This document shows, one piece after another, positions 1 to 64,000 of a DNA stretch of 64,000 bases. The position numbers and the translations under genes are program-made. The notes beneath the pieces are model-generated. The model was not told where the DNA came from. It did no database searches and saw only the letters and a list, made by a program, of their open reading frames with translations. Numbering within the stretch: the first letter of the stretch is position 1; the number at the start of each line of letters is the position of its first letter. Source of the DNA: Sphingosinithalassobacter sp. CS137 (GTDB taxonomy: Bacteria > Pseudomonadota > Alphaproteobacteria > Sphingomonadales > Sphingomonadaceae). The DNA is taken from positions 1,054,001-1,118,000 of the forward strand of contig NZ_CP060494.1 of the NCBI RefSeq assembly GCF_014334115.1, written 5' to 3'.

Positions 1-835
1 GCAGGATCGATCGAAACGGCTCGACGTCGGCCTCCAGCTCGTGCCGATAGGGCGTGTCGGCAAGCATCACGCCCGCTACGAATGCGCCGAGCGCCGGCGA
101 AAGACCCAGCAACTGCATCAACGAGGCGCTGGCGATCACAGTGAAGAGCCCGGCGAACACGAACATCTCGCGCTCGCCCATGTTGCCGATCAGCTTGAAC
201 AACGGCCGCAGCAGGAAACGGCCCGCGAGCACCAGTCCGACGATCGCAAGGACAGTGTACAGCGCCAGCATCCACCCAGGCGGTCCCGCCGCGTCCGCCG
301 GATTGCGCGAAAGCGCCGCCACGATCGTGAGCAGCGGAACGATCGAGATGTCCTGAAACAACAGGGTGGCGAAGGATCGCTCGCCCACCGGGGTACGCAG
401 CCTTCCGGCCGACTGGAGCATCGGCAGCACCTGGGCGGTCGAGGACAGCCCCAGCGGCAGGCCCAGCGCCAGTGCGGCGGCGGGGCTGAAGTCGGTGGCG
501 GCCAAAATGATCCCGGTGATCGCCAGACCACATAAGGCGACCTGCAGCAGACCGAAGCCGAAGATGTCGTGCCGCATCCGCCAGAGCCGCGAGGGGCTCA
601 GTTCGAGGCCCACGAGGAACAGGAGCAGCGCGATGCCCAGTTCGGCGACGCCCATCTTCTCTTCGGCGTCGCCCACCAGCCCCAGCACCGCGGGCCCGAC
701 CACCGCGCCGGCCACCAGATAGCCGAGCGTCGCCCCCAGCCCGAGCCGCCGGAACAGGAGCACGAACAACAGGCCGAAGCCCAGCAGTGGGACGCCATCG
801 CGAAGCAACGACAGGCCGCCGCCGTGTTCGTCCAT
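1..835 (-). CDS. Kef-type monovalent cation:proton antiporter (CPA2), 3' end outside window
   Basis: Inner-membrane cation/H+ exchange. The reading frame begins at ATG 835 and stays open to the left edge, giving 278 residues. Successive hydrophobic helices are visible, together with family stretches such as LGYLVAGAVVGP, ALGLPLGLSSTAQVLP, FATLLFQDISIVPLL and, near the edge, LGAFVAGVMLADTPYRHELE, which matches KefB/KefC exchanger domains. The C-terminal half, including any TrkA-N (RCK) regulatory domain, lies beyond the window, so a KefB or KefC assignment cannot be made. The ATG overlaps the TGA of the upstream scaffold-protein gene, so the two are probably cotranslated. Confidence 0.9.
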   Translation of the reverse strand, partial: MDEHGGGLSLLRDGVPLLGFGLLFVLLFRRLGLGATLGYLVAGAVVGPAVLGLVGDAEEKMGVAELGIALLLFLVGLELSPSRLWRMRHDIFGFGLLQVALCGLAITGIILAATDFSPAAALALGLPLGLSSTAQVLPMLQSAGRLRTPVGERSFATLLFQDISIVPLLTIVAALSRNPADAAGPPGWMLALYTVLAIVGLVLAGRFLLRPLFKLIGNMGEREMFVFAGLFTVIASASLMQLLGLSPALGAFVAGVMLADTPYRHELEADVEPFRSIL

Positions 836-1260
836 CAGCGGCGCGCCTGCGCGGCGGCCTCGGCCGCTGCTTCGAACGCCAGCCGGATCGACGGATGGCG
901 GGCACGATGCGGCAGCGCAGGGACGAATATCTCCAGTCCCGGCCAATCGGGCGCGGCACTGGATGCCCCCGCCAGCCAGCCCGTGAGCGCATCGACCGCC
1001 GCCGCGAGCTCGTCCTGCGTACGGCCCAGCGCATGCGACGCCATCAGCGCCGACGACGCCTGGCCGAGCGCGCAGGCCCGCACCTCCATTCCCAGCGCCG
1101 CCACGCGGCCCTCGGCGTCGAGGTCGACATCGACCGTCACTCGGCTCCCGCACACCGGCGAGCGCTTCTCGCTCGTCCCCATCGGCGCTTCAAGCCGCTG
1201 AAGATGCGCGACCGATGCGGCGAGGCGCAGGATCTGGGTATTGTAGAGCGGCGCGTTCAC
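835..1260 (-). CDS. Iron-sulfur cluster assembly scaffold (NifU/IscU-like) protein
   Basis: A 141-residue protein of the IscU/NifU N-terminal-like family found in alphaproteobacteria. Visible features are an N-terminus MNAPLYNTQILRLAAS, a cysteine in SPVCGSRVTV and another in RACALGQASS, which correspond to scaffold cysteine positions. There is no upstream in-frame ATG. The GTG at 1260 gives the N-terminus typical of the family and was chosen for that reason. The stop overlaps the start of the Kef-type antiporter. The function in Fe-S assembly follows from the family and not from any feature unique to this copy. Confidence 0.82.
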   Translation of the reverse strand: MNAPLYNTQILRLAASVAHLQRLEAPMGTSEKRSPVCGSRVTVDVDLDAEGRVAALGMEVRACALGQASSALMASHALGRTQDELAAAVDALTGWLAGASSAAPDWPGLEIFVPALPHRARHPSIRLAFEAAAEAAAQARR

Positions 1261-1316
1261 GAAAACGCATGTAGGGCACCGACGCGCCAAGCGCGAGGGC
1301 TTCCGACGCGGGATCG

Positions 1317-2447
1317 TTACGCTGCCGGGCGCGCCCCCCATATCTCGATGTGATCGCGGCGTTCGACCCGGATCGGACGCTCGGCATCGAGCAGCCCGGC
1401 AAGCCCGGTTCGCTCCAGAAGCGCCCGGATCCGCGCCTGCGCATCCGAGTCGCACGCCGCGAAGGCGTCGGTCACGCGCTGCCAGAGGAAGAACATGTAC
1501 GGCTGCACTCCGCTGGAATAGCGGGCGCCGCGGAAGCTGGTCTCCACCATCCCGATCACCCGCTGCTGCGGCTTTGCGGTGACGGGCGCCCCCTCGACCG
1601 GATCGGCGGCATCGACATGCTCGGCAAGCGCGGCGCATTTGTCGGTAAGCTCGGGAAACAGCTCTTCGCCGGCATGCGCCAGCAGCGCCTCGACGGTCTC
1701 CGGCACCGAGTCGTCGGCGAGCCAGTCGGACGACCGATCGCCATATTCGGGCATGTCCGCATCGGGCGCGTTCATCCGCTCGACCCAGCGAAACACCTTC
1801 GGCGCGCGCCGCTTCATGATTCCCGCCGGCACCGGATCGCGCCCGAGATGGGCGAACAGCGGCCCCAGCAGCCCATAGTCGCCGATCGAGGGCCGGCCGC
1901 CGAACAGATAAGGATGCTGCGCGAAATGCGCTTCGAGGAGATCGAGCAGCCGCTCGTACGACGCCTCGATCGCCGGGATCGTCTCCGCCGTCACGCCCAG
2001 CATCGGCAGATAGCTGTTCATGCGCGCCATCACCTTCGCCGCCGCATCGGGTCCGGAGCCGCCGGCGAAGGCATCGGTCAGGAAGCCGTGCTGATCGTCG
2101 AGATAGGACCAGCGATAATGCATTGCGTGGCGCGTGAGCCCGACCACGGCATAGAGTTCGAGCACATGCGCCAGCACGCGCTGCGCCGCGCCCGGCGGGA
2201 TCGCGCTGAGCGGGACGCCCGCGGCTTCGAACCGATCGAGGATCTCGACCGTATCCTGGATCACCGTGCCGTCGGGCAGCACCACGACCGGAATGATCCC
2301 GCGCCCGATCGCGGGCACGACCTGTTCGCGAAACGCCGGATCGCTTGGCGCCCGCTCGACATAAGCGATGCCCTGCTTGCGCAGATAGGCGCGGGTCTTG
2401 CCCGTGTAGAGCGAGTGGGGGACGCCGTAGAGGATCACGGACTCCAT
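1317..2447 (-). CDS. Glutathione S-transferase family protein (long form)
   Basis: A 376-residue protein with an N-terminal thioredoxin-like GST domain: VILYGVPHSLYTGKTRAYL, then the cis-proline region IIPVVVLPDGTVIQDTVEIL. A long all-helical C-terminal part contains PYLFGGRPSIGDYGLLGPLF, the usual GST C-terminal signature. It is longer than a standard GST of about 200-250 residues, so the last 130 residues are an extension of unknown role. The substrate is unknown. Two starts are possible: GTG 2453, which overlaps the cvpA stop, or ATG 2447. A GGAGG lies 10 bases before the ATG and 4 before the GTG, and the ATG is preferred. Cotranscribed with cvpA. Confidence 0.82.
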   Translation of the reverse strand: MESVILYGVPHSLYTGKTRAYLRKQGIAYVERAPSDPAFREQVVPAIGRGIIPVVVLPDGTVIQDTVEILDRFEAAGVPLSAIPPGAAQRVLAHVLELYAVVGLTRHAMHYRWSYLDDQHGFLTDAFAGGSGPDAAAKVMARMNSYLPMLGVTAETIPAIEASYERLLDLLEAHFAQHPYLFGGRPSIGDYGLLGPLFAHLGRDPVPAGIMKRRAPKVFRWVERMNAPDADMPEYGDRSSDWLADDSVPETVEALLAHAGEELFPELTDKCAALAEHVDAADPVEGAPVTAKPQQRVIGMVETSFRGARYSSGVQPYMFFLWQRVTDAFAACDSDAQARIRALLERTGLAGLLDAERPIRVERRDHIEIWGARPAA

Positions 2448-2449
2448 CG

Positions 2450-3007
2450 TCACGGTTCCTCCCCGCTGGCGTTCGTTTCATTCTCCTCCGGCCCGAACAC
2501 CGGCTCGCCGCGCCGCCTCCGGTCGACGAAATCGGCGATGCTCGCGCTGGTGTTGTTGAGCAGGGGATAGGTGGTCGACGTGGTGATCCAGTCGGGACGC
2601 TGAGCGGGCCCGCCGCGCACCGTATCGATCAGCAGCGCGAGCAGCAGGAACGCCAGGCTGACGAGGACCAGCCCCTTCAGCGCACCGAAGCCCAGCCCCA
2701 GCGCGCGATCGATCGGGCCGAGGAAGCTCTGCCGCGTGCGCGATCCGATCGCGTTCGCCACCATCCGCCCGCCGAAATAGGTGACCCCCGCGATGATCGC
2801 GAAGGCGAGCACCGCGGCGCCCTGCACCGTGCCCACCGGCTCTGCCAGTGCCTGCGCCAGCGGCGTGTGGAAGAAGCGGATCGCGACGACGATGAACAGC
2901 CAGGCGAGCAACGCCAGCACTTCGGTGACGAAGCCGCGCCAGAGCCCGAGCACCGCCGACCCGCCGATCGCCAGCAGCACGATGATGTCGAGAGCGGTGA
3001 GTGTCAT
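2450..3007 (-). CDS. cvpA: CvpA family membrane protein
   Basis: A 185-residue inner-membrane protein of the CvpA/colicin V production family. Four hydrophobic segments are visible (about residues 5-22, 28-48, 62-85 and 103-125), with the family-like stretches GLWRGFVTEVLALLAWL and AVLAFAIIAGVTYFGGRMV. Cellular roles reported for the family include envelope homeostasis and purine-linked phenotypes, but its biochemistry is unclear. The stop overlaps the alternative GTG start of the GST gene. In relatives cvpA commonly sits next to radA; here a 4-kb AT-richer insert separates the two. Confidence 0.88.
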   Translation of the reverse strand: MTLTALDIIVLLAIGGSAVLGLWRGFVTEVLALLAWLFIVVAIRFFHTPLAQALAEPVGTVQGAAVLAFAIIAGVTYFGGRMVANAIGSRTRQSFLGPIDRALGLGFGALKGLVLVSLAFLLLALLIDTVRGGPAQRPDWITTSTTYPLLNNTSASIADFVDRRRRGEPVFGPEENETNASGEEP

Positions 3008-3469
3008 GCGCGGCCCCGGCGAGTGATGTGGCGGCCTACATACCCGGGAGCGGCGCGGGCGACTAGGTGGCGCGCGGCGACGGCTGGCCGCGAGTCGCAT
3101 GTCCGGGGCGGCGGTATCAGGATACCCGAACGCAGCGAATGCAGCGCTACACCCCCCCCTCCGCGCGGCCCCTGCGCCCGCCCGATGAAGAGCGGGAAGC
3201 GCCGATCGAGTGCGGGTTGGCATGGGACGGAGTGTACGGGATCGGAGCGGGTGTAGGACAGCGGAATTTTGGGGAGCAAGCACGCGGCTGGAATTGGGCC
3301 GTTAGCTGACGGGCAGCTCCAGGCCGGTGAAACATGGGAAGCGGACTTCGTTCAGCTATCCTGACGACTTACTCGCTCGCAAAGGCCTACATCGCTCCCG
3401 AAGCGAAGGCTCATTAGAGTCGCTCACCGTGGAGTTTCTAGTGGCGCTAACACTGACGGCGAGCCCGCG
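3008..3469. other. Non-coding stretch between cvpA and the HD-domain gene
   Basis: No convincing gene is seen on either strand in these 462 bases. The cvpA promoter should lie in the GC-rich right-hand part near 3008-3100, but only a weak TATGTA-like -10 (minus strand, about 3037-3042) is visible. An eight-C run lies at 3152-3159. From about 3300 onward the composition becomes more AT-rich, which I take as the edge of the inserted segment. The words AGCGGAC and TTCGTTC at 3340-3353 resemble the flank of the orphan gene near 34.4 kb. Confidence 0.5.
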
Positions 3470-5968
3470 TCATTGGGTATTAGGGCGACGAGCTGTCTTG
3501 TCTTCGGTCTCGCGGGACGGGATCGGGGCACCATAAGGAAGGTCTACGCGGAGTTCCACGCGACGGTCACCATCCGTGATCTGATGCACTGAGGCGGTGT
3601 CCTGCTTGTCGGGCAATATGCTCTTCGACTTATAGGCATGCACGACGAGCACGATCTGCTTGTCGAGCGCGATTGCATACCGGCGCCCCTGCATGCCGGC
3701 GCTGCCCTTGGCATGAACGGGCTCTGCCGCAGCTCCGCTATGCTTGTTCTCGAGCACGATGGTATCATTGAGGATCAGGTCAGTGATCCCGCCGCCGGCT
3801 TTGGGCGCCTCAGTGACACGAATGCCGGCAGCGGAGAAGAAGGCGCCGACCCAGCGCTGAAGCTCGGCCTCATCCGCGATGGTCTCAGATACCTTCCCAC
3901 TGCGGTACCATTCATCGATCATCCGCCACAACGCAGTAAGTGCGTTAGTCAGCTCGGCAAGCTGCTCGGCGGCAATGCCGCCCCTGAGCGCCGCATTTAG
4001 TTTTTGAGCAAGGACGATGCCGAAATCCTCATTTACGTCCAGCCATGGTTGCGGGACTGCTAGGTCCTTCTCTTGGACCGAGATGAGTGAGATGCGCTTA
4101 GTAGTTAGATGCTCAAAGGCGCGTGTGTCGACCACCCCTGCTTGCCGCAGGGCGTCGATCCACGCGTCATTTACCACGCGATCCGCCTTGATGAAGCCGT
4201 CCGCCTCCTGCGCCAGGACGATTCCATAGCGTGCGAAGAATTCGAGCTTGGCGGCGAGTGCTATAAGCGGAACTACGTCACGGGGGCAGAAGACGTAGCT
4301 GGTCCGCTTCTGCAGCTCGTAGGCGTTCGACCATTTGACTGGATTAAAGGAAAATTCCGGCACACGAAGCGAGCCATTGGGGTACCGCGCCAAGATCTTG
4401 ATCGCGTCGGCCTTTAGTGAGGAGAGATCGACGATGATCTGTTCGGGTCCGCATGCGACGAGCTTGGCGCGCATTGCTTGCATGTCCACAACCTCAATTC
4501 CGTGCGCGATCAACGCCTCGGCGCAGGTGATAGCGAGGGCATGGATACGCTCGCCAATCTCATAGCGCGCGCGCAGCGTCTTTAAGTCGGCCACAACCTT
4601 GAGCCAGAGGGTGCGGCGTCGGTTCTCCTGGCGCTCTTGGTCAAGATCGGGAGCCACGCCGATGAAGCGTCCTCGTAGCGCAAACGCGCGATGGAGAAGC
4701 TCTCGCGATAGGATGCCGTTGGCGAGGGCGGCAGCCGATGGGCTCGGCGGGGGAAAGCGATCGTGGCGAATATGTCCAGCGAAGAGGCGCAGCACGGTGT
4801 CGTCGCCCAAATTCACAAACAAATCTTCGAGCGAGAAGCGCTCTGTTCGGTCCCGCTCGGCGATGAGGATCAAGCGCTGCGCCATTGCCTCAGCGGCCCT
4901 GACCTTGTGATGATGATAGAGGCGGTCGTAGAGGAAGGTACGGCCAATCAGCATCTGCTCGAAGGAGCCGAAACCCGATGCGGCGATGCCAAGCTGGAGT
5001 AAGGTTTCGTGCGGAGCAAGCTTTACCCGGGCGCGTAGCTCCTTGAGCGAGCCATCGATATTTTCTTCACGCACTTGGAGGATTTCGAGGCGGGAAAGCA
5101 GACGGTCGGTGTCGAATCCGATCTCAAGCCCAGCGTGGTGAGCATCGCGCTGAAGATAGTCGAGCTTGTCGGCGTCGAGCTGGCCACTGACGACGGCGGT
5201 GAGATGGTCGGCGCCTGGACCTTCGACCGCGCCCGTGATCGCAGCCGTCAGCCGGTCTTGCAGAGCACCGATGGGAAGCGTGGCCGGAAGCCCGAACTCC
5301 CGGCGATTGAGAATGGCGGTGATCGGCTCCGAGAGGAGGATCATCACGGCGATTATTTCGGAGATCGCGGGCTCAGAATTGTACTGATAGATCGCAAGCA
5401 ACTCTGCGGCCAAGGCGCTTAGGTCCTGGCGCCAATCTGGTGCCTCGTCCTGCGGATCGATCGGGCGCAGGACAGCGTCGAGTTCCATTACAGGTTCGGT
5501 CGCGTGGCTGAACGGGCCGTGGCCAAGATCGTGGAATAGCGCCGCAAGACGGAGGCAGTAGCGATCCTCGTCGCGGATGACCGGTAGGGGATTGTCGGGC
5601 TGGTCACGGTTCCGCCGCTCGATCTGACGCGACAGTGTCGCCAGCGTGACCTCGACAGCACCGATGACCCCGAGGATGTGCTCAAGCCTGTCGTGGCAGG
5701 CGCTCGGGAAAACGAGTTGGGCAAGACCGAGCTGGCGCACGCCACGCATGCGCTGGAGCAAGTCGGTGTCGAGCAGTGCCACTTCCCAGGGCAGCAGCTC
5801 AATCGTTCCCCAAATTGGATCGTTGACCTGCTTTGGCCGGGATTGCGACCGCGTGCCTTGATCAAGCCGCCGTGCCAGAGGCTCAGTCCAACCGCCGACG
5901 AGTGCGTCCAGACGGTTTGACAAGTCAGGCGCAACGCCGCGCAGCCGCGCCCGCACGAAGCCTGTCAT
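3470..5968 (-). CDS. SAMHD1-like HD phosphohydrolase fused to a probable PD-(D/E)xK nuclease domain
   Basis: An 832-residue protein. Residues about 50-450 form an HD-superfamily phosphohydrolase of the COG1078/SAMHD1 type. DRLEH places the first metal histidine at H97, HDLGHGPFSH at 146-155 supplies the HD pair, and DADKLDYLQRDAHH at 265-278 supplies the fourth metal ligand (D267) with the motif that follows it in SAMHD1. In that family the enzyme removes triphosphate from dNTPs. A middle region (450-690) is unrecognised. Residues about 700-780 contain GGGITD (D730) and VLENK (E740, K742), the spacing of a PD-(D/E)xK nuclease core. ATG 5968 has an upstream AGGG. It is the second gene of a two-gene operon, 9 bases after its partner's stop. 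Codon use is more AT-rich than in neighbours (positions 4081-4140 are 32 of 60 G+C), suggesting transfer. dNTP depletion plus DNA cutting would suit antiphage defence, but that is inference. Confidence 0.8.
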   Translation of the reverse strand: MTGFVRARLRGVAPDLSNRLDALVGGWTEPLARRLDQGTRSQSRPKQVNDPIWGTIELLPWEVALLDTDLLQRMRGVRQLGLAQLVFPSACHDRLEHILGVIGAVEVTLATLSRQIERRNRDQPDNPLPVIRDEDRYCLRLAALFHDLGHGPFSHATEPVMELDAVLRPIDPQDEAPDWRQDLSALAAELLAIYQYNSEPAISEIIAVMILLSEPITAILNRREFGLPATLPIGALQDRLTAAITGAVEGPGADHLTAVVSGQLDADKLDYLQRDAHHAGLEIGFDTDRLLSRLEILQVREENIDGSLKELRARVKLAPHETLLQLGIAASGFGSFEQMLIGRTFLYDRLYHHHKVRAAEAMAQRLILIAERDRTERFSLEDLFVNLGDDTVLRLFAGHIRHDRFPPPSPSAAALANGILSRELLHRAFALRGRFIGVAPDLDQERQENRRRTLWLKVVADLKTLRARYEIGERIHALAITCAEALIAHGIEVVDMQAMRAKLVACGPEQIIVDLSSLKADAIKILARYPNGSLRVPEFSFNPVKWSNAYELQKRTSYVFCPRDVVPLIALAAKLEFFARYGIVLAQEADGFIKADRVVNDAWIDALRQAGVVDTRAFEHLTTKRISLISVQEKDLAVPQPWLDVNEDFGIVLAQKLNAALRGGIAAEQLAELTNALTALWRMIDEWYRSGKVSETIADEAELQRWVGAFFSAAGIRVTEAPKAGGGITDLILNDTIVLENKHSGAAAEPVHAKGSAGMQGRRYAIALDKQIVLVVHAYKSKSILPDKQDTASVHQITDGDRRVELRVDLPYGAPIPSRETEDKTARRPNTQ

Positions 5969-5977
5969 GGGTGCACC

Positions 5978-6391
5978 CTAAGCAGCCACCGGCTGCAGGG
6001 ATGCTCCAATGTCTCCTTTGATCACGTGTACGGTGTCACGCAGCATGCCGCCGAGCCGTCGCGCTTCACTTGTTGATAGTCCCACACCAACCGCGATCTG
6101 TCGGGCAAGATCATCATCCAACGTCACCTGCGTCGATAAATAAGTGGGGTTCGGCTCGCTAGTGAGCAGCGCCTCCTGCGCCGCCAGCAGGATGGAGGGT
6201 AGCTGGAGGCAGCGCAGGCCTACGTTTGAGTTGGAGAAGGTCAGTCCGCGGACGAGCGCGTCGGGCAGCTCTTCGCGCAGCTCGAACAACGCACGATCAA
6301 GGATACCGTGTGAACTGGGCATGCGCTCGTTAGGCGCGCCGAGACGCCAGAGGGCGGTTAGCAGCTCCGCTATCTCATACCGGTCGATCAT
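5978..6391 (-). CDS. Uncharacterised 137-residue partner of the HD/nuclease protein
   Basis: I do not recognise the family. The protein is mostly helical-looking and soluble, has no signal peptide or membrane segment, and contains a single cysteine (in GLRCLQLP). The N-terminal part MIDRYEIAELLTALWRLG could be a small helical domain, and the C-terminal part has the pattern TLDDDLARQIAVGVGLS. The start ATG 6391 is supported by GAGG seven bases upstream. It is the first gene of the operon that continues into the HD/nuclease gene and is transcribed away from the MerR-like gene. A tight operon suggests that it is a subunit, inhibitor or activator of the large protein. Confidence 0.72.
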   Translation of the reverse strand: MIDRYEIAELLTALWRLGAPNERMPSSHGILDRALFELREELPDALVRGLTFSNSNVGLRCLQLPSILLAAQEALLTSEPNPTYLSTQVTLDDDLARQIAVGVGLSTSEARRLGGMLRDTVHVIKGDIGASLQPVAA

Positions 6392-6438
6392 GTGAGCACC
6401 TCTGCGGAGATCGTTAGCCTGAAAAGCTTACAATCCAT

Positions 6439-6458
6439 AACTGGGGTTGACCCCAGTT
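6439..6458. promoter_or_regulatory. Perfect 20-bp palindrome, probable operator of the MerR-like regulator
   Basis: The arms AACTGGGGT and ACCCCAGTT flank a two-base centre TG. The palindrome sits between the divergent 137-residue gene and the regulator gene, 48 bp from the former's start. This is the size and symmetry expected for a MerR-family dimer site. No clear -35/-10 pair could be assigned around it. Confidence 0.65.
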
Positions 6459-6508
6459 CGAAACGGTTTCAAGCACATTTTGTTTCCCCCGTCAATTCGA
6501 GTTCGGAC

Positions 6509-6928
6509 GTGGCCGGCATCCTTATTCAGACTGCTCAAGTGACCGAGCTGGCCGGCATTACTGGCGAGCAGCTGCGGTACTGGAAGGGTGCGCTGCGTCC
6601 GATTGCGAAAAGAGACGGACGTAAGAAAGGCTATAGCTTCGCCGAGCTGGTGGCCATAGCGGCAATCGGAGAGGCGATGGCTCAATTCAGCCTCGATATC
6701 TCTCGATTTCAGGAGTCGGCAGAGGATTTCTTCGCGGCGGTCGAGGCCATTGTACGAGAGCAGCAGACTCCCGGAATGGTATACCTAAGCGGCGATCAGG
6801 TAAGTGTAGGCGAGCCGTTTCCGCAAGATGGCGAGGTGGCCCTCGTGTTCCAGATCAACCGGCTCGCGCGCCGCCTGCGCGAGCAGATGACCAGCGCGCC
6901 TCCTCCGGCGCAATTTAGCCTGATCTGA
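6509..6928 (+). CDS. MerR-like winged-helix transcriptional regulator
   Basis: A 139-residue protein with an N-terminal MerR-type winged helix: IQTAQVTELAGITGEQLRYW is the helix-turn-helix, and KGYSFAELVAIAAIGEAM is the wing and following helix. A C-terminal part of about 80 residues has no recognisable ligand site and no metal-binding cysteines. The frame is open back to a GTG at 6392, but that start would abut the divergent gene's ATG and place the palindrome inside the coding region. GTG 6509 puts the palindrome upstream and begins directly before the DNA-binding domain. No strong ribosome-binding site precedes either. It is likely to control the divergent operon and itself. Confidence 0.7.
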   Translation: MAGILIQTAQVTELAGITGEQLRYWKGALRPIAKRDGRKKGYSFAELVAIAAIGEAMAQFSLDISRFQESAEDFFAAVEAIVREQQTPGMVYLSGDQVSVGEPFPQDGEVALVFQINRLARRLREQMTSAPPPAQFSLI

Positions 6929-7170
6929 CCCTCGCCCGTCGGATGGCCCCTCGACCGATGGGCTCTGTCCTTCGCCCTTATTTCGACGGACTGCCTTGGG
7001 CCCCGCCCTTCGCCCACCCTAGTGTGATCGCTCATCACCAGACAGCCGATTGACGGGCAGGGTAGTCCGCACGTCGGTAGTCCCGCCGCTGTCGTGACCA
7101 TGAACGGCCAGGTTCCGGGCCTCTATCGAGCCAAGCTGAACGACAGGAATTAGGGCGCAAAGCCGTCCCC

Positions 7171-8538
7171 TCACCGCCCCAGCAAATGCTCCACGAACGC
7201 CCCGAGCGTCCTGAATCCCGCTACTTCCAGCGCGCTCTTTTCCACGCCGCTCGCCGGAGCCATCGCTTTGCCGAAGCCGAGTTTCGCGGCTTCGCGGCAG
7301 CGCAGGGTGGCGTGCGCCACAGGGCGGACTTCGCCTGACAGGGCGAGTTCGCCGAAGGCCACTGCGTCGGTCGGCACGGGCCGCTCGCTGAGCGCCGAGA
7401 CGAGCGCCGCCGCTACCGCGAGGTCGGCGGCGGGATCGGCGACGCGATAGCCGCCGGCGATGTTGAGATAGACTTCGCTGGTCGAGAAGCTGAGGCCGCA
7501 GCGCGCTTCGAGCACGGCGAGGATCATCGCGAGCCGGGCGCTGTCCCAGCCGACCACCGCGCGGCGGGGGGTGGCGCCGCTGGCGAGGCGCACGACGAGC
7601 GCCTGAATCTCGACGAGCACGGGGCGCGTGCCCTCCAGCGCGGGGAAGACCACGGTGCCCGAGATGCTTTCGTCACGGTCCGACAGGAACAGCGAGGAGG
7701 GGTTGCCGACCTCGCTCAGCCCCTCGCTCGCCATGGCGAACACGCCGATTTCGTCAGTGCCGCCGAAGCGGTTCTTCACCGCGCGCAGAATGCGATACTG
7801 GTGACTGCGCTCGCCCTCGAACGCGAGCACCGTATCGACCATGTGCTCGAGCACGCGCGGGCCGGCGATGCTGCCGTCCTTGGTCACATGCCCCACGAGC
7901 ACCAGCGCGGTGCCGCGTTCCTTGGCGAAGCGGATCAGCTCCTGCGCCGAGGCGCGCACCTGGCTGACCGTGCCCGGCGCGCCTTCGATCAGGTCCGAAT
8001 GCATCGTCTGGATCGAATCGATCACGAGCAGCGCGGGCGCCTGCCCCTGCCCCAGCGTGGTGAGGATGTCGCGCACGCTGGTCGCCGCGGCGAGCTGCAC
8101 GGGCGCGCTGCCGAGCCCGAGGCGCCGCGCGCGCAGCCGCACCTGATCCGCCGCCTCCTCGCCCGAGACATAGGCGACGCGCCGCCCGGCGAGCGCCAGC
8201 TTCGCCGCGGCCTGAAGCAGCAGCGTCGACTTGCCGATGCCGGGATCGCCGCCGATGAGCGTCGCCGACGCTTCGACGAAGCCGCCGCCCAGCGCGCGAT
8301 CGAGCTCGGCGATGCCGGTCGCCATCCGATCGGGCAGCGGGATTTCGGAATCGAGCCCGGAGAGCGCGATCGCGCGCCCGCCCGATTGGAGATTATGCTT
8401 GGCCTGAAACGGCGTGACGACCGCGCCGGCATCCTCGACCAGCGTGTTCCAGTCGCCGCAATCGGCGCATTGCCCCGCCCATTTCGACGCGACCGAGCCG
8501 CATTGCTGGCAGACATAGCGTTTCTGGGATTTCGCCAT
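7171..8538 (-). CDS. radA: DNA repair protein RadA (Sms)
   Basis: A 455-residue RecA-like ATPase involved in recombination intermediate processing. Visible in order: a C4 zinc finger (YVCQQCGS ... CADCGDW, cysteines about 10, 13, 24, 27), Walker A GGDPGIGKST, Walker B-type LLVIDSIQT, the RadA-specific KNRFGGTDEIG motif, and a C-terminal Lon-protease-like domain containing FGELALSGEVRPV. ATG 8538 gives the normal MAKSQKRY start; an ATG four codons upstream is less likely. The usual downstream neighbour cvpA is displaced by the accessory insert at 3.4-7.1 kb. Divergent from the glycosyltransferase gene. Confidence 0.96.
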   Translation of the reverse strand: MAKSQKRYVCQQCGSVASKWAGQCADCGDWNTLVEDAGAVVTPFQAKHNLQSGGRAIALSGLDSEIPLPDRMATGIAELDRALGGGFVEASATLIGGDPGIGKSTLLLQAAAKLALAGRRVAYVSGEEAADQVRLRARRLGLGSAPVQLAAATSVRDILTTLGQGQAPALLVIDSIQTMHSDLIEGAPGTVSQVRASAQELIRFAKERGTALVLVGHVTKDGSIAGPRVLEHMVDTVLAFEGERSHQYRILRAVKNRFGGTDEIGVFAMASEGLSEVGNPSSLFLSDRDESISGTVVFPALEGTRPVLVEIQALVVRLASGATPRRAVVGWDSARLAMILAVLEARCGLSFSTSEVYLNIAGGYRVADPAADLAVAAALVSALSERPVPTDAVAFGELALSGEVRPVAHATLRCREAAKLGFGKAMAPASGVEKSALEVAGFRTLGAFVEHLLGR

Positions 8539-8637
8539 GGCGGCAGCCATAGCGCAGACGGAACGATAAGGGAACAGATTCGGGACGGGAGCGCAACCAG
8601 TGGACGCCCGTTTCGCGCGCGGCTATCGCCGCCGCCG

Positions 8638-9792
8638 ATGAAGGCATCCGATCTCCGCGTGGCGCTGTTCAGCGGCAACTACAACTATGTTCGCGACGGC
8701 GCCAATCAGGCGCTGAACCGGCTGGCGGAATATCTGCTGCGCAAGGGCGTCACGCTGCGCGTCTATTCGCCGACGACCGACACGCCCGCATTCGAGCCCA
8801 CCGGCGAGCTGGTATCGGTGCCCGCCGTGCCGCTGCCGGGAGGGCGCGACGAATATCGGCTGGCGCTCGGCCTGCCCGGCTCGATCCGCAAGGATCTGCG
8901 CGCCTATCGGCCCAACATCGTCCATATCGCCGCGCCCGAGATCCTGGGTCATCGCGCGGTCAGCTGGGCACGCCGCAACGGCATCGCTTCGGTCGCGTCG
9001 GTCCACACGCGGTTCGAGACCTATGCGCAATATTATCGGCTCGGCTTTCTCGAGCCGCTGATGATCTATCTCCAGACGCGGCTCTACAATCGCGTCGACG
9101 GCGTGGTGACGCCCGCGCCGATGATGTCGGACCTGCTGCGCGGCTGGGGCGTGGAAACGCCGATCCGCGAATGGGCCCGCGGCGTGAACCACGATCAGTT
9201 CGCGCCCGCCCGCCGCAGCCTCGAGTGGCGCCGCAGCCTGGGGATCGGCGACGGCGAGCTGGTGATCGGCTTCCTCAGCCGGCTGGTGCTCGAAAAGGGC
9301 CTCGACGTCTTTGCCGAGACGATCGGCGAGCTGGAACGCCGCGGCGTGCCGCACCGGGTGCTGATCGTCGGCAAGGGCCCCGCCCACGACTGGGTTGCCG
9401 AGCGGGTGCCGAACGCGATCTTCACCGGCTTTCTGACCGGCGAGGATCTGGGCCGCGCAGTCGCGTCGATGGACGTGTTCCTCTTCCCCTCGGTCACCGA
9501 GACCTTCGGCAACGTCACGCTGGAGGCGATGGCGGCGGGCGTGCCGGTGGTCGCCGCGAACGCCACCGGGGCCGGCAGCCTCGTGGAAGAAGGTGTGTCG
9601 GGCTATCTCATCGAGCCGCGCGCCATCGCCGACTATGCCGACGCGATCGAGCGGCTGGCGGCCGATCCGGCATTGCGCGCACGCATGGGCGCGGCCGGCC
9701 ACCAGCGCGCCCAGGCCTATCACTGGGATCGCGTCAACCAGCACGTCGTCGACATGTATCTCGACGTACTGGCGCGCCGGGACGCGCGCTGA
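8638..9792 (+). CDS. GT4-family glycosyltransferase (glycosyltransferase family 1 fold)
   Basis: A 384-residue cytoplasmic or peripheral membrane enzyme of GT-B fold. The N-terminal domain begins RVALFSGNYNYVRDGANQAL. The C-terminal nucleotide-sugar domain contains GFLSRLVLEKGLDVFAE and the E-x7-E motif in TETFGNVTLEAMAAG. It resembles the MgtA/SqdX-like group of alpha-glycosyltransferases that modify lipids, but acceptor and donor cannot be read from sequence. The start ATG 8638 matches the beginning of the fold; the frame is open much further upstream only because it shadows radA. It stands alone, with no polysaccharide cluster nearby. Confidence 0.88.
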   Translation: MKASDLRVALFSGNYNYVRDGANQALNRLAEYLLRKGVTLRVYSPTTDTPAFEPTGELVSVPAVPLPGGRDEYRLALGLPGSIRKDLRAYRPNIVHIAAPEILGHRAVSWARRNGIASVASVHTRFETYAQYYRLGFLEPLMIYLQTRLYNRVDGVVTPAPMMSDLLRGWGVETPIREWARGVNHDQFAPARRSLEWRRSLGIGDGELVIGFLSRLVLEKGLDVFAETIGELERRGVPHRVLIVGKGPAHDWVAERVPNAIFTGFLTGEDLGRAVASMDVFLFPSVTETFGNVTLEAMAAGVPVVAANATGAGSLVEEGVSGYLIEPRAIADYADAIERLAADPALRARMGAAGHQRAQAYHWDRVNQHVVDMYLDVLARRDAR

Positions 9793-9795
9793 GGC

Positions 9796-10106
9796 TCATT
9801 TCCAGTCGAACGTGAGCGGCGCCTCGCGGAAGGCGAACCGGTCGAGGTGCCGCGCGACCACGTCCTTCATCGCTTCGAGCTGCTCCTCGACGCTCGCCTC
9901 GATCCGCACGTCGAGCGCAGTGTCGCGGGCGTCGAAGGTCACCAGCGCGTCGCCGGGGAAGGTTCCCGCCCTGCCCTCCGCCGGAAAGCGAACCGCGCCG
10001 TGCGCCTCGTCGAACGTGACCTCCAGATTGTGCGACCAGTGCTTGCACAGTTGCTGGAGATAGCGGCTGCCGTTTTCGGTCGGCACCGATGCCGTCGCGC
10101 GCACGC

Positions 10107-10110
<4 letters not shown>
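9796..10110 (-). CDS. DUF2218 family protein
   Basis: A 104-residue protein of the DUF2218 family, recognised by the opening SVRATASVPTENGSRYLQQLCKHW and a compact alpha-beta length of about 100. Function is unknown; homologues often lie beside siderophore-reductase or PadR-type regulator genes. ATG 10110 overlaps the stop of the PadR gene by four bases, so the two form one operon and this gene is probably under the same palindromic operator. It lacks signal and membrane segments. Confidence 0.82.
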
Positions 10111-10715
<605 letters not shown>

Positions 10716-10743
10716 AGCTCGTTCCTTCATGATAAGATGCAAA

Positions 10744-10757
10744 CAAGATATATCTTG
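10744..10757. promoter_or_regulatory. 14-bp palindrome, probable PadR operator
   Basis: CAAGATATATCTTG is a perfect palindrome 29 bp upstream of the PadR start, in an otherwise GC-rich region. Position and AT-rich centre fit a PadR-type autorepression site. Confidence 0.7.
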
Positions 10758-10906
10758 AAAGCCGATCCGCAAGTCTGCCTCTGCCGCTTTTTCACCAATC
10801 GTTAACGCCGTCGCGAACCGTCTCGCGCTGGAACGGCTGAAATCCGGGGGTGGCGCGCGCCGCGCGGGAACGTCATCGTGGCCCGGGAATCGGAGGAGGA
10901 GCTCGA

Positions 10907-11611
10907 ATGTCCGGCAAGCCACACCCCGCCGCAGTGGTGGTCGCCGCCCTGTTGATGGGCGCCATGGCGCTGCTGCTCGGCTCGCAGATCTTCAAGACGG
11001 TCGCCTATGCGGTCGAGGCGCCGACGAACGGCCAGCCCGTTGCGCCGCCCGCCGCAAGCGCGGCGCAACCGGAGGAACAGGCGCCGCCCGCCCCGTCTCC
11101 GGCGCCCGCGGCCGAGCCCGCGGCACCCGCAGTCCCCGACGACCATTTCGTCATACGCCGCGTGCTGCCGATCGACGGCCCGATCGAATTCGGCACCTAT
11201 TATTGGGATGCGGAGGGCGTGCCCGAGGGCGAGCTCGTCATCACGATCGATCTGGAGGCGCAGACGCTCTCGGTCTTCCGCGAGGGATATGAGATCGGCG
11301 CCACCGCCATTCTCTATGGATCCGACGAAAAGCCGACGCCGCTCGGCAATTTCACGATCACCGAGAAGGACGCCGATCACGTCTCGAACCTCTACGGCGC
11401 ACCGATGCCGTTCATGCTGCGCCTGACCAACGACGGCATCTCGATCCATGGCAGCGAAGTCGAATGGGGCTATGCCACCCACGGCTGCATCGGAGTGCCG
11501 GTGGAATTCGCCGAGCTGCTGTTCGACCTGGCCGCGCTCGGCGATCGCGTGATCATCACGCAGGGCGAGCGGATCACGGTAGGCGATGCGATCGCGCCGG
11601 CGCAGAGCTGA
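10907..11611 (+). CDS. L,D-transpeptidase (YkuD domain) family protein
   Basis: A 234-residue envelope protein. An N-terminal hydrophobic segment (residues about 8-27) acts as signal or anchor. A Pro/Ala-rich linker covers 38-76, and a YkuD catalytic domain covers about 108-226. H181 (SIHGSE) and the motif THGCIG with C194 give the active-site His and Cys. The family makes 3-3 peptidoglycan cross-links or attaches proteins to peptidoglycan. ATG 10907 follows a strong AGGAGGAG. It is divergent from the PadR operon, and the intervening region may carry both promoters. Confidence 0.9.
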   Translation: MSGKPHPAAVVVAALLMGAMALLLGSQIFKTVAYAVEAPTNGQPVAPPAASAAQPEEQAPPAPSPAPAAEPAAPAVPDDHFVIRRVLPIDGPIEFGTYYWDAEGVPEGELVITIDLEAQTLSVFREGYEIGATAILYGSDEKPTPLGNFTITEKDADHVSNLYGAPMPFMLRLTNDGISIHGSEVEWGYATHGCIGVPVEFAELLFDLAALGDRVIITQGERITVGDAIAPAQS

Positions 11612-11617
11612 GCCGGC

Positions 11618-12787
11618 TCAGCGCGCCATCAGCATTTCGCGCACGCCGCTGCGCACCATCGGCAGGCGCTGCCCGAGGCGCAGCACCATGTGGCGCGCGG
11701 CGCGACCGGGCAGCGTCTCGTCGGTGTAGAGGCGCACCAGCGCGTTGGTTCCGGCGTAGAGCGGCCAGGCGGCCCGACGATGCGCCCGCTCGTACCGGCG
11801 CAGCACGGTGTCGCTGCCGATGTCACGGCGGGAGCGCGCCGCCGCCCGCACTGCGTCGGCAAGCAGTTGCTGACCGCTCAACCCCAGGTTGAACCCATGG
11901 GCCGTCACCGGATGCATGCCCACGGCGGCATCGCCGATCAGCGCCGCGCGCGTTGCCGCGAAGTGGCGGGACCATGTCATCGCCAGCGGATAGACGTGCC
12001 GCCCCCCTTCGAGACGCATCGCGCCCAGCCGTCCCCGATAGCGCCGCTCGAGTTCGGCAGCGAACGCGCCCTCCTCAATCGCCGCCAGCCTTTCGATCTG
12101 TGCGGAGGGCAGCGTCACCACCGCCGACGACCGATCGCCGTTCAGGGGGAGCATCGCGATCGTCTGATGATGATCGAACCACTCCGTCGCGACGCTATCG
12201 TGCGGCCGCGCATGCTCCACCCGCGCGACGAGCATCGAACGCCCGATCCGCTGGATCTCGGCCGCGATGCCGAGCTTGTCCCGCACCCAGGAAAATCGCG
12301 AGTCCGCGCCGACCAGCAGCTTCGCGCGCAGGCGGGTTCCGTCCGCGAGCACCGCCTCGACCCCTTCCCTGCCGGTCCGCACGCTCGCGACCTCGGCGTC
12401 CGACCTGATCTCCACTCCGGGCTGCTGCGCCACGCATGCGTACAGCGCCGCTCGAATTCGGTGGTTGGAGACGAGCCGGCCCAATGCGTCGGCGCCCGTG
12501 CCGCCGGTGTCGAAGCTGAGCGCGAATGGCGACTGGCCGTTCAGCACGCGTGCGGCGCGAAGCGGTGCCTTGTCTTCCTCGGCGATCCGTTCCCACGCGC
12601 CGAGTTCCGAGAGAATGGCCATCGAACGATGCGTCAGCGCGATTTCGCGCCCGTCGTCGGCCGGCTCCGCGATCGCGGCGAGCGGCTGACGCTCGAGCAG
12701 CGTTACCGACAGTCCCGAGCCATTCAGCGCCCGCGCAAAGGCGAGGCCCGCCGGTCCACCGCCGATGATGAGCACGTCGCTTTGCAT
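11618..12787 (-). CDS. FAD-dependent monooxygenase, UbiH/UbiF/Coq6-like
   Basis: A 389-residue flavoprotein hydroxylase. The N-terminus has the FAD Rossmann motif IIGGGPAGLAFARAL, the middle LLVGADSRFSWVR and the C-terminal part LIGDAAVGMHPVTAHGFNLGLSG, the second FAD-binding signature of aromatic hydroxylases. This group includes ubiquinone-ring hydroxylases. Which ring position is modified cannot be decided, and it could be a non-ubiquinone oxygenase. ATG 12787 has GGAG five bases upstream and was chosen over ATG 12799. It ends convergently against the L,D-transpeptidase gene six bases away. Confidence 0.85.
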   Translation of the reverse strand: MQSDVLIIGGGPAGLAFARALNGSGLSVTLLERQPLAAIAEPADDGREIALTHRSMAILSELGAWERIAEEDKAPLRAARVLNGQSPFALSFDTGGTGADALGRLVSNHRIRAALYACVAQQPGVEIRSDAEVASVRTGREGVEAVLADGTRLRAKLLVGADSRFSWVRDKLGIAAEIQRIGRSMLVARVEHARPHDSVATEWFDHHQTIAMLPLNGDRSSAVVTLPSAQIERLAAIEEGAFAAELERRYRGRLGAMRLEGGRHVYPLAMTWSRHFAATRAALIGDAAVGMHPVTAHGFNLGLSGQQLLADAVRAAARSRRDIGSDTVLRRYERAHRRAAWPLYAGTNALVRLYTDETLPGRAARHMVLRLGQRLPMVRSGVREMLMAR

Positions 12788-12909
12788 AATCGCTCCCATG
12801 TCGAGCACCCCAGATGGCGCTGCCTTGCGCCACGTCAATTCTCCCAGGAGGCTTGGGGAGGATTCGCGGGCATGTAATTTCCCGCCGCGGCGCCTATCTC
12901 AGCGTCCAC

Positions 12910-14226
12910 ATGGCCGACCTTTTCGCTACCGAAGATCCCGCTGCCTCGGCGTCACCCTCCGGCGGACCGCTGGCCGATCGGCTGCGGCCGCAGCGGCTGG
13001 AGGAAGTCGTGGGTCAGCGCCATCTCACCGGCCCGGAAGGTGCGATCGGCCGCATGGTCGCGGCGGGCAAGCTCTCCTCGATGATCCTGTGGGGACCGCC
13101 CGGCACCGGCAAGACGACGATCGCACGGCTGCTGGCCGATGCGGTCGGCCTGCGCTTCGCCGCCATTTCAGCGGTTTTCTCGGGTGTCGCCGATCTCAAG
13201 AAGGTGTTCGCCGAGGCGAAGGAACATGCCCGCACGGGCAAGCGCACGCTCCTGTTCGTCGACGAAATCCACCGCTTCAATCGCGCGCAGCAGGACGGAT
13301 TCCTGCCCTATGTCGAGGACGGCACCGTCACGCTGGTCGGCGCCACTACCGAGAATCCGTCGTTCGAGCTCAATGCGGCGCTTCTTTCGCGCGCGCAGGT
13401 GCTGATCCTCCACCGCCTCGACGCAGAGGCGCTGGGCGAACTCCTCGCCCGCGCCGAGGCCGAGGAGGAGCGCCCGCTCCCGCTGGACGAGGCCGCGCGC
13501 GCAGCGCTGATCGCCAGCGCCGACGGCGACGGCCGGTTTCTGCTGAACCAGGCCGAGACGCTCTATTCTGTGAACCTCGATGCGCCGCTCGATCCCGCCG
13601 GTCTTTCCGCGCTGCTCCAGCGCCGGGTCGCGGTCTATGACAAGGATCGCGAGGGGCATTACAATCTCATCAGCGCGCTGCACAAAAGCCTGCGCGGCAG
13701 CGATCCGCAGGCCGCGCTCTATTATCTCGCGCGCATGCTGACGGCAGGGGAAGAGCCGCTCTACGTCCTGCGCCGCATCGTCCGCTTCGCCAGCGAGGAC
13801 ATCGGCCTCGCCGATCCACAGGCGTTGGTGCAATGCCTCGCCGCCAAGGACGCCTATGACTTCCTCGGCAGCCCCGAAGGCGAGCTGGCGATCGTCCAGG
13901 CCTGCCTCTATTGCGCCACTGCCCCCAAATCGAACGCCGCCTATCAGGCGCAGAAGGCCGCCTGGCGCTCGGCGAAGGAAACCGGCAGCCTGATGCCGCC
14001 GCAGAACATCCTCAACGCGCCGACCAAGCTGATGAAGGAGATCGGCTACGGCAAGGGGTATCGTTACGACCATGACAGCGAGGGCGGCTTCTCCGGCGAC
14101 GATTACTGGCCGGCGGAAATGACGCCGCAGACTTTCTACACGCCCGTCGACCGCGGCTTCGAAAAGCGCGTCGCCGAGCGCATGGCATGGTGGGACGAGC
14201 GGCGTCGCAGCCGCGCCGAGGACTGA
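12910..14226 (+). CDS. rarA: Replication-associated recombination protein A (RarA/MgsA), AAA ATPase
   Basis: A 438-residue clamp-loader-like AAA+ ATPase acting at stalled forks. Walker A GPPGTGKTT is at 62-70, Walker B FVDEIHRF around 116-123, sensor-1 VGATTENPSFELN follows, then the MgsA C-terminal domain with SALHKSLRGSD and GSPEGELAI. Length and motif order are normal. The start ATG 12910 gives MADLFA, typical of the family. No strong ribosome-binding site is obvious. It converges on the regulator gene at 14230 with a three-base gap. Confidence 0.95.
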   Translation: MADLFATEDPAASASPSGGPLADRLRPQRLEEVVGQRHLTGPEGAIGRMVAAGKLSSMILWGPPGTGKTTIARLLADAVGLRFAAISAVFSGVADLKKVFAEAKEHARTGKRTLLFVDEIHRFNRAQQDGFLPYVEDGTVTLVGATTENPSFELNAALLSRAQVLILHRLDAEALGELLARAEAEEERPLPLDEAARAALIASADGDGRFLLNQAETLYSVNLDAPLDPAGLSALLQRRVAVYDKDREGHYNLISALHKSLRGSDPQAALYYLARMLTAGEEPLYVLRRIVRFASEDIGLADPQALVQCLAAKDAYDFLGSPEGELAIVQACLYCATAPKSNAAYQAQKAAWRSAKETGSLMPPQNILNAPTKLMKEIGYGKGYRYDHDSEGGFSGDDYWPAEMTPQTFYTPVDRGFEKRVAERMAWWDERRRSRAED

Positions 14227-14229
14227 GCC

Positions 14230-15282
14230 TCAATCGCCGCGCCGGCGCGCGAACAGCATCGCAGCCACCAGACATCCGGCGAACAACGCCCCTTCCAGTC
14301 CCCCGGTGACGATGCGGCTGACCGGCCCGAAGCCATTCTCGCCGAACAGCCCGCCAAGCGAATCCAACCGCAGCCGCGAGGCCGGGAATCCCTGCACGAG
14401 CAAGTCGAGGCTTCCACCCAGCATCCGCCCCCCCAGCAGCGCGATGCCCGCGCCGGTCGCTCCACCGATGGCGGCCGCATAGGCCGCTCCGCGTCGCAGC
14501 GAACGCGCGCTCCGCACCGCGAGCCACCAGCCGAACCCTGCCGCGCCACCCAGCAGCGCGCCCTCTGCCGCTCCCGTGATCGCCCGCGGCGCATGGCCGA
14601 ACAGCAACATCAGCGCGTCGAGCCCCAGCAGCTTGACCAGCCCACCGATCACCAGTCCGCCGGCGGCCCCGCCCGCGATGCCCCACGCCGCGCGTCCCGC
14701 CGACAGGCGCTGTGCCGCGGCGATCCCGAACGAAACGCCCGCGCCTCCCAACAGCGCAATCACCACCGTCACCACCGTCAGGACGAGCAACACCGACGCG
14801 CCGCCGACGTCGGTCTGACCCGCCTGCACCGCCGCAAGAAAGCCGTAGAACAGCCCGCCGACCACCCCTGCTGCACAGGCCCCGGCCGTTCCCGCGGCGC
14901 CGAGGCGCAGCACTTCCGGACGCGCCGCCAAGGCAGAATTCCGGTCAGCGAGCCGAGCCGAGCCGGCTTCGGCCACGGGGGCGACGAAACGATAGCCGTG
15001 CTTGGGCACGGTTTCGATGAACCGCGGGTTGGCGGCATCGTCGCCCAGCTGCCGCCGCAGCGTGCGGATGCACTGAGTCAGCGCCTCGTCGGTCACCGGA
15101 ACGCCGCGCCAGACCTCGTCGAGAAACCGCTCCTTCGAGACCAGCCGCCCCTGTTCGCGTACGAGCAGCGCCAGCGCGTCGAAATAGCGCGCGTTGAGTT
15201 CCACCGGCACGCCGCCGCGGATAAGCTGACGGTCGGCCGGATCGAGCAGGAATTGATCGAAGGCGAAGCAGCCCGATGCCAT
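14230..15282 (-). CDS. Membrane-anchored OmpR/PhoB-type winged-helix protein (CadC-like layout)
   Basis: A 350-residue protein. Residues 1-103 are a trans_reg_C DNA-binding domain (RGGVPVELNARYFDALALLV, then RRQLGDDAANPRFIETVPKHGYRF). There is no receiver domain. From about 126 onward the sequence is mostly hydrophobic, with several Gly/Ala-rich predicted transmembrane helices and no large periplasmic sensor domain, unlike classical CadC. The signal it senses and its targets are unknown. ATG 15282 begins directly before the domain. The neighbouring rarA gene is probably unrelated. Confidence 0.82.
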   Translation of the reverse strand: MASGCFAFDQFLLDPADRQLIRGGVPVELNARYFDALALLVREQGRLVSKERFLDEVWRGVPVTDEALTQCIRTLRRQLGDDAANPRFIETVPKHGYRFVAPVAEAGSARLADRNSALAARPEVLRLGAAGTAGACAAGVVGGLFYGFLAAVQAGQTDVGGASVLLVLTVVTVVIALLGGAGVSFGIAAAQRLSAGRAAWGIAGGAAGGLVIGGLVKLLGLDALMLLFGHAPRAITGAAEGALLGGAAGFGWWLAVRSARSLRRGAAYAAAIGGATGAGIALLGGRMLGGSLDLLVQGFPASRLRLDSLGGLFGENGFGPVSRIVTGGLEGALFAGCLVAAMLFARRRGD

Positions 15283-15401
15283 GCGTCAGCGGAATCCCGT
15301 ACTAGCTACCTGCTCGGCCTGCCGACCACCGACAGGCCGCGACGTTCGTTCAGCAATGGAGGCAAAGCAATGGCAAAAGCGGCACCAAGGGGGGATAGAG
15401 C

Positions 15402-16271
15402 CTGAGCCGCTTCAGCCAATTCGTCGCGATCGACTGGTCCGGGCAAGCCGTTGCGCGCCCGAAAGGGCTGGCAGTCGCGCGCGCGCGGGATGGCGCCGGC
15501 CCGCCCGAGCTGATCCGGCGAGACGGCGGCTGGTCTCGCGGCGCGATTCTCGACTGGCTGGTGGAGATCGCCGAAGCGGGGAGCGATACATTGATCGGCC
15601 TTGATCTTTCGCCTGCCTTCCCCTTCGCCGATCACGGCGCCTTCTTCCCAGGATGGGATGCCAGCCCGGCTGATGCAAAGGCGCTCTGGGCGCTCGTGGA
15701 GGAGCTGAGCGCGGCGGACCCGCATCTCGCCGCCACCAGCTTCGTCGCGCATCCGGAGGCGCGTCGCCACTTCCGGCAGCGCTTCGATTGCGGCGACCTC
15801 TTCCCGGCAGGTCGCGGCCGCTTCCGCGTGGTCGAGCATGGGCAGGAGGCGATGCGGCTCTCCCCCTACAGCTGCTTCAATCTTGTCGGCGCCAGTCAGG
15901 TCGGCAAATCGAGCCTCACCGGCATGCGGGTCTTTCACCGGCTTGCAGGGCGCATCCCGTTCTGGCCGTTCGATCCCTTGCCGGAGCGCGGACCCGTGCT
16001 GGTCGAAATCTATACCGCGCTTCCCGCGCGCCTGGCGGGCATGCGCAAGGGCATCTCCAAGATTCGCGACGCCGCCACGCTGGACGCGATGCTCGAAGCA
16101 TTCGGATCGGCGCCGCACGCGCCGCTCGCCCGCTATGACGATCACGCCACCGACGCGATTCTCTCTGCCGCCTGGCTTCGCGCCGCCGCGGAAAGCCCCA
16201 TGCTTTGGGCTCCGTCGGGGCTGACGCCCGACATTGCGCGCACCGAGGGCTGGACCTTCGGCGTCGTGTGA
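15402..16271 (+). CDS. Conserved hypothetical protein (RNase H-like 'AIDWSG' fold), apparent CTG start
   Basis: A 289-residue protein with N-terminal FVAIDWSGQAVARPKG and LIGLDLSPAFPF, patterns typical of the RNase H-like/DUF429-type group that carry acidic residues early in beta strands. The catalytic role is unknown. The frame has a stop at 15396 and no ATG, GTG or TTG before GTG 15561, which would delete the conserved N-terminus. CTG 15402 lies about seven bases after a GGGGGG run, so a CTG start is proposed. An upstream frameshift or sequence error is the alternative. tRNA-Thr follows 19 bases after the stop. Confidence 0.7.
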   Translation: MSRFSQFVAIDWSGQAVARPKGLAVARARDGAGPPELIRRDGGWSRGAILDWLVEIAEAGSDTLIGLDLSPAFPFADHGAFFPGWDASPADAKALWALVEELSAADPHLAATSFVAHPEARRHFRQRFDCGDLFPAGRGRFRVVEHGQEAMRLSPYSCFNLVGASQVGKSSLTGMRVFHRLAGRIPFWPFDPLPERGPVLVEIYTALPARLAGMRKGISKIRDAATLDAMLEAFGSAPHAPLARYDDHATDAILSAAWLRAAAESPMLWAPSGLTPDIARTEGWTFGVV

Positions 16272-16290
16272 CGCATGGGTCCCGAGCCGG

Positions 16291-16366
16291 GCCGGTTTAG
16301 CTCAGTTGGTAGAGCAGCGGTTTTGTAAACCGAAGGTCGCGGGTTCGAATCCTGCAACCGGCACCA
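16291..16366 (+). tRNA. tRNA-Thr (anticodon TGT)
   Basis: A 76-nt cloverleaf. The acceptor GCCGGTT pairs with AACCGGC, the D-arm is GCTCAGTTGGTAGAGC, the loop TTTGTAA carries anticodon TGT, the T-arm is CGGGTTCGAATCCTG, and CCA is encoded. The base pair at the top of the anticodon stem is a G-A mismatch. Confidence 0.96.
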
Positions 16367-16528
16367 GCCTTCCCGCCAGATCCGGTGCGGTGCGGTGTGA
16401 CTTCAACACACGGATTCACGCAAAGCACCGGCGCCATCGCCGGCGGCTTCGATCAGCGTACGCATATTCGGAGTGCAATCGAGCCGGTCGATCAGAGCGG
16501 CGGAAATCCGCGGGACTCTAGGGGGGAA

Positions 16529-16604
16529 TGGTGGAGCCGAGGGGGATCGAACCCCTGACCTTCGCAATGCCATTGCGACGCTCTCCCAGCTGAGCTACGG
16601 CCCC
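16529..16604 (-). tRNA. tRNA-Ala (anticodon GGC)
   Basis: A 76-nt cloverleaf on the minus strand. It starts GGGGCCGTAGCTCAGCTGGG, has anticodon stem-loop CGCAATGGCATTGCG with anticodon GGC and T-arm GGGGTTCGATCCCC, and encodes CCA. It lies between tRNA-Thr and the FYDLN gene, on the opposite strand to tRNA-Thr. Confidence 0.96.
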
Positions 16605-16687
16605 ACACCCCGGGAAGGCGACGGGCTTTAGTCAGCCGCCGCGGTTTTGGCAAGCACCTCCGAACCGGTTTCGGAGGTGCTCCGGAA

Positions 16688-17011
16688 TCAGCTTTCCTCG
16701 TCTTCGTCGGACGTCTTCACGCCGAGGTCGTCGTCGCCACCCAGATCGACGTCGTCGTCGGCCGAATCGCCGTCTTCTTCCTCGATGTCCAGATCCTCGT
16801 CACCGAGATCCGAGTCCTTCTCCTTCTTCTCGGCGTCCTTGTCCGTCTTGTTCGCCTCGAACGGAAGCGGCTGCTTGGACTTGAGAATCGGCTCCGGCTC
16901 CCACGCATAGCTGCACGCGATGCACGTGACGGGATCGTCCTTCTGAAGATCGTAGAAACGCGTTCCGCATTTCGGGCACGCTCGTTTCGTGCCCCATTCC
17001 GGCTTGACCAT
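16688..17011 (-). CDS. FYDLN acid-domain protein (TIGR02300)
   Basis: A 107-residue alphaproteobacterial protein. The N-terminal part has a zinc-ribbon-like pattern CPKCGTRFYDLQ ... CIAC (two CxxC pairs), and the C-terminal half is strongly acidic (runs of D and E). Function is unknown; a nucleic-acid or protein-binding role is often guessed from the zinc ribbon plus acidic tail. ATG 17011 gives the usual start MVKPEWGTKR. Divergent from aroA, 103 bp away, an arrangement seen in relatives. Confidence 0.9.
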   Translation of the reverse strand: MVKPEWGTKRACPKCGTRFYDLQKDDPVTCIACSYAWEPEPILKSKQPLPFEANKTDKDAEKKEKDSDLGDEDLDIEEEDGDSADDDVDLGGDDDLGVKTSDEDEES

Positions 17012-17114
17012 GCCGCCTATTGCCTTTCGAAACTGCTGGGGTTCGGGGTCGGGCCCCGCAAAGTGGGGCGCGCCTTGCCATAGCGCAAGCGCGCTGTCAA
17101 AAGCCGCCCGCCCC

Positions 17115-18452
17115 ATGACCGAAACCCGACCCGCCACAGCGCCCCGGCCGCTCTCGATCGCCGCGCGCGGGCCGCTGCGCGGCACCGTCGTCGTTCCGGG
17201 CGACAAATCGATCAGCCACCGGGCGCTCATGTTCGCCAGCCTGGCGGTAGGCGAAAGCCGCATCCGCGGACTGCTGGAAGGCGAGGACGTGCTTGCCACT
17301 GCGTCCGCGATGCAGGCGATGGGGGCGACGATCGCCCGCGGCGCCGACGACACGTGGCGAGTGAACGGCGTGGGAGTCGGCGGGCTGCTCCAGCCGCAGC
17401 AAGCGCTCGAGATGGGTAATTCGGGCACCTCGACACGCTTGCTGATGGGGCTGGTCGCGAGCCATGCGATCACCGCTGCCTTCACCGGAGACGCCTCGCT
17501 GTCGGGCCGGCCGATGGCGCGGGTGATCGAGCCTCTCGCGCGCATGGGCGCGGACATCACCGCGAGCCCGGGCGGGCGGCTGCCCTTGATGGTGCGCGGA
17601 CTGTGCCCCGCCGTACCGATCGAATATCGGCTGCCGGTCGCATCGGCCCAAGTGAAGTCCGCCGTTCTGCTGGCGGGGCTCAACGCGCCGGGCATCACGC
17701 GCGTGATCGAGCCGGTCGCCACGCGCGACCACAGCGAACGCATGCTGCGCGGGTTCGGGGCAGAGCTAGAAGTGGAGGAGACAGGCGGCGAGCGCATCGT
17801 CTCGCTTCGTGGCGAGGCGGAGCTTCGTCCGCAAGAGATCGACGTGCCCGGCGATCCTTCCTCGGCAGCCTTCTGGATGGTCGCAGCTTCGATCGTGCCC
17901 GAATCCGAAGTCACTATCTCGAATGTCGGGCTCAATCCGACTCGCACCGGGCTGATCGCAGTGCTGCGGATGATGGGTGCCGACATCGTCGAATCGCAGC
18001 CGCGCAGCGTGGGCGGAGAGCCGGTGGCGGATCTGATCGTGCGCCACGCGCCGCTGCACGCCATCGATGTGCCGCCGGAACTCGCGCCGAGCATGATCGA
18101 CGAATATCCCGCGCTGTTCGTCGCCGCCGCCTTTGCGCAGGGACGCACTGTCGCACGCGGCGCGCACGAGCTTCGGGTGAAGGAATCGGATCGGATCGCC
18201 GCGATGGCCGCGGCTCTTTCCGCTGTCGGGGCCCGCGTGGAGGAAGCCGAGGACGGGCTTTCGATCGACGGGACAGACGGCGAATCGCTATCCGGCGACG
18301 CTCAGGTCGCCTCGAAACTGGACCATCGCATCGCGATGAGCATGGCCATCGCGGCGCTTCGGACGACCCTGCCCGTTACGATCGATGATGTGTCACCAGT
18401 CGCCACCAGCTATCCCGATTTCTTCCCGACCCTTGACGCGCTCACTGCGTAA
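17115..18452 (+). CDS. aroA: 3-phosphoshikimate 1-carboxyvinyltransferase (EPSP synthase)
   Basis: A 445-residue shikimate-pathway enzyme joining shikimate-3-phosphate and PEP. Visible motifs are GDKSISHR (29-36), GNSGTSTRLLMG (101-112), DASLSGRPMARVIEPL, SAQVKSAVLLAGLNAPG and HELRVKESDR. The overall pattern resembles class II (Agrobacterium CP4-like) enzymes, including RPMxR and SMIDEYP, yet the residue equivalent to CP4 Ala100/E. coli Gly96 is glycine (G104). ATG 17115 is the first sensible start. It heads an aroA-cmk-rpsA string, the cmk start lying 15 bases after its stop. Confidence 0.96.
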   Translation: MTETRPATAPRPLSIAARGPLRGTVVVPGDKSISHRALMFASLAVGESRIRGLLEGEDVLATASAMQAMGATIARGADDTWRVNGVGVGGLLQPQQALEMGNSGTSTRLLMGLVASHAITAAFTGDASLSGRPMARVIEPLARMGADITASPGGRLPLMVRGLCPAVPIEYRLPVASAQVKSAVLLAGLNAPGITRVIEPVATRDHSERMLRGFGAELEVEETGGERIVSLRGEAELRPQEIDVPGDPSSAAFWMVAASIVPESEVTISNVGLNPTRTGLIAVLRMMGADIVESQPRSVGGEPVADLIVRHAPLHAIDVPPELAPSMIDEYPALFVAAAFAQGRTVARGAHELRVKESDRIAAMAAALSAVGARVEEAEDGLSIDGTDGESLSGDAQVASKLDHRIAMSMAIAALRTTLPVTIDDVSPVATSYPDFFPTLDALTA

Positions 18453-18467
18453 GCTGACTTCTGTCGC

Positions 18468-19121
18468 ATGATCATCGCAGTCGACGGACCCGCCGCATCG
18501 GGCAAGGGCACCATCGCCAGGGCGCTCGGGCGTCATTTCGGCCTGCCCCATCTCGACACTGGCCTGCTGTATCGAGCCGTTGCCGCATCGCTGCTCCGCG
18601 AGGAAGCGGACCCCGAAAGCGAAACCGATGCGCTCGCCGGCTGTGGCTTTGACGACTATCTGCTCGACGACCCCTGGCTGAAGACCGACGAGGTCGGTCG
18701 AATTGCCTCGATCGTCTCTGCGCATCCCCTCGTCCGGAAGGCGCTGCTGCTACGGCAGAAGAAATTTGCGCAGCAGCCTGGCGGTGCCGTGCTCGACGGG
18801 CGCGACATCGGCACCGTGATCGCGCCCGACGCGGAGGTGAAGCTGTTCGTCAAGGCAACGCCGATGATCCGCGCGCAGCGCCGCCACCTCGAGTTGCGCA
18901 AGCTCGGCGTCTTCGCGAGTCTCGACAAGGTTCTCGCCGACATCCGGGCGCGCGACGAGCGCGACTCCAAGCGCGCCGACGCCCCGATGAAGCCGGCGCC
19001 CGACGCCGCAATCCTCGATACCAGCTTCCTTTCGATCGACGCGGCAGTGCAACGTGCAATCGCGATCGTGAACGATCGCATGCGCCCGCCAGAGACGCCG
19101 GAACCTCCCGAGACACTCTGA
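18468..19121 (+). CDS. cmk: Cytidylate kinase
   Basis: A 217-residue (d)CMP kinase that phosphorylates CMP/dCMP with ATP. P-loop [14 protein letters not shown] is at the N-terminus, then [12 protein letters not shown] (NMP-binding), [16 protein letters not shown] and the lid-region [21 protein letters not shown]. Length is normal for the alphaproteobacterial form. It lies between aroA and rpsA, the classical arrangement. The last dozen residues (Pro/Glu-rich) are a short tail. Confidence 0.96.
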
Positions 19122-19153
19122 AGCGCGGACCGATAGCCGGCAGAGCGGCCTTC

Positions 19154-19182
19154 TTGCCCGATCGCGCTCCATCCGCTATGAT
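19154..19182 (+). promoter_or_regulatory. Predicted sigma-70 promoter of rpsA
   Basis: -35 TTGCCC at 19154-19159 and -10 TATGAT at 19177-19182 with exactly 17 bp between them, in the cmk-rpsA gap. It would give a leader of about 200 nt before the rpsA start at 19390, leaving room for post-transcriptional control of S1 synthesis. Confidence 0.7.
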
Positions 19183-19389
19183 CGATTTGTCCTGCGGGCC
19201 GTTGCTCGTGGAGGTTGGCGCGGAGGCAATGTCCTCACGCGCCCTTTTCGCATTTGGCGTTGAGGTCCTCCGCTGATGATGGCGCGCATGGATGCCGCGA
19301 CCGGCGTTCGGCCGCCGCGGCAGATCGGCCACAAGACCGCCGGAGACAACCGGCTGGCCGGAAACGACGACACAGGAACTGCACACCAC

Positions 19390-21102
19390 ATGGCCACCAC
19401 GGCAACCCCCTCCCGCGATGATTTCGCGGCAATGCTCGACGCGACGTTGGGCGACAGCGACGGCTTCGAAGGTCGCGTCGTCATCGGCACCGTCACTGCG
19501 ATCGAAAACGATCTCGCCGTCATCGACGTCGGGCTGAAGAGCGAAGGCCGCGTCTCGCTGCGCGAATTCGCCGCTCCCGGTCAGAAGGCCGAGCTGAAGG
19601 TCGGCGACGAAGTCGAAGTCTATGTCGACCGCGTCGAGAACGCCCAGGGCGAAGCGATGCTCTCGCGCGATCGCGCACGCCGCGAAGCCGCCTGGGACAA
19701 GCTGGAAACCGAATTCGCCAAGTCGGCCCGTGTCGAGGGCGTGATCTTCGGCCGTGTGAAGGGCGGCTTCACTGTCGACCTGAACGGCGCCGTGGCGTTC
19801 CTGCCCGGTTCGCAGGTGGACATCCGTCCCGTGCGTGACGTCACGCCGCTGATGGACATTCCCCAGCCGTTCCAGATCCTCAAGATGGACCGCAAGCGCG
19901 GCAACATCGTGGTTTCGCGTCGCGCCGTTCTCGAAGAGACGCGCGCCGAACAGCGTTCGGGCCTGATCCAGAGCCTCACCGAAGGCCAGGTGATCGATGG
20001 CGTCGTCAAGAACATCACCGATTACGGCGCGTTCGTTGACCTGGGCGGCATCGACGGCCTGCTCCACGTCACCGACCTTAGCTACAAGCGCGTCCAGCAT
20101 CCCTCGGAGATGCTCAACATCGGCGACACCGTCCGTGTCCAGATCATCCGCATCAATCGCGAGACGCAGCGCATCAGCCTCGGCATGAAGCAGCTCGAGA
20201 GCGATCCGTGGGAAGGCGCGAGCGCCAAGTATCCGGTCGGCGTCAAGCTTGCCGGCCGCGTGACCAACATCACCGAATACGGCGCCTTCGTCGAGCTGGA
20301 AGCGGGCATCGAGGGCCTGGTCCACGTCAGCGAAATGAGCTGGACCAAGAAGAACGTGCATCCCGGCAAGATCGTCTCGACCTCGCAGGAAGTCGAAGTC
20401 GTCGTGCTCGAGGTGGACGAGGACAAGCGCCGCATCAGCCTCGGTCTCAAGCAGGCCCAGGCCAATCCGTGGGACAAGTTCGCCGAGGATCACCCGGTGG
20501 GCTCGACCGTCGAAGGCGAAGTGAAGAACGCGACCGAGTTCGGCCTGTTCATCGGCCTCGACGGCGACGTCGATGGCATGGTCCACATGTCGGACATCGC
20601 CTGGGGCATCTCGGGCGAGGACGCGCTCAACCTGCACCGCAAGGGCGAGACCGTTCAGGCCGTCGTCCTGGCCGTTGAGCCCGACAAGGAGCGCATCAGC
20701 CTCGGCATGAAGCAGCTCGAGCGCGGCGCACCGGCAGCGGGCGTCCCGACGAGCGGCAGCGGCGTCAACAAGGGCGCGATCGTCACCGTCAGCGTGCTCG
20801 AGGTCCGCGATGCCGGACTCGAAGTGCAGGTCGGCGAAGACGGTGCGACCGGCTTCATCAAGCGTACCGATCTCGGCCGCGATCGCGACGAGCAGCGTCC
20901 GGAGCGGTTCCAGGTCGGCCAAAAGTTCGACGCGATGGTTACCGGCTTCGATCGTTCGAAGAAGCCCACCTTCTCGATCAAGGCGATGCAGATCGCCGAA
21001 GAGAAGCAGGCAGTTGCGCAATATGGCTCGTCCGACTCGGGCGCGTCGCTGGGCGACATTCTTGGCGAAGCCCTCAAGGCACGCGGCGGCAGCAACGAGT
21101 GA
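19390..21102 (+). CDS. rpsA: 30S ribosomal protein S1
   Basis: A 570-residue mRNA-binding ribosomal protein. Repeated S1 OB-fold domains are evident, for example GVVKNITDYGAFVDLGGIDG, GRVTNITEYGAFVELEAGIEG and GEVKNATEFGLFIGLDGDVDG, each followed by RISLGMKQ-type strands. Six domains fit the length. ATG 19390 gives MATTATPSRDDF; an AGGA lies 12 bases upstream. Codon use is strongly biased as expected for a highly expressed gene. A 13-bp stem hairpin follows the stop. Confidence 0.97.
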   Translation: MATTATPSRDDFAAMLDATLGDSDGFEGRVVIGTVTAIENDLAVIDVGLKSEGRVSLREFAAPGQKAELKVGDEVEVYVDRVENAQGEAMLSRDRARREAAWDKLETEFAKSARVEGVIFGRVKGGFTVDLNGAVAFLPGSQVDIRPVRDVTPLMDIPQPFQILKMDRKRGNIVVSRRAVLEETRAEQRSGLIQSLTEGQVIDGVVKNITDYGAFVDLGGIDGLLHVTDLSYKRVQHPSEMLNIGDTVRVQIIRINRETQRISLGMKQLESDPWEGASAKYPVGVKLAGRVTNITEYGAFVELEAGIEGLVHVSEMSWTKKNVHPGKIVSTSQEVEVVVLEVDEDKRRISLGLKQAQANPWDKFAEDHPVGSTVEGEVKNATEFGLFIGLDGDVDGMVHMSDIAWGISGEDALNLHRKGETVQAVVLAVEPDKERISLGMKQLERGAPAAGVPTSGSGVNKGAIVTVSVLEVRDAGLEVQVGEDGATGFIKRTDLGRDRDEQRPERFQVGQKFDAMVTGFDRSKKPTFSIKAMQIAEEKQAVAQYGSSDSGASLGDILGEALKARGGSNE

Positions 21103-21112
21103 CCTGCCTACC

Positions 21113-21142
21113 CGCCGGGGAGCGCAACCGCGCTCCCCGGCG
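21113..21142 (+). terminator. GC-rich hairpin after rpsA
   Basis: Perfect 13-bp arms (21113-21125 and 21130-21142) around loop AACC, starting 11 bases after the rpsA stop. There is no T-run, so it may be a stability hairpin or a weak terminator. Confidence 0.55.
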
Positions 21143-21274
21143 TCGGCCACCGGCAAGTGAACATCCGCAAATCTTCTGGTTGATGAAGATTAGGTTTCAC
21201 GGCTAAGGGTCGCCAAAGGGTCGCAGCGTCGCCCGGTCGCAAAACAGATCGGTGGCGCTCCAGGGAGAGCGTGA

Positions 21275-21553
21275 ATGATCCGTTCCGAGCTTGTACAACT
21301 GCTGGCTGACGACAATCCGGAGCTCTCGGCCCGGGAAGTCGAGAAGATCGTCTCCGTGTTCTTCGACGAGATCGTGCAACGGCTGGCAGAGAACGGTCGA
21401 GTCGAGCTTCGCGGCTTCGGTGCCTTCTCCACGCGATCGCGCGACTCGCGCGTGGGCCGCAATCCCCGCACCGGCGAAACGGTGACGGTGAGCGCAAAGC
21501 GCGTGCCCTATTTCAAGCCCGGCAAGGAAATGCGCCTTCGCCTCAACGTCTAG
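21275..21553 (+). CDS. ihfB: Integration host factor subunit beta
   Basis: A 92-residue HU/IHF-family DNA-bending protein. [10 protein letters not shown] opens the dimer domain. [25 protein letters not shown] contains the beta-arm with the conserved RNPRTGE tip. It follows rpsA, the usual rpsA-ihfB order, which supports IhfB over HU. ATG 21275 is preceded by GGGAGAG. It pairs with IhfA encoded elsewhere and acts in recombination, replication and transcription architecture. Confidence 0.94.
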
Positions 21554-21596
21554 GCCATTGACGCCTGCGCCCGCCTTGGGCTTGCGTTGCCCGCGC

Positions 21597-21683
21597 GCGG
21601 ACGTGGCGAAATCGGTAGACGCAGCGGACTTAAAATCCGCTTCTCGCAAGAGAGTGCGGGTTCAAGTCCCGCCGTCCGCACCA
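21597..21683 (+). tRNA. tRNA-Leu (anticodon TAA)
   Basis: An 87-nt class II tRNA. The acceptor GCGGACG pairs with CGTCCGC, anticodon stem-loop GCGGACTTAAAATCCGC carries TAA, a long variable arm follows (TTCTCGCAAGAGAGT), T-arm GCGGGTTCAAGTCCCGC, and CCA is encoded. Its last 22 bases overlap the 3' end of the Nudix gene on the other strand. Confidence 0.96.
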
Positions 21684-22171
21684 GCGCGCAACACCCATTG
21701 TGCGACCTGTCGCCGAGTTGCCGCGGTGGCATCGGCGGGAAGCGCATCCGGCGGCCATGCGGCGACTGCCTCGATCTCCAGCGACAGCCTGGGCACGACG
21801 ACCACGTCGGCGACGTGGAACAGCTGCACCGTGTCCCGCTTATGGTTGGGGCGGTGGAAATACTCCTCGAGCCAGGTCACGCTGCCGTGGGACACGAGAC
21901 CGATCTCCTCGCGTAGCTCACGCAGCATCGCGGACTCCGCCGCCTCCCCCGCCTCCCACCCACCGCCGGGCAAATGCCACCCCGGGACATAGCTGTGCCG
22001 GACCAGCACGACCCGACCGTCCGGCGTGACGGGAATCGCGCGCACGCCACGCGTCACCGGCCGCACGACGAACCAGTAAAGCCGGCGTAGCCCATGCGAG
22101 AGCCACATGCCGGCGCGTATCAGCCGGGCCGCACCGTCGCTGCGCTCGTGCCGGGAAATGGAAGATGGCAT
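21662..22171 (-). CDS. Nudix hydrolase domain protein
   Basis: A 169-residue protein with a complete Nudix box GGWEAGEAAESAMLRELREEIGL (the G-x5-E-x7-REUxEExGU pattern; read here as GGWEAGEAAE followed by RELREEIGL). The preceding strand is RVVLVRHSYVPGWHLPGGG. It hydrolyses a nucleoside-diphosphate-linked substrate that cannot be predicted. Starts at ATG 22171 or at ATG about 20 codons later are both possible; no decisive ribosome-binding site was seen. The stop lies inside the tRNA-Leu gene on the opposite strand, so the two transcripts overlap antisense at their ends. Confidence 0.86.
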   Translation of the reverse strand: MPSSISRHERSDGAARLIRAGMWLSHGLRRLYWFVVRPVTRGVRAIPVTPDGRVVLVRHSYVPGWHLPGGGWEAGEAAESAMLRELREEIGLVSHGSVTWLEEYFHRPNHKRDTVQLFHVADVVVVPRLSLEIEAVAAWPPDALPADATAATRRQVAQWVLRAGADGGT

Positions 22172-22299
22172 TGTTTCGATCCTATGGCGGCTGCGCCGGC
22201 CGGCCAAGCTGCTTCTCGACAGGTTGCCGCCGACAGCCCAAGTTGGCAGGACCAAGCCATGGTCGTACAGCTCCGTCGTCTCCAGCAGCGGATATCCTG

Positions 22300-23769
22300 A
22301 TGAATCGCCTGCCCCTGCCGATCGCGCTTGCGCTGGCACTGGCAGCGGCAGGATGCGGCGAACCACGGCCTGACGATGTGCCGGTGGTGGCGAGCGCGAT
22401 CGGCGGCGAAGCGGAAGCCGCCAATCCCAGCCGCGAGCCGCTGGAATTTCCCGAGGCGGTGTTTCTCTATGCGACCGCTCAGGGGTTGGTACGCTTCGAC
22501 AGCAATGGCCAGATCGTGGCCGGGCTTGCCGAGCGCTGGATCGTGATCGACGAGGGGCGCAGCTTCATCTTTCGGCTGCGCGACGCCGAATGGCCCGACG
22601 GCAGCGAAGTGACTGCGCAGCAAGTGGTGCGTGCACTCCGCCGTGCAACGGCCTCCAACAGCAGGAACCCGCTGGCACCGTATCTGGAGGTGGTCGACGA
22701 GATCGTCGAGATGACGCCGCGAGTCATCGAAGTGCGGCTGCGGCGCTCGCGCCCTGATCTGCTGCAGCTTTTCGCTCAACCCGAAATGGCGATTGTCCGA
22801 CCGCAGACGCTTGGCGGCACCGGCCCCTTCCGCGTGGAGGAAGACGAGCAATCGGGGGTTCTGCTGCGCCCCGCGATCGATTCGGAGCGCATCGCGGAAG
22901 AGGGATATGAGGGCCCCGGCCCGGCGGAATTCGTGCAGCTCCACGGGGAGCGCGCCGCGCTGGCGCTGGCGCGCTTCGCCGCGCGCAAATCGGATCTCGT
23001 GCTCGGCGGGACGTTCGTCGATTGGCCGCTGGTGGGAGCGGCAGGCATTGCTCCGGCCAATATCCGCTTCGATCCCGCCCTGGGGCTGTTCGGCCTGGCC
23101 GTCGTCGAGCAGGACGGCTTTCTTGCCGAACCGGAGAATCGAGCGGCCGTGGCAATGGCGATCGACCGCGACGCGATCGTCCAGCGCGTGCTGCCGGAGC
23201 GAACGCCGGTCACCACGCTGCTCCCGGAACAGCTCGACTCCTCTGCCGCTCCCGCCGTGCCGCAATGGGCAGCACTGACGCTCGAGGAACGCCGGGCCCG
23301 CGCACGGGCACGAGTCAGCGTGTGGAGACAGGAGGCGGAAGTGGATTCGGTGCGGCTCCGAGTCGCACTTCCGGAGGGGCCGGGCGCCACGATGCTGTGG
23401 GCGCATCTTGCCGCCGACCTGCGGTCGATCGGAATCGAAGGCGAACGCGTGGCGATGCGTGCCGATGCGGACCTGCGGCTGATCGATGCAGTGGCCCCCT
23501 ATGACAGCGCGCGCTGGTTCCTGGTGACCGCATGCCGCCTGTGTTCGGAAGATGCGGAACTGGCGGCGGAAGCGGCACGCGACGCGCCGACGCTGCAAAA
23601 CCGCGCGCAACGAATCGCCGAGGCCGATGCGCTGCTGAGCGCCGAGCACGTATTCATCCCTATCGCCCAGCCGCTGCGATGGTCTATCGTGGCGCTCCGT
23701 CTGGACGCCTGGCAGAGGAACTCCCGCGCCTGGCACCCGTTGGATCAACTGCGAAACGACAGCGAGTGA
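22300..23769 (+). CDS. Oligopeptide-type ABC transporter substrate-binding lipoprotein
   Basis: A 489-residue SBP family 5 protein. The lipoprotein signal LALALAAAGC sets C21 as the acylated residue. The body shows AQGLVRFDSNGQIVAGLAERW, FRLRDAEWPDGSEVTAQQVVRALRR and LGGTGPFRV, signatures of DppA/OppA-like binding proteins. No permease or ATPase genes are adjacent, so it is an orphan binding protein or works with a distant transporter. ATG 22300 starts the signal peptide. The DUF4112 gene follows seven bases after the stop in the same direction. Confidence 0.84.
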   Translation: MNRLPLPIALALALAAAGCGEPRPDDVPVVASAIGGEAEAANPSREPLEFPEAVFLYATAQGLVRFDSNGQIVAGLAERWIVIDEGRSFIFRLRDAEWPDGSEVTAQQVVRALRRATASNSRNPLAPYLEVVDEIVEMTPRVIEVRLRRSRPDLLQLFAQPEMAIVRPQTLGGTGPFRVEEDEQSGVLLRPAIDSERIAEEGYEGPGPAEFVQLHGERAALALARFAARKSDLVLGGTFVDWPLVGAAGIAPANIRFDPALGLFGLAVVEQDGFLAEPENRAAVAMAIDRDAIVQRVLPERTPVTTLLPEQLDSSAAPAVPQWAALTLEERRARARARVSVWRQEAEVDSVRLRVALPEGPGATMLWAHLAADLRSIGIEGERVAMRADADLRLIDAVAPYDSARWFLVTACRLCSEDAELAAEAARDAPTLQNRAQRIAEADALLSAEHVFIPIAQPLRWSIVALRLDAWQRNSRAWHPLDQLRNDSE

Positions 23770-23776
23770 GGGACCG

Positions 23777-24208
23777 ATGGCACGCCCCACGCGAATGGCT
23801 TCCAGCACGATCCGGAACGCCGCACGCAGCATTCCTACCGGAACCGACCCTGCGGCGGTTCGCCGCCGAGTCGACGGGATGCACCAGCTGCTCGAGCGCA
23901 GCTTCAAGATTCCGGGCACCAACCAGCATGTCGGGCTGGACGCACTGATCGGGCTGATCCCGGTCGGCGGCGACCTCATCGGCGCCATGCTGGGCTTTTA
24001 CATGGTGTGGGAAGCGCGCAACCTGAAGATGTCCAGGATGGCGATGAGCCGGATGGTCGGCAATGTCGCGCTCGATTTCCTGCTCGGGCTCGTGCCCGGA
24101 GTGGGCGACGCGGCCGATTTCTTCTTCCGCTCCAACACCCGCAACGTGCGGATCATCCGCAAGCATCTCGACCGGCACTATCCTTCCACAGCCACCGTAG
24201 GGCAGTAA
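23777..24208 (+). CDS. DUF4112 family membrane protein
   Basis: A 143-residue protein of the DUF4112 family. HQLLERSFKIPGTNQHVGLDALIGLIPVGGDLIG is followed by LLGLVPGVGDAADFFFRSNTRN, with two hydrophobic helices around the paired Gly-Asp motifs. The family is small, membrane-embedded and of unknown function. Probably cotranscribed with the lipoprotein gene. Its stop codon directly abuts the nadC stop on the other strand with no gap, an exact convergent junction. Confidence 0.85.
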   Translation: MARPTRMASSTIRNAARSIPTGTDPAAVRRRVDGMHQLLERSFKIPGTNQHVGLDALIGLIPVGGDLIGAMLGFYMVWEARNLKMSRMAMSRMVGNVALDFLLGLVPGVGDAADFFFRSNTRNVRIIRKHLDRHYPSTATVGQ

Positions 24209-25123
24209 TCAGGCCGCGCCGAAATCGAGGCCGATGTCGGCGGCCGGCGCCGACTGAGTGATCCGGCCGACACTGATGAAACTGACTCCGGTCTGCGCGA
24301 TCGCTCCGATCGTTTCGAGCCGCACGCCGCCCGAGGCTTCGCTCGGCACCCGCCCGTCGATCCGCATGACTGCCTCGCGCAGCATCTCCGGCATCATATT
24401 GTCGAGCAGCAGATGCGTCGCCCCGGCATCGAGCGCGGGCGCGATCTGATCGAGCCGATCGACCTCGACGATGATCCGTTCAATGCCCGCGGCGACCGCA
24501 CGGCGCACCGCCTCCCCCACCGATCCGGCGACGGCGACATGATTGTCCTTGATCATCGCCGCGTCCCACAGGCCCATGCGGTGGTTGGTCGCGCCGCCCA
24601 TCCGAGTCGCGTATTTCTCGAGCATGCGCAGCCCGGGCAGCGTCTTGCGCGTATCGAGCAGAGTCGCGCCGGTGCCGGCGATGGCATCGACATAGCTTCG
24701 CGTCAGCGTGGCGATTCCCGACAGATGCTGCACCGTGTTCAGCGCCGAGCGCTCGGCCGTGAGCAGCGCGCGGGCACGACCGCGCAGCCGCAGCAGATCC
24801 GCCCCCGCCGCGACGCGCGCGCCATCCTCGACCAGTCGCTCGATCGCGACGTCGGGATCGAGCGCGCGGAAAAAGGCCTCGGCGATCGGCAGGCCGGCGA
24901 CGGTGATCGCCTCGCGGCTGTCCATCACGCCTTCGAAGATCGCATCGGCCGGGATCACGGCATGCGAAGTGATGTCGCCGCCCGCGCCCAGATCCTCGGC
25001 CAGCGTCGCCGCCACGAAGCCGTCGAGATCGAATCGGTCGAGCACGAATTCGCCCTTAGCTTCGCAGTTTTCGCGCGAATCCTGAAACAAAGTTGCGTCG
25101 GCAGCGGCCTGCGGGTCGGTCAT
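24209..25123 (-). CDS. nadC: Nicotinate-nucleotide pyrophosphorylase (carboxylating), QPRTase
   Basis: A 304-residue enzyme converting quinolinate and PRPP to nicotinate mononucleotide in de novo NAD synthesis. Typical segments are EDLGAGGDITSHAVIP, LTAERSALNTVQHLSGIAT, DTRKTLPGLRMLEKYATRMGGATNHRMGLWDAAMIKDNH and ASGGVRLETIGAIAQTGVSFISVG. Active-site basic residues sit in RKTLPG, NHRMG and IKDNH. ATG 25123 was used. nadA of the same pathway lies 2.5 kb away on the same strand, but nadB is not in the window. Confidence 0.96.
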   Translation of the reverse strand: MTDPQAAADATLFQDSRENCEAKGEFVLDRFDLDGFVAATLAEDLGAGGDITSHAVIPADAIFEGVMDSREAITVAGLPIAEAFFRALDPDVAIERLVEDGARVAAGADLLRLRGRARALLTAERSALNTVQHLSGIATLTRSYVDAIAGTGATLLDTRKTLPGLRMLEKYATRMGGATNHRMGLWDAAMIKDNHVAVAGSVGEAVRRAVAAGIERIIVEVDRLDQIAPALDAGATHLLLDNMMPEMLREAVMRIDGRVPSEASGGVRLETIGAIAQTGVSFISVGRITQSAPAADIGLDFGAA

Positions 25124-25166
25124 CGCTCTGCCATGGCATATCGCGCGCGTGTAGGACAGCGGCGCC

Positions 25167-26474
25167 TCAAGCGGCCGGCGCGAAGCGTTCGACCGCGCCG
25201 CGGACCCGGGCGAGCGCAGGCCCTTCGAGCACCGTTTCGGCCTGCGCCAGCAGCAGCCGCGCTTCGCAGCGGAGCTGATCGACACGTGCCGCCGACGGCC
25301 CGCCGGCGGCCACCGCTTCGAGCGCGTCGACGAAACTGACCGCCGCCAGCGGATTGGCGGCAGCAGAAGCCCTCACTTCGCCAAAGGCGCGACGGAGGAA
25401 ATGATCGAAATCGTCGACGAGCGCATGGACTCCGCGCGTGCCATAGCGATTGCCGTCGGCATCCGTGCCGAGATCGCGCCGCGCCAGCTGTGCCGTCACT
25501 GCCGAGAGCCAGTGCAGGCAGGTGATCGCCGTGAACGGATCGTTGATTCCCGGCGACAGCGCACGCAGCGCGATCTCCACCAGCTCGTCGATCGAGAATT
25601 CGATGTCCTGGCTTGAGGTGCGGCTCTCACCCAGCGCGAAGGCGCGGCGCAGCTGCTGCTCGACGCCCTCGCCTATCGTGCCGTCGACGTGAAGCAGGGG
25701 CATTTCGGAATGGATGAAATCGCCCGAACGCACCGCCAGCCGGACCTGCACGCCCTGCCGCTCGCACACGTCGCCGAGCGTTTCGAAATCAATGATCTCG
25801 ATATAGCCGGCGCGACCGGCGCGGATCGGCGCTCCCCGTGCGCCATAAGGCTCGATCAGCGGAGTACCGCGATCGGGATCGGGATAGCGCGCCTCGATGT
25901 CGTGCAGCGCGCGGCGACCGATGCTGGCGACCACGCGATTGATCCGGATGCTGTCGGGCACGTGATGGAGGAAATAGACGAGCACCGCGACCGACAGCAA
26001 TGTCAGGAGAAATGCCGTCACCAGCGACAGTTCGGGCACGAAGCCGCCGACGCTGCGCATGCCGAACCGCCCCGCCTCGTCCGGCTGGTGCACCGTTCGC
26101 AGGACGAGCAGGCAATAGACGAAGGTCGCGATGAAGACGCCGAGCGAGAGCTGGTTGCCGCGATCGGTCATGAAATTGGTGAGCAGCCGCGGACCATAGT
26201 TGCCCGAGGCATAGACCACCGCCGCGATGGTGATCGCGAACACCGTGCCCGCGACCGAGATCATCGATCCGGCGATGGTCGAGAGCAGCGCCCGCGCGCC
26301 GTCCGGCGTCGAATCGTGCAGCCAGCTGACCCCCTCCGCCCAGCCGTTGTTCAACTGCCGATCCACCGCATAGGTGGCGAAGGACAGCAGAATGGCGGCG
26401 AGCGTGAGAACGGTCGGAAGGAACCAATAGCTGGCGTTGAGGCGCAGTGCGATTTGGCGGAGCCAGGCTTTCAT
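25167..26474 (-). CDS. DUF2254 family membrane protein
   Basis: A 435-residue inner-membrane protein. An N-terminal half with four transmembrane segments (about 17-37, 63-88, 107-125, 145-170) contains the DUF2254 pattern ISVAGTVFAITIAAVVYASGNYGPRLL. A cytosolic C-terminal half contains DIEFSIDELVEIALRALSPGINDPFTAI, also family-typical. Function is unknown. ATG 26474 was used. It is divergent from the FUSC-family gene (77 bp apart) and ends 43 bp before the nadC start. Confidence 0.87.
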   Translation of the reverse strand: MKAWLRQIALRLNASYWFLPTVLTLAAILLSFATYAVDRQLNNGWAEGVSWLHDSTPDGARALLSTIAGSMISVAGTVFAITIAAVVYASGNYGPRLLTNFMTDRGNQLSLGVFIATFVYCLLVLRTVHQPDEAGRFGMRSVGGFVPELSLVTAFLLTLLSVAVLVYFLHHVPDSIRINRVVASIGRRALHDIEARYPDPDRGTPLIEPYGARGAPIRAGRAGYIEIIDFETLGDVCERQGVQVRLAVRSGDFIHSEMPLLHVDGTIGEGVEQQLRRAFALGESRTSSQDIEFSIDELVEIALRALSPGINDPFTAITCLHWLSAVTAQLARRDLGTDADGNRYGTRGVHALVDDFDHFLRRAFGEVRASAAANPLAAVSFVDALEAVAAGGPSAARVDQLRCEARLLLAQAETVLEGPALARVRGAVERFAPAA

Positions 26475-26551
26475 GCTGCTGGAACGTGGCGGAGGCGAAA
26501 CGGTTGCCCGGCACGCGGGAACCATCGCAGCGCCGGGACCATTGGCCCGGC

Positions 26552-27559
26552 ATGCAAATCGTCCCGGCAAAGCTGCGCGATCCGATTCGACTGGGGCTGC
26601 AAAGCGCGATCGGGGGCATCGCCGCCTATCTGATCTGCCGATGGGTGGGGCTGAACCAGGCGAGCTGGAGCTGGGGCGTGATCTCGGCGCTGTTCGTGGC
26701 GCACCAGAATCTCGACGCGACCGCAGTGGCCGCAGCCGGCCGGATCGGCGCGGCGCTGCTCGGCACCGTGGTGGGGCTGGCGACGGTGCTGGCGTTCGGC
26801 GGCGAGGATCTGACGCTGCTGCGCCTCGCGGTTGCGGCGATCCTGCTGAACGGCATAGCCACCGCGCTGCCCAATTTCCGCTTCGGCGTGGTGGCGGCGG
26901 TGATCATCGCGCTCGAACCCGATCCCGAAATATTGGGCGGGGCGATCGATCGCGCGGCGGCGATCCTGATCGGATCGGTGACCGGGGCCGCCGGCGCCTT
27001 TCTGGTGTGGCCGGAAAGCGCGGCGAAGCGCGCCATGCGCCCGATCCGCGCCGCGATCGGCGAGTGCCGGAACCTGCTGACCGCCGAAGTCGAAGTGCTG
27101 ACCGGCGACGGCGAGCGGGAACTCGATCCGATCCATCGCCGCTTCCTCGACAACATCCGCACCGCGCGCGAGCTGACCGACGGGATGCGCCTGCACCGCA
27201 CCGCCGAGAACATGCCGGTCGAAGCGCTCGTCCCCGCCGTGCTTCAGCTGTGGCACACGCTGATCATCCTCGACCGGCTGCGCGAGCGGCAAGGCGATCC
27301 GCTGGGCACCGATGCGCCGCTGAAGGATGCGATCGGGGAGGTTCGCGAGAAAGTGTGCGCCTTTCTGGAGCCGCCCGACAGCGGCGAGGCGACGGCCCAT
27401 GCGGACCCGGCACGCGCGGCGATCGATCGCGCGATCGACGCGACGCAGGCGCGGCGCGACGACGAGGACGCCCGGGCGTTCACCTTCGCTTTGCGCGAAC
27501 TCGATTCGGACCTGGAGAAGCTGGAGGAACTGTTCCGCAAGCGCGCCAGCACCGCATGA
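26552..27559 (+). CDS. FUSC/ArAE-type membrane protein (putative aromatic acid exporter)
   Basis: A 335-residue protein with about five to six N-terminal hydrophobic helices (residues about 10-150), including NQASWSWGVISALFVAHQNL and RIGAALLGTVVGLATVLA. The FUSC/ArAE pattern has a charged helical cytosolic C-terminal domain after WPESAAKRAMRPIRAAI. Homologues export small aromatic or organic acids, with substrate uncertain here. ATG 26552 opens the protein directly before the first helix. It is convergent with nadA. Confidence 0.8.
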   Translation: MQIVPAKLRDPIRLGLQSAIGGIAAYLICRWVGLNQASWSWGVISALFVAHQNLDATAVAAAGRIGAALLGTVVGLATVLAFGGEDLTLLRLAVAAILLNGIATALPNFRFGVVAAVIIALEPDPEILGGAIDRAAAILIGSVTGAAGAFLVWPESAAKRAMRPIRAAIGECRNLLTAEVEVLTGDGERELDPIHRRFLDNIRTARELTDGMRLHRTAENMPVEALVPAVLQLWHTLIILDRLRERQGDPLGTDAPLKDAIGEVREKVCAFLEPPDSGEATAHADPARAAIDRAIDATQARRDDEDARAFTFALRELDSDLEKLEELFRKRASTA

Positions 27560-27580
27560 GCGCCGGCGCCGCGACCGGGC

Positions 27581-28591
27581 TCAGTCGCCGGTGACGGGAA
27601 CCGGCCCCAAGTCGCCCATACCGACGGTGCCGCTCGCCATCGCGAGCATGCGGTCGAGGCTGGTCTGCGCCTTGAGCCGCAGATCCTCCGCGATTTCGAT
27701 CCGCGGCTCGAGGTCGCGCAGCGCGACGTAGAGCTTCTCCATCGTGTTGAGCGCCATATAGGGGCAGATATTGCAGTTGCAGTTGCCGTCGGCACCCGGC
27801 GCGCCGATGAAGGTCTTTTCCGGCACCGCCTTTTCCATCTGGTGGATGATGTGCGGCTCGGTGGCGACGATCAGCGTGTCGCCGGGAAAGCTCTGCGCGA
27901 AATTGAGGATTCCGCTGGTCGAGCCGACATAATCGGCGTGGTCGAGCACGTGCGGCGGGCATTCGGGATGCGCCGCGACCGGCGCGTCGGGATGCTGCGC
28001 CTTGAGCTTGAGCAGCTCGGTTTCGCTGAACGCCTCGTGGACGATGCACACGCCCGGCCAGAGCAGCATGTCGCGCCCGGTCTTGCGCCTGAGATAGCCG
28101 CCGAGATGCTTGTCGGGGCCGAAGATGATCTTCTGGCTCTCCGGAATCTGGCTGAGGATCTTTTCGGCCGAGGAGCTGGTGACGATGATGTCGCTGAGCG
28201 CTTTCACTTCGACCGAGCAGTTGATGTAGGTGAGCGCGATGTGATCGGAATGCTGCGCGCGGAAGGCGGCGAACTGATCGGGCGGGCAGCTGTCTTCGAG
28301 GCTGCAGCCGGCATCCATGTCGGGCAGGACGACGATCTTCTGCGGGCTGAGCACCTTGGCCGTTTCGGCCATGAAGCGCACGCCGCAAAACGCGATCACA
28401 TCGGCGTCGGTCTCCGCCGCCTTGCGGCTGAGATCGAGGCTGTCGCCCACGAAATCGGCGATGTCCTGAAGCTCGGGCTTCTGGTAATAATGCGCGAGGA
28501 TGACGGCGTTGCGCTCCTTGCGCAGCCGATCGATCTCGGCGCGCAGGTCCAGCCCCGCCAGCGTACCGCCAATGCCCTCGCGTGCGTCCAT
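27581..28591 (-). CDS. nadA: Quinolinate synthase A
   Basis: A 336-residue [4Fe-4S] enzyme condensing iminoaspartate and dihydroxyacetone phosphate to quinolinate. Three repeats of the NadA fold are evident: [43 protein letters not shown], and near the end [21 protein letters not shown], which carries the cluster cysteine region. Start ATG 28591 was preferred over the ATG two codons earlier because AAGGGA is six bases upstream of it. It works with NadB and with NadC encoded nearby. Confidence 0.96.
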
Positions 28592-28640
28592 TTCCATTCC
28601 CTTGATTGCCCACCGCACATGGCGTGCGGCGCGCGGCGGA

Positions 28641-29414
28641 TCAAGGCATGAGCGGAAGCGGCGGGAATTCGAACGGCGGCAAGGCGGCGCCCGGCTGGCC
28701 CGCCGTGACCAAGCCGTGCAGCCAGAGTGCGGCGCCGCTCGCGACGATCAGCCCGATCAGCGCGCGCACGGCCAGGATCGTGCCGATCCCCCACCACCAG
28801 GCGGGATGGACCCGGCCGCTGCGCCGCCAGTCCGCCACCACGCCCGCCAGCGGAAAGAGCAGCACGAGGACGAATTCGAGGATGCCGGCATGGGGGACCA
28901 GCAGCGCCAGCGGAAGCAAGCGCCCCAGCCCCGGCCCCACGAGCATCGCCATGCCGCAGAAATGCAGCCTCTTGTGCCAGGCGCTGTGCCGCCGCAGCAC
29001 GATAGCGGCAGTCGACAGCGCGGCGAAAGTATAGACAGTGAGCGGCGCCATCACGAGGAAATAGGCGGGGCGATAGACCGGCGCCGCGCGACCGAGCCGC
29101 ACCGCCTCGACCGCGACGATCGTGCCGACCACCACCATCGCCACCATCCAGCCGGCGGCAATCCAGCCGAGCCGCCGGTGCCAGGCGATCGACCCCGAAG
29201 TGGCGAGCATCGTCTGAGTCACATAGAGCACGACCCAGCCGAAGAAGACGACGCCATGCGCATGCACGATCGCGGGCGCCGAGAAGCTCGACCGGCCGAA
29301 GGCGAGATGCAGCGAGAAGCCCGCGACGAGCACGAAGGCCATCGCAAAGGCGCCGAACAGGAAGAAGCGATTATCGTCCGCAGCGAGCGGACCCCGACCA
29401 ACAACCGTAGCCAT
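28641..29414 (-). CDS. Uncharacterised multipass membrane protein
   Basis: A 257-residue protein with about seven hydrophobic segments and no recognised catalytic domain. Paired histidine-containing segments ([46 protein letters not shown]) recur in helix positions, which could bind haem or metal, though this is only a pattern. ATG 29414 lies downstream of a GGGGG stretch. It is the gene upstream of nadA on the same strand, 49 bp away, but no functional link is evident. Confidence 0.72.
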
Positions 29415-29479
29415 CGATGCAGACCCCCTGCAGAGGTGCGCATCCTACACGATGTGAAGATATCCGGAAAGCGATTCGA

Positions 29480-30178
29480 TCATTGCCCCTGCGCCGACTG
29501 GCGGTTCGCCAGCACGTCGCGGATCGAGGGGGAGACGTCCCATTGCTCGCGATCGCCGCTGCGCTCGTCGGGGAAATAGACTTCGACATTCGCTTCGACG
29601 CCAACCGCGCGCAGCGGCATCGCGAAGCTGCGCTCGACCGCCCGGCGCGTCGCGTCGCGGGCGAGCCGCATCGGCGTTTCCTCGCGCGCCTGGCGGACGA
29701 GCTCGCGCTGCGCCGCCTGGCGGTTGGCCTCGTCGAGCTTGTCCTCGGCGTCGGTCAGCCGCATCAGGATGCCGCCCTCGTCATATTCGCGGATCGCGTC
29801 GAGATCGACGTCGGGGCCGACCACTTCGATCGGTGGCAGGGTGATGCGCAGCGTGTTGCTTTCGGCATTCCACTGGACATCGTCCTGATCGAGCCTGGCG
29901 AGATCGACTTCGTAGCGGACCATGCCGGGCATGATGAGCGTCTTGCGCGCAGTGAGCCCCAGCCGGCTCTGGCGCGAGGTGACCACCGCGACGTAGCGCG
30001 CGGCGAAGGTGGAGAGCCGGTTCTGCTCGCGCAGCCCCTGAAGACTGGCGGCGGCGACCGTCACCGGATCGGGATCGAGCTTCTGCTCGACATAGTCGCG
30101 GCCGAACCACAGCAGCAGCCCACTGACGACGGCGAGCGCCAGCAACACCCCCAGGAACGTCGAGCATCCACGCCTCAT
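29480..30178 (-). CDS. DUF4230 domain-containing membrane-anchored protein
   Basis: A 232-residue protein with one N-terminal transmembrane segment (residues about 6-25) and a periplasmic or extracytoplasmic DUF4230 domain. The latter shows LSTFAARYVAVVTSRQSRLGLTARKTLIMPG and VRYEVDLARLDQDDVQWN. The end is a helical stretch with DANRQ-type repeats. Function is unknown. ATG 30178 overlaps the stop of the metallo-beta-lactamase-fold gene by four bases, so the two are cotranslated. Confidence 0.82.
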   Translation of the reverse strand: MRRGCSTFLGVLLALAVVSGLLLWFGRDYVEQKLDPDPVTVAAASLQGLREQNRLSTFAARYVAVVTSRQSRLGLTARKTLIMPGMVRYEVDLARLDQDDVQWNAESNTLRITLPPIEVVGPDVDLDAIREYDEGGILMRLTDAEDKLDEANRQAAQRELVRQAREETPMRLARDATRRAVERSFAMPLRAVGVEANVEVYFPDERSGDREQWDVSPSIRDVLANRQSAQGQ

Positions 30179-31032
30179 GCCGCCATCCTCCAGCTTTCTC
30201 CGTCGCGGGCGACCAGTCCGCGGCCGTTGAGATCGATAAGATGCGCAAGCACCGATCGTTCCGCCGCGCCGATCAATCGCGGATCGAGCCCGACATACAT
30301 GCGCTGGACCAGCGCGGGGACGTCGCGGCCCTCCTCGCGCAGCAGGCGGAGGATCTGGCCCTCGCGCTGCTTGCGATGGCCGATCAGGCCGCGCACGAAG
30401 CGGCGCGGATTGCGCACTTCGGGACCGTGGGCGGGATAATAGACCTGGTCGTCGCGCTCCAGCAGCCGCTCCAGGCTGGCGAGATAGGCAGTCATGTCGC
30501 CGTCGGGCGGGGCCACCACCGTGGTCGACCAGCCCATCACATGATCGCCGGTGAAGAGCACGCCGCGCTCGTCGAGCGCGAAACACAGATGGTTCGAGGT
30601 GTGGCCGGGGGTGGCGATCGCCGTGAGCGCCCACCCCTCGCCGGCGACCTGCTCGCCATCGGCCAGCACGCGATCGGGCGCATAGGCGGCGTCGAACGAA
30701 GCATCGGCGCGCGGGCCGAGATCGGCGACCGCGAGCGGCGCGCAGCCGATCACCGGCGCGCCGGTCGCCGCCTTCAGCGCGGCGGCGGCGGGGCTGTGGT
30801 CGCGATGGGTGTGGGTGCACAGGATGGCGCGAACCGGCCGATCGGCGATCGCCGCCAGCAGCGCGGCGACATGCTCGGGCTCGTCGGGGCCGGGATCGAT
30901 CACCGCAAGATCGCGGGTGCCGACCAGAAAGCTCTGCGTTCCGGTGTAGGTATAGGGCGACGGGTTCGGCGCCAGCACGCGCGCGACCATCGGCTCGACC
31001 TGCTCCGCCACGCCGGGTGAGGCTTGCGTCAT
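30175..31032 (-). CDS. Metallo-beta-lactamase-fold hydrolase (LACTB2-like)
   Basis: A 285-residue hydrolase. The metal motif HTHRDH covers H74, H76, D78 and H79. Further ligands lie in ATPGHTSNH and FTGDHVMGW. The C-terminal segment (about 200-285, GLIGHRKQREGQILRLL onward) is a winged-helix-like tail as in LACTB2-type proteins. Substrates of this group range from RNA to thioesters, so none is assigned. ATG 31032. Two-gene operon with DUF4230. Confidence 0.87.
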   Translation of the reverse strand: MTQASPGVAEQVEPMVARVLAPNPSPYTYTGTQSFLVGTRDLAVIDPGPDEPEHVAALLAAIADRPVRAILCTHTHRDHSPAAAALKAATGAPVIGCAPLAVADLGPRADASFDAAYAPDRVLADGEQVAGEGWALTAIATPGHTSNHLCFALDERGVLFTGDHVMGWSTTVVAPPDGDMTAYLASLERLLERDDQVYYPAHGPEVRNPRRFVRGLIGHRKQREGQILRLLREEGRDVPALVQRMYVGLDPRLIGAAERSVLAHLIDLNGRGLVARDGESWRMAA

Positions 31033-31094
31033 GGCCCGGAGATGGCGGTTTCGCGCCCGCTAGACAAGGGCATGCGCCGGCCGCGAACACGATC

Positions 31095-31128
31095 GGGGCC
31101 GGCCGCCCGAAGGAAAGCGACCGGCCCC
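31095..31128. terminator. GC-rich hairpin in the gap after the M56 peptidase gene
   Basis: Arms GGGGCCGG (31095-31102) and CCGGCCCC (31121-31128) with an 18-base loop. It lies 51 bp downstream of the M56 peptidase stop (minus strand) and upstream of the metallo-beta-lactamase gene. No T-run follows, so termination is uncertain. Confidence 0.4.
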
Positions 31129-31178
31129 GGAGGGTGTCTCGCGCTCAAGGGGCAGAGCGGGAGAACCCCCTCCCCCTC

Positions 31179-32657
31179 TCAATCGTCGCTGCGCGACTCG
31201 GCTTCGATCTCGGCGATCGCGGCGTCGAGATCGGCGAGTGCCTCGGCCCGCTGCTCGGCGGTGAGTTCGGGATCGCTGGCGACCCGGGTGCGGGCATGGG
31301 CCACCGCGCGGCGGGCATGGGCAAGCGCCTCGACCTTCGCACGGGCGGCATCGGCCTCGGCGCGCGCCGCCATCACCTGGATGCGATCGGTGCAGATGCG
31401 GATCACCTGGCGGTCGCCTTCGGTGCTGTGGGTGACGATTTCGTCGCGCTCACCGCCCGAGGTGCCGCAGTTCAGTTCGCGGACATCGGGAATGCTGCGG
31501 CGGATCGCCTCGGCATCAACCATCGCTTCGCCGGTCTGGATCGTGCGGATGCGATAGACGCTCGCGCCTTCCATATCGGGCGCTTCGGGAGCCTCCGGCG
31601 CCTCGGGAGCCTCCGGCGGCTCGGGCAGGTCGCCATGCGGCAGCGCGGGAGGCGCAGGCGGCGCGGGCGGCACATCCTGGAGCGCGGCGAGATCGACGCC
31701 GATCGTGCGGCCGACCTTGTCGCGGATCGTCTCGGCGGCCTGGGTGCCCGAGGCGGTGAGGCCAAGCGCGGCGAGCGCCAGGGCCAGCCCGCCCGCGCTT
31801 CCGGCGGCGAGACGCGTGGGGGATGTCTTGTTGGTCTTCGAAAGCATGCGGAGCCTCCCTTTGAGTTCGTTTATCGTGTGCAAGTGACATGCCGCCGAGA
31901 CCGCGCCCCCATGCGCGGACTTGACGATCGCACGGCCATAGGCATGGCGCAGTGCCTGGGCGCGGCCGGAGAGCACGAGTGCGTCGCAGGCCATTTCCTG
32001 ATCGGCGCGGAAGGCGCGGAACGCGCGCCAGGCGACCGGATTGAACCAGTGGAGCGCGAGGATCACGAGCGCGACCCAATTGGCGATCAGATCGCCGCGG
32101 ACGTGATGGCCAAGCTCGTGGGCCAGCGCGAGATCCTGCTCGAGATCGTCGTAGCGCTCGGAAAAGTCGCGCGGAAAGGCGACATATTTGTGGAAGATGC
32201 CGAAGGCGAGCGGGCCATGGGCGGCGTCGGTCTCGATCACACGGACGCGCCCCCCGGCGACGGTGCGGTCGATCCGCGCGCGCGCCAGCAGCCGGCTGCA
32301 GAACAGGCTGTGCGCGACGAGATGATAGAGCAGGAACCCGGCGGCGCCGACCGCCCAGGCGCCGCCGAGCAGCGCGAGCCAGTCGATCGCAGGCGCTTCC
32401 GCGGCTGCCCCGGTGCCGGCCGACAGCGGCTCGAGCACATAGACGGTGACGATGTCGCCCGCCGCGGCGACGGGCACCGCCGCCTGCTCGCGCCAGCTCT
32501 CCGGCAGCGGCGGCAGGACCATGCGCGCCGCCGGAAGCAGCCACAGCGCATAGGCCATGCCCGCCCCGAAGGCGCGGCGCACGGGCGCACGGATCGCGAG
32601 CACCAGCAGCATCAGCAGCGTGGTGGCGAACAGCGTTTCGACGGCCCAGGCAATCAT
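31179..32657 (-). CDS. M56 (BlaR1/MecR1-like) membrane metallopeptidase without penicillin-binding sensor
   Basis: A 492-residue integral membrane zinc protease. Helices occur at the N-terminus and around 99-116, with the zinc motif HELGHH at 180-185 and a further helix at 192-205. A C-terminal extracytoplasmic part of about 200 residues has a (PEAPEA)-type Pro/Glu repeat near 345-360 and a helical, Ala/Arg-rich end. The transpeptidase-like sensor domain of BlaR1 is absent, so the inducer is probably not a beta-lactam bound the classical way. ATG 32657 overlaps the blaI stop. It is expected to inactivate its BlaI partner. Confidence 0.86.
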   Translation of the reverse strand: MIAWAVETLFATTLLMLLVLAIRAPVRRAFGAGMAYALWLLPAARMVLPPLPESWREQAAVPVAAAGDIVTVYVLEPLSAGTGAAAEAPAIDWLALLGGAWAVGAAGFLLYHLVAHSLFCSRLLARARIDRTVAGGRVRVIETDAAHGPLAFGIFHKYVAFPRDFSERYDDLEQDLALAHELGHHVRGDLIANWVALVILALHWFNPVAWRAFRAFRADQEMACDALVLSGRAQALRHAYGRAIVKSAHGGAVSAACHLHTINELKGRLRMLSKTNKTSPTRLAAGSAGGLALALAALGLTASGTQAAETIRDKVGRTIGVDLAALQDVPPAPPAPPALPHGDLPEPPEAPEAPEAPEAPDMEGASVYRIRTIQTGEAMVDAEAIRRSIPDVRELNCGTSGGERDEIVTHSTEGDRQVIRICTDRIQVMAARAEADAARAKVEALAHARRAVAHARTRVASDPELTAEQRAEALADLDAAIAEIEAESRSDD

Positions 32658-33022
32658 TGCTTGAGATCCTTCAGCAGCGCTTCGATTTCCGAAATGTCCT
32701 GATCGGTGAGCGCGTCGCGCTCGGCGAGATGCGCGACCAGCGGCGTCAGCCTGCCGCCGAACAGCCGGTCCATCAGCCGGCGCGATTCGCCGGCGACATA
32801 ATCGCCGCGCTGCACGAGCGGCCGGTAAAGATAGCGGCGGCCCTCCTCCTCATGCGCGATGATGTTCTTGGCCAGCAGCCGCCCCAGCAGCGTCTTGACG
32901 GTGTTGGCGCTCCAATCGCGTTCGGGCGCCACGCGCTCGGCGACTTCCTGTGCGGAGAGCGGCGAACGCTCCCACAGCACTTCCATCACGGCGTGTTCGG
33001 CATCGCTGATTCGTTCGGTCAT
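32654..33022 (-). CDS. blaI: BlaI/MecI/CopY family transcriptional repressor
   Basis: A 122-residue winged-helix repressor. ISDAEHAVMEVLWERSPLSAQEVAERV and WSANTVKTLLGRLLAKNIIAHEEEGRRYLYRPL are the standard BlaI DNA-binding domain. The C-terminal half is a dimerisation and cleavage region. ATG 33022 has GAGGGA about eight bases upstream; an earlier in-frame start is unlikely. It forms an operon with the M56 peptidase by four-base overlap. Two TACA/TGTA-type dyads lie just upstream (33043-33071). Confidence 0.93.
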   Translation of the reverse strand: MTERISDAEHAVMEVLWERSPLSAQEVAERVAPERDWSANTVKTLLGRLLAKNIIAHEEEGRRYLYRPLVQRGDYVAGESRRLMDRLFGGRLTPLVAHLAERDALTDQDISEIEALLKDLKQ

Positions 33023-33039
33023 GCGTCCGTCCCTCTTTC

Positions 33040-33074
33040 GACTACATCTGTAATCCATGTTTACGCATGTAGTC
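33040..33074. promoter_or_regulatory. Paired BlaI-type operator dyads
   Basis: Outer arms GACTACAT (33040-33047) and ATGTAGTC (33067-33074) form a perfect inverted repeat. Inside are two BlaI-like sites, TACATCTGTA (33043-33052) and TACGCATGTA (33062-33071), 19 bp centre to centre, 18 bp upstream of the blaI start. This matches the TACA-n-TGTA core recognised by MecI/BlaI repressors. Confidence 0.8.
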
Positions 33075-33281
33075 AATGGGGCTGAACGCGGGCTGAACGA
33101 CTCGCAGGCGCAACGACGCGGCAGCGGCGAGCGTGGCGGCGCCGCAACTGTCGGAAAGGTTTACAGCAGAACGCGCAGCGGCGGGCGCGTTAACCATCGC
33201 ATCGGCGGATTTCCGTGCGCGCCGCGAATTGGCACGCAGGCTGCATCGGTTGGAATACCCGAGCGTTTCAACGCTTCAGCA

Positions 33282-33324
33282 GGGCGGGTCGACCAGCTTT
33301 TACCGGTCTCGCGTCGACCCGCCC
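33282..33324. terminator. 12-bp stem hairpin after grxD
   Basis: Perfect arms GGGCGGGTCGAC (33282-33293) and GTCGACCCGCCC (33313-33324) with a 19-base loop, 45 bp past the end of grxD on the minus strand. The bases that follow hold no T-tract. Confidence 0.45.
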
Positions 33325-33369
33325 GCCCCCGGGTTTCCCGGCCACAGACGGATCGCGCGGCAGCGTCGC

Positions 33370-33699
33370 TCAGGAAGGGGCGACGCCCTTTTCGGTCATC
33401 AGATCGGCCAGTTCGCCCGATTCGTACATCTCCATCATGATGTCCGATCCGCCGACGAATTCGCCCTTCACATAGAGCTGCGGGATGGTTGGCCAGTCCG
33501 AAAAGGTCTTGATGCCCTGACGGATGCCCTGATCCTGCAGCACATCGACGCTTTCGAAGGAAACGCCGAGATGATTGAGGATCGCGATCGCGCGGCTGGA
33601 AAAGCCGCACTGGGGAAAGAGCGGGCTGCCCTTCATGAACAGCAGGACGTCGTTCGAATCGACGAGTCCCTGGATCCGCTGCTGCACGTCGTCGGTCAT
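33370..33699 (-). CDS. grxD: Monothiol glutaredoxin (Grx4 type, CGFS)
   Basis: A 109-residue thioredoxin-fold protein with the active-site CGFS at residues 31-34 and the GSH-binding stretch WPTIPQLYVKGEFVGGSDI. CGFS glutaredoxins bind [2Fe-2S] clusters together with BolA proteins and deliver them. ATG 33699 is preceded by AGGAG. The bolA gene is directly upstream with a four-base gap, and DUF1476 precedes that, so the three read as one operon. Confidence 0.96.
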   Translation of the reverse strand: MTDDVQQRIQGLVDSNDVLLFMKGSPLFPQCGFSSRAIAILNHLGVSFESVDVLQDQGIRQGIKTFSDWPTIPQLYVKGEFVGGSDIMMEMYESGELADLMTEKGVAPS

Positions 33700-33703
33700 G
33701 GCT

Positions 33704-33943
33704 TTACTCCTGTACGGGCGCCTGCGTGGTGAGCTGAAGCGCATGCAGTTCGCCGCCCATCCGGTCGCCGAGCGCCGAATAGACGGCGCGCTGCTGCGCC
33801 ACGCGCGACATTCCGCGGAACCGCTCGCTCACCACGCGCGCTGCATAATGATCGCCGTCACCGGCAAGATCGGTGATCTCGACCTGGGCGTCGGGAAACG
33901 CCTCCCGGATCAGCGCCTCGATCTGGTCGGCCGGCATCGGCAT
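33704..33943 (-). CDS. bolA: BolA family protein
   Basis: A 79-residue BolA-fold protein: IEALIREAFPDAQVEITDLAGDGDHYAARVVSERFRGMSRVAQQRAVYSAL, with the conserved H-Y segment and a C-terminal histidine (ELHAL). With CGFS glutaredoxin it forms a [2Fe-2S] bridge used in Fe-S trafficking and iron sensing. The short length fits the BolA2/IbaG-like form. ATG 33943 is used; ATG 33937 is an equal alternative. Upstream neighbour is DUF1476 with a four-base gap. Confidence 0.93.
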   Translation of the reverse strand: MPMPADQIEALIREAFPDAQVEITDLAGDGDHYAARVVSERFRGMSRVAQQRAVYSALGDRMGGELHALQLTTQAPVQE

Positions 33944-33947
33944 CGGA

Positions 33948-34271
33948 TTACTTCGCTTCCATCAGCTGGCGGCGCGCCTCGACGAGCTGCTCGTCGACGG
34001 CCTTGCGCACCGTCGCCTCGTCGATGTCGACACCGGCGGCAGTGAGATCGCCCACCAGCTTGCGGATCACGTCCTCGTCGCCGATTTCCTCGAAATCGGC
34101 CTGGACGACCGCCTTGGCATAGGCATCGGTCTCTTCGGGCGTGAGCCCCATCTTGGAGGCGGCCCACTGGCCGAGCAGCCGGTTGCGCCGCGCGATCACG
34201 CGGAACGCCATTTCCTCATCGCGTGCGTACTTTGCCTCGAACGCCTTTTCGCGATCGTCGAAACTGGTCAT
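33948..34271 (-). CDS. DUF1476 protein, alphaproteobacterial F1-ATPase zeta inhibitor family
   Basis: A 107-residue helical protein. The opening TSFDDREKAFEAKYARDEEMAFRVIARRNRLLG is the family signature and includes the inhibitory N-terminal helix region known in Paracoccus zeta. In Paracoccus this protein blocks reverse rotation of F1-ATPase; in other alphaproteobacteria the regulatory strength differs. ATG 34271. An 11-bp inverted repeat (34282-34292 and 34341-34351) lies upstream and may be in its leader. First gene of the DUF1476-bolA-grxD operon. Confidence 0.9.
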   Translation of the reverse strand: MTSFDDREKAFEAKYARDEEMAFRVIARRNRLLGQWAASKMGLTPEETDAYAKAVVQADFEEIGDEDVIRKLVGDLTAAGVDIDEATVRKAVDEQLVEARRQLMEAK

Positions 34272-34424
34272 GCGCAATCCCTGCCCCGTGTGAAACCAAT
34301 CCAAGCGAGATAGGAGGGCGCGGAAGCGAAGGCAACGGGGCACACGGGGCATGGGGGTGACCCATAACGGCAGCCTATCCGCTAGCGCCTCAATAGCGGA
34401 CGTTCGGTCGCAGAGCGTCGAGCC

Positions 34425-35099
34425 CTAGGAGCGGACCTCAGTAGGCACCCAGTCCTCGGGAAGCCGGTTCCAAGGCTGGTCCGTGAAGCGCGCCGCCATT
34501 TCCTCCTTGATGCGTCGTTCCCGCCAAATTGGGCCCCCAACATGCCATTCGGCTTCTTCGGCGCCGAAGTCGGCGGTCAGCCGTGCCGGAATGTGTTCGC
34601 CGGCATCCCATACAGCCATCAACTCCATGCTCTGTATCGCTGAGTCTTCCACTCGGGTGTCGTAGGCCACCCGGTCTCCCACCCAAACGGTCACAGTAAG
34701 TGTGCCGACCGGCCACTGAACCGAGGGGCGCGGTGCAACAAGTTCTTCCACAACGGGAAATCCGCCGAGCTTCTTCCATCGACCCGTTCGCAAAGCCCTG
34801 GTGATCGAAGGATAAGCTACGCTAATCACACTCATGATTTTGGCAGCTAACACATCGCTGGGCGCTGACGGTTCTAGATCGCGCCGCCGAAAAAAACCGA
34901 CCATCTTCTCCGGCGTGATCTGCCCGTAGTAAGTCCATCCAGCCTCACCAGTGACTGCGTAAAGCGTCCCGGCGGTCATATCGGCGCGAGCTGTCGGCTT
35001 GGCTTCAAACATGTCGGGATGGTGATCGGGGAAGCGGGTTCGGTCAACGTCTGCAACCGCCTCACTATACGTGAAAGCTACCCGTCCGCTTTCCACCAA
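34425..35099 (-). CDS. Orphan AT-rich hypothetical protein, 224 residues
   Basis: I do not recognise the family. The protein looks soluble with mixed alpha/beta content. A stretch GTLYAVTGEAGWTYYGQITPEKMVGFF recalls small immunity-type folds (such as Imm26), but the resemblance is only suggestive. The open frame begins at TTG 35099 or GTG 35096, neither with a convincing ribosome-binding site; a later ATG in MFEAKPTARAD is also possible. Composition differs sharply from neighbours (34801-34860 is 27 of 60 G+C). It is isolated, and the 9-bp word CGGACGTTC occurs on both flanks (34397-34405 and 35103-35111). Confidence 0.6.
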   Translation of the reverse strand: MVESGRVAFTYSEAVADVDRTRFPDHHPDMFEAKPTARADMTAGTLYAVTGEAGWTYYGQITPEKMVGFFRRRDLEPSAPSDVLAAKIMSVISVAYPSITRALRTGRWKKLGGFPVVEELVAPRPSVQWPVGTLTVTVWVGDRVAYDTRVEDSAIQSMELMAVWDAGEHIPARLTADFGAEEAEWHVGGPIWRERRIKEEMAARFTDQPWNRLPEDWVPTEVRS

Positions 35100-35151
35100 C
35101 CTCGGACGTTCTGCCCTTAGTGCCGAAAGCGGCCGTTCATGCGTTCACGAC

Positions 35152-36153
35152 CTAATCCGCCACCCGCACCACCAGCTTGCCGATCGCCTTGCGCGCGGCC
35201 ATTTTCGCAATGGCATCGCCGCCGTCGGCGAAGGCGAACACCTCGGTCACCTTCGGCGCGATCCGGCCTTCGCTCCAGAGCCGGAACAGCCGCTCGACAT
35301 GGTCCTGGTTCGCCTTCGGATCGCGCGCGGCGAAGGCGCCCCAGAACACGCCGCACACGTCGCAGCTCTTGAGCAGCGTGAGGTTGAGCGGCAGCTTGGG
35401 AATGCCGGCGGGGAAGCCGACGACCAGATAGCGGCCCTCCCAGGCGATCGAGCGCAGCGCGGGCTCGGCATAGTCGCCGCCCACCGGATCGTAGATCACA
35501 TGCGCGCCTTCGGGACCGACGGCATCCTTGAACTGACCGGCGAGCGCCTTCGACTGATCCTTGTCGAACGGCGCGCGCGGATAGACGAGCGTGGCATCGG
35601 CGCCGGCATCGCGCGCGGCGGCGGCCTTTTCCTCGGACGAGACGGCGGCGACGACTCGTGCGCCGAACGCCTTGCCGAGCTCGACCGCGGCGAGGCCCAC
35701 GCCGCCCGCCGCGCCCAAAACGAGCAGCGTCTGCCCCTCGACCAGCTTTCCGCGATCGAGCAGCGCGTGGATGGTGGTGGCATAGGTGAGGAGCAGCGCG
35801 GCCCCTTCCTCGAAGCTGCGGTTCTCCGGCAGGCGGTAGAGCCGATCGGCCGGGACGACGACCTTTTCCGCTAGGCCGCCGTGGCCGGTGGTGGCGATCA
35901 CGCGATCGCCGACCGCCCAGCCCGAAACCCCCTCGCCCACCGCCGCGACCGTGCCGGAGATTTCGCTGCCCGGCGCGAAGGGGCGCTGCGGCCGGAACTG
36001 ATATTTATCCTCGATGATGAGGACGTCGGGATAGTTGATCGAACAGGCTTTGACGGCGACCAGAACCTCGCCCTTGCCCGGTGCGGGGTCGGGGAGCTCT
36101 TCGAGCGTCAGAGTTTCAGGTCCGCCCGGGGCTTTCGAGAGAAGTGCTTTCAT
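35152..36153 (-). CDS. NADPH:quinone oxidoreductase family protein (zinc-free MDR)
   Basis: A 333-residue medium-chain dehydrogenase/reductase. The catalytic domain starts [20 protein letters not shown], and the Rossmann domain contains [34 protein letters not shown]. The zinc-binding cysteine set of alcohol dehydrogenases is absent, which fits quinone oxidoreductase-like members. Substrate is not predictable. ATG 36153 lies inside the 3' end of leuD, giving a 38-base same-strand overlap. Confidence 0.88.
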
Positions 36154-36751
36154 GGCCAGTCTCCACCGCGATCCAGGGCCGCTGCGTGGCGACCCGGGTT
36201 TCGAAATTCGAAATCGCGGTATCCTTTGCCAGTGTGAGACCGATCTCGTCCAGCCCCTCCATCAGACAGTGGCGACGAAAGGGATCGAGTTCGAAGTCGA
36301 ACCGGTCCTGAAACGGCGTGGTGACCGTCCTCGTCTCGAGATCGATCGCGATCGGATGCTCGCGCGCGACCGCGACCAACCGATCGACCGCCTGCTGCGG
36401 CAGTTCGACCGTGAGGATGCCGTTCTTGAACGCGTTACCCGAGAAGATGTCGGAAAAGCTGGGCGCGATCACGGCGCGGACGCCGAATTCGGCCAGCGCC
36501 CAGGCGGCATGCTCGCGGCTCGAACCGCAGCCGAAATTTTCCCCGGCGATCAGGATCGGCGCGCCGGAATAGCGCGGATCATCGAAGACGTTATCCGGAT
36601 CGGCACGCACCGCTTCGAACACGCCACGGCCAAGGCCGGTGCGGCGGGTGGTCTTCAGCCAATGGGCCGGAATGATGAGATCGGTGTCGACATTCTCCGC
36701 ACCCCAGGGATAGGCGCGGCCCTCCACCGTGCGGATCGGCGCGTTCGGCAT
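36116..36751 (-). CDS. leuD: 3-isopropylmalate dehydratase small subunit
   Basis: A 211-residue subunit carrying the swivel domain of isopropylmalate isomerase. Visible: [48 protein letters not shown] and [12 protein letters not shown]. It combines with LeuC to isomerise 2-isopropylmalate in leucine synthesis. The end carries a short Ser/Thr-rich tail that runs into the next gene. ATG 36751 gives the family-type N-terminus [12 protein letters not shown] 52-residue ORF separates it from leuC. Confidence 0.96.
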
Positions 36752-36758
36752 ACCCCGA

Positions 36759-36917
36759 TCAGCGCGCCGTGACGGAGCGGTCCGCCGCGTCCGCGCCATC
36801 GGCAGGCGCATCGCCATAGAGTGCGGCGCCGTCCACCTGCCGCGCAGTGGCGGCATAGGCAGCGGCGATGCCGCTGACGATCGTTCCCGCAACCAAAATC
36901 ATCAATGCGCGCTTCAT
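36759..36917 (-). CDS. Small ORF between leuC and leuD, probable exported or membrane peptide
   Basis: A 52-residue reading frame from ATG 36917. The N-terminal 22 residues ([20 protein letters not shown]) look like a signal peptide or single transmembrane helix, followed by a small acidic tail ending SVTAR. It fills the leuC-leuD gap exactly, with two bases to leuC's stop and seven to leuD's start, so it is probably translated in the operon. The family was not recognised. Confidence 0.6.
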
Positions 36918-36919
36918 GA

Positions 36920-38374
36920 TCACTCCCCCGAACCGGATCGCTGCGCCACGAGATCACGAACATCCGCCAGACGGCCGGTGACGGCAGCGGCAGCGGCCAT
37001 CGCCGGAGACAGCAGGTGAGTCCTCGCCCCAGGACCTTGCCGTCCTACGAAATTCCGGTTCGAAGTTGAAGCGCAACGTGCGCCCGGGGGCACTTTGTCC
37101 GGGTTCATGGCGAGACACATCGAACAGCCCGGCTCGCGCCACTCGAACCCCGCCTCGACGAAGATGCGATCGATCCCCTCCGCCTCGGCCTGGCGCTTGA
37201 CCAGCCCCGAACCGGGCACGACCAGCGCCTGGCGCACGCCGTCCGCCACGCGGCGGCCGCGCAGCACGTCGGCGGCGGCGCGCAGATCCTCGATCCGGCT
37301 GTTGGTGCACGATCCGATGAAGATGTGGCTGACCGGAATGTCCTGCATCGCCGTGCCGGGTGCGAGACCCATATAGGCAAGCGACTTGCGCGCGGCCTCG
37401 CGCCGGGCGGGATCGTCGAAACCTTCGGGATCGGGGACATGGCCGGTGACCGGCACGACGTCCTCCGGGCTGGTGCCCCAGGTGAGCGAGGGCGCGATGT
37501 CGCCCGCATCGATGCGGACGCTGCGATCATAGGCTGCGCCGGGATCGCTGGGCAGCGTGCGCCAATAGGCGAGCGCGCGCTCCCATGCCTCCCCCGTCGG
37601 CGCCATCGGGCGGCCCTTCAGATAGGCGTAGGTCGTCTCGTCGGGCGCGATCAGCCCGGCGCGCGCGCCGCCCTCGATCGACATGTTGGCAATGGTGAGA
37701 CGCCCCTCGACCGACATCGCCCGGATCGTGTCGCCGGTATATTCGATGACATGGCCGGTCCCTCCCGCCGCGCCGATCCGGCCGATCACCGCCAGGATCA
37801 CGTCCTTGGGGGCGACGCCGAAGCCGAGCGCGCCTTCGATGCGCACTTCCATCGTCTTCGACTGTTTGAGCAGCAGCGTCTGCGTCGCCAGCACATGCTC
37901 GACTTCGCTGGTGCCGATACCGAAGGCGAGCGCACCGAGTGCGCCGTGCGCGGCGGTGTGGCTGTCGCCGCACACCAGCGTGGTGCCGGGCAGCGTGAAC
38001 CCCTGTTCGGGGCCGACGACATGGACGATCCCCTGCGCGGCGGCGAGCGCGTCGATATAGTCGATGCCGAAATCGGCGGTGTTGCGCCGCAGCGCCGCGA
38101 GCTGCTCGGCGCTGGCGGGATCGGCGATCGGCAGCGGCGTGCCGTCCGCCGCGACGCGCGCCGTGGTCGGCAGATTGTGATCGGGAACGGCGAGCGTGAG
38201 ATCGGGGCGGCGGACGCGGCGGCCGGCGGCGCGCAACGCCTCGAACGCCTGCGGGCTCGTCACTTCATGGACGAGATGCCGGTCGATGTAGATCAGGCAG
38301 GTGCCGTCGTCGCGGCGATCGACGACGTGATCGGCCCAAATCTTCTCGTAAAGAGTGCGGGGTGCGCTTGCCAT
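36920..38374 (-). CDS. leuC: 3-isopropylmalate dehydratase large subunit
   Basis: A 484-residue aconitase-family enzyme with the [4Fe-4S] cluster ligated by cysteines in SCTNSR and GCSMC. Other signatures are [33 protein letters not shown] and [16 protein letters not shown]. With LeuD it converts 2-isopropylmalate to 3-isopropylmalate. ATG 38374. Downstream genes are the 52-residue ORF, leuD and the quinone oxidoreductase, all in one direction. Confidence 0.97.
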
Positions 38375-38515
38375 GACGCTGCGGCTTTAACCGAATCGTG
38401 CGCGCCCGCAAGCGCTGCGGCAACAAGCTTGCCCAATCCGCGGCGTGGCCGCGGCCGGACCACGACCGAAGGGAGCGGCCTCCCCTCGACCAGCAGCGTC
38501 GCGTTCACGGACTCC

Positions 38516-39163
38516 TCAGGCGGCGGCAAGCGCCTCGTACCGCGCCGTGGTCTTCGCCGCGACTTCGTCGGCAGTCACGCCGGGCGCGAGCTCGATCAGG
38601 CGGAACGGACTGTCGTGATCGGGGCGCTGGAACACCGCGAGATCGGTGACGATCATGTCGACCACATTCTTGCCCGTGAGCGGCAGCGTGCATTCGGGGA
38701 TGAACTTGGGGCTGCCGTCCTTGGCGGTGTGCTCCATCACCACGATGATCTTCTTCACGCCAGCCACCAGGTCCATGGCGCCGCCCATGCCCTTGATCAT
38801 CTTGCCGGGAATCATCCAGTTGGCGATGTCGCCGCCCGCGCTGACTTCCATCGCGCCAAGCACGGTGAGGTCGATATGGCCGCCGCGGATCATCGCGAAG
38901 CTCTGGTCCGATCCGAAATAGACCGACTGGGGCAGCTCGCTGATCGTCTGCTTGCCGGCGTTGATGAGATCGGGATCGACCTGATCCTCATAGGGGAACG
39001 GCCCGATGCCGAGCATGCCGTTTTCCGACTGGAGCGTCACTTCGACACCGTCGGGAATGTGATTCGCCACCAGCGTCGGGATGCCGATGCCGAGGTTCAC
39101 ATAGAAGCCGTCGCGCAGTTCCTTCGCCGCGCGGGCGGCCATTTCGTCACGAGTCCAGGGCAT
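38516..39163 (-). CDS. scoB: 3-oxoacid CoA-transferase subunit B
   Basis: A 215-residue subunit with the catalytic glutamate (E47) in [13 protein letters not shown], plus [26 protein letters not shown], the CoA-transferase beta-chain pattern. With the A subunit it moves CoA between succinyl-CoA and 3-ketoacids such as acetoacetate. ATG 39163. Unlike most loci, the A-subunit gene is not adjacent but lies one gene upstream, with a HAD phosphatase gene in between (three-base gap). Confidence 0.95.
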
Positions 39164-39166
39164 AGC

Positions 39167-40276
39167 TCACTCCTCGGCCGGATCGGCCCATTGCAGGTTC
39201 GGCGGGAATATCTCTTCATAGCCTCCCGTCACGCCCGCGCCGTAGACGGGATTGGGCAAGAGGAACCAGCCGGTTCCCCACATCGGCGCGATCATCGTCT
39301 GCGCAGCGAGATTGCGCCGGATGCGCGGCGGCGCATCGCCGCTGTTGAACAGATCGCTGAAATCGCCGAGCTGATCGCCGACCATCGCGACGACGCAATA
39401 GCGCTCGGCGATGGCCCAGCGCCGCGCGTCCTTTGCGCTGCCGCCGGGCGCGTCTCCCTTAAGCCACAGCGTGTCGCCATGCACCGCCTCGCCCAGCCCG
39501 GCAGCCCGCAGCGCGGCGGCCGTGCCCTCGGCATTGGCCGATGCGCGATTGCTGTTGAAGATCACCGCAACCTCGCGGCGCCGCATCGCCTCGATCGTCT
39601 CGACGGCGCCCGGCACCGCCTCGACCTGGCCGGCGCCGGTCGCTTCCCAGCGGCTCCAGCGATCGGGATCGAACCCGGTGCCCCGGCGCGCGTCATCGGC
39701 CTCGTAGCCCGTGTTCAGCAGCACGGTTTCATCGACGTCGAACACCACCGCGAGCGGCTTGCCGGCGCATGGAACGAAGGTCATCCGCTCGAGCGTCGCA
39801 TCGGAGGCGAGCACCACGCTGGCGACATCCTGCCCGGCCAGACGGTCGAGCACCCGATCGTCCACATAACGCCACAGCGCCTGATAGGTCTGGATGCTGA
39901 TCGCCGCGGCCTCGGCCGAGCCGTAGAGGAACTGCATTCCGCCCGGCACCGCCACCTCGGCCGGGCGTGCGGCAGCGGGTGCCGTAGCAGCGCGCGGAAC
40001 CGCGCCGTCGGGCGGCGGAAGCTGCCCGGCCCCAATGATCCGAACGACCTGCCCGTCCTCGGTGCGAAACTCGCGCCCGACGAGATCCTCGGCACGGACA
40101 GCGGAGCCGGGCTGCGCCGTGGGTTCCGCGCGTCGCGGCGCATCCTGGCCCTCGGAGAACTGGTTGCGCAACACCGTGGCGCCCGCCAGCACGGGCAGCG
40201 CGGCCGCCACGCAGCCCGACAGCACCGGCGCCCCGATCAACAGCAATCCGAAGCGCCAGACGCGCATCGCGGTCAC
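39167..40276 (-). CDS. HAD-family acid phosphatase-like lipoprotein
   Basis: A 369-residue exported protein. The lipobox [12 protein letters not shown] places the acylated Cys near 22, followed by a low-complexity Pro/Ala region. The HAD domain has nucleophile motif [15 protein letters not shown] and a later motif AIFNSNRA-type (read as [15 protein letters not shown]), and the end [13 protein letters not shown] gives the acidic motif. It resembles class B/C acid phosphatases (lipoprotein e(P4)-type). GTG 40276 overlaps the scoA stop; ATG 40267 is an alternative. The placement between scoA and scoB is odd. Confidence 0.84.
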
Positions 40277-40992
40277 GCCGCCTCGCGTTCCCGGACGGTG
40301 CGGAACTCGATCTTCTTGTCGTAGGGCGCGCCGACGATCATCCGCTTCACATAGATGCCGGGCAGATGGATGCAGTCGGGATCGAGGCTGCCCACCGGCA
40401 CGACTTCCTCCACTTCGGCGACGCAGATATTCGCCGCGGTCGCCATCGGCTGATTGAAGTTGCGCGCGGTCTTGCGGAAGACGAGATTGCCCGCCTCATC
40501 GGCCTTCCAGCCCTTGATGATCGACAGATCGGCGCGGATGCCGCGCTCGAGAATATACTCCTCAGGTCCATTCGGGCCGTCGAAGACCTTCACTTCCTTG
40601 CCCTCGGCCACTTTCGTGCCGACGCCGGTCTTGGTGTAGAAGCCGGGAATGCCCGCGCCGCCCGCGCGGCATCGCTCGGCGAGCGTGCCCTGGGGGCAGA
40701 ATTCGACTTCGAGCTCGCCGGAGAGATACTGGCGCTCGAACTCCTTGTTCTCGCCGACGTAGGAGGAAATCATCTTCTTGACCTGGCGGCTGCGCAGCAG
40801 CTTGCCGAGGCCTTCATTGTCGATGCCCGCATTGTTGCTGGCGATCGTGAGATCCTTCACGCCCGCGGCCTGGATCGCATCGATCAGCCGCTCGGGGATG
40901 CCGCACAGGCCGAACCCGCCGGCGCAGAGCGCCATGCCGTCGAACAACAGTCCTTCAAGCGCGGCTTCGGCGTTCGGATAGAGCTTCTTCAT
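40273..40992 (-). CDS. scoA: 3-oxoacid CoA-transferase subunit A
   Basis: A 239-residue alpha chain. Visible: [52 protein letters not shown] and [10 protein letters not shown], signatures of succinyl-CoA:3-ketoacid CoA-transferase subunit A. The partner scoB is one gene downstream in the same operon. ATG 40992. Its upstream region is shared with the divergent outer-membrane protein gene. Confidence 0.96.
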
Positions 40993-41166
40993 GGCGCGAG
41001 TCTCTCCTTTGCCGCGGGCGATAAGCGCCGCGACACGTGCCGGTCAAGCGAAGGTGAACCGGCTTTCAGGTTTTGCACGATTGTTGCGCTGTGGCACAAG
41101 AGTCACACACCGCATTGTAATCGAACTGCCATATTGCACCTGCGAAACGGCGGACTATCTGAGCAC

Positions 41167-41182
41167 TCGGATGGCCATCCGA
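41167..41182. promoter_or_regulatory. 16-bp perfect palindrome upstream of the outer-membrane protein gene
   Basis: TCGGATGGCCATCCGA at 34-50 bp before ATG 41217. It could form a leader hairpin or bind a regulator. A possible -35/-10 pair (TTGCAC and TATCTG, 16-bp spacing) lies just before it at about 41134-41161. Confidence 0.5.
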
Positions 41183-41216
41183 AGCTAAGAACAAAACTCC
41201 ACAGATAGGACAACGA

Positions 41217-41732
41217 ATGCGAATTCTCGCAACGACGGCGCTCGCCCTGGTGGCGGCGACCGCAACCCCCGCTCTTGCCCAGGACGCGAGCTTCACCGGT
41301 CCGCGCGCCGAGATCGTCGCCGGCTGGGACCACGCAGGCGCCGAAGACGAAGGCCAGTCGGGCTTCGTCTATGGCGGCGCGCTGGGCTATGACCACCAGA
41401 TCGGCCAGGCAGTGATCGGCGCCGAGACCGAGATCACCGGCGCGACCACCGAGGAACTGGGCGTGAGCGCGGGCCGCGATATCTTCGTCGGCGGCCGTAT
41501 CGGCTTCGTCGTGGGCGGCGCCAACCTGGTCTATGGCAAGGCCGGCCTGACCAACGCGCGCGTCGAAGCCGACGGCCTGGGCGGCATCACCAGCGACGGC
41601 TATCGCCTTGGCGTCGGCGTCGAGCGCAGCTTCGGCAACTTCTTCGGCAAGGTCGAGTATCGCTACTCGCGCTACGAAGAGCTCGAGCTGAACCGCGACC
41701 AGGTGGTCGCCGGAGTCGGCTTCCGCTTCTGA
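41217..41732 (+). CDS. Small outer-membrane beta-barrel protein (opacity/porin-like)
   Basis: A 171-residue exported protein. A Sec signal peptide is cleaved after about residue 21 (ATPALAQDA). Alternating hydrophobic strands follow, with the C-terminal VAGVGFRF ending in the aromatic residue typical of OMP insertion signals. The pattern resembles the OmpA-like/opacity membrane barrel family (for example YKGKVEYRYSR-type strands, here FFGKVEYRYSRYEEL). Function is structural or adhesive, not defined. ATG 41217 has AGGA seven bases upstream. Strong terminator at 41752. Confidence 0.82.
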   Translation: MRILATTALALVAATATPALAQDASFTGPRAEIVAGWDHAGAEDEGQSGFVYGGALGYDHQIGQAVIGAETEITGATTEELGVSAGRDIFVGGRIGFVVGGANLVYGKAGLTNARVEADGLGGITSDGYRLGVGVERSFGNFFGKVEYRYSRYEELELNRDQVVAGVGFRF

Positions 41733-41751
41733 TCCGAAGCGAGCGACGAAC

Positions 41752-41789
41752 AGGGGCCGCGCGGCACGGGCTGCGCGGCCCCTTTTTTT
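41752..41789 (+). terminator. Rho-independent terminator
   Basis: Arms AGGGGCCGCGC (41752-41762) and GCGCGGCCCCT (41773-41783) followed by a run of seven T (41783-41789). It ends the outer-membrane protein transcript and separates it from the convergent GST gene. Confidence 0.95.
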
Positions 41790-41791
41790 GC

Positions 41792-42550
41792 TCAGTCGCG
41801 GGGACCGTCGCCCAGCATCAGGCTCCGCTGCGGCACCGCGCCGCCATAGCTCTGCTCGGAAATCCGCGCGCCGGCCGCGCGCAGCGCCGCGCGACGATCG
41901 GCCGAGCGCACGCCGAAGATCGCCTGCTCGAACTTCATGCTGGCCGCGAACGCGGGCACCGCGCCGACGCGCGCGATCCAGCCGGCGGTACGCGGCCAGC
42001 ACTCGGCGTCGATCGCATAGCCGACGAGCGCGGCATTCCTGAAGAAGCAGGCATAGGCGATGTCGGCGGTGCAGACATGGTCGAACAGGAACCCCTCGGC
42101 CGGGGCGCGCGCCTCGATCCAGTCCAGCGCCTCGGGCAGATCCCGTTCGATGGTCCGCGCGATCAGCGCCTCGTCGGGTTCGCGCTTCCAGACGGAAGGC
42201 ACGACCGTGCGCTGGTAGAACAGCCGCCAGATGAGGAGATCGCCCAACCGACTGTCGGCGAACTCCTCCATCCAGCGTGCCCTCGCCCGATCCGCCGCGC
42301 CCTTGGGCATCAGCGGCGGATCGGGCCATCGCTCGTCGATATATTCGGCGATCACGGTCGAGTCGTTGAGCACCAGATCGCCGTCGATCAGCACCGGAAT
42401 CCGCCGCAGCGGGCTTACCGCGGTGAAGGCGTCGGTGCCGTAGAAAGGCACGATCGGGTCGATCTCGACCTCGACGCCCTTGTGATCGAGCGCGACCAAA
42501 ACCTTGCGGGCATAGGGCGAGACGTGATTGCCGATGATCAACATGCCCAT
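41792..42550 (-). CDS. Glutathione S-transferase family protein
   Basis: A 252-residue protein with an N-terminal GST thioredoxin fold (LIIGNHVSPYARKVLVALDHKGVEVE, then IPVLIDGDLVLNDSTVIAEYIDERW with the Glu-Ser-type GSH-binding positions ST) and a helical C-terminal domain ending PRTAGWIARVGAVPAF. It is about 30 residues longer than the shortest GSTs. ATG 42550 is used; ATG 42544 is possible. It is divergent from the TPP-enzyme gene (41 bp). Confidence 0.88.
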   Translation of the reverse strand: MGMLIIGNHVSPYARKVLVALDHKGVEVEIDPIVPFYGTDAFTAVSPLRRIPVLIDGDLVLNDSTVIAEYIDERWPDPPLMPKGAADRARARWMEEFADSRLGDLLIWRLFYQRTVVPSVWKREPDEALIARTIERDLPEALDWIEARAPAEGFLFDHVCTADIAYACFFRNAALVGYAIDAECWPRTAGWIARVGAVPAFAASMKFEQAIFGVRSADRRAALRAAGARISEQSYGGAVPQRSLMLGDGPRD

Positions 42551-42591
42551 GGGGGTTACGCCCGCGGCTTCGCTCGGTCTAGAGATGCGGC

Positions 42592-44256
42592 ATGACCGCG
42601 AAACGAACCGGGGGCAGGATCCTCGTCGACAATCTGGTCGCGCAGGGCTGCGACCGCATCTTCCACGTACCCGGCGAGAGCTTCCTCGCAGTGCTCGACG
42701 CGCTGCACGATACGCCCGAGGTGGATCTCGTCACCTGTCGGCAGGAAGGCGGCGCGGCGTTCATGGCATGTGCCGACGGCACGATGACGCGGCAGCCGGG
42801 CGTATGCTTCGTGACGCGCGGGCCGGGCGCGACCAATGCGAGCATCGGCGTGCACGTCGCGACGCAGGATTCGATCCCGATGCTGCTCTTCGTCGGCGAC
42901 GTCGATCGCGGCATGCGCGACCGCGAGGGCTTCCAGGAAGTCGATCTGGTCGCGATGTTCACGCCGCTCGCCAAGCTGGCGCTGCGCATCGACGACGCCG
43001 CACGTATCCCCGAATATGTCGCGCGCGCCTGGAACACGGCGGTGAGCGGGCGCCCGGGCCCGGTGGTGATCGCGCTGCCCGAAGACATGCTCTGCGACGT
43101 AGTGGAGGCAGTGGACCGCCCCAAGATCGAGCCGGTGCAGCAGCATGTGCTGCGCGAGGACGTGATCGAACCGCTCGAGGAGCTGATCGCCGGTGCCGCC
43201 GCCCCCATCGCCATCGTCGGCGGCGCGGGCTGGAACTGGCTGGCGGGGAAATATTTCGGCGACTGGGCGGCGGACCGGGGCATTCCCGTCGCCAGCGCGT
43301 TCCGGCGACAGGATGCGATCGACAATGACTCGCCGGTCTGGGCGGGCAATCTGGGCTATGGGCCCAATCCGAAGCTGGTCGACCGGATCAGGCGCGCGGA
43401 TCTGCTGATCGTCGTCGGCGCCCGGCTCGGCGAAGCGACGACCGACGGCTATACGCTGATCACTCCGGACCACCCCGGGCAGCACCTGTTTCACGTCCAC
43501 CCGGATCCGACCGAGCTCAACCGCGTCTATCGCGTCGAGGAATATTCGGCGGTCTGCGCGACGCCCTATCAGTTCTGCAAGGATCTGAACTGGTATGGCC
43601 CCATCCCCGAGACGCCGCGCCCGGAGGGAGCGGAAGCGCATGCGGAGTGGCTGGAATGGTCCACCCCGCAGCCGCGCGAGGGCGTGACGCTCGATCTCGG
43701 CCTATGCGTTCTGGCGATGCGCGAGCGCATTCCCGAAGCGATCATCTGCAACGGCGCGGGCAATTTCTCGGGCTGGTGGCACCGCTACTGGCGCTATGGC
43801 GGGCAGCCCTCGCAGCTCGCGCCCACCGCGGGCGCGATGGGCTATGGCGTGCCTGCAGCGGTTGCGGCGGCGCTGCGCCGGCACGATCGGCCGGTGGTGG
43901 CGGTCGCCGGCGACGGCGACTTTCTGATGAACGGACAGGAGCTGGCGACGGCGGTGCAGCACGGCGCCGACATGCTGGTGATCGTCGTCGACAATGGCGC
44001 CTATGGCACGATCCGCATGCACCAGGAGCGCGAATATCCGACGCGGCTGAGCGGGACGACGCTGCGCAATCCCGACTTCGCGGCGCTGGGCCGCGCCTAT
44101 GGCGGCTGGGCGGCGACGGTGGAGCGGACCGAGGAATTCGGGCCGGCGCTTGACGAGGCGCTGGCTAGAAAAGGCGTGCGGCTGCTCCACCTCAAGACCG
44201 AAGTCGAGGCGATCACGCCGGCGACGACGATCTCCGCAATCCGCAGCCGCGGCTGA
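42592..44256 (+). CDS. Thiamine-pyrophosphate-dependent enzyme (acetolactate synthase-like, function unknown)
   Basis: A 554-residue TPP enzyme with N-terminal PYR domain (FHVPGESFLAVLDALHDTP and GPGATNASIGVHVATQDSIPMLLFVGDV), a central domain and a C-terminal PP domain with VAGDGDFLMNGQELATAVQHGADMLVIVVDNGAYGTI holding the Mg/TPP motif GDG...N. It is in the acetolactate synthase/benzoylformate decarboxylase superfamily. No regulatory subunit gene is adjacent, so a degradative or decarboxylase role is as likely as ilvB. ATG 42592. Confidence 0.88.
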   Translation: MTAKRTGGRILVDNLVAQGCDRIFHVPGESFLAVLDALHDTPEVDLVTCRQEGGAAFMACADGTMTRQPGVCFVTRGPGATNASIGVHVATQDSIPMLLFVGDVDRGMRDREGFQEVDLVAMFTPLAKLALRIDDAARIPEYVARAWNTAVSGRPGPVVIALPEDMLCDVVEAVDRPKIEPVQQHVLREDVIEPLEELIAGAAAPIAIVGGAGWNWLAGKYFGDWAADRGIPVASAFRRQDAIDNDSPVWAGNLGYGPNPKLVDRIRRADLLIVVGARLGEATTDGYTLITPDHPGQHLFHVHPDPTELNRVYRVEEYSAVCATPYQFCKDLNWYGPIPETPRPEGAEAHAEWLEWSTPQPREGVTLDLGLCVLAMRERIPEAIICNGAGNFSGWWHRYWRYGGQPSQLAPTAGAMGYGVPAAVAAALRRHDRPVVAVAGDGDFLMNGQELATAVQHGADMLVIVVDNGAYGTIRMHQEREYPTRLSGTTLRNPDFAALGRAYGGWAATVERTEEFGPALDEALARKGVRLLHLKTEVEAITPATTISAIRSRG

Positions 44257-44297
44257 GCGCGCGCCCCGCGCTCCCGGAGCAAGTGGCTTGGACGCGC

Positions 44298-44332
44298 AAA
44301 GGGCCGCCCGCGCACTGCGCGAGCGGCCCCTT
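44298..44332. terminator. Terminator-like hairpin between TPP-enzyme and CsbD genes
   Basis: An imperfect stem (AAAGGGCCGCCCGCGC against CGCGAGCGGCCCCTT) in the convergent gap between the two genes. It lies after both stops and can serve both; only a short T-run is present on the minus strand. Confidence 0.5.
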
Positions 44333-44352
44333 CGGCTGTGCCAGACAGCGAC

Positions 44353-44523
44353 TTAGATGTCGTCGCCGAGCGCGCCTTTCACTTCGCCGCTGGCCTGCTG
44401 GCCCTTGCCCTTCATCTCCTGCGCCGCGCCTTCCTGGCGCGTTTCCGGGTTGTTGCTTTCCTGCTTCAGCTTGCCGGCTGCCTCGTTGGCATTGCCCTTG
44501 ATCTTGTCGCCGAGTTCACCCAT
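44353..44523 (-). CDS. CsbD-like stress-response protein
   Basis: A 56-residue hydrophilic protein typical of the CsbD family: MGELGDKIKGNANEAAGKLKQ, then a Gln/Gly/Lys-rich repeat-like middle ending GALGDDI. The family is strongly induced in stationary phase or stress, with unknown molecular role. AGGAG lies nine bases before ATG 44523. An upstream GGAAC-N17-CGTT promoter (44586-44611) predicts control by the general stress sigma factor EcfG. Confidence 0.93.
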   Translation of the reverse strand: MGELGDKIKGNANEAAGKLKQESNNPETRQEGAAQEMKGKGQQASGEVKGALGDDI

Positions 44524-44585
44524 CAAATCATACTCCTGACTGCGGTCCGGCGCGGTGCGCCCGTTTTGATACCGTACGCAAAACC

Positions 44586-44611
44586 AACGGTTGCGAGCCG
44601 TTCGGAGTTCC
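44586..44611 (-). promoter_or_regulatory. Predicted sigma-EcfG (general stress response) promoter
   Basis: On the minus strand, GGAAC (44611-44607), a 17-base spacer, then CGTT (44589-44586), matching the EcfG consensus. It reads toward the CsbD gene, 63 bp from its start. The adjacent methyltransferase starts in the opposite direction at 44615. Confidence 0.85.
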
Positions 44612-44614
44612 GCG

Positions 44615-45211
44615 ATGCCCGATCGGATTGCCGAACATTATGAACGGCACGCCCAACGTTTCGATCGGGCACGCCGACGCGCCTTTCCGGAACGAGAATG
44701 GCTCGACCGGTTCCTGCTGCCGCTGCCGCGCCACGCCCATGTCCTCGATCTGGGCTGTGGTGCGGGCGAGCCGGTCGCCCGCTATATGATCGATGCCGGG
44801 CACCAGCTGACCGGGGTGGACGTATCGGAGCGGATGATCGCGCTCGCGCGCACGCGCTTCCCGCGCCACCGCTGGCTGCGAACCGACATGCGCGCGGCGA
44901 CGATGGACCGCGGATTCGACGGGGTGCTCGCGTGGGACAGCCTCTTTCACCTGCCGCCGAACGACCAGGCGGCGATGATCACGCGGATCGCAGGCTGGCT
45001 CGAGCCGGGCGGCGTATTCCTGTTCAATTCGGGGCCGGCGCGCAGCGAGTGCATCGGCAGCCAGTTCGGCGACGCGCTGTATCACGCGAGCCTCGCGCCA
45101 GAGGAGTATCGCGCGCTGTTCGATGAGACCGGGCTGCTGGAAATCGCCTATGCGCCCGAGGACGAGGCGAGCGGCGGGCGCAGCGTCTGGCTGACCCGCA
45201 AGGAGCGCTAG
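44615..45211 (+). CDS. Class I SAM-dependent methyltransferase
   Basis: A 198-residue methyltransferase. Motif [18 protein letters not shown], motif II around [13 protein letters not shown], and the downstream [18 protein letters not shown] and [11 protein letters not shown] are of Methyltransf_11/25 type. Substrate unknown. ATG 44615 was chosen as it directly precedes the family-like start [12 protein letters not shown]. Its TAG stop shares bases with the thiSG stop on the other strand (CTAG). Confidence 0.86.
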
Positions 45212-46212
45212 ATCAGCCCCGAAAGCGGGCTCGACGGATCGGCATAGCGCCGCTTGCCCATCCGGCCGGCGCGATAGGCGAGCCGACCGCTCTCCACCGC
45301 AAGCTTCATCGCGCGTGCCATCGCCACCGGATCCTTCGCCTCGGCGATCGCGGTGTTCATCAGCACGCCGTCGCAGCCAAGCTCCATCGCCACCGCCGCG
45401 TCGCTCGCGGTGCCGACGCCGGCATCGACGAGCACCGGCACCTTCGCACCCTCGACGATCAGCCGGATCGTCACGCGATTCTGGATGCCCAGCCCCGATC
45501 CGATCGGCGCGCCGAGCGGCATGATCGCCACCGCGCCAGCCTCTTCGAGCTGCTTGGCGGCAATCGGATCGTCGACGCAATAGACCATCGGCTTGAACCC
45601 TTCGGCCACCAAAGTCTCGGTCGCCTTCAGCGTCTCGCGCATGTCGGGATAGAGCGTGCGCGCCTCGCCCAACACTTCGAGCTTCACCAGATCCCAGCCG
45701 CCCGCCTCACGCGCGAGGCGCAGCGTGCGCACCGCTTCGTCGGCAGTGAAGCAGCCGGCGGTGTTGGGAAGATAGGTGACCTTTTTCGGGTCGATATAGT
45801 CGGTGAGCATCGGCGCCTTGGGATCGCTGACGTTCACGCGACGGACGGCGACAGTGACGATTTCCGCGCCCGACGCCGCGAGCGCGGCGGCGTTCTGCTC
45901 GAAATCCTTGTACTTGCCGGTACCGATGATGAGCCGCGACCGGAAGGTCTTGCCGGCGACCATCCAGCTGTCGTCGTCCACCGGCCGGGCATGATCGCCG
46001 CCGCCGACGAAATGGACGATCTCGAGCTCGTCGCCGTCCTCGACTCGAACCTCGTGCAGCGTCGAACGCGGGACGACCTCGAGGTTGCGCTCGACCGCCA
46101 CCTTCTCGGGCACCAGCCCCAGCTCGCGCGCGAGATCGGCGATCGTCATGCCCGCGGGGACGCGGCGATGCTCGCCGTTGACGTTGATGGTGACGGTGCC
46201 GTCCTTGTGCAC
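45208..46212 (-). CDS. thiG: Fused sulfur carrier ThiS / thiazole synthase ThiG
   Basis: A 334-residue fusion. Residues 7-72 are a ThiS-like ubiquitin fold ([16 protein letters not shown] ... [11 protein letters not shown]), and residues about 78-334 are ThiG, with [10 protein letters not shown], the Schiff-base lysine region DLVKLEVLG and the phosphate-binding ends. ThiG makes the thiazole ring of thiamine from deoxyxylulose phosphate, using sulfur from ThiS. In the fusion the GGG at 70-72 lies internal to the chain, so a free C-terminal thiocarboxylate would need cleavage or a separate mechanism. GTG 46212 was chosen because GGAGAAG lies eight bases before it. Confidence 0.92.
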
Positions 46213-46224
46213 GCTGTTCTTCTC

Positions 46225-46294
46225 CGTTCGTCCCGAGCGAAGCCGAGGGACGCGCCGCAAGTGAAACGTGTCTCGACTTCGCTCGACACGAACG
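46225..46294. repeat. Pair of inverted REP-like palindromic repeats
   Basis: Two 28-bp units in opposite orientation (46225-46252 and 46267-46294). They share outer CGTTCGT/ACGAACG and the inner cores CGAGCGAAG and CTTCGCTCG. Each can fold as a stem-loop, and together as a larger cruciform. They lie directly upstream of the thiSG start, in the gap to the divergent aroQ. The sequence type is familiar from intergenic repeats of sphingomonads, though other copies were not found inside this window. Confidence 0.75.
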
Positions 46295-46354
46295 GGTAGG
46301 AAACCCTTGCCCGCGATATAGGCCTGGCACGCCGCCCCGCAACCGAGAGCTCCG

Positions 46355-46789
46355 ATGCCCGCGACCGTCTATGTCCTGAACGGCCCCAACCTCAACCTGC
46401 TCGGCCTGCGCGAGCCCGACATCTATGGCAGCGACACACTCGACGACATCGCCGGCATGCTCGAGGATCGTGCGCGCGACCTCGAGCTGGACATCGAAAT
46501 GCGCCAGTCGAACCACGAGGGGCATCTGATCGACTGGATGCACGAAGCGCAGGCCCAGGATGCCAAGGCAGTGCTGCTCAACGCGGGCGCCTTCACCCAC
46601 ACGTCGGTCGCGCTGCACGATGCGATCCGATCGATCCGAACTCCGGTGATCGAAGTCCATCTTTCCAATCCCTTGGCGCGCGAAACCTTCCGCCACGAGA
46701 GCTTCGTCGGTCGTGCCGCGCGCGGAACCATCGCCGGGTTCGGCGCCTTATCCTATCTGCTGGCGCTTGAAGCCGCGGCGCGCTTCTGA
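46355..46789 (+). CDS. aroQ: 3-dehydroquinate dehydratase type II
   Basis: A 144-residue shikimate-pathway enzyme. [21 protein letters not shown] covers the N-terminus with the catalytic Tyr region, [16 protein letters not shown] follows, then [17 protein letters not shown] and [17 protein letters not shown] (here [16 protein letters not shown]). Short dodecamer-type length is normal. ATG 46355. It begins the aroQ-accB-accC string. Confidence 0.96.
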
Positions 46790-46825
46790 CAACAGGCGCG
46801 CTTTCGCGAAACTGAGAAGGGTCGC

Positions 46826-47308
46826 ATGACCAAAGAACATGATCACGGCGGAATGCGCGTCGATATCGAGCTCGTTCGCCAGCTTGCCGCAGTCCTTGAC
46901 GAAACGCAGCTCACCGAAGTCGAAGTGGAGGACGGCGAGCGCCGCGTGCGCGTCGCGCGCACCGTGACGGCCGCGCCCGCGATGCACTATGCGCCGCCCG
47001 CCCCGGCTCCCGCTGCGGCACCGGCGGCCGCGCCGGCCCCGGTCGAAACGGGATCGCCCGCGCCTGCGAGCCACGCCAACGCCGTGAAGTCGCCGATGGT
47101 GGGCACCGTGTATCTGGCCGCCGAACCGGGCGCCAAGCCGTTCGTCAGCGCGGGCCAGAAGGTGAATGCCGGCGACACGCTGCTGATCGTCGAAGCGATG
47201 AAGGTGATGAACCCGATCGTCGCCCCCTCCTCGGGAACGGTGAGCGCGGTGCTGGTCGAGAACGGCCAGCCGGTCGAGTTCGACCAGCCGCTCGTCGTCG
47301 TCGAGTAA
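46826..47308 (+). CDS. accB: Acetyl-CoA carboxylase biotin carboxyl carrier protein
   Basis: A 160-residue BCCP. A Pro/Ala linker lies at 55-80 and the biotinyl domain ends with EAMKVMN, K126 being the biotinylated lysine. It carries carboxyl groups between biotin carboxylase and carboxyltransferase in fatty-acid synthesis. ATG 46826. accC follows after four bases. Confidence 0.96.
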
Positions 47309-47312
47309 GGCG

Positions 47313-48665
<1,353 letters not shown>

Positions 48666-48689
48666 ACGGAAGATGGAGCGGCAACACGC

Positions 48690-49346
48690 ATGTTCATCGG
48701 CCATTACGCTCCTGCGCTGATCGCCGCAACTCTCCCGCGCGCGCCGCGGCTCGGAACGCTGTTCGTGGCGGCCCAGCTCGTCGATATCGGCTTCTTCGCG
48801 CTGGTGCTCGCAGACGTCGAGCATCTGCGCGTGGAGCCGGGCATCACGGCGATGAACCCGCTCGACCTTTATCACATGCCCTGGACGCACAGCCTGATCG
48901 GCACGCTCGCCTGGGCGGCGGGGTTCGCGCTGATCGTGGGCCGAGTCGCGCGCGACAGGGCGGCAGGACTGATCGCGGGCGCGGTCGTGCTGTCGCACTG
49001 GCTGCTCGACCTGCTGGTCCATGCCCCCGATCTGACACTCTGGGGCGCACCGCCGCGACTGGGGCTGGGTCTCTGGAATCATCCGGCCATCGCCATCCCG
49101 CTCGAACTTGGGCTGACGCTGGGCGCGCTGCTCTGGTACGCGCACCGGACGGCAGCGCTCTCGCTTGGCGGCAAGCGGCTGCTGGTGGCGCTGGCCGCAG
49201 TACTGCTGGCCGTTCAGTTGCTCAACTGGTTCGGACCACCGCCTGCCGAAGTGGCCGTGGCGCTGCCGCTGACGGCGCTTGCGGCCTATCTGCTGTTCGC
49301 GGCGCTCGCCTGGGGCGTCGCCCGTAACCGGACGAGGAAGCCATGA
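48690..49346 (+). CDS. Multipass membrane protein, YdjM/DUF457-like putative hydrolase
   Basis: A 218-residue inner-membrane protein with about five to six helices. The pattern HMPWTHSLIGTLAW ... VVLSHWLLDLLVHAPDL (paired Thr-His and Ser-His/Leu-Asp motifs) resembles DUF457/YdjM-type membrane-associated metal-dependent hydrolases. The assignment is tentative. ATG 48690. Its stop overlaps the arsenate reductase-like gene by four bases, so cotranslated. Confidence 0.7.
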   Translation: MFIGHYAPALIAATLPRAPRLGTLFVAAQLVDIGFFALVLADVEHLRVEPGITAMNPLDLYHMPWTHSLIGTLAWAAGFALIVGRVARDRAAGLIAGAVVLSHWLLDLLVHAPDLTLWGAPPRLGLGLWNHPAIAIPLELGLTLGALLWYAHRTAALSLGGKRLLVALAAVLLAVQLLNWFGPPPAEVAVALPLTALAAYLLFAALAWGVARNRTRKP

Positions 49347-49681
49347 AAGCAACCATCTATCACAATCCCCGTTGCTCCAAGTCGCGCGAGGCACTGGCGA
49401 TCCTGAACGGCACGCCGGGCATCGAAGTGGATGTGGTCGAATATCTCAAGACCCCGCCGAGCACGGAGAAGCTGGCGAAGCTCTATGCGCGCGCCGGGCT
49501 GTCGCCCGCAGAGGGACTGCGCAAGGCCGAGGACGGCGCCAGGCCGCTCAAGGGCGCCGAGGATGCGGCGATTCTCGACGCGATGGCGGCGAATCCGATC
49601 CTGATCGAGCGCCCGCTGGTCGAAACCGAGAAAGGCGTGCGGCTGGGTCGGCCGCCGGAGCGCATCCGCGAGATTCTGTGA
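49343..49681 (+). CDS. ArsC-family (glutaredoxin-type) arsenate reductase-like protein
   Basis: A 112-residue thioredoxin-fold protein with catalytic cysteine C11 in HNPRCSKSREAL and the ArsC tail IERPLVETEKGVRLGRPPERI holding conserved arginines. It matches the ArsC/Spx-type family. No arsR, arsB or acr3 gene is nearby, so an arsenic role is not certain and it may act on another substrate. ATG 49343. Confidence 0.87.
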   Translation: MKATIYHNPRCSKSREALAILNGTPGIEVDVVEYLKTPPSTEKLAKLYARAGLSPAEGLRKAEDGARPLKGAEDAAILDAMAANPILIERPLVETEKGVRLGRPPERIREIL

Positions 49682-49843
49682 CGCTTCCCGCGACGGCGCT
49701 TCATTCCATCGCGTGGGTGACGTCCTGCTGAAGCCCGTAGAAATCGCAGCCTGCACATTGCGTGGGAGCTTTCCCCGCGCCGTCTGGTTTCACATGCGTT
49801 ACGTGCGCCGCGGGTCGGCACACCCTAGCCAAGCGGGGGAAGG

Positions 49844-51427
49844 ATGCGTCAAAACCAAGCCGTGAACGATTCGCCTGACCAGATGCTCGAGCTCGGCCGC
49901 AACTGCTGGCGGATGAGCACCGCCACGAAGGCGACGGTGATCGTCGATGCGGACAATTATTTCCGCGCGGCGCGATCGGCGATGCTGCAGGCCAAGCGCC
50001 AGATCCTGCTGATCGGCTGGGATTTCGATGCGCGCATCCCGCTTACCCACGATCCCGACGACCATCCCGAAGCGCCGGCCAAGGTCGGCGAATTCCTGTC
50101 GTGGCTGGTGCAGCAGAAGCCCGAGCTCGACATCTTCATCCTGCGCTGGGACGTGGGCGCGCTGGGCATGTTCGTGCACGGGCGGACGTTGGCGCGGCTG
50201 TTCCGCTGGACCGTCGACCGCAAGATCCATCCCAAGCTCGACCATTTTCATCCCCCCGGCGGATCGCATCACCAGAAGATCGTGGTGGTCGACGATTGCC
50301 TCGCCTTCTGCGGCGGGATCGACATGACGCGCGACCGCTGGGACACGCGCGGGCATCGCGACGACGAGCCCGAGCGCGTACGCCCGAACGGCACGCCGCA
50401 CGGGCCGTGGCACGACGCGACCACGGCGCTGCAGGGGCCGGTGGCGCGCGATCTGGGGCATTTGTGCCGCGAGCGGTGGCGCCATGCCGGGGGCAAGCCG
50501 ATCGCGGCGCCCGAGCCGGCGGAGGAATGCTGGCCCGAAGGCCTCGAGGTCGGCTTCACCGACGCGACGGTGGCGATTTCGCGCACCCATCCGACGATGA
50601 CCGGCGAAGAGCCGGTGCGCGAGATCGAGCAGCTCTACCTCGATCTGATCGCCCGGGCGAAGAAATGGATCTATGCCGAGAGCCAGTATTTCGCCTCGCG
50701 GAAGATCGCCGAGACGATCGTGCGGCGGCTGCAGGAGCCCGACGGGCCCGAGATCGTGGTGCTCAATCCGGTGAGCGCGGCCGGCTGGCTCGAGCCGATC
50801 GCGATGGACACGGCGCGCGCCCGGCTGATCGAAACGATCCGCCGCTGCGATACGCACGGCCGCTTCCGCCTCTATCATCCGTACACCGCCGGCGGGCAGC
50901 CGATCTATGTCCACGCCAAGGTGACGGTGATCGACGATTGCGTGCTGCGCGTGGGATCATCGAACTTCAACAATCGCTCGATGCGGCTCGACACCGAATG
51001 CGACGTGACGATCGACGCGGGACTGCCCGGCAATGCGGACGAAGAGGCGACGATCGCCGGCATCCGCAACGGCCTTTTGGGCGAGCATCTCGACGTGTCG
51101 CCGGACCTGATCGCCGAGCGGCTCGAGGAAACCGGTTCGCTGATCGCGACGATCGAATCGCTGCGCGACACGCGCGACAAGACGCTGCGACTGTACGAGA
51201 CGCCCGACCTGAACGGAGTCGAGGAATGGCTCGCCGACAACGAGATCCTCGATCCCGAAGGGCCCGAAGAGGAATTCGAGCCGCTGTGCAATCGCGGGCT
51301 GCTGCGTCGGCTCGATCCCGCGCGCGACGCGGTTTCCTCACGCCCGCCCTGGCAGATCGTGGCAGGCGCGACCGCGCTGGGAGCCGCCGTCGCCGCGGGC
51401 GCCTGGACGCTGGCGCGGCGACGCTGA
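49844..51427 (+). CDS. Phospholipase D-like phosphatidyltransferase (two HKD motifs)
   Basis: A 527-residue PLD-superfamily enzyme. The first HKD motif is HHQKIVVVDDCLAFCGG (H143, K145, D150), the second HAKVTVIDDCVLRVGSSNFNNRS (H357, K359, D364). Both active-site halves are intact. The end holds a hydrophobic helix (WQIVAGATALGAAVAAGAW), suggesting membrane attachment at the C-terminus. Substrate is likely a phospholipid, but phosphatidylserine or cardiolipin synthesis cannot be distinguished. ATG 49844. Confidence 0.9.
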   Translation: MRQNQAVNDSPDQMLELGRNCWRMSTATKATVIVDADNYFRAARSAMLQAKRQILLIGWDFDARIPLTHDPDDHPEAPAKVGEFLSWLVQQKPELDIFILRWDVGALGMFVHGRTLARLFRWTVDRKIHPKLDHFHPPGGSHHQKIVVVDDCLAFCGGIDMTRDRWDTRGHRDDEPERVRPNGTPHGPWHDATTALQGPVARDLGHLCRERWRHAGGKPIAAPEPAEECWPEGLEVGFTDATVAISRTHPTMTGEEPVREIEQLYLDLIARAKKWIYAESQYFASRKIAETIVRRLQEPDGPEIVVLNPVSAAGWLEPIAMDTARARLIETIRRCDTHGRFRLYHPYTAGGQPIYVHAKVTVIDDCVLRVGSSNFNNRSMRLDTECDVTIDAGLPGNADEEATIAGIRNGLLGEHLDVSPDLIAERLEETGSLIATIESLRDTRDKTLRLYETPDLNGVEEWLADNEILDPEGPEEEFEPLCNRGLLRRLDPARDAVSSRPPWQIVAGATALGAAVAAGAWTLARRR

Positions 51428-51488
51428 AGCCGCGCGCGACGCGGCAGTCCTCTAGCCTCCCGCCCCCGCCCCGGCTAAAGCGCGCGGC

Positions 51489-53705
51489 ATGACCGAGATC
51501 ACGCCCGAAACCGTCGCCGAACACGGCCTATCACCCGAGGAATATGCGCGCGTGCTCGCCGCCATGGGGCGCGAGCCGAACCTGACCGAACTCGGCATCT
51601 TCTCGGTCATGTGGTCCGAGCATTGCTCGTACAAGTCGAGCCGCATCCATTTGAAGAAGCTGCCGACCGAGGGGCCGCAGGTGATCTGCGGGCCGGGCGA
51701 GAATGCGGGCGTGGTCGACATCGGCGACGGCCAGGCGGCGATCTTCAAGATGGAGAGCCACAACCACCCGAGCTACATCGAGCCCTATCAGGGCGCGGCG
51801 ACCGGCGTGGGCGGCATCCTGCGCGACGTGTTCACCATGGGCGCGCGGCCGATCGCCAACCTCAATGCGCTGCGCTTCGGCCGACCCGACCATCCCAAGA
51901 TGCGGCACCTGATCTCGGGCGTGGTCCACGGCATCGGCGGCTATGGCAATTGCGTCGGCGTGCCGACCGTGGGCGGCGAAGTGAATTTCCACCCGGCCTA
52001 TGACGGCAACATCCTGGTCAACGCGATGACCGTAGGCATCGCCGACACCGACAAGATCTTCTATTCGGCCGCCTCGGGCGTGGGCAATCCGATCGTCTAT
52101 GTGGGCTCCAAGACCGGGCGCGACGGCATTCATGGCGCGACCATGGCCTCGGCCGATTTCGGCGAGGACAGCGAGGAGAAGCGCCCCACGGTGCAGGTCG
52201 GCGATCCGTTCACCGAGAAGCTGCTGATCGAGGCGTGCCTCGAGCTGATGGCGTCCGACGCGATCGTCGCGATCCAGGATATGGGCGCGGCGGGCCTCAC
52301 TTCCTCCTCGGTCGAGATGGCGTCGAAGGGCGGCGTCGGCATCGAGCTGATCATGGACGACGTGCCCCAGCGCGAAGAAGGCATGACGCCCTATGAGATG
52401 ATGCTCAGCGAATCGCAGGAGCGGATGCTGATGGTGCTCAAGCCGGGCCGCGAGGCCGAGGCCGAGGCGATCTTCCGCAAATGGGAACTCGACTTCGCGG
52501 TGATCGGCCGCGTCACCGACACCGGCCGCATGATCCTGAAGTGGAAGGGCGATACCGTCGCCGACATTCCGCTCGCGCCGCTGGCGGACGAAGCGCCGCT
52601 CTATGACCGGTCGCACAGCGTACCCGCCTCGCCTGCGCCGCTCGGCGACGTGCCGGAGAGCCAAGATATCGCCGCCGATCTGGTGAAGCTGATGGGATCG
52701 CCCGATCTCGCCAGCCGGCGCTGGATCTGGGAGCAGTACGACCATATGGTCGGCGCGGACACCGTGCAGCGCCCCGGCGGCGATGCGGCGGTCGTGCGCG
52801 TCCACGGCACCGAAAAGGCGCTGGCGATGACGACCGACTGCACACCGCGCTATTGCTACGCCGATCCGGTGGAGGGCGGCCGCCAGGCCATCGCCGAGGC
52901 GTGGCGAAACCTTTCGGCCGTGGGCGCGACTCCGCTCGCCGTCACCAACTGCCTCAACTTCGCGAACCCGCAGCGGCCCGAGATCATGGGCCAGTTCGTC
53001 GGCTGCCTCGAAGGAATGGGCGACGCCTGCCGCGCGCTCGATTTCCCGATCGTGAGCGGCAATGTGAGCCTCTACAACGAATCCAAGGCGACCGGCGGCG
53101 GATCGGCGATCCTGCCCACCCCCGCGATCGGCGCGATCGGCCTGCTCAAGGACTGGCGCAAGAGCTGCACGATCGGCTTCAAGGGCACCGGCGACGCGAT
53201 CGTCGTGATCGGCGACCGGATGGGCCATCTGGGGCAGTCGCTGTGGCTGCGCGAGATCCACGGCCGCGAGGAAGGGCCGCCGCCGCCGGTCGATCTGGCC
53301 GCCGAGCGGCGCGCGGGCGATTTCGTGCGGCTGGCGATCACCAACGGCTGGCTGAGCGCGGTTCATGACGTGTCCGACGGCGGGCTGGCCGTCGCAGTGG
53401 CGGAAATGGCGCTCGCGTCCGGGATCGGCGCGCTCGTCAACGAGCCGCAGCCGTTCGGCATCGCCGGCAGCTTCTTCGGCGAGGACCAGGGCGTCTATGT
53501 CGCCACCGTCGACGATTCGGCCTGCGCCGAGCTGATGGCGGCGGCGGAGAAGGCCGATGTGGTCGTCGACCTGCTGGGCCGCACGATCCGCGACCGGCTG
53601 GTGTTCGAGCTGGAGGAAGGCGACTGGGTGGTGCCGCTCGAAACGCTCCGTACTGCGCACGAGGGCTTTTTCCCCAAGCTGATGCAAGGCGAAATCGTCA
53701 GCTGA
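51489..53705 (+). CDS. purL: Phosphoribosylformylglycinamidine synthase subunit PurL
   Basis: A 738-residue small-type FGAM synthase that uses ATP with PurQ and PurS. Family landmarks are [42 protein letters not shown] and GDGAAVVR-like [11 protein letters not shown]. The length matches the form that requires PurS and PurQ, which are not adjacent here. ATG 51489. Confidence 0.97.
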
Positions 53706-53796
53706 GCGTGGCGCGGCCGGCGCTTGCCGGACTTGAACCCGGCGCCCGACCGGTTATGCCGGTGGCCCCAGTCAGCAGACCGAGGCGATCGCGATC

Positions 53797-54195
53797 ATGA
53801 CGGCAGCTCCTTCCGGCACCCCGCTTGCACAGAAGCTGGGGATCGTGCGCGGCATGCGCGTGTGGTTCCACGACATGCCCGCCGACATCCGCGCCGCACT
53901 GGAACCCGACGCGATCGGCGCCGAGGAACAGGCGGCTGCTTCGGATGGGCTGCAATGCGCCGTCCTGTTCGTCACCGAGCGCGCGCGGCTCGAGCGGCAG
54001 CTGAAGGCGGTCGCCCCGCTTCTCCAGTCGAAGGGTTTCGTCTGGGCGGCCTGGCCGCGCGCAGCGGGCGCCGAACTCGACGAAGATGCCGTGCGCGACG
54101 TCGCGCGACCGCTGGGCCTGACCGAGACGCAGTCCTGCACGATCAACGGTGACTGGAACGCGCTGAAATTCGTGCTGCAGCGGGCACTCGGCTGA
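53797..54195 (+). CDS. DUF3052 domain-containing protein
   Basis: A 132-residue cytosolic protein of the DUF3052 type: TAAPSGTPLAQKLGIVRGMRVWFHDMPADIRAAL and AVLFVTERARLERQLKAVAPLL. A short alpha/beta fold of unknown role. ATG 53797. A GC-rich stretch before it at 53726-53743 can fold as a tRNA T-arm-like hairpin but is not part of a full tRNA. Confidence 0.8.
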   Translation: MTAAPSGTPLAQKLGIVRGMRVWFHDMPADIRAALEPDAIGAEEQAAASDGLQCAVLFVTERARLERQLKAVAPLLQSKGFVWAAWPRAAGAELDEDAVRDVARPLGLTETQSCTINGDWNALKFVLQRALG

Positions 54196-54240
54196 TCGAC
54201 GTCATCGCTCGGCGCCGCAGGATCGTTTAGGAAGCCGCCA

Positions 54241-54915
54241 ATGCAGGAACATGAGATGCTTCCCTGGCAGCACGCGCCCGAGCGGAGCGACGCCGACCGC
54301 GCAAGCCATGCACAGGCATTCTACGAAATGATGCGCACGCGGCGCAGCTGCCGCGCCTTCAGCAAGCGGCCGGTGCCCCGCGACGTGATCGAAGTCGCGA
54401 TCCGCACGGCGGGAACCGCGCCCAGCGGCGCCAACCATCAGCCCTGGCACTTCGCCGCGATCTCGTGCCCGGAAACCAAGGCGACGATCCGAGTCGCGGC
54501 CGAGGAGGAAGAGCGCCAATTCTATTCGGGGCGCGCAGGCAATCATTGGCTGCAGGCGCTGCGACCGCTCGGCACCGATGCGCAGAAACCGTATCTGGAG
54601 GACGCGCCCTGGCTGATCGTGGCGTTCGCGCAGCGCCGCGGCGGCCCCGTGCCGGGTGACGACCTGCAGAATTACTACGTCATGGAAAGCGTCGGCATCG
54701 CCTGCGGGCTGCTGCTCGCGACGTTGCACCAGGCGGGGCTGGCGACGCTGACGCACACGCCCAATCCGATGCGCTTTCTCAATCGTGTGTGCGCCCGCCC
54801 GGACCAGGAGAAGCCCGTGATGATCATCGTCGCCGGCCATGCCGCGGCCGATGCCACAGTGCCCGCCCATGCCCTGCGCAAGAAGCCGCTCGAGCAGATC
54901 ACCAGCTGGATCTGA
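54241..54915 (+). CDS. Nitroreductase family protein
   Basis: A 224-residue FMN flavoprotein. [38 protein letters not shown] is the canonical nitroreductase FMN-binding opening, and [28 protein letters not shown] completes the second part. Substrate could be a quinone, nitroaromatic or iodotyrosine-like compound. ATG 54241. It precedes the DUF418 gene with a 61-bp gap. Confidence 0.87.
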
Positions 54916-54976
54916 ACGCACTGGCCATTCCGCTTTCCCTGGTGTAGCAGTAATGCAACACAGGGGGATCTACATC

Positions 54977-56266
54977 ATGGCAACCACCGCGCCGCCGCTG
55001 CGCCGCATCCAGTCGCTCGACGTGGTTCGCGGCGTCGCCGTGATGGGCATTCTGACGATGAACATCGTCGCCTTCTCGATGCCGATGGCAGCCTATATGA
55101 ACCCCGCCGCTTTCGGGGGAACGACCGGTGCGGACCTGTGGGCCTATCTGATCAATTTCGTCCTCTTCGACGGAAAGATGCGGGGGCTTTTCTCCTTCCT
55201 GTTCGGCGCATCGACTCTGCTGGTGATCGAGCGCGCGACGGCGCGCGAGGTGAACCCGGCCCGCGTGCATTATTCGCGCATGTTCTGGCTGCTGCTGTTC
55301 GGGCTGGCGCACCTGTACCTGCTCTGGTGGGGCGACATCCTGGCGCTCTACGCGCTGGTCGGGCTGCTGCTCTGGTTCTTCCGCAAGCTGCGGGTGAGCC
55401 GGCTGATCATCGTCGGCGTGCTGCTGCTGCTGGTGCAATGCCTGATCGTCGCCCTGATCCCGCTTTCGGTCCAGGGATATAAATCCGGCGCGTTCACCGG
55501 AGGCGACATGGCGGCCGCCGCCGAGGGCCTCCGGGCATTGCGCGAAGGGTTCGGCGTCCCCCCCGCCGACGCTATCAACGAACAACTCGCGCTCTATCGC
55601 GGCAGCTATGGTGCGATCCTCGCGAACCGATTCGAACTCTTCGCGCTCGGCCCGATCAACGCGCTGTTCGTGATGGGCGCGGAGACGCTGGCCTATATGC
55701 TGTTCGGCATGGCGGCATTCAAAACCGGCATGCTTTCGGGGGCCTGGGCCCGCTCGAGCTATTGGAAATGGGTGGCGATCGGCTTCGGCATCGGTATTCC
55801 CGCCTATGCCATGCTCGGCTGGTACATGGTCGATCAGGATTTCAGCATGTTCTCGGTCACGGTCGCCGTGATGGCGCTTCCGACGCTGTTCCGGCCGGTC
55901 ATGATCCTGGGCTGGGCGGCGCTGATCATCCTGCTGATGCGCGACGGCTGGCTGACGCAGCGGATCGCCGCCGCCGGCCGGATGGCATTCACCAACTATC
56001 TGATGACCACGATCCTCTGCACCACCTTCTTCTACGGCTATGGCCTGGGCTGGTTCGGCTATCTCTCGCGCGCCGAGATCTACGTCGTCGTCGCGGTCGT
56101 CTGGCTGCTGATGCTGCTGTGGTCGAAGCCGTGGCTCGAGCGGTTTCGCTATGGCCCCTTCGAATGGCTGTGGCGCTCGCTGTCGCGCGCGCGGCTCCAG
56201 CCGCTCCGCGGAAGCGCGCTCCGCCACGATCCGGCCGCCGGACGCGTTGCGAGCGCGACGCAATAG
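54977..56266 (+). CDS. DUF418 domain-containing membrane protein
   Basis: A 429-residue multipass membrane protein. It opens TAPPLRRIQSLDVVRGVAVMGILTMNIVAFSMPMAAY, then DLWAYLINFVLFDGKMRGLFSFLFGAS, and ends with the DUF418 C-terminal region AAAGRMAFTNYLMTTILCTTFFYGYG. Function is unknown, with about eight helices. ATG 54977 has GGGGGA eight bases upstream and was preferred over the ATG at 54953. Confidence 0.87.
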   Translation: MATTAPPLRRIQSLDVVRGVAVMGILTMNIVAFSMPMAAYMNPAAFGGTTGADLWAYLINFVLFDGKMRGLFSFLFGASTLLVIERATAREVNPARVHYSRMFWLLLFGLAHLYLLWWGDILALYALVGLLLWFFRKLRVSRLIIVGVLLLLVQCLIVALIPLSVQGYKSGAFTGGDMAAAAEGLRALREGFGVPPADAINEQLALYRGSYGAILANRFELFALGPINALFVMGAETLAYMLFGMAAFKTGMLSGAWARSSYWKWVAIGFGIGIPAYAMLGWYMVDQDFSMFSVTVAVMALPTLFRPVMILGWAALIILLMRDGWLTQRIAAAGRMAFTNYLMTTILCTTFFYGYGLGWFGYLSRAEIYVVVAVVWLLMLLWSKPWLERFRYGPFEWLWRSLSRARLQPLRGSALRHDPAAGRVASATQ

Positions 56267-56269
56267 ACG

Positions 56270-56290
56270 TTGCGAATCACTCTCATTAGC
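56270..56290. promoter_or_regulatory. Fur-type box
   Basis: TTGCGAATCACTCTCATTAGC resembles the Fur-box core with arms GCGAAT/ATTAGC around a central ACTCTC. It lies 33 bp before the bfd start. It predicts iron-dependent control of the bfd-bfr pair, consistent with bacterioferritin regulation. Confidence 0.65.
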
Positions 56291-56322
56291 CCTACAAAGG
56301 CGAAAGAGAGTGTGAGGGTGCA

Positions 56323-56493
56323 ATGGTCGTCTGCGTTTGCAATGCAATACGGGAAAATGACGTGCGCGAGGCTGCGCGCAGCGGCGCGACCAGCGCCTGC
56401 CAGGCCTATCGTGCGCTCGGCCGCCAGGCCAAGTGCGGCCAGTGCGTCCCGTTCGCGCGCGAGATCATCGCCTCGGAACGTGCTGCTGCGTAG
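56323..56493 (+). CDS. bfd: Bacterioferritin-associated ferredoxin
   Basis: A 56-residue [2Fe-2S] protein with the Bfd cysteine pattern CVC (C4, C6) and CGQC (C38, C41), and the helical middle that docks to bacterioferritin. In the family it reduces ferric iron in bacterioferritin to release it. ATG 56323 follows GAGGGTGCA. A Fur box is just upstream, and bfr begins 109 bp after the stop. Confidence 0.92.
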   Translation: MVVCVCNAIRENDVREAARSGATSACQAYRALGRQAKCGQCVPFAREIIASERAAA

Positions 56494-56602
56494 CGTTCGC
56501 AGCAGCGAAAAACGGCGGATTTCCTAGGTTTTCACCCTGTCCATCTGCGCTCGAAGCGCGTAGAGTCCCGTCCGTGTTTCGCATTGGACAAGGGACCGGA
56601 CG

Positions 56603-57088
56603 ATGAAGGGTGACGCGAAGGTCATCGACTATCTGAACGAGGCGCTCAAGAACGAGCTGACCGCGATCAACCAATATTGGCTGCATTATCGGCTGCTCGA
56701 CAATTGGGGCGTGCGGCGGCTGGCCGAGCTCGAGCGCCACGAATCGATCGACGAGATGAAGCACGCCGACAAGCTGGCGGAGCGCATCCTGTTCCTCGAC
56801 GGGCTACCCAATTTCCAGCTGCTCGGCCGGCTGCGCATCGGCGAAAATGTCGAGGAGGTCCTCAAGGCCGATCTGGCGCTGGAGATGGAAGCGCTGCCGC
56901 TTCTGAAGGACGCGATCGAGCATTGCGAGCAGGTGCGCGACTATGTGAGCCGCGAGCTGTTCGTCGAAATCCTCGAAAGCGAGGAAGAGCATGTCGATAC
57001 GCTCGAACGGCAGTTCGACATGATCGAGCGCATGGGCCTGCAGAATTATATCCAGCTCAACAGCAAGGCCGAGGGCGACGACGACTGA
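56603..57088 (+). CDS. bfr: Bacterioferritin
   Basis: A 161-residue haem-containing iron storage protein. All ferroxidase ligands known from E. coli Bfr are present (E18, E51, H54, E94, E127, H130) and the haem ligand M52 is conserved in DEMKHAD. It stores iron in a 24-mer shell. ATG 56603. It follows bfd, the standard pair; both probably share the Fur-box promoter or use a separate one in the 109-bp gap. Confidence 0.97.
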   Translation: MKGDAKVIDYLNEALKNELTAINQYWLHYRLLDNWGVRRLAELERHESIDEMKHADKLAERILFLDGLPNFQLLGRLRIGENVEEVLKADLALEMEALPLLKDAIEHCEQVRDYVSRELFVEILESEEEHVDTLERQFDMIERMGLQNYIQLNSKAEGDDD

Positions 57089-57124
57089 GAGCGGCGCCGC
57101 GCCCCTTCCCGCCCGGCGGCGGCT

Positions 57125-57553
57125 TCAGCAGCCGCCGGTGACTGTCGGACGCCGCCCGAATGCAGCGCGGCGCTCCACCAGCGGAGTTGCTTCCCGCTCC
57201 AGAAGCGCAAGCGTGGCTTCGAACAACGGGCGCAGCCGGACGACATGTTCCAGCGCGTCGCTCGGCGTCTCATGCCGTTCGACGCAGGTGCGCGCGGTGA
57301 CCTCGATTTCCTCGGCAAGATCCGCCAGCGGCTCGGCGCCGAACTGATAGGCTTCGCCCTTCAGCGTGTGCGCGGGAATCACCATTGCCGTCGCGCTTTG
57401 CGCGCGCATCGCCTCTTCGATCTGCGTAACCGACCTGATGCCGTCCTCACGAAAATAGCCGAGGATCCGCACGAAATTGGCTCCCAGTTCCGCCCGCGCC
57501 TGCGAAAAGGAGTCCCAGTTCACCAGCGATCCCTGATCCGGCGTGACGGCCAT
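57125..57553 (-). CDS. Hpt (histidine phosphotransfer) domain protein
   Basis: A 142-residue helical protein with the phosphorylatable histidine H62 in AHTLKGEAYQFGA and the following acidic helix LADLAEEIEVTAR. It relays phosphate between hybrid kinases and response regulators; partners are not next to it. ATG 57553 gives the domain start; an earlier GTG/ATG at 57589 is less likely. The C-terminal end lies 37 bp from the bfr stop, on the opposite strand. Confidence 0.88.
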   Translation of the reverse strand: MAVTPDQGSLVNWDSFSQARAELGANFVRILGYFREDGIRSVTQIEEAMRAQSATAMVIPAHTLKGEAYQFGAEPLADLAEEIEVTARTCVERHETPSDALEHVVRLRPLFEATLALLEREATPLVERRAAFGRRPTVTGGC

Positions 57554-57618
57554 GAGTACAGCTCCGCATCTCTTTCGGTCGGTCAGCAATAGTCGGGGCC
57601 GGTAAACGGATGGTTGCT

Positions 57619-57825
57619 TCAGGCGCCGCGCTCGACGCGAAACCTGCCGGCTTCGGCCGTCTCGAGACGTGCGCCCGCCGCGCGTGCCACGCGCTCCAGC
57701 TCGGCGGCGGCGGCGGGATCGTCGGCCAGAACCTCGATCGGTCCGCCGCCGCGCTCGCGCAGTGCCTTGGCCAAACGGATCGCCGGCCAGGGGCAGCGCA
57801 TGCCGCGCGCGTCGACCAGCGTCAT
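57619..57825 (-). CDS. TusA/SirA-like sulfurtransferase protein
   Basis: A 68-residue protein with the family signature [19 protein letters not shown]11 being the conserved Cys-Pro cysteine. TusA-type proteins carry persulfide sulfur for tRNA and cofactor thiolation. ATG 57825 overlaps the der stop by four bases, which fixes the start. Role here is not defined by context. Confidence 0.85.
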
Positions 57826-59189
57826 TCGCGATCGCGGTCGAACGGGTTCTTCGGCGCGCGCAGCGTCAGCCGGACCGGCACCGCGCCGAAATCGAATTCG
57901 CGGCGCAGGCCGTTCACCAGATAGCGGCGATAGCTTTCGGGCAGCAGATCGACGCGCGTGCCGAACAGCACGAAGCTGGGCGGCCGCGTCTTCACCTGAG
58001 TGACATAGCGCGGTTTGATCCGCTTGCCGCCCGGCGCGGGAGGCGGATTGGCTTCGAGCGCGCGTTCGAACCAGCGGTTGAGCGCGCCGGTCGATACGCG
58101 GCGGCTCCACGCCTCGCGCGTTTCGAACGCCACCTTCATCAGCGTGTCGAGGCCCTTGCCGTTATAGGCCGAGACAGTGAGCAGCGGCACGCCGCGGGCC
58201 TGCGCCAGCCCCTCCTCGAGCGCTGCCTTGATGCCGTTGAACAGCCGGCTCTGGTCCTGCGCGACGTCCCATTTGTTGATCGCGAGGATCAGCGCGCGTC
58301 CTTCCTGGAGCACATTGTCGGCGATCTTCAGATCCTGCACTTCGAGGCCCTTGGTCGCATCGAGCAGCAGCACCACCACTTCGGCGAAATCGATCGCGCG
58401 CAGCGCATCGGCGACCGAGAGCTTCTCCAGCTTGTCCTGCACCCGAGCGCGCTTGCGCATCCCGGCGGTGTCGATCAGCCGGACGCGGCGCGGTTCGCCC
58501 TCCGGATCGGGCCACAGCCAGTCGATCGCGATCGAATCGCGCGTGATCCCCGCCTCGGGCCCGGTGATCAGCCGATCCTGCCCCAGCAGCTTGTTGATGA
58601 GCGTGGACTTGCCCGCGTTCGGCCGGCCGACGATTGCCAGCTTGAGCGGGGCATCGGGAGCGTCGGGATCCTCCTCGGCCTCGCCTTCGGGCTTTTCCAC
58701 AAAGGGCAGGAGCGCCTCGAACAGATCGACGACGCCTTCGCCATGTTCCGCAGAGAACAGGATCGGATCGCCGAACCCCAGCGCCATCGCCTCGATCGCC
58801 CCGGCTTCGCCGGCACGCCCTTCGGCCTTGTTGGCGACGAGAACGACCGGAGTATCGGCGCTGCGCAGCCAGCGGGCGATCTCCTCGTCGAGCGGCGTCA
58901 GGCCGGCGCGGGCATCGACCAGGAACAGCGCGACATCGGCCTCGCGCACCGCGGCCTCGGTCTGCGCGCGCATCCGGCCCGGCAGGCTGACGGGGTCCTC
59001 ATCCTCATAGCCGGCAGTGTCGATGACGCGGAATTCGAGGCCGAGCAGATGCGCATCGCCTTCGCGCCGGTCGCGCGTGACGCCCGGGCGGTCGTCGACC
59101 AGCGCGAGCCGTTTGCCGACCAGCCGGTTGAATAACGTCGACTTGCCGACATTGGGTCGGCCGATGATTGCTACGGTGGGTTGGGGCAC
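57822..59189 (-). CDS. der: Ribosome-associated GTPase Der (EngA)
   Basis: A 455-residue double-GTPase for 50S assembly. First P-loop GRPNVGKST at 10-18 and second GRPNAGKST near 185-195, each with DTAGxE-type switch II ([20 protein letters not shown]) and NKxD (NKAEG, NKWD). A KH-like C-terminal domain follows. The start is GTG 59189, preceded by GGAAGAG. Cotranscribed with the tusA-like gene and downstream of bamB. Confidence 0.97.
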
Positions 59190-59250
59190 TTGATCTCTTC
59201 CGATGCGATCCCGCGCCCCGCCGCCTCCTTCTCCCGATCGGAGAAGAGGC

Positions 59251-60573
59251 TCAGCGATACGCGAGGAGCCGGCCGTTGTCGGCGAGCACGTACAGCATGT
59301 TGTTGGCGACGACCGGCGGAAGCGTGAACTCCTGATCGGTTTCGATGGTGGACTGGATGCTGCCGTCGGCAGGCGAGACCGAGACGATCTGGCCGAGCGT
59401 GTTGACCAGCACCAGTCGACCGCCGGCGAGGACCGGACCGGTCCAGTTCACCGCACCCTTGGCGTCGTCCTCGTCGCGCCAGCGGCGCAGCTGCTCGATC
59501 CAGCGAATCCGGCCGCTGCCGCGCGAGATCGCGACAAGCCGCGCATCGTCGGTGACGACGAAGATCCACTCCCCCACGACCCACGGGGTCGAGATGCCGG
59601 CGACATTCTGTTCCCACAGGCGACGGCCGCTGCCGATCTCGATCGCGACCATGCGGCCGCCCTGACCAACCGCATAGACGCGGCCCTGATCGATCACCGG
59701 CTCGGCGTCGATATCCGAAAGCGACGAGACCGACGTGGAAATGCTCGTCCGCGAGAGGGTGTCGTTCCACAGCGACAGGCCATTTTCGTAACGATAGGCG
59801 TTGAGCTCGCCCGACGAGAAGCCGGCGATCACCGTGCCCTGCGCCGCGGCGGGCGCAGCCGAGCCGAAGACGCCTTGCGATTCGATGCTGGCCGTTTCGG
59901 TCCACACCACTTCGCCGGTCTGCTGGTTGAGCGCGAAGAGCTGATTGTCCTGCGAGACGACATAGACGTTGCCGTTCGCCACGGTCGGCGCGCCGCGCAG
60001 CGGGCCGCCGGGTCGGACGCGCCAGACGAGATTGCCCGTCGCCGCATCGAGCGCGACCACGTCGCCAAGGCCGTTGGTGGCATAGACGCGCCCCGATTCG
60101 ACGCTGGCGCCGCCGCCGAAGCGGGCACGGCGATTGGCTTCGCCCTCGGCGGTCTGCGTGGTCCAGAGCGATGCACCCGTGTCTGCCGCGAAGGCATGGA
60201 CCTGCCCTTCGACACCGACGGCGAACAGCCGGTTTTCGGCCACTACCGGCGCGGCAGCGAGCCGTGCGCGCGTCGATCCACCCGGGATGCGGGCTTCCCA
60301 AGCGCGCGAGAGATTCTGTCCGAGCGCAAGATGCCCCATCGATTTCGAGGCATTGCCGCCCGGCTGGCTCCAGCCGCTGTTCGCGACCGCCGCCGGCAGC
60401 AGCACATCGACATTCGCGAGCGTCGGATCTGCCGTGACGTCATTTTCAGCGACCAGAATCGGAACCCGCTGGCCGACGATCGGCGTGTTGCGATCGCCAC
60501 CCTTGAAGATGCCGCACCCGCCAAGCGCGCCCAGCGCGGCAATGGCGAGAGTCACGCGCGCGAGCTGTTTCAT
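59251..60573 (-). CDS. bamB: Outer membrane assembly lipoprotein BamB
   Basis: A 440-residue BAM-complex lipoprotein. The signal [20 protein letters not shown] sets the lipid-anchor Cys at 20. A beta-propeller of PQQ-like blades follows (for example [33 protein letters not shown], then repeated VYAxG patterns). It helps assemble outer-membrane proteins. ATG 60573 overlaps the upstream YfgM-like gene's stop by four bases. bamB followed by der is a classical gene pair. Confidence 0.94.
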
Positions 60574-61316
60574 TGGTTGCTGGCTTCCTCGGTCTGTTCG
60601 TTCGTTGCTTCGCTCGATTCGGTGCTCTCGCCGTCGAGCGTCTCGCTGGTATCCACGCCGAGCACCCCGGCGATTTGCACGGCGCGCTGGCGGACACTGC
60701 TCGGCACCGATTCGGTGCGCGCGATCTGGCCATAGAGCTCGCCAGCCTCCTGGCGCTTGCCCTGCTTCAGATAGGCGGCGGCGACCATTTCGCCGGCAGT
60801 GCCGAAGAAGGGGCTGTCCGGATTGGCGAGCGGCCCCAGCCGCTCGATCACCGCAGCCGGCTCCATCTGCTCATATTCGGCGAGCGTCTGGCGCACGAGC
60901 GCCAGATTGCGAAACGGTTCGGGCAGCGATTCGTCGTTCGCGATCGCGCCGAACGTGGCGGCGGCTTCGGCCAGATTGTCGTTGGCGAGCGCGATATTGG
61001 CCTCGGAGAAGCGCGACATCGCGGCATAGCCGGCGCGATCGCTCTCGCTCAGCTCGATAAAGACCGCCTGCGCGCTGTCGACCTTGTCCTCGGCAAGGTC
61101 GTGCAGCGCAGTGTCGAACCGTTCGCCCTGCAGCTCGGCGGAGCGGGTGTCGCGATGGCTCAGATAGAGCCACAGCGCGAGGCCGAGCAGCACCACTACG
61201 ACGCCGGCTACGAGCCAGCGGCCCCAGCGCCGCCAGAATCGCATCAGCTGGTCGCGCCGGTACTCCTCGTCGACTTCACGAAGGAAGGCCTGATTTTCCG
61301 GGGGTGGCGTCGCCAA
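60570..61316 (-). CDS. YfgM-like membrane-anchored TPR protein
   Basis: A 248-residue protein with cytosolic N-terminus, a transmembrane helix (about 33-53, WLVAGVVVVLLGLALWLYL), and a periplasmic TPR-like helical domain (FSEANIALANDNLAEAAATFGAIAND, AAYLKQGKRQEAGELY). A Glu/Ser/Thr-rich C-terminus ends the protein. YfgM-like proteins assist periplasmic protein assembly near the Sec machinery. Start is TTG 61316, preceded by GGAG at six bases. Upstream partner of bamB by four-base overlap. Confidence 0.85.
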   Translation of the reverse strand: MATPPPENQAFLREVDEEYRRDQLMRFWRRWGRWLVAGVVVVLLGLALWLYLSHRDTRSAELQGERFDTALHDLAEDKVDSAQAVFIELSESDRAGYAAMSRFSEANIALANDNLAEAAATFGAIANDESLPEPFRNLALVRQTLAEYEQMEPAAVIERLGPLANPDSPFFGTAGEMVAAAYLKQGKRQEAGELYGQIARTESVPSSVRQRAVQIAGVLGVDTSETLDGESTESSEATNEQTEEASNQ

Positions 61317-61392
61317 GAACTACTCCATCGGTCAGTCGCGGCCGCGGACCTTAGCGGTGCCGCGGCGCATGCGAAAGCCGCTCCCTAACCGC

Positions 61393-62250
61393 TCAGTCGC
61401 GCGGCGCATAGACTTGTTCCGCGCCCGGAAAGGACCGTGCGCGAACGTCGGCGGCATAGGTGGCGACCGCGGCGGAAATGCGGCCGGCCATGTCGTCGAA
61501 TTTCTTCACGAATCGCGGCGTCCGCTCGAACAGGCCGAGCATGTCCTCGGTGACGAGAACCTGGCCGTCGCATTCGGCCGAGGCGCCGATGCCGATCACC
61601 GGGCAGCCGACTTCGCCGGTGATGGTGCGCGCCAGCGGCTCCACGACACCCTCCACCACCACCGCAAAGGCGCCGGCCTGATCCACCGCACGGGCATCGG
61701 AGATGATCTTGTCGTGCTCGGCATTGCTGCGCCCGCGCGCGCCATAGCCGCCGAGCGCGTTCACTGCCTGCGGCGTCAGGCCGACATGACCCATCACCGG
61801 AATGCCGCGCGCCGAAAGGAAGGCGATCGTCTCGGCCATTGCCTCGCCGCCTTCCAGCTTCACGCCGGCGGCTCCGGTTTCCGCCATGACGCGCGAGGCC
61901 GAGCGGAATGCCGCCTCCGGGCTCTCCTCATAGCTGCCGAACGGCATGTCGACGATCACCACCGAATGGTAGCTGCCGCGCACCACCGCTGCGCCATGCG
62001 CACACATCATGTCGAGCGTGACCGGCAGCGTCGACGGGAGGCCGTAGATCACCTGCCCCAGGCTGTCGCCGACGAGCAGCAGGTCGCAGTGCGGGTCGAG
62101 CAGCTGCGCCATGCGCGTGGTGTAGGCCGTCAGCATGACGATCGGCTCGCCGCCCTTGCGCTTCTGAATGGCGGGCACGGTAAGCCGCTTCATCGGCGCA
62201 GGCGTGGGATTGGCGCGGCTGGTGGCAGTGTCGAGCGTGTAGGTGGACAT
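61393..62250 (-). CDS. panB: 3-methyl-2-oxobutanoate hydroxymethyltransferase
   Basis: A 285-residue pantothenate-pathway enzyme. Family stretches are [67 protein letters not shown] and [28 protein letters not shown]. It adds a methylene group to ketoisovalerate to form ketopantoate. ATG 62250 gives the usual length. Neighbour genes are unrelated. Confidence 0.96.
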
Positions 62251-62313
62251 GCCGGGTGCATAGCGCCGCCCGCACAGCCCCGCCAGCAAACTCCAGCGCC
62301 GTGTACGCCACGT

Positions 62314-62343
62314 TTGACTCGATGTTATATTTCTTTTACATCG
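62314..62343 (+). promoter_or_regulatory. Promoter with embedded dyad upstream of the membrane protein/XRE pair
   Basis: -35 TTGACT (62314-62319) and a weak -10 TACATC (62337-62342) with 17-bp spacing. The inverted repeat CGATGT (62320-62325) / ACATCG (62338-62343), with TGT and ACA in the arms, lies across the spacer and -10. It fits autorepression by the XRE-type protein encoded in the same operon. Confidence 0.6.
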
Positions 62344-62372
62344 TGCCGAATACACTTTGCATGGAGGCAGGA

Positions 62373-63287
62373 ATGGCGTTCAGGGAGAAGGTGCTGTGGG
62401 TTTCGGCCGCGGCGCTGCTGCTGGTGTGGGGCAGCTATTTCGGCGATCTGATCGCCGGGCTGCTCGCGCGGCGTATCGATGCCGAGGCGAGCTTCGGCGG
62501 ATTCATCCGCTCGGTCGTGCTGGTGGTGGTGATCCATGTCGTCGCGAGCATCGTGCTGGCGATCGCCAGCCCCAGGGAGGCGAATGCGGCGCCCGACGCG
62601 CGCGAGCGCGAGATCAACCTGAGCGCCTATCGCCCCGCCTATCTGGTGGTGGCGATGCTCATCACGCTGGCGATGCTGGCAACGCCGGTGCTGGTGCACG
62701 CAGCCCCGGCGATCCTGGAAGGCGCCGAGCCAGGGATGATCGTGGCAGTCGTGATCGGCAATTCGATGCTGCTGGCGCTCGTCGCGGGGAACTGGTCCAC
62801 GCGGCCTGGCAGATCGCTCGCTATCGCCGGGAGAGCTGAGGTGGACCGCACGGCAGACCTGCCCTTTCGCGAGAAGGAAGCCTGGATCACCCTCGCCGCG
62901 ATGGCGACCGCTTACGGCGGCTATTTCTGGATGGTCCACACGGCGGCCCCGGGCACCGAAGACTCGCTGCGCTTCGTACTGTGGTTCGCGATCGCCACCG
63001 TAGCGCGTGTCGCGATCCAGTTCGGCGGTCGCTGGGTCGCCGCGACCGCAACCCCCCTCGATGCGCGCGCACCCGCCGACGAGCGCGACCGGCGCATCGC
63101 GCAGCGCGGAATGGCGGCAGCCTATGGCACGCTGCTCGTCGCGATGATCCTGGTGGCGGTCGTGATGCCGCTCAGCGGATCGGCCGGCTGGGAAGTCGCC
63201 AACGCCGCTCTGTTCGGGATCGTCCTCGCCGAAACGGTGAGCTGCGCCGTCGTCATCGCCGGATATCGGGGCGCATGGAATGGCTAA
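62373..63287 (+). CDS. Multipass membrane protein cotranscribed with an XRE regulator
   Basis: A 304-residue protein with about eight hydrophobic helices arranged as two similar halves. Each half begins with an FREK-type helix start ([26 protein letters not shown] and [26 protein letters not shown]), an internal duplication. Family not recognised. ATG 62373 was preferred over ATG 62361 because GGAGG lies five bases before it. The XRE gene overlaps its end by eight bases. Confidence 0.78.
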
Positions 63288-63492
63288 GGTTCCGATCTCG
63301 AACGACATCCGGACCTTGCGCTTTCTCTCCGGCGAAATGACCCAGGCGGAGCTCGGCGAGAAGATCGGGATGACGCGCCAGACGGTCGCCGCGATCGAGG
63401 CCGGCAAATATTCGCCGAGCCTGGAAGCGGCATTCCGCATCGCCCAGGTGTTCGGCAAGCCGCTCGAGGAAGTGTTTCGCTGGGAGGAATGA
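63280..63492 (+). CDS. XRE family helix-turn-helix regulator
   Basis: A 70-residue protein that is nearly all HTH_3: NDIRTLRFLSGEMTQAELGEKIGMTRQTVAAIEAGKYSPSLEAAFRIAQVFGKPLEEVFRWEE. Such short regulators (YozG-like) usually repress their own operon and act on the neighbour gene's membrane protein. ATG 63280 overlaps the membrane protein gene by eight bases. A dyad within the operon promoter is the likely target. Confidence 0.88.
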   Translation: MAKVPISNDIRTLRFLSGEMTQAELGEKIGMTRQTVAAIEAGKYSPSLEAAFRIAQVFGKPLEEVFRWEE

Positions 63493-63511
63493 GCCGCGGC
63501 TCCGGCCGCGC

Positions 63512-64000
63512 TCAGCCCCTCTCCTTTCCGTAGAGATTCATCGCGATCGAGATGCGATCGCCGCTGCCGCTGTGCGGACGCACGCCATGACGCAGCCACG
63601 CGGGGAAGAGGACGAGATCGCCCGGCTGGGTGCGCAGCCGCCGCTCGACCGGCTGCGGCTTGCCGTCCAGCCCGACCATGCGGAAGCCGGGAAAGGTCAT
63701 GAACGGCACCGGAAAGCGCGGATCCTCGAAATAGAGTTCGCCGCCCACATCCTCGCCCGGCGCTCCCCCGGTCGCGACATAATAGACCGCGGCCCACAGC
63801 ACGCCCGGATGCGCATGGCTCATGTTGACGGCACCGGCGGGCGAGACATTCGCCCACATCCGCACCGACCAGTCGATGCTGTCAGCATCGCGCTGATCGA
63901 AATGGGAGAGCCGCTTCGCCGTGCGGATCGCCATTTCCGCGAGCTTCGTCGCGGCGGGGCCGCCCCAATCGAGCATGTCGGTGTTCGAATGCCAGCCGCC
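63512..64000 (-). CDS. Putative 2OG-Fe(II) oxygenase (TIGR02466-like), 5' end outside window
   Basis: An incomplete gene: the frame is open to the right edge and 163 codons (162 residues plus the stop) are visible. Segments such as NMSHAHPGVLWAAVYYVATG, GGELYFEDPR and QPGDLVLFPAWLRHGVRPHSG hold the iron-ligand histidines and acidic position of a cupin/2OG-dioxygenase core. The substrate is unknown. The C-terminal end YGKERG is complete. Confidence 0.8.
   Translation of the reverse strand, partial: GGWHSNTDMLDWGGPAATKLAEMAIRTAKRLSHFDQRDADSIDWSVRMWANVSPAGAVNMSHAHPGVLWAAVYYVATGGAPGEDVGGELYFEDPRFPVPFMTFPGFRMVGLDGKPQPVERRLRTQPGDLVLFPAWLRHGVRPHSGSGDRISIAMNLYGKERG

What the first reader, a model, noticed from the sequence alone, without database searches (positions are those of the whole stretch)
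3470..6928. Three-gene accessory module: SAMHD1-like HD protein plus 137-residue partner, with divergent MerR-type regulator
Seen: two tightly spaced genes (9-base gap) transcribed together, a divergent MerR-like gene, and a perfect palindrome between them. The composition is clearly more AT-rich than neighbours (4081-4140 is 32 of 60 G+C), and the block separates radA from cvpA, which are usually next to each other in sphingomonads. Known: SAMHD1-type HD enzymes deplete dNTPs, and dNTP depletion is an established antiphage strategy. Inference: a regulated defence or conflict system with an effector, a partner subunit and a controller.
Basis: partly seen in the sequence, partly recalled or inferred. 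Interest (0 to 1): 0.85.

Follow-up and report, generated by a model that had tools for sequence, protein, structure and literature searches.

The report
SAMHD1-like nuclease-fusion candidate defence module
A rare, mobile three-gene bacterial block encodes a protein resembling the human antiviral enzyme SAMHD1 joined to what looks like a DNA-cutting domain, beside a small conserved partner and usually its own switch gene, and it is probably an undescribed virus-defence system.

Summary
In detail: an 832-aa HD protein, a 137-aa partner, a divergent MerR-like gene and a palindrome lie between radA and cvpA in the lowest-GC 3.5-kb stretch of the window. It is a real mobile module. Partner and HD gene are adjacent in 14 of 15 fetched relatives; 11 of those 14 have a divergent HTH-like gene. 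The palindrome core TGGGGTTNACCCCA occurs once in the 3.19-Mb genome, here, and at the same place in four relatives. None of 60 other same-genus genomes searched has the full HD protein.

Five of 20 hand-picked neighbour proteins strongly match known defence genes (0 of 10 in a small control). It is no Clover member, and neither PADLOC nor the capped paper searches showed it.

Best reading: a new variant of dNTP-depletion defence with a fused nuclease. Defence, activities and trigger are inferred; nothing is experimental.

The parts
3470..5968 (-). 832-aa effector candidate: SAMHD1-like HD dNTPase core (about residues 43-626) fused to a C-terminal PD-(D/E)xK-like domain (about residues 690-811)
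3536..3901 (-). PD-(D/E)xK-like domain (residues about 690-811: E700, Q704, E720, G726, G727, D730, E740-N-K742, Q760-x-R762-R763-Y764, R807)
   Evidence: each residue in 30 of 30 homologues; same motif invariant in 13 locus-derived sequences, the window's included, down to 24% identity; weak hhalign support from two nuclease families, 3.6e-4 (D and E aligned) and 2.1e-3 (D and K aligned), control 0.36
5978..6391 (-). 137-aa partner, winged-helix-like, first gene of the operon
6439..6458 (.). operator-like palindrome AACTGGGGT-TG-ACCCCAGTT; core TGGGGTTNACCCCA at 6442-6455
   Evidence: once in the 3.19-Mb genome; same intergenic position in L009, L018, L019, L021
6509..6928 (+). divergent MerR-like regulator (GTG at 6509 favoured over 6392)
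   Evidence: alignment with nine divergent neighbours, 20-37% identity; Pfam MerR_1 14.6 bits, below its 21.6 cut-off
2450..3007 (-). flanking core gene cvpA (relatives' matches begin at about 3007, not 3283)
   Evidence: Pfam Colicin_V 1.9e-29; relatives
7171..8550 (-). flanking core gene radA
   Evidence: match in 41 of 41 genomes searched, the window's own included

Best explanation
A horizontally moving anti-phage module. SHOWN by sequence: one conserved operon (137-aa partner, then SAMHD1 core with a PD-(D/E)xK-like C-terminus), usually a divergent HTH-like gene, a palindrome between them shared exactly with 4 of the 11 relatives examined for it, patchy distribution, defence genes beside several copies. 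INFERRED: in uninfected cells the MerR-like protein sits on the palindrome and keeps the operon low. The HD core is an allosteric dNTP triphosphohydrolase of SAMHD1 type; it keeps the residues that read guanine at the SAMHD1 A1 site (D67, Q72, R75), so it is expected to assemble and switch on with GTP/dGTP plus a second nucleotide, or with oligonucleotides, that phage replication supplies. Active enzyme drains dNTPs, and the fused nuclease cuts DNA, stopping phage replication (possibly killing the cell). The winged-helix-like partner, translated just before the effector, is a subunit that gates the effector or places it on DNA.
Confidence: 0.55

Rival explanations
1. Toxin-antitoxin or addiction module of mobile elements: the dNTPase-nuclease fusion is a toxin and the 137-aa partner its antitoxin, kept for plasmid or island stability rather than phage defence.
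For: Two-gene operon with a small upstream gene and its own regulator; partner on six plasmid records, five of them with the HD gene whole or split, and on two viral contigs; HD gene broken in L012 and L020 while a partner match remains, and the partner alone in L013, as expected if losing the toxin is tolerated.
Against: An 832-aa two-domain enzyme with conserved allosteric residues is unlike a typical toxin; several neighbours match defence systems.
Confidence: 0.17
2. Accessory nucleotide-pool or DNA-repair enzyme: a SAMHD1 relative with a nuclease for end processing, acquired horizontally but not an immune system.
For: Prokaryotic SAMHD1-like dNTPases are general auxiliary genes (PMC7854603 section 10); human SAMHD1 has a dNTPase-independent role in DNA end resection (abstract of PMC9640623 in the listing).
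Against: Very sparse distribution (only the window's own genome among 396 of the order, 385 of the class, 398 of the phylum), defence genes beside several copies, dedicated regulator and palindrome.
Confidence: 0.2
3. Restriction-like system in which the winged-helix partner recognises foreign DNA and the PD-(D/E)xK domain is the main effector; the SAMHD1 core serves only as a nucleotide or oligonucleotide sensor that switches it on.
For: SAMHD1 allosteric sites can hold oligonucleotides and the A1 residues are conserved in prokaryotic SAMHD1-like enzymes (PMC7854603 section 10 and abstract); nuclease motif invariant in 30 of 30; partner winged-helix-like.
Against: HD catalytic residues are also invariant in the homologues, which a pure sensor would not need.
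Confidence: 0.2

Closest known systems
Clover (CloA dNTPase + CloB nucleotidyltransferase), PMC12265719
   Same: Two-gene operon of an HD dNTPase and a regulatory partner, found in defence islands; same HE dyad (H155/E158 here, H126/E129 in CloA)
   Different: CloA shares its features with SpdGTPase and has an alpha-helical C-terminal bundle; here the core is SAMHD1-like with a PD-(D/E)xK-like domain; the partner is winged-helix-like, not a nucleotidyltransferase; a divergent MerR-like gene is added
Defence dGTPases (SpdGTPase; Tal et al. 2022, known here only as cited in PMC12265719 and PMC12409349)
   Same: HD-domain dNTP hydrolysis proposed to starve phage
   Different: dGTPase models score only 12.8-18.8 bits here against cut-offs of 152-439; extra domain, partner and regulator
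Prokaryotic SAMHD1-like dNTPases (COG1078 family of PMC7854603; E. faecalis, Aquifex 2hek, SAMHD1 itself)
   Same: Same core and A1-site residues
   Different: The solved ones are 371-672 aa constructs without a known C-terminal nuclease-like domain, partner or regulator (the last is recalled, not tested)
PD-(D/E)xK nucleases (Mrr_cat, MTES_1575)
   Same: D followed by ExK; a Q-x-R-R-Y stretch like the QxxxY recalled for RecB-type nucleases
   Different: No Pfam family reached its cut-off; fused to a dNTPase core
CapW and similar transcription factors beside defence operons (PMC9122588, title and abstract start in the listing)
   Same: A dedicated regulator beside an immune operon
   Different: CapW is a WYL protein; this one is MerR-like, with its own palindrome

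Membership tests
SAMHD1-like (COG1078) dNTPase | HD motif and metal ligands | tested here: met
   H146, D147, D267 in 30 of 30, H97 in 29 of 29 that cover it
SAMHD1-like (COG1078) dNTPase | fold over the whole core, C-lobe included | tested here: met
SAMHD1-like (COG1078) dNTPase | A1 guanine-site residues D137, Q142, R145 (R451 not mapped) | tested here: met
   D67, Q72, R75, 28 of 28 sequences covering them; feature from PMC7854603 section 10
SAMHD1-like (COG1078) dNTPase | catalytic H210, D218, H233 (PMC7045340 passage) | tested here: inconclusive
   H150 kept, E158 in place of D218, H233 without clear counterpart
SAMHD1-like (COG1078) dNTPase | dNTP hydrolysis | not testable with these tools
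   -
Clover | CloB nucleotidyltransferase partner with [D/E]h[D/E] motif | tested here: not met
   no Pfam, NCBIfam or PADLOC match; only two invariant acidic columns, D32 and E79, far apart; winged-helix-like model
Clover | SpdGTPase-like CloA | tested here: not met
   dGTP_triPase 18.8 bits against a cut-off of 152; SAMHD1-type core plus C-terminal domain
PD-(D/E)xK nuclease | conserved D, ExK motif | tested here: met
   D730, E740, K742 in 30 of 30 and in 13 of 13 locus-derived sequences
PD-(D/E)xK nuclease | motif in register with known families | tested here: inconclusive
   MTES_1575 3.6e-4 (D and E aligned, alignment ends at E), Mrr_cat 2.1e-3 (D and K aligned, Q at E), control 0.36; probabilities 37% and 13%
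PD-(D/E)xK nuclease | curated family match or solved-structure match | tested here: inconclusive
   MmeI_N 0.033 and MTES_1575 0.12, below cut-offs; no PDB sequence match; the domain was not searched as a separate model
PD-(D/E)xK nuclease | DNA cleavage | not testable with these tools
   -
MerR regulator | MerR HTH over curated cut-off | tested here: inconclusive
   14.6 bits against 21.6
Rrf2/RsrR winged-helix protein (partner) | shared fold at clear significance | tested here: inconclusive
Anti-phage defence system | protects cells against phage | not testable with these tools
   only neighbourhood and distribution evidence

The most novel reading that the evidence does not exclude
A two-headed immune effector: one polypeptide that both drains dNTPs (SAMHD1 core) and cuts DNA (PD-(D/E)xK), switched by GTP/dNTPs or by oligonucleotides released in infection, with a winged-helix subunit that loads it on phage DNA and a dedicated MerR-like switch; a bacterial counterpart of SAMHD1 in which nucleotide depletion and nucleic-acid attack are physically joined.
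Probability: 0.33. Interest if true: 0.82.

Novelty: new variant of a known kind. Interest (0 to 1): 0.62.

Why it matters
dNTP depletion is a strategy shared by animals and bacteria, yet PMC12265719 states that bacterial dNTPase effectors worked by unknown mechanisms of regulation before Clover. This module would be a second, independent way of regulating one, and it joins a SAMHD1 core to a nuclease-like domain, which bears on whether SAMHD1 acts by dNTP depletion alone or also on nucleic acid. The two catalytic sites can be knocked out separately, so the question is directly testable.

Tried and rejected
Considered and rejected: Clover member; Dgt-type dGTPase; core gene of the genus (full-length HD only in the window's own genome among 100 searched; 0 of 60 other same-genus genomes; five further genomes have partial HD-core matches only). 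A known PADLOC system: only a weak dGTPase line, 17.7 bits. The three tRNA genes of the window lie beyond 16 kb, not at the block, and no convincing direct repeats bound it.

Led nowhere: Pfam and PDB searches with the C-terminal alignment, PDB and PHROGs searches with the partner, Foldseek with the partner; 15 short C-terminal relatives not followed. In the VIA-align list of the HD model the SAMHD1 core fills the rows, so the C-terminal domain is barely tested there. No -35/-10 assignment around the palindrome was made.

Absence in print rests on (20 of 289 papers listed; 15 of 23; no paper held three of the terms; 2 of 2; 2 of 2; 15 of 270; 3 of 3; 15 of 250), open-licence PMC only; no listed title or abstract start was about this module. 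What I saw: PMC12265719 part 1 of 8 and passages; PMC7854603 one section and passages; PMC7045340 and PMC12409349 passages; PMC9122588 and PMC9640623 listing entries only; the rest listings. Recalled, from no call: QxxxY as a RecB-type motif, the PD-(D/E)xK element order, D311/K116/N119 numbering of SAMHD1 (counted on the alignment), and reading L009/L011 neighbours as CBASS.
Full report
Observation. The genes, the 9-base gap, the palindrome and the low G+C are as described. The module has G+C 0.604 in a window of 0.670 and is the lowest 3.46-kb stretch there. The MerR-like gene probably starts at 6509, so the palindrome (6439-6458) lies between two divergent genes rather than inside one.

Site. 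In 24 same-genus genomes the radA-cvpA interval is 17-392 bp in 16; it is 1.4-2.8 kb in five (ORFs read by eye in two: a permease-like gene in one, three unrelated genes in the other); cvpA was not found in one and is on the opposite strand in two. The interval is thus variable, and the window's 4.16 kb from radA end to cvpA start reads as an acquired insert. The full HD protein was found only in the window's own genome among 100, and the profiles rang only there among 396 genomes of the order, 385 of the class (partner profile) and 398 of the phylum (HD profile at E <= 1e-60).

The family. In a 5.8-billion-protein set the partner has 206 matches and the HD protein 365 (only the 7994 candidates sharing most words were scored); the 120 HD rows listed have 47-100% identity. 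Scans gave eight loci in species genomes (two exact peptide patterns, a lower bound), two viral contigs and six plasmid records, of which I fetched five. Of these 15 loci, 14 have the HD gene right after the partner; the exception is a Rhizobium leguminosarum plasmid (L013). In L012 only the first half of the HD gene is adjacent, beside an annotated IS6 transposase; the rest lies elsewhere on the plasmid. L020 has an internal stop. From the other side, the HD profile finds the same two viral contigs, and the five plasmid records with the family-type HD protein, whole or split, all have the partner. Identities of the two proteins co-vary (r 0.948, 0 of 2000 permutations, 13 sequences), which shared descent alone would also give. 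Exact contig lengths recur in both protein lists for 32 of 59 partner rows of at least 4 kb; 13 shifted comparisons give 0-2.

Regulator and palindrome. A divergent HTH-like gene stands upstream in 11 of the 14 HD-partner loci; tblastn with the window's ORF finds seven of them, nine were aligned with it, and the one in L017 is HTH-like by eye and apparently of another MerR type. L011, L020 and L022 showed none. Of 12 intergenic regions examined, five (window, L009, L018, L019, L021; L009 and L021 look like close relatives) hold TGGGGTTNACCCCA and L012 a one-mismatch form; six do not. The core occurs once in the whole 3.19-Mb genome, 0 for the reversed control. In the 122 loci then held it occurs only in copies of the window's own site and in those four relatives. 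This is what a dedicated, autoregulating switch would look like; binding is inferred.

C-terminal domain. E700, Q704, E720, G726, G727, D730, E740-N-K742, Q760-x-R-R-Y764 and R807 are each in 30 of 30 homologues, and the motif is invariant in 13 locus-derived sequences down to 24% identity. Predicted elements are helix, short strands, a long strand with ENK, helix, strand (the PD-(D/E)xK order as I recall it), at poor confidence in places. Profile comparison gives MTES_1575 at 3.6e-4 with D and E aligned, Mrr_cat at 2.1e-3 with D and K aligned, and a control at 0.36. Pfam and PDB sequence searches give nothing over cut-off. The assignment is probable, not proven.

Context. I scanned 20 of 105 predicted neighbour ORFs of nine loci. 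Septu PtuA and PtuB lie next to the regulator in Litoreibacter (L016), QatC in L023, a PD-Lambda-2_B relative in L015, a type IIG enzyme in L019: 5 of 20 proteins at about 1e-29 or better, in 4 of 9 loci, against 0 of 10 in a control. An ABC ATPase in L017 (mad3, 2.8e-27) was discounted, and weak PADLOC lines mean little: RadA itself gives one. Plasmid records add annotated nucleotidyltransferase, HNH, helicase and DUF1837 genes (L009), nucleotidyltransferase, ThiF, Mov34, PD-(D/E)XK and UvrD genes (L011), and a restriction endonuclease with a 7-cyano-7-deazaguanine synthase (L012). In L024 a phage baseplate gene lies nearby.

Verdict. A rare, mobile, regulated operon coupling a SAMHD1-type dNTPase to a probable nuclease and a small partner, most likely anti-phage. 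Its nearest known relative in design is Clover, of which it is not a member. Confidence 0.55 for the stated reading; the activities, trigger and role of the partner need the bench.

Noticed in passing
window 3007-7171 and L055-L060: The radA-cvpA interval is a variable spot across the genus: little or nothing in 16 of 24 genomes, other genes in five; in two genomes cvpA lies on the opposite strand.
   Followed up: partly
L013:10001-10339: Rhizobium leguminosarum plasmid pRlX5 has two places matching the partner; around the one I fetched there is no HD gene within the 20-kb stretch. Remnant, orphan antitoxin or another pairing.
   Followed up: partly
L012 and its plasmid (NZ_CP092969.1 112672-113850 and 146931-148241): The Methylocystis HD gene lies in two pieces about 33 kb apart, an annotated IS6 transposase at the break, while the partner stays intact.
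   Followed up: partly
L024: A divergent relative (34% identity) lies on a viral contig near a phage baseplate hub gene, so some copies may be prophage-borne.
   Followed up: no
Klebsiella, Listeria, Staphylococcus, Enterococcus phage records: Eleven phage records hold SAMHD1-like HD-core matches (24-35% identity, at most 42% of the query covered).
   Followed up: no
window 2450-3470: The listed cvpA ORF starts at 3283, but relatives' matches begin at about 3007; I recognised no gene in the 463 bp between that start and the HD stop.
   Followed up: no
P0001: The closest partner relative (93%) is on a 5.5-kb contig labelled Pseudomonas sp. MAG; the label may be a binning error.
   Followed up: no
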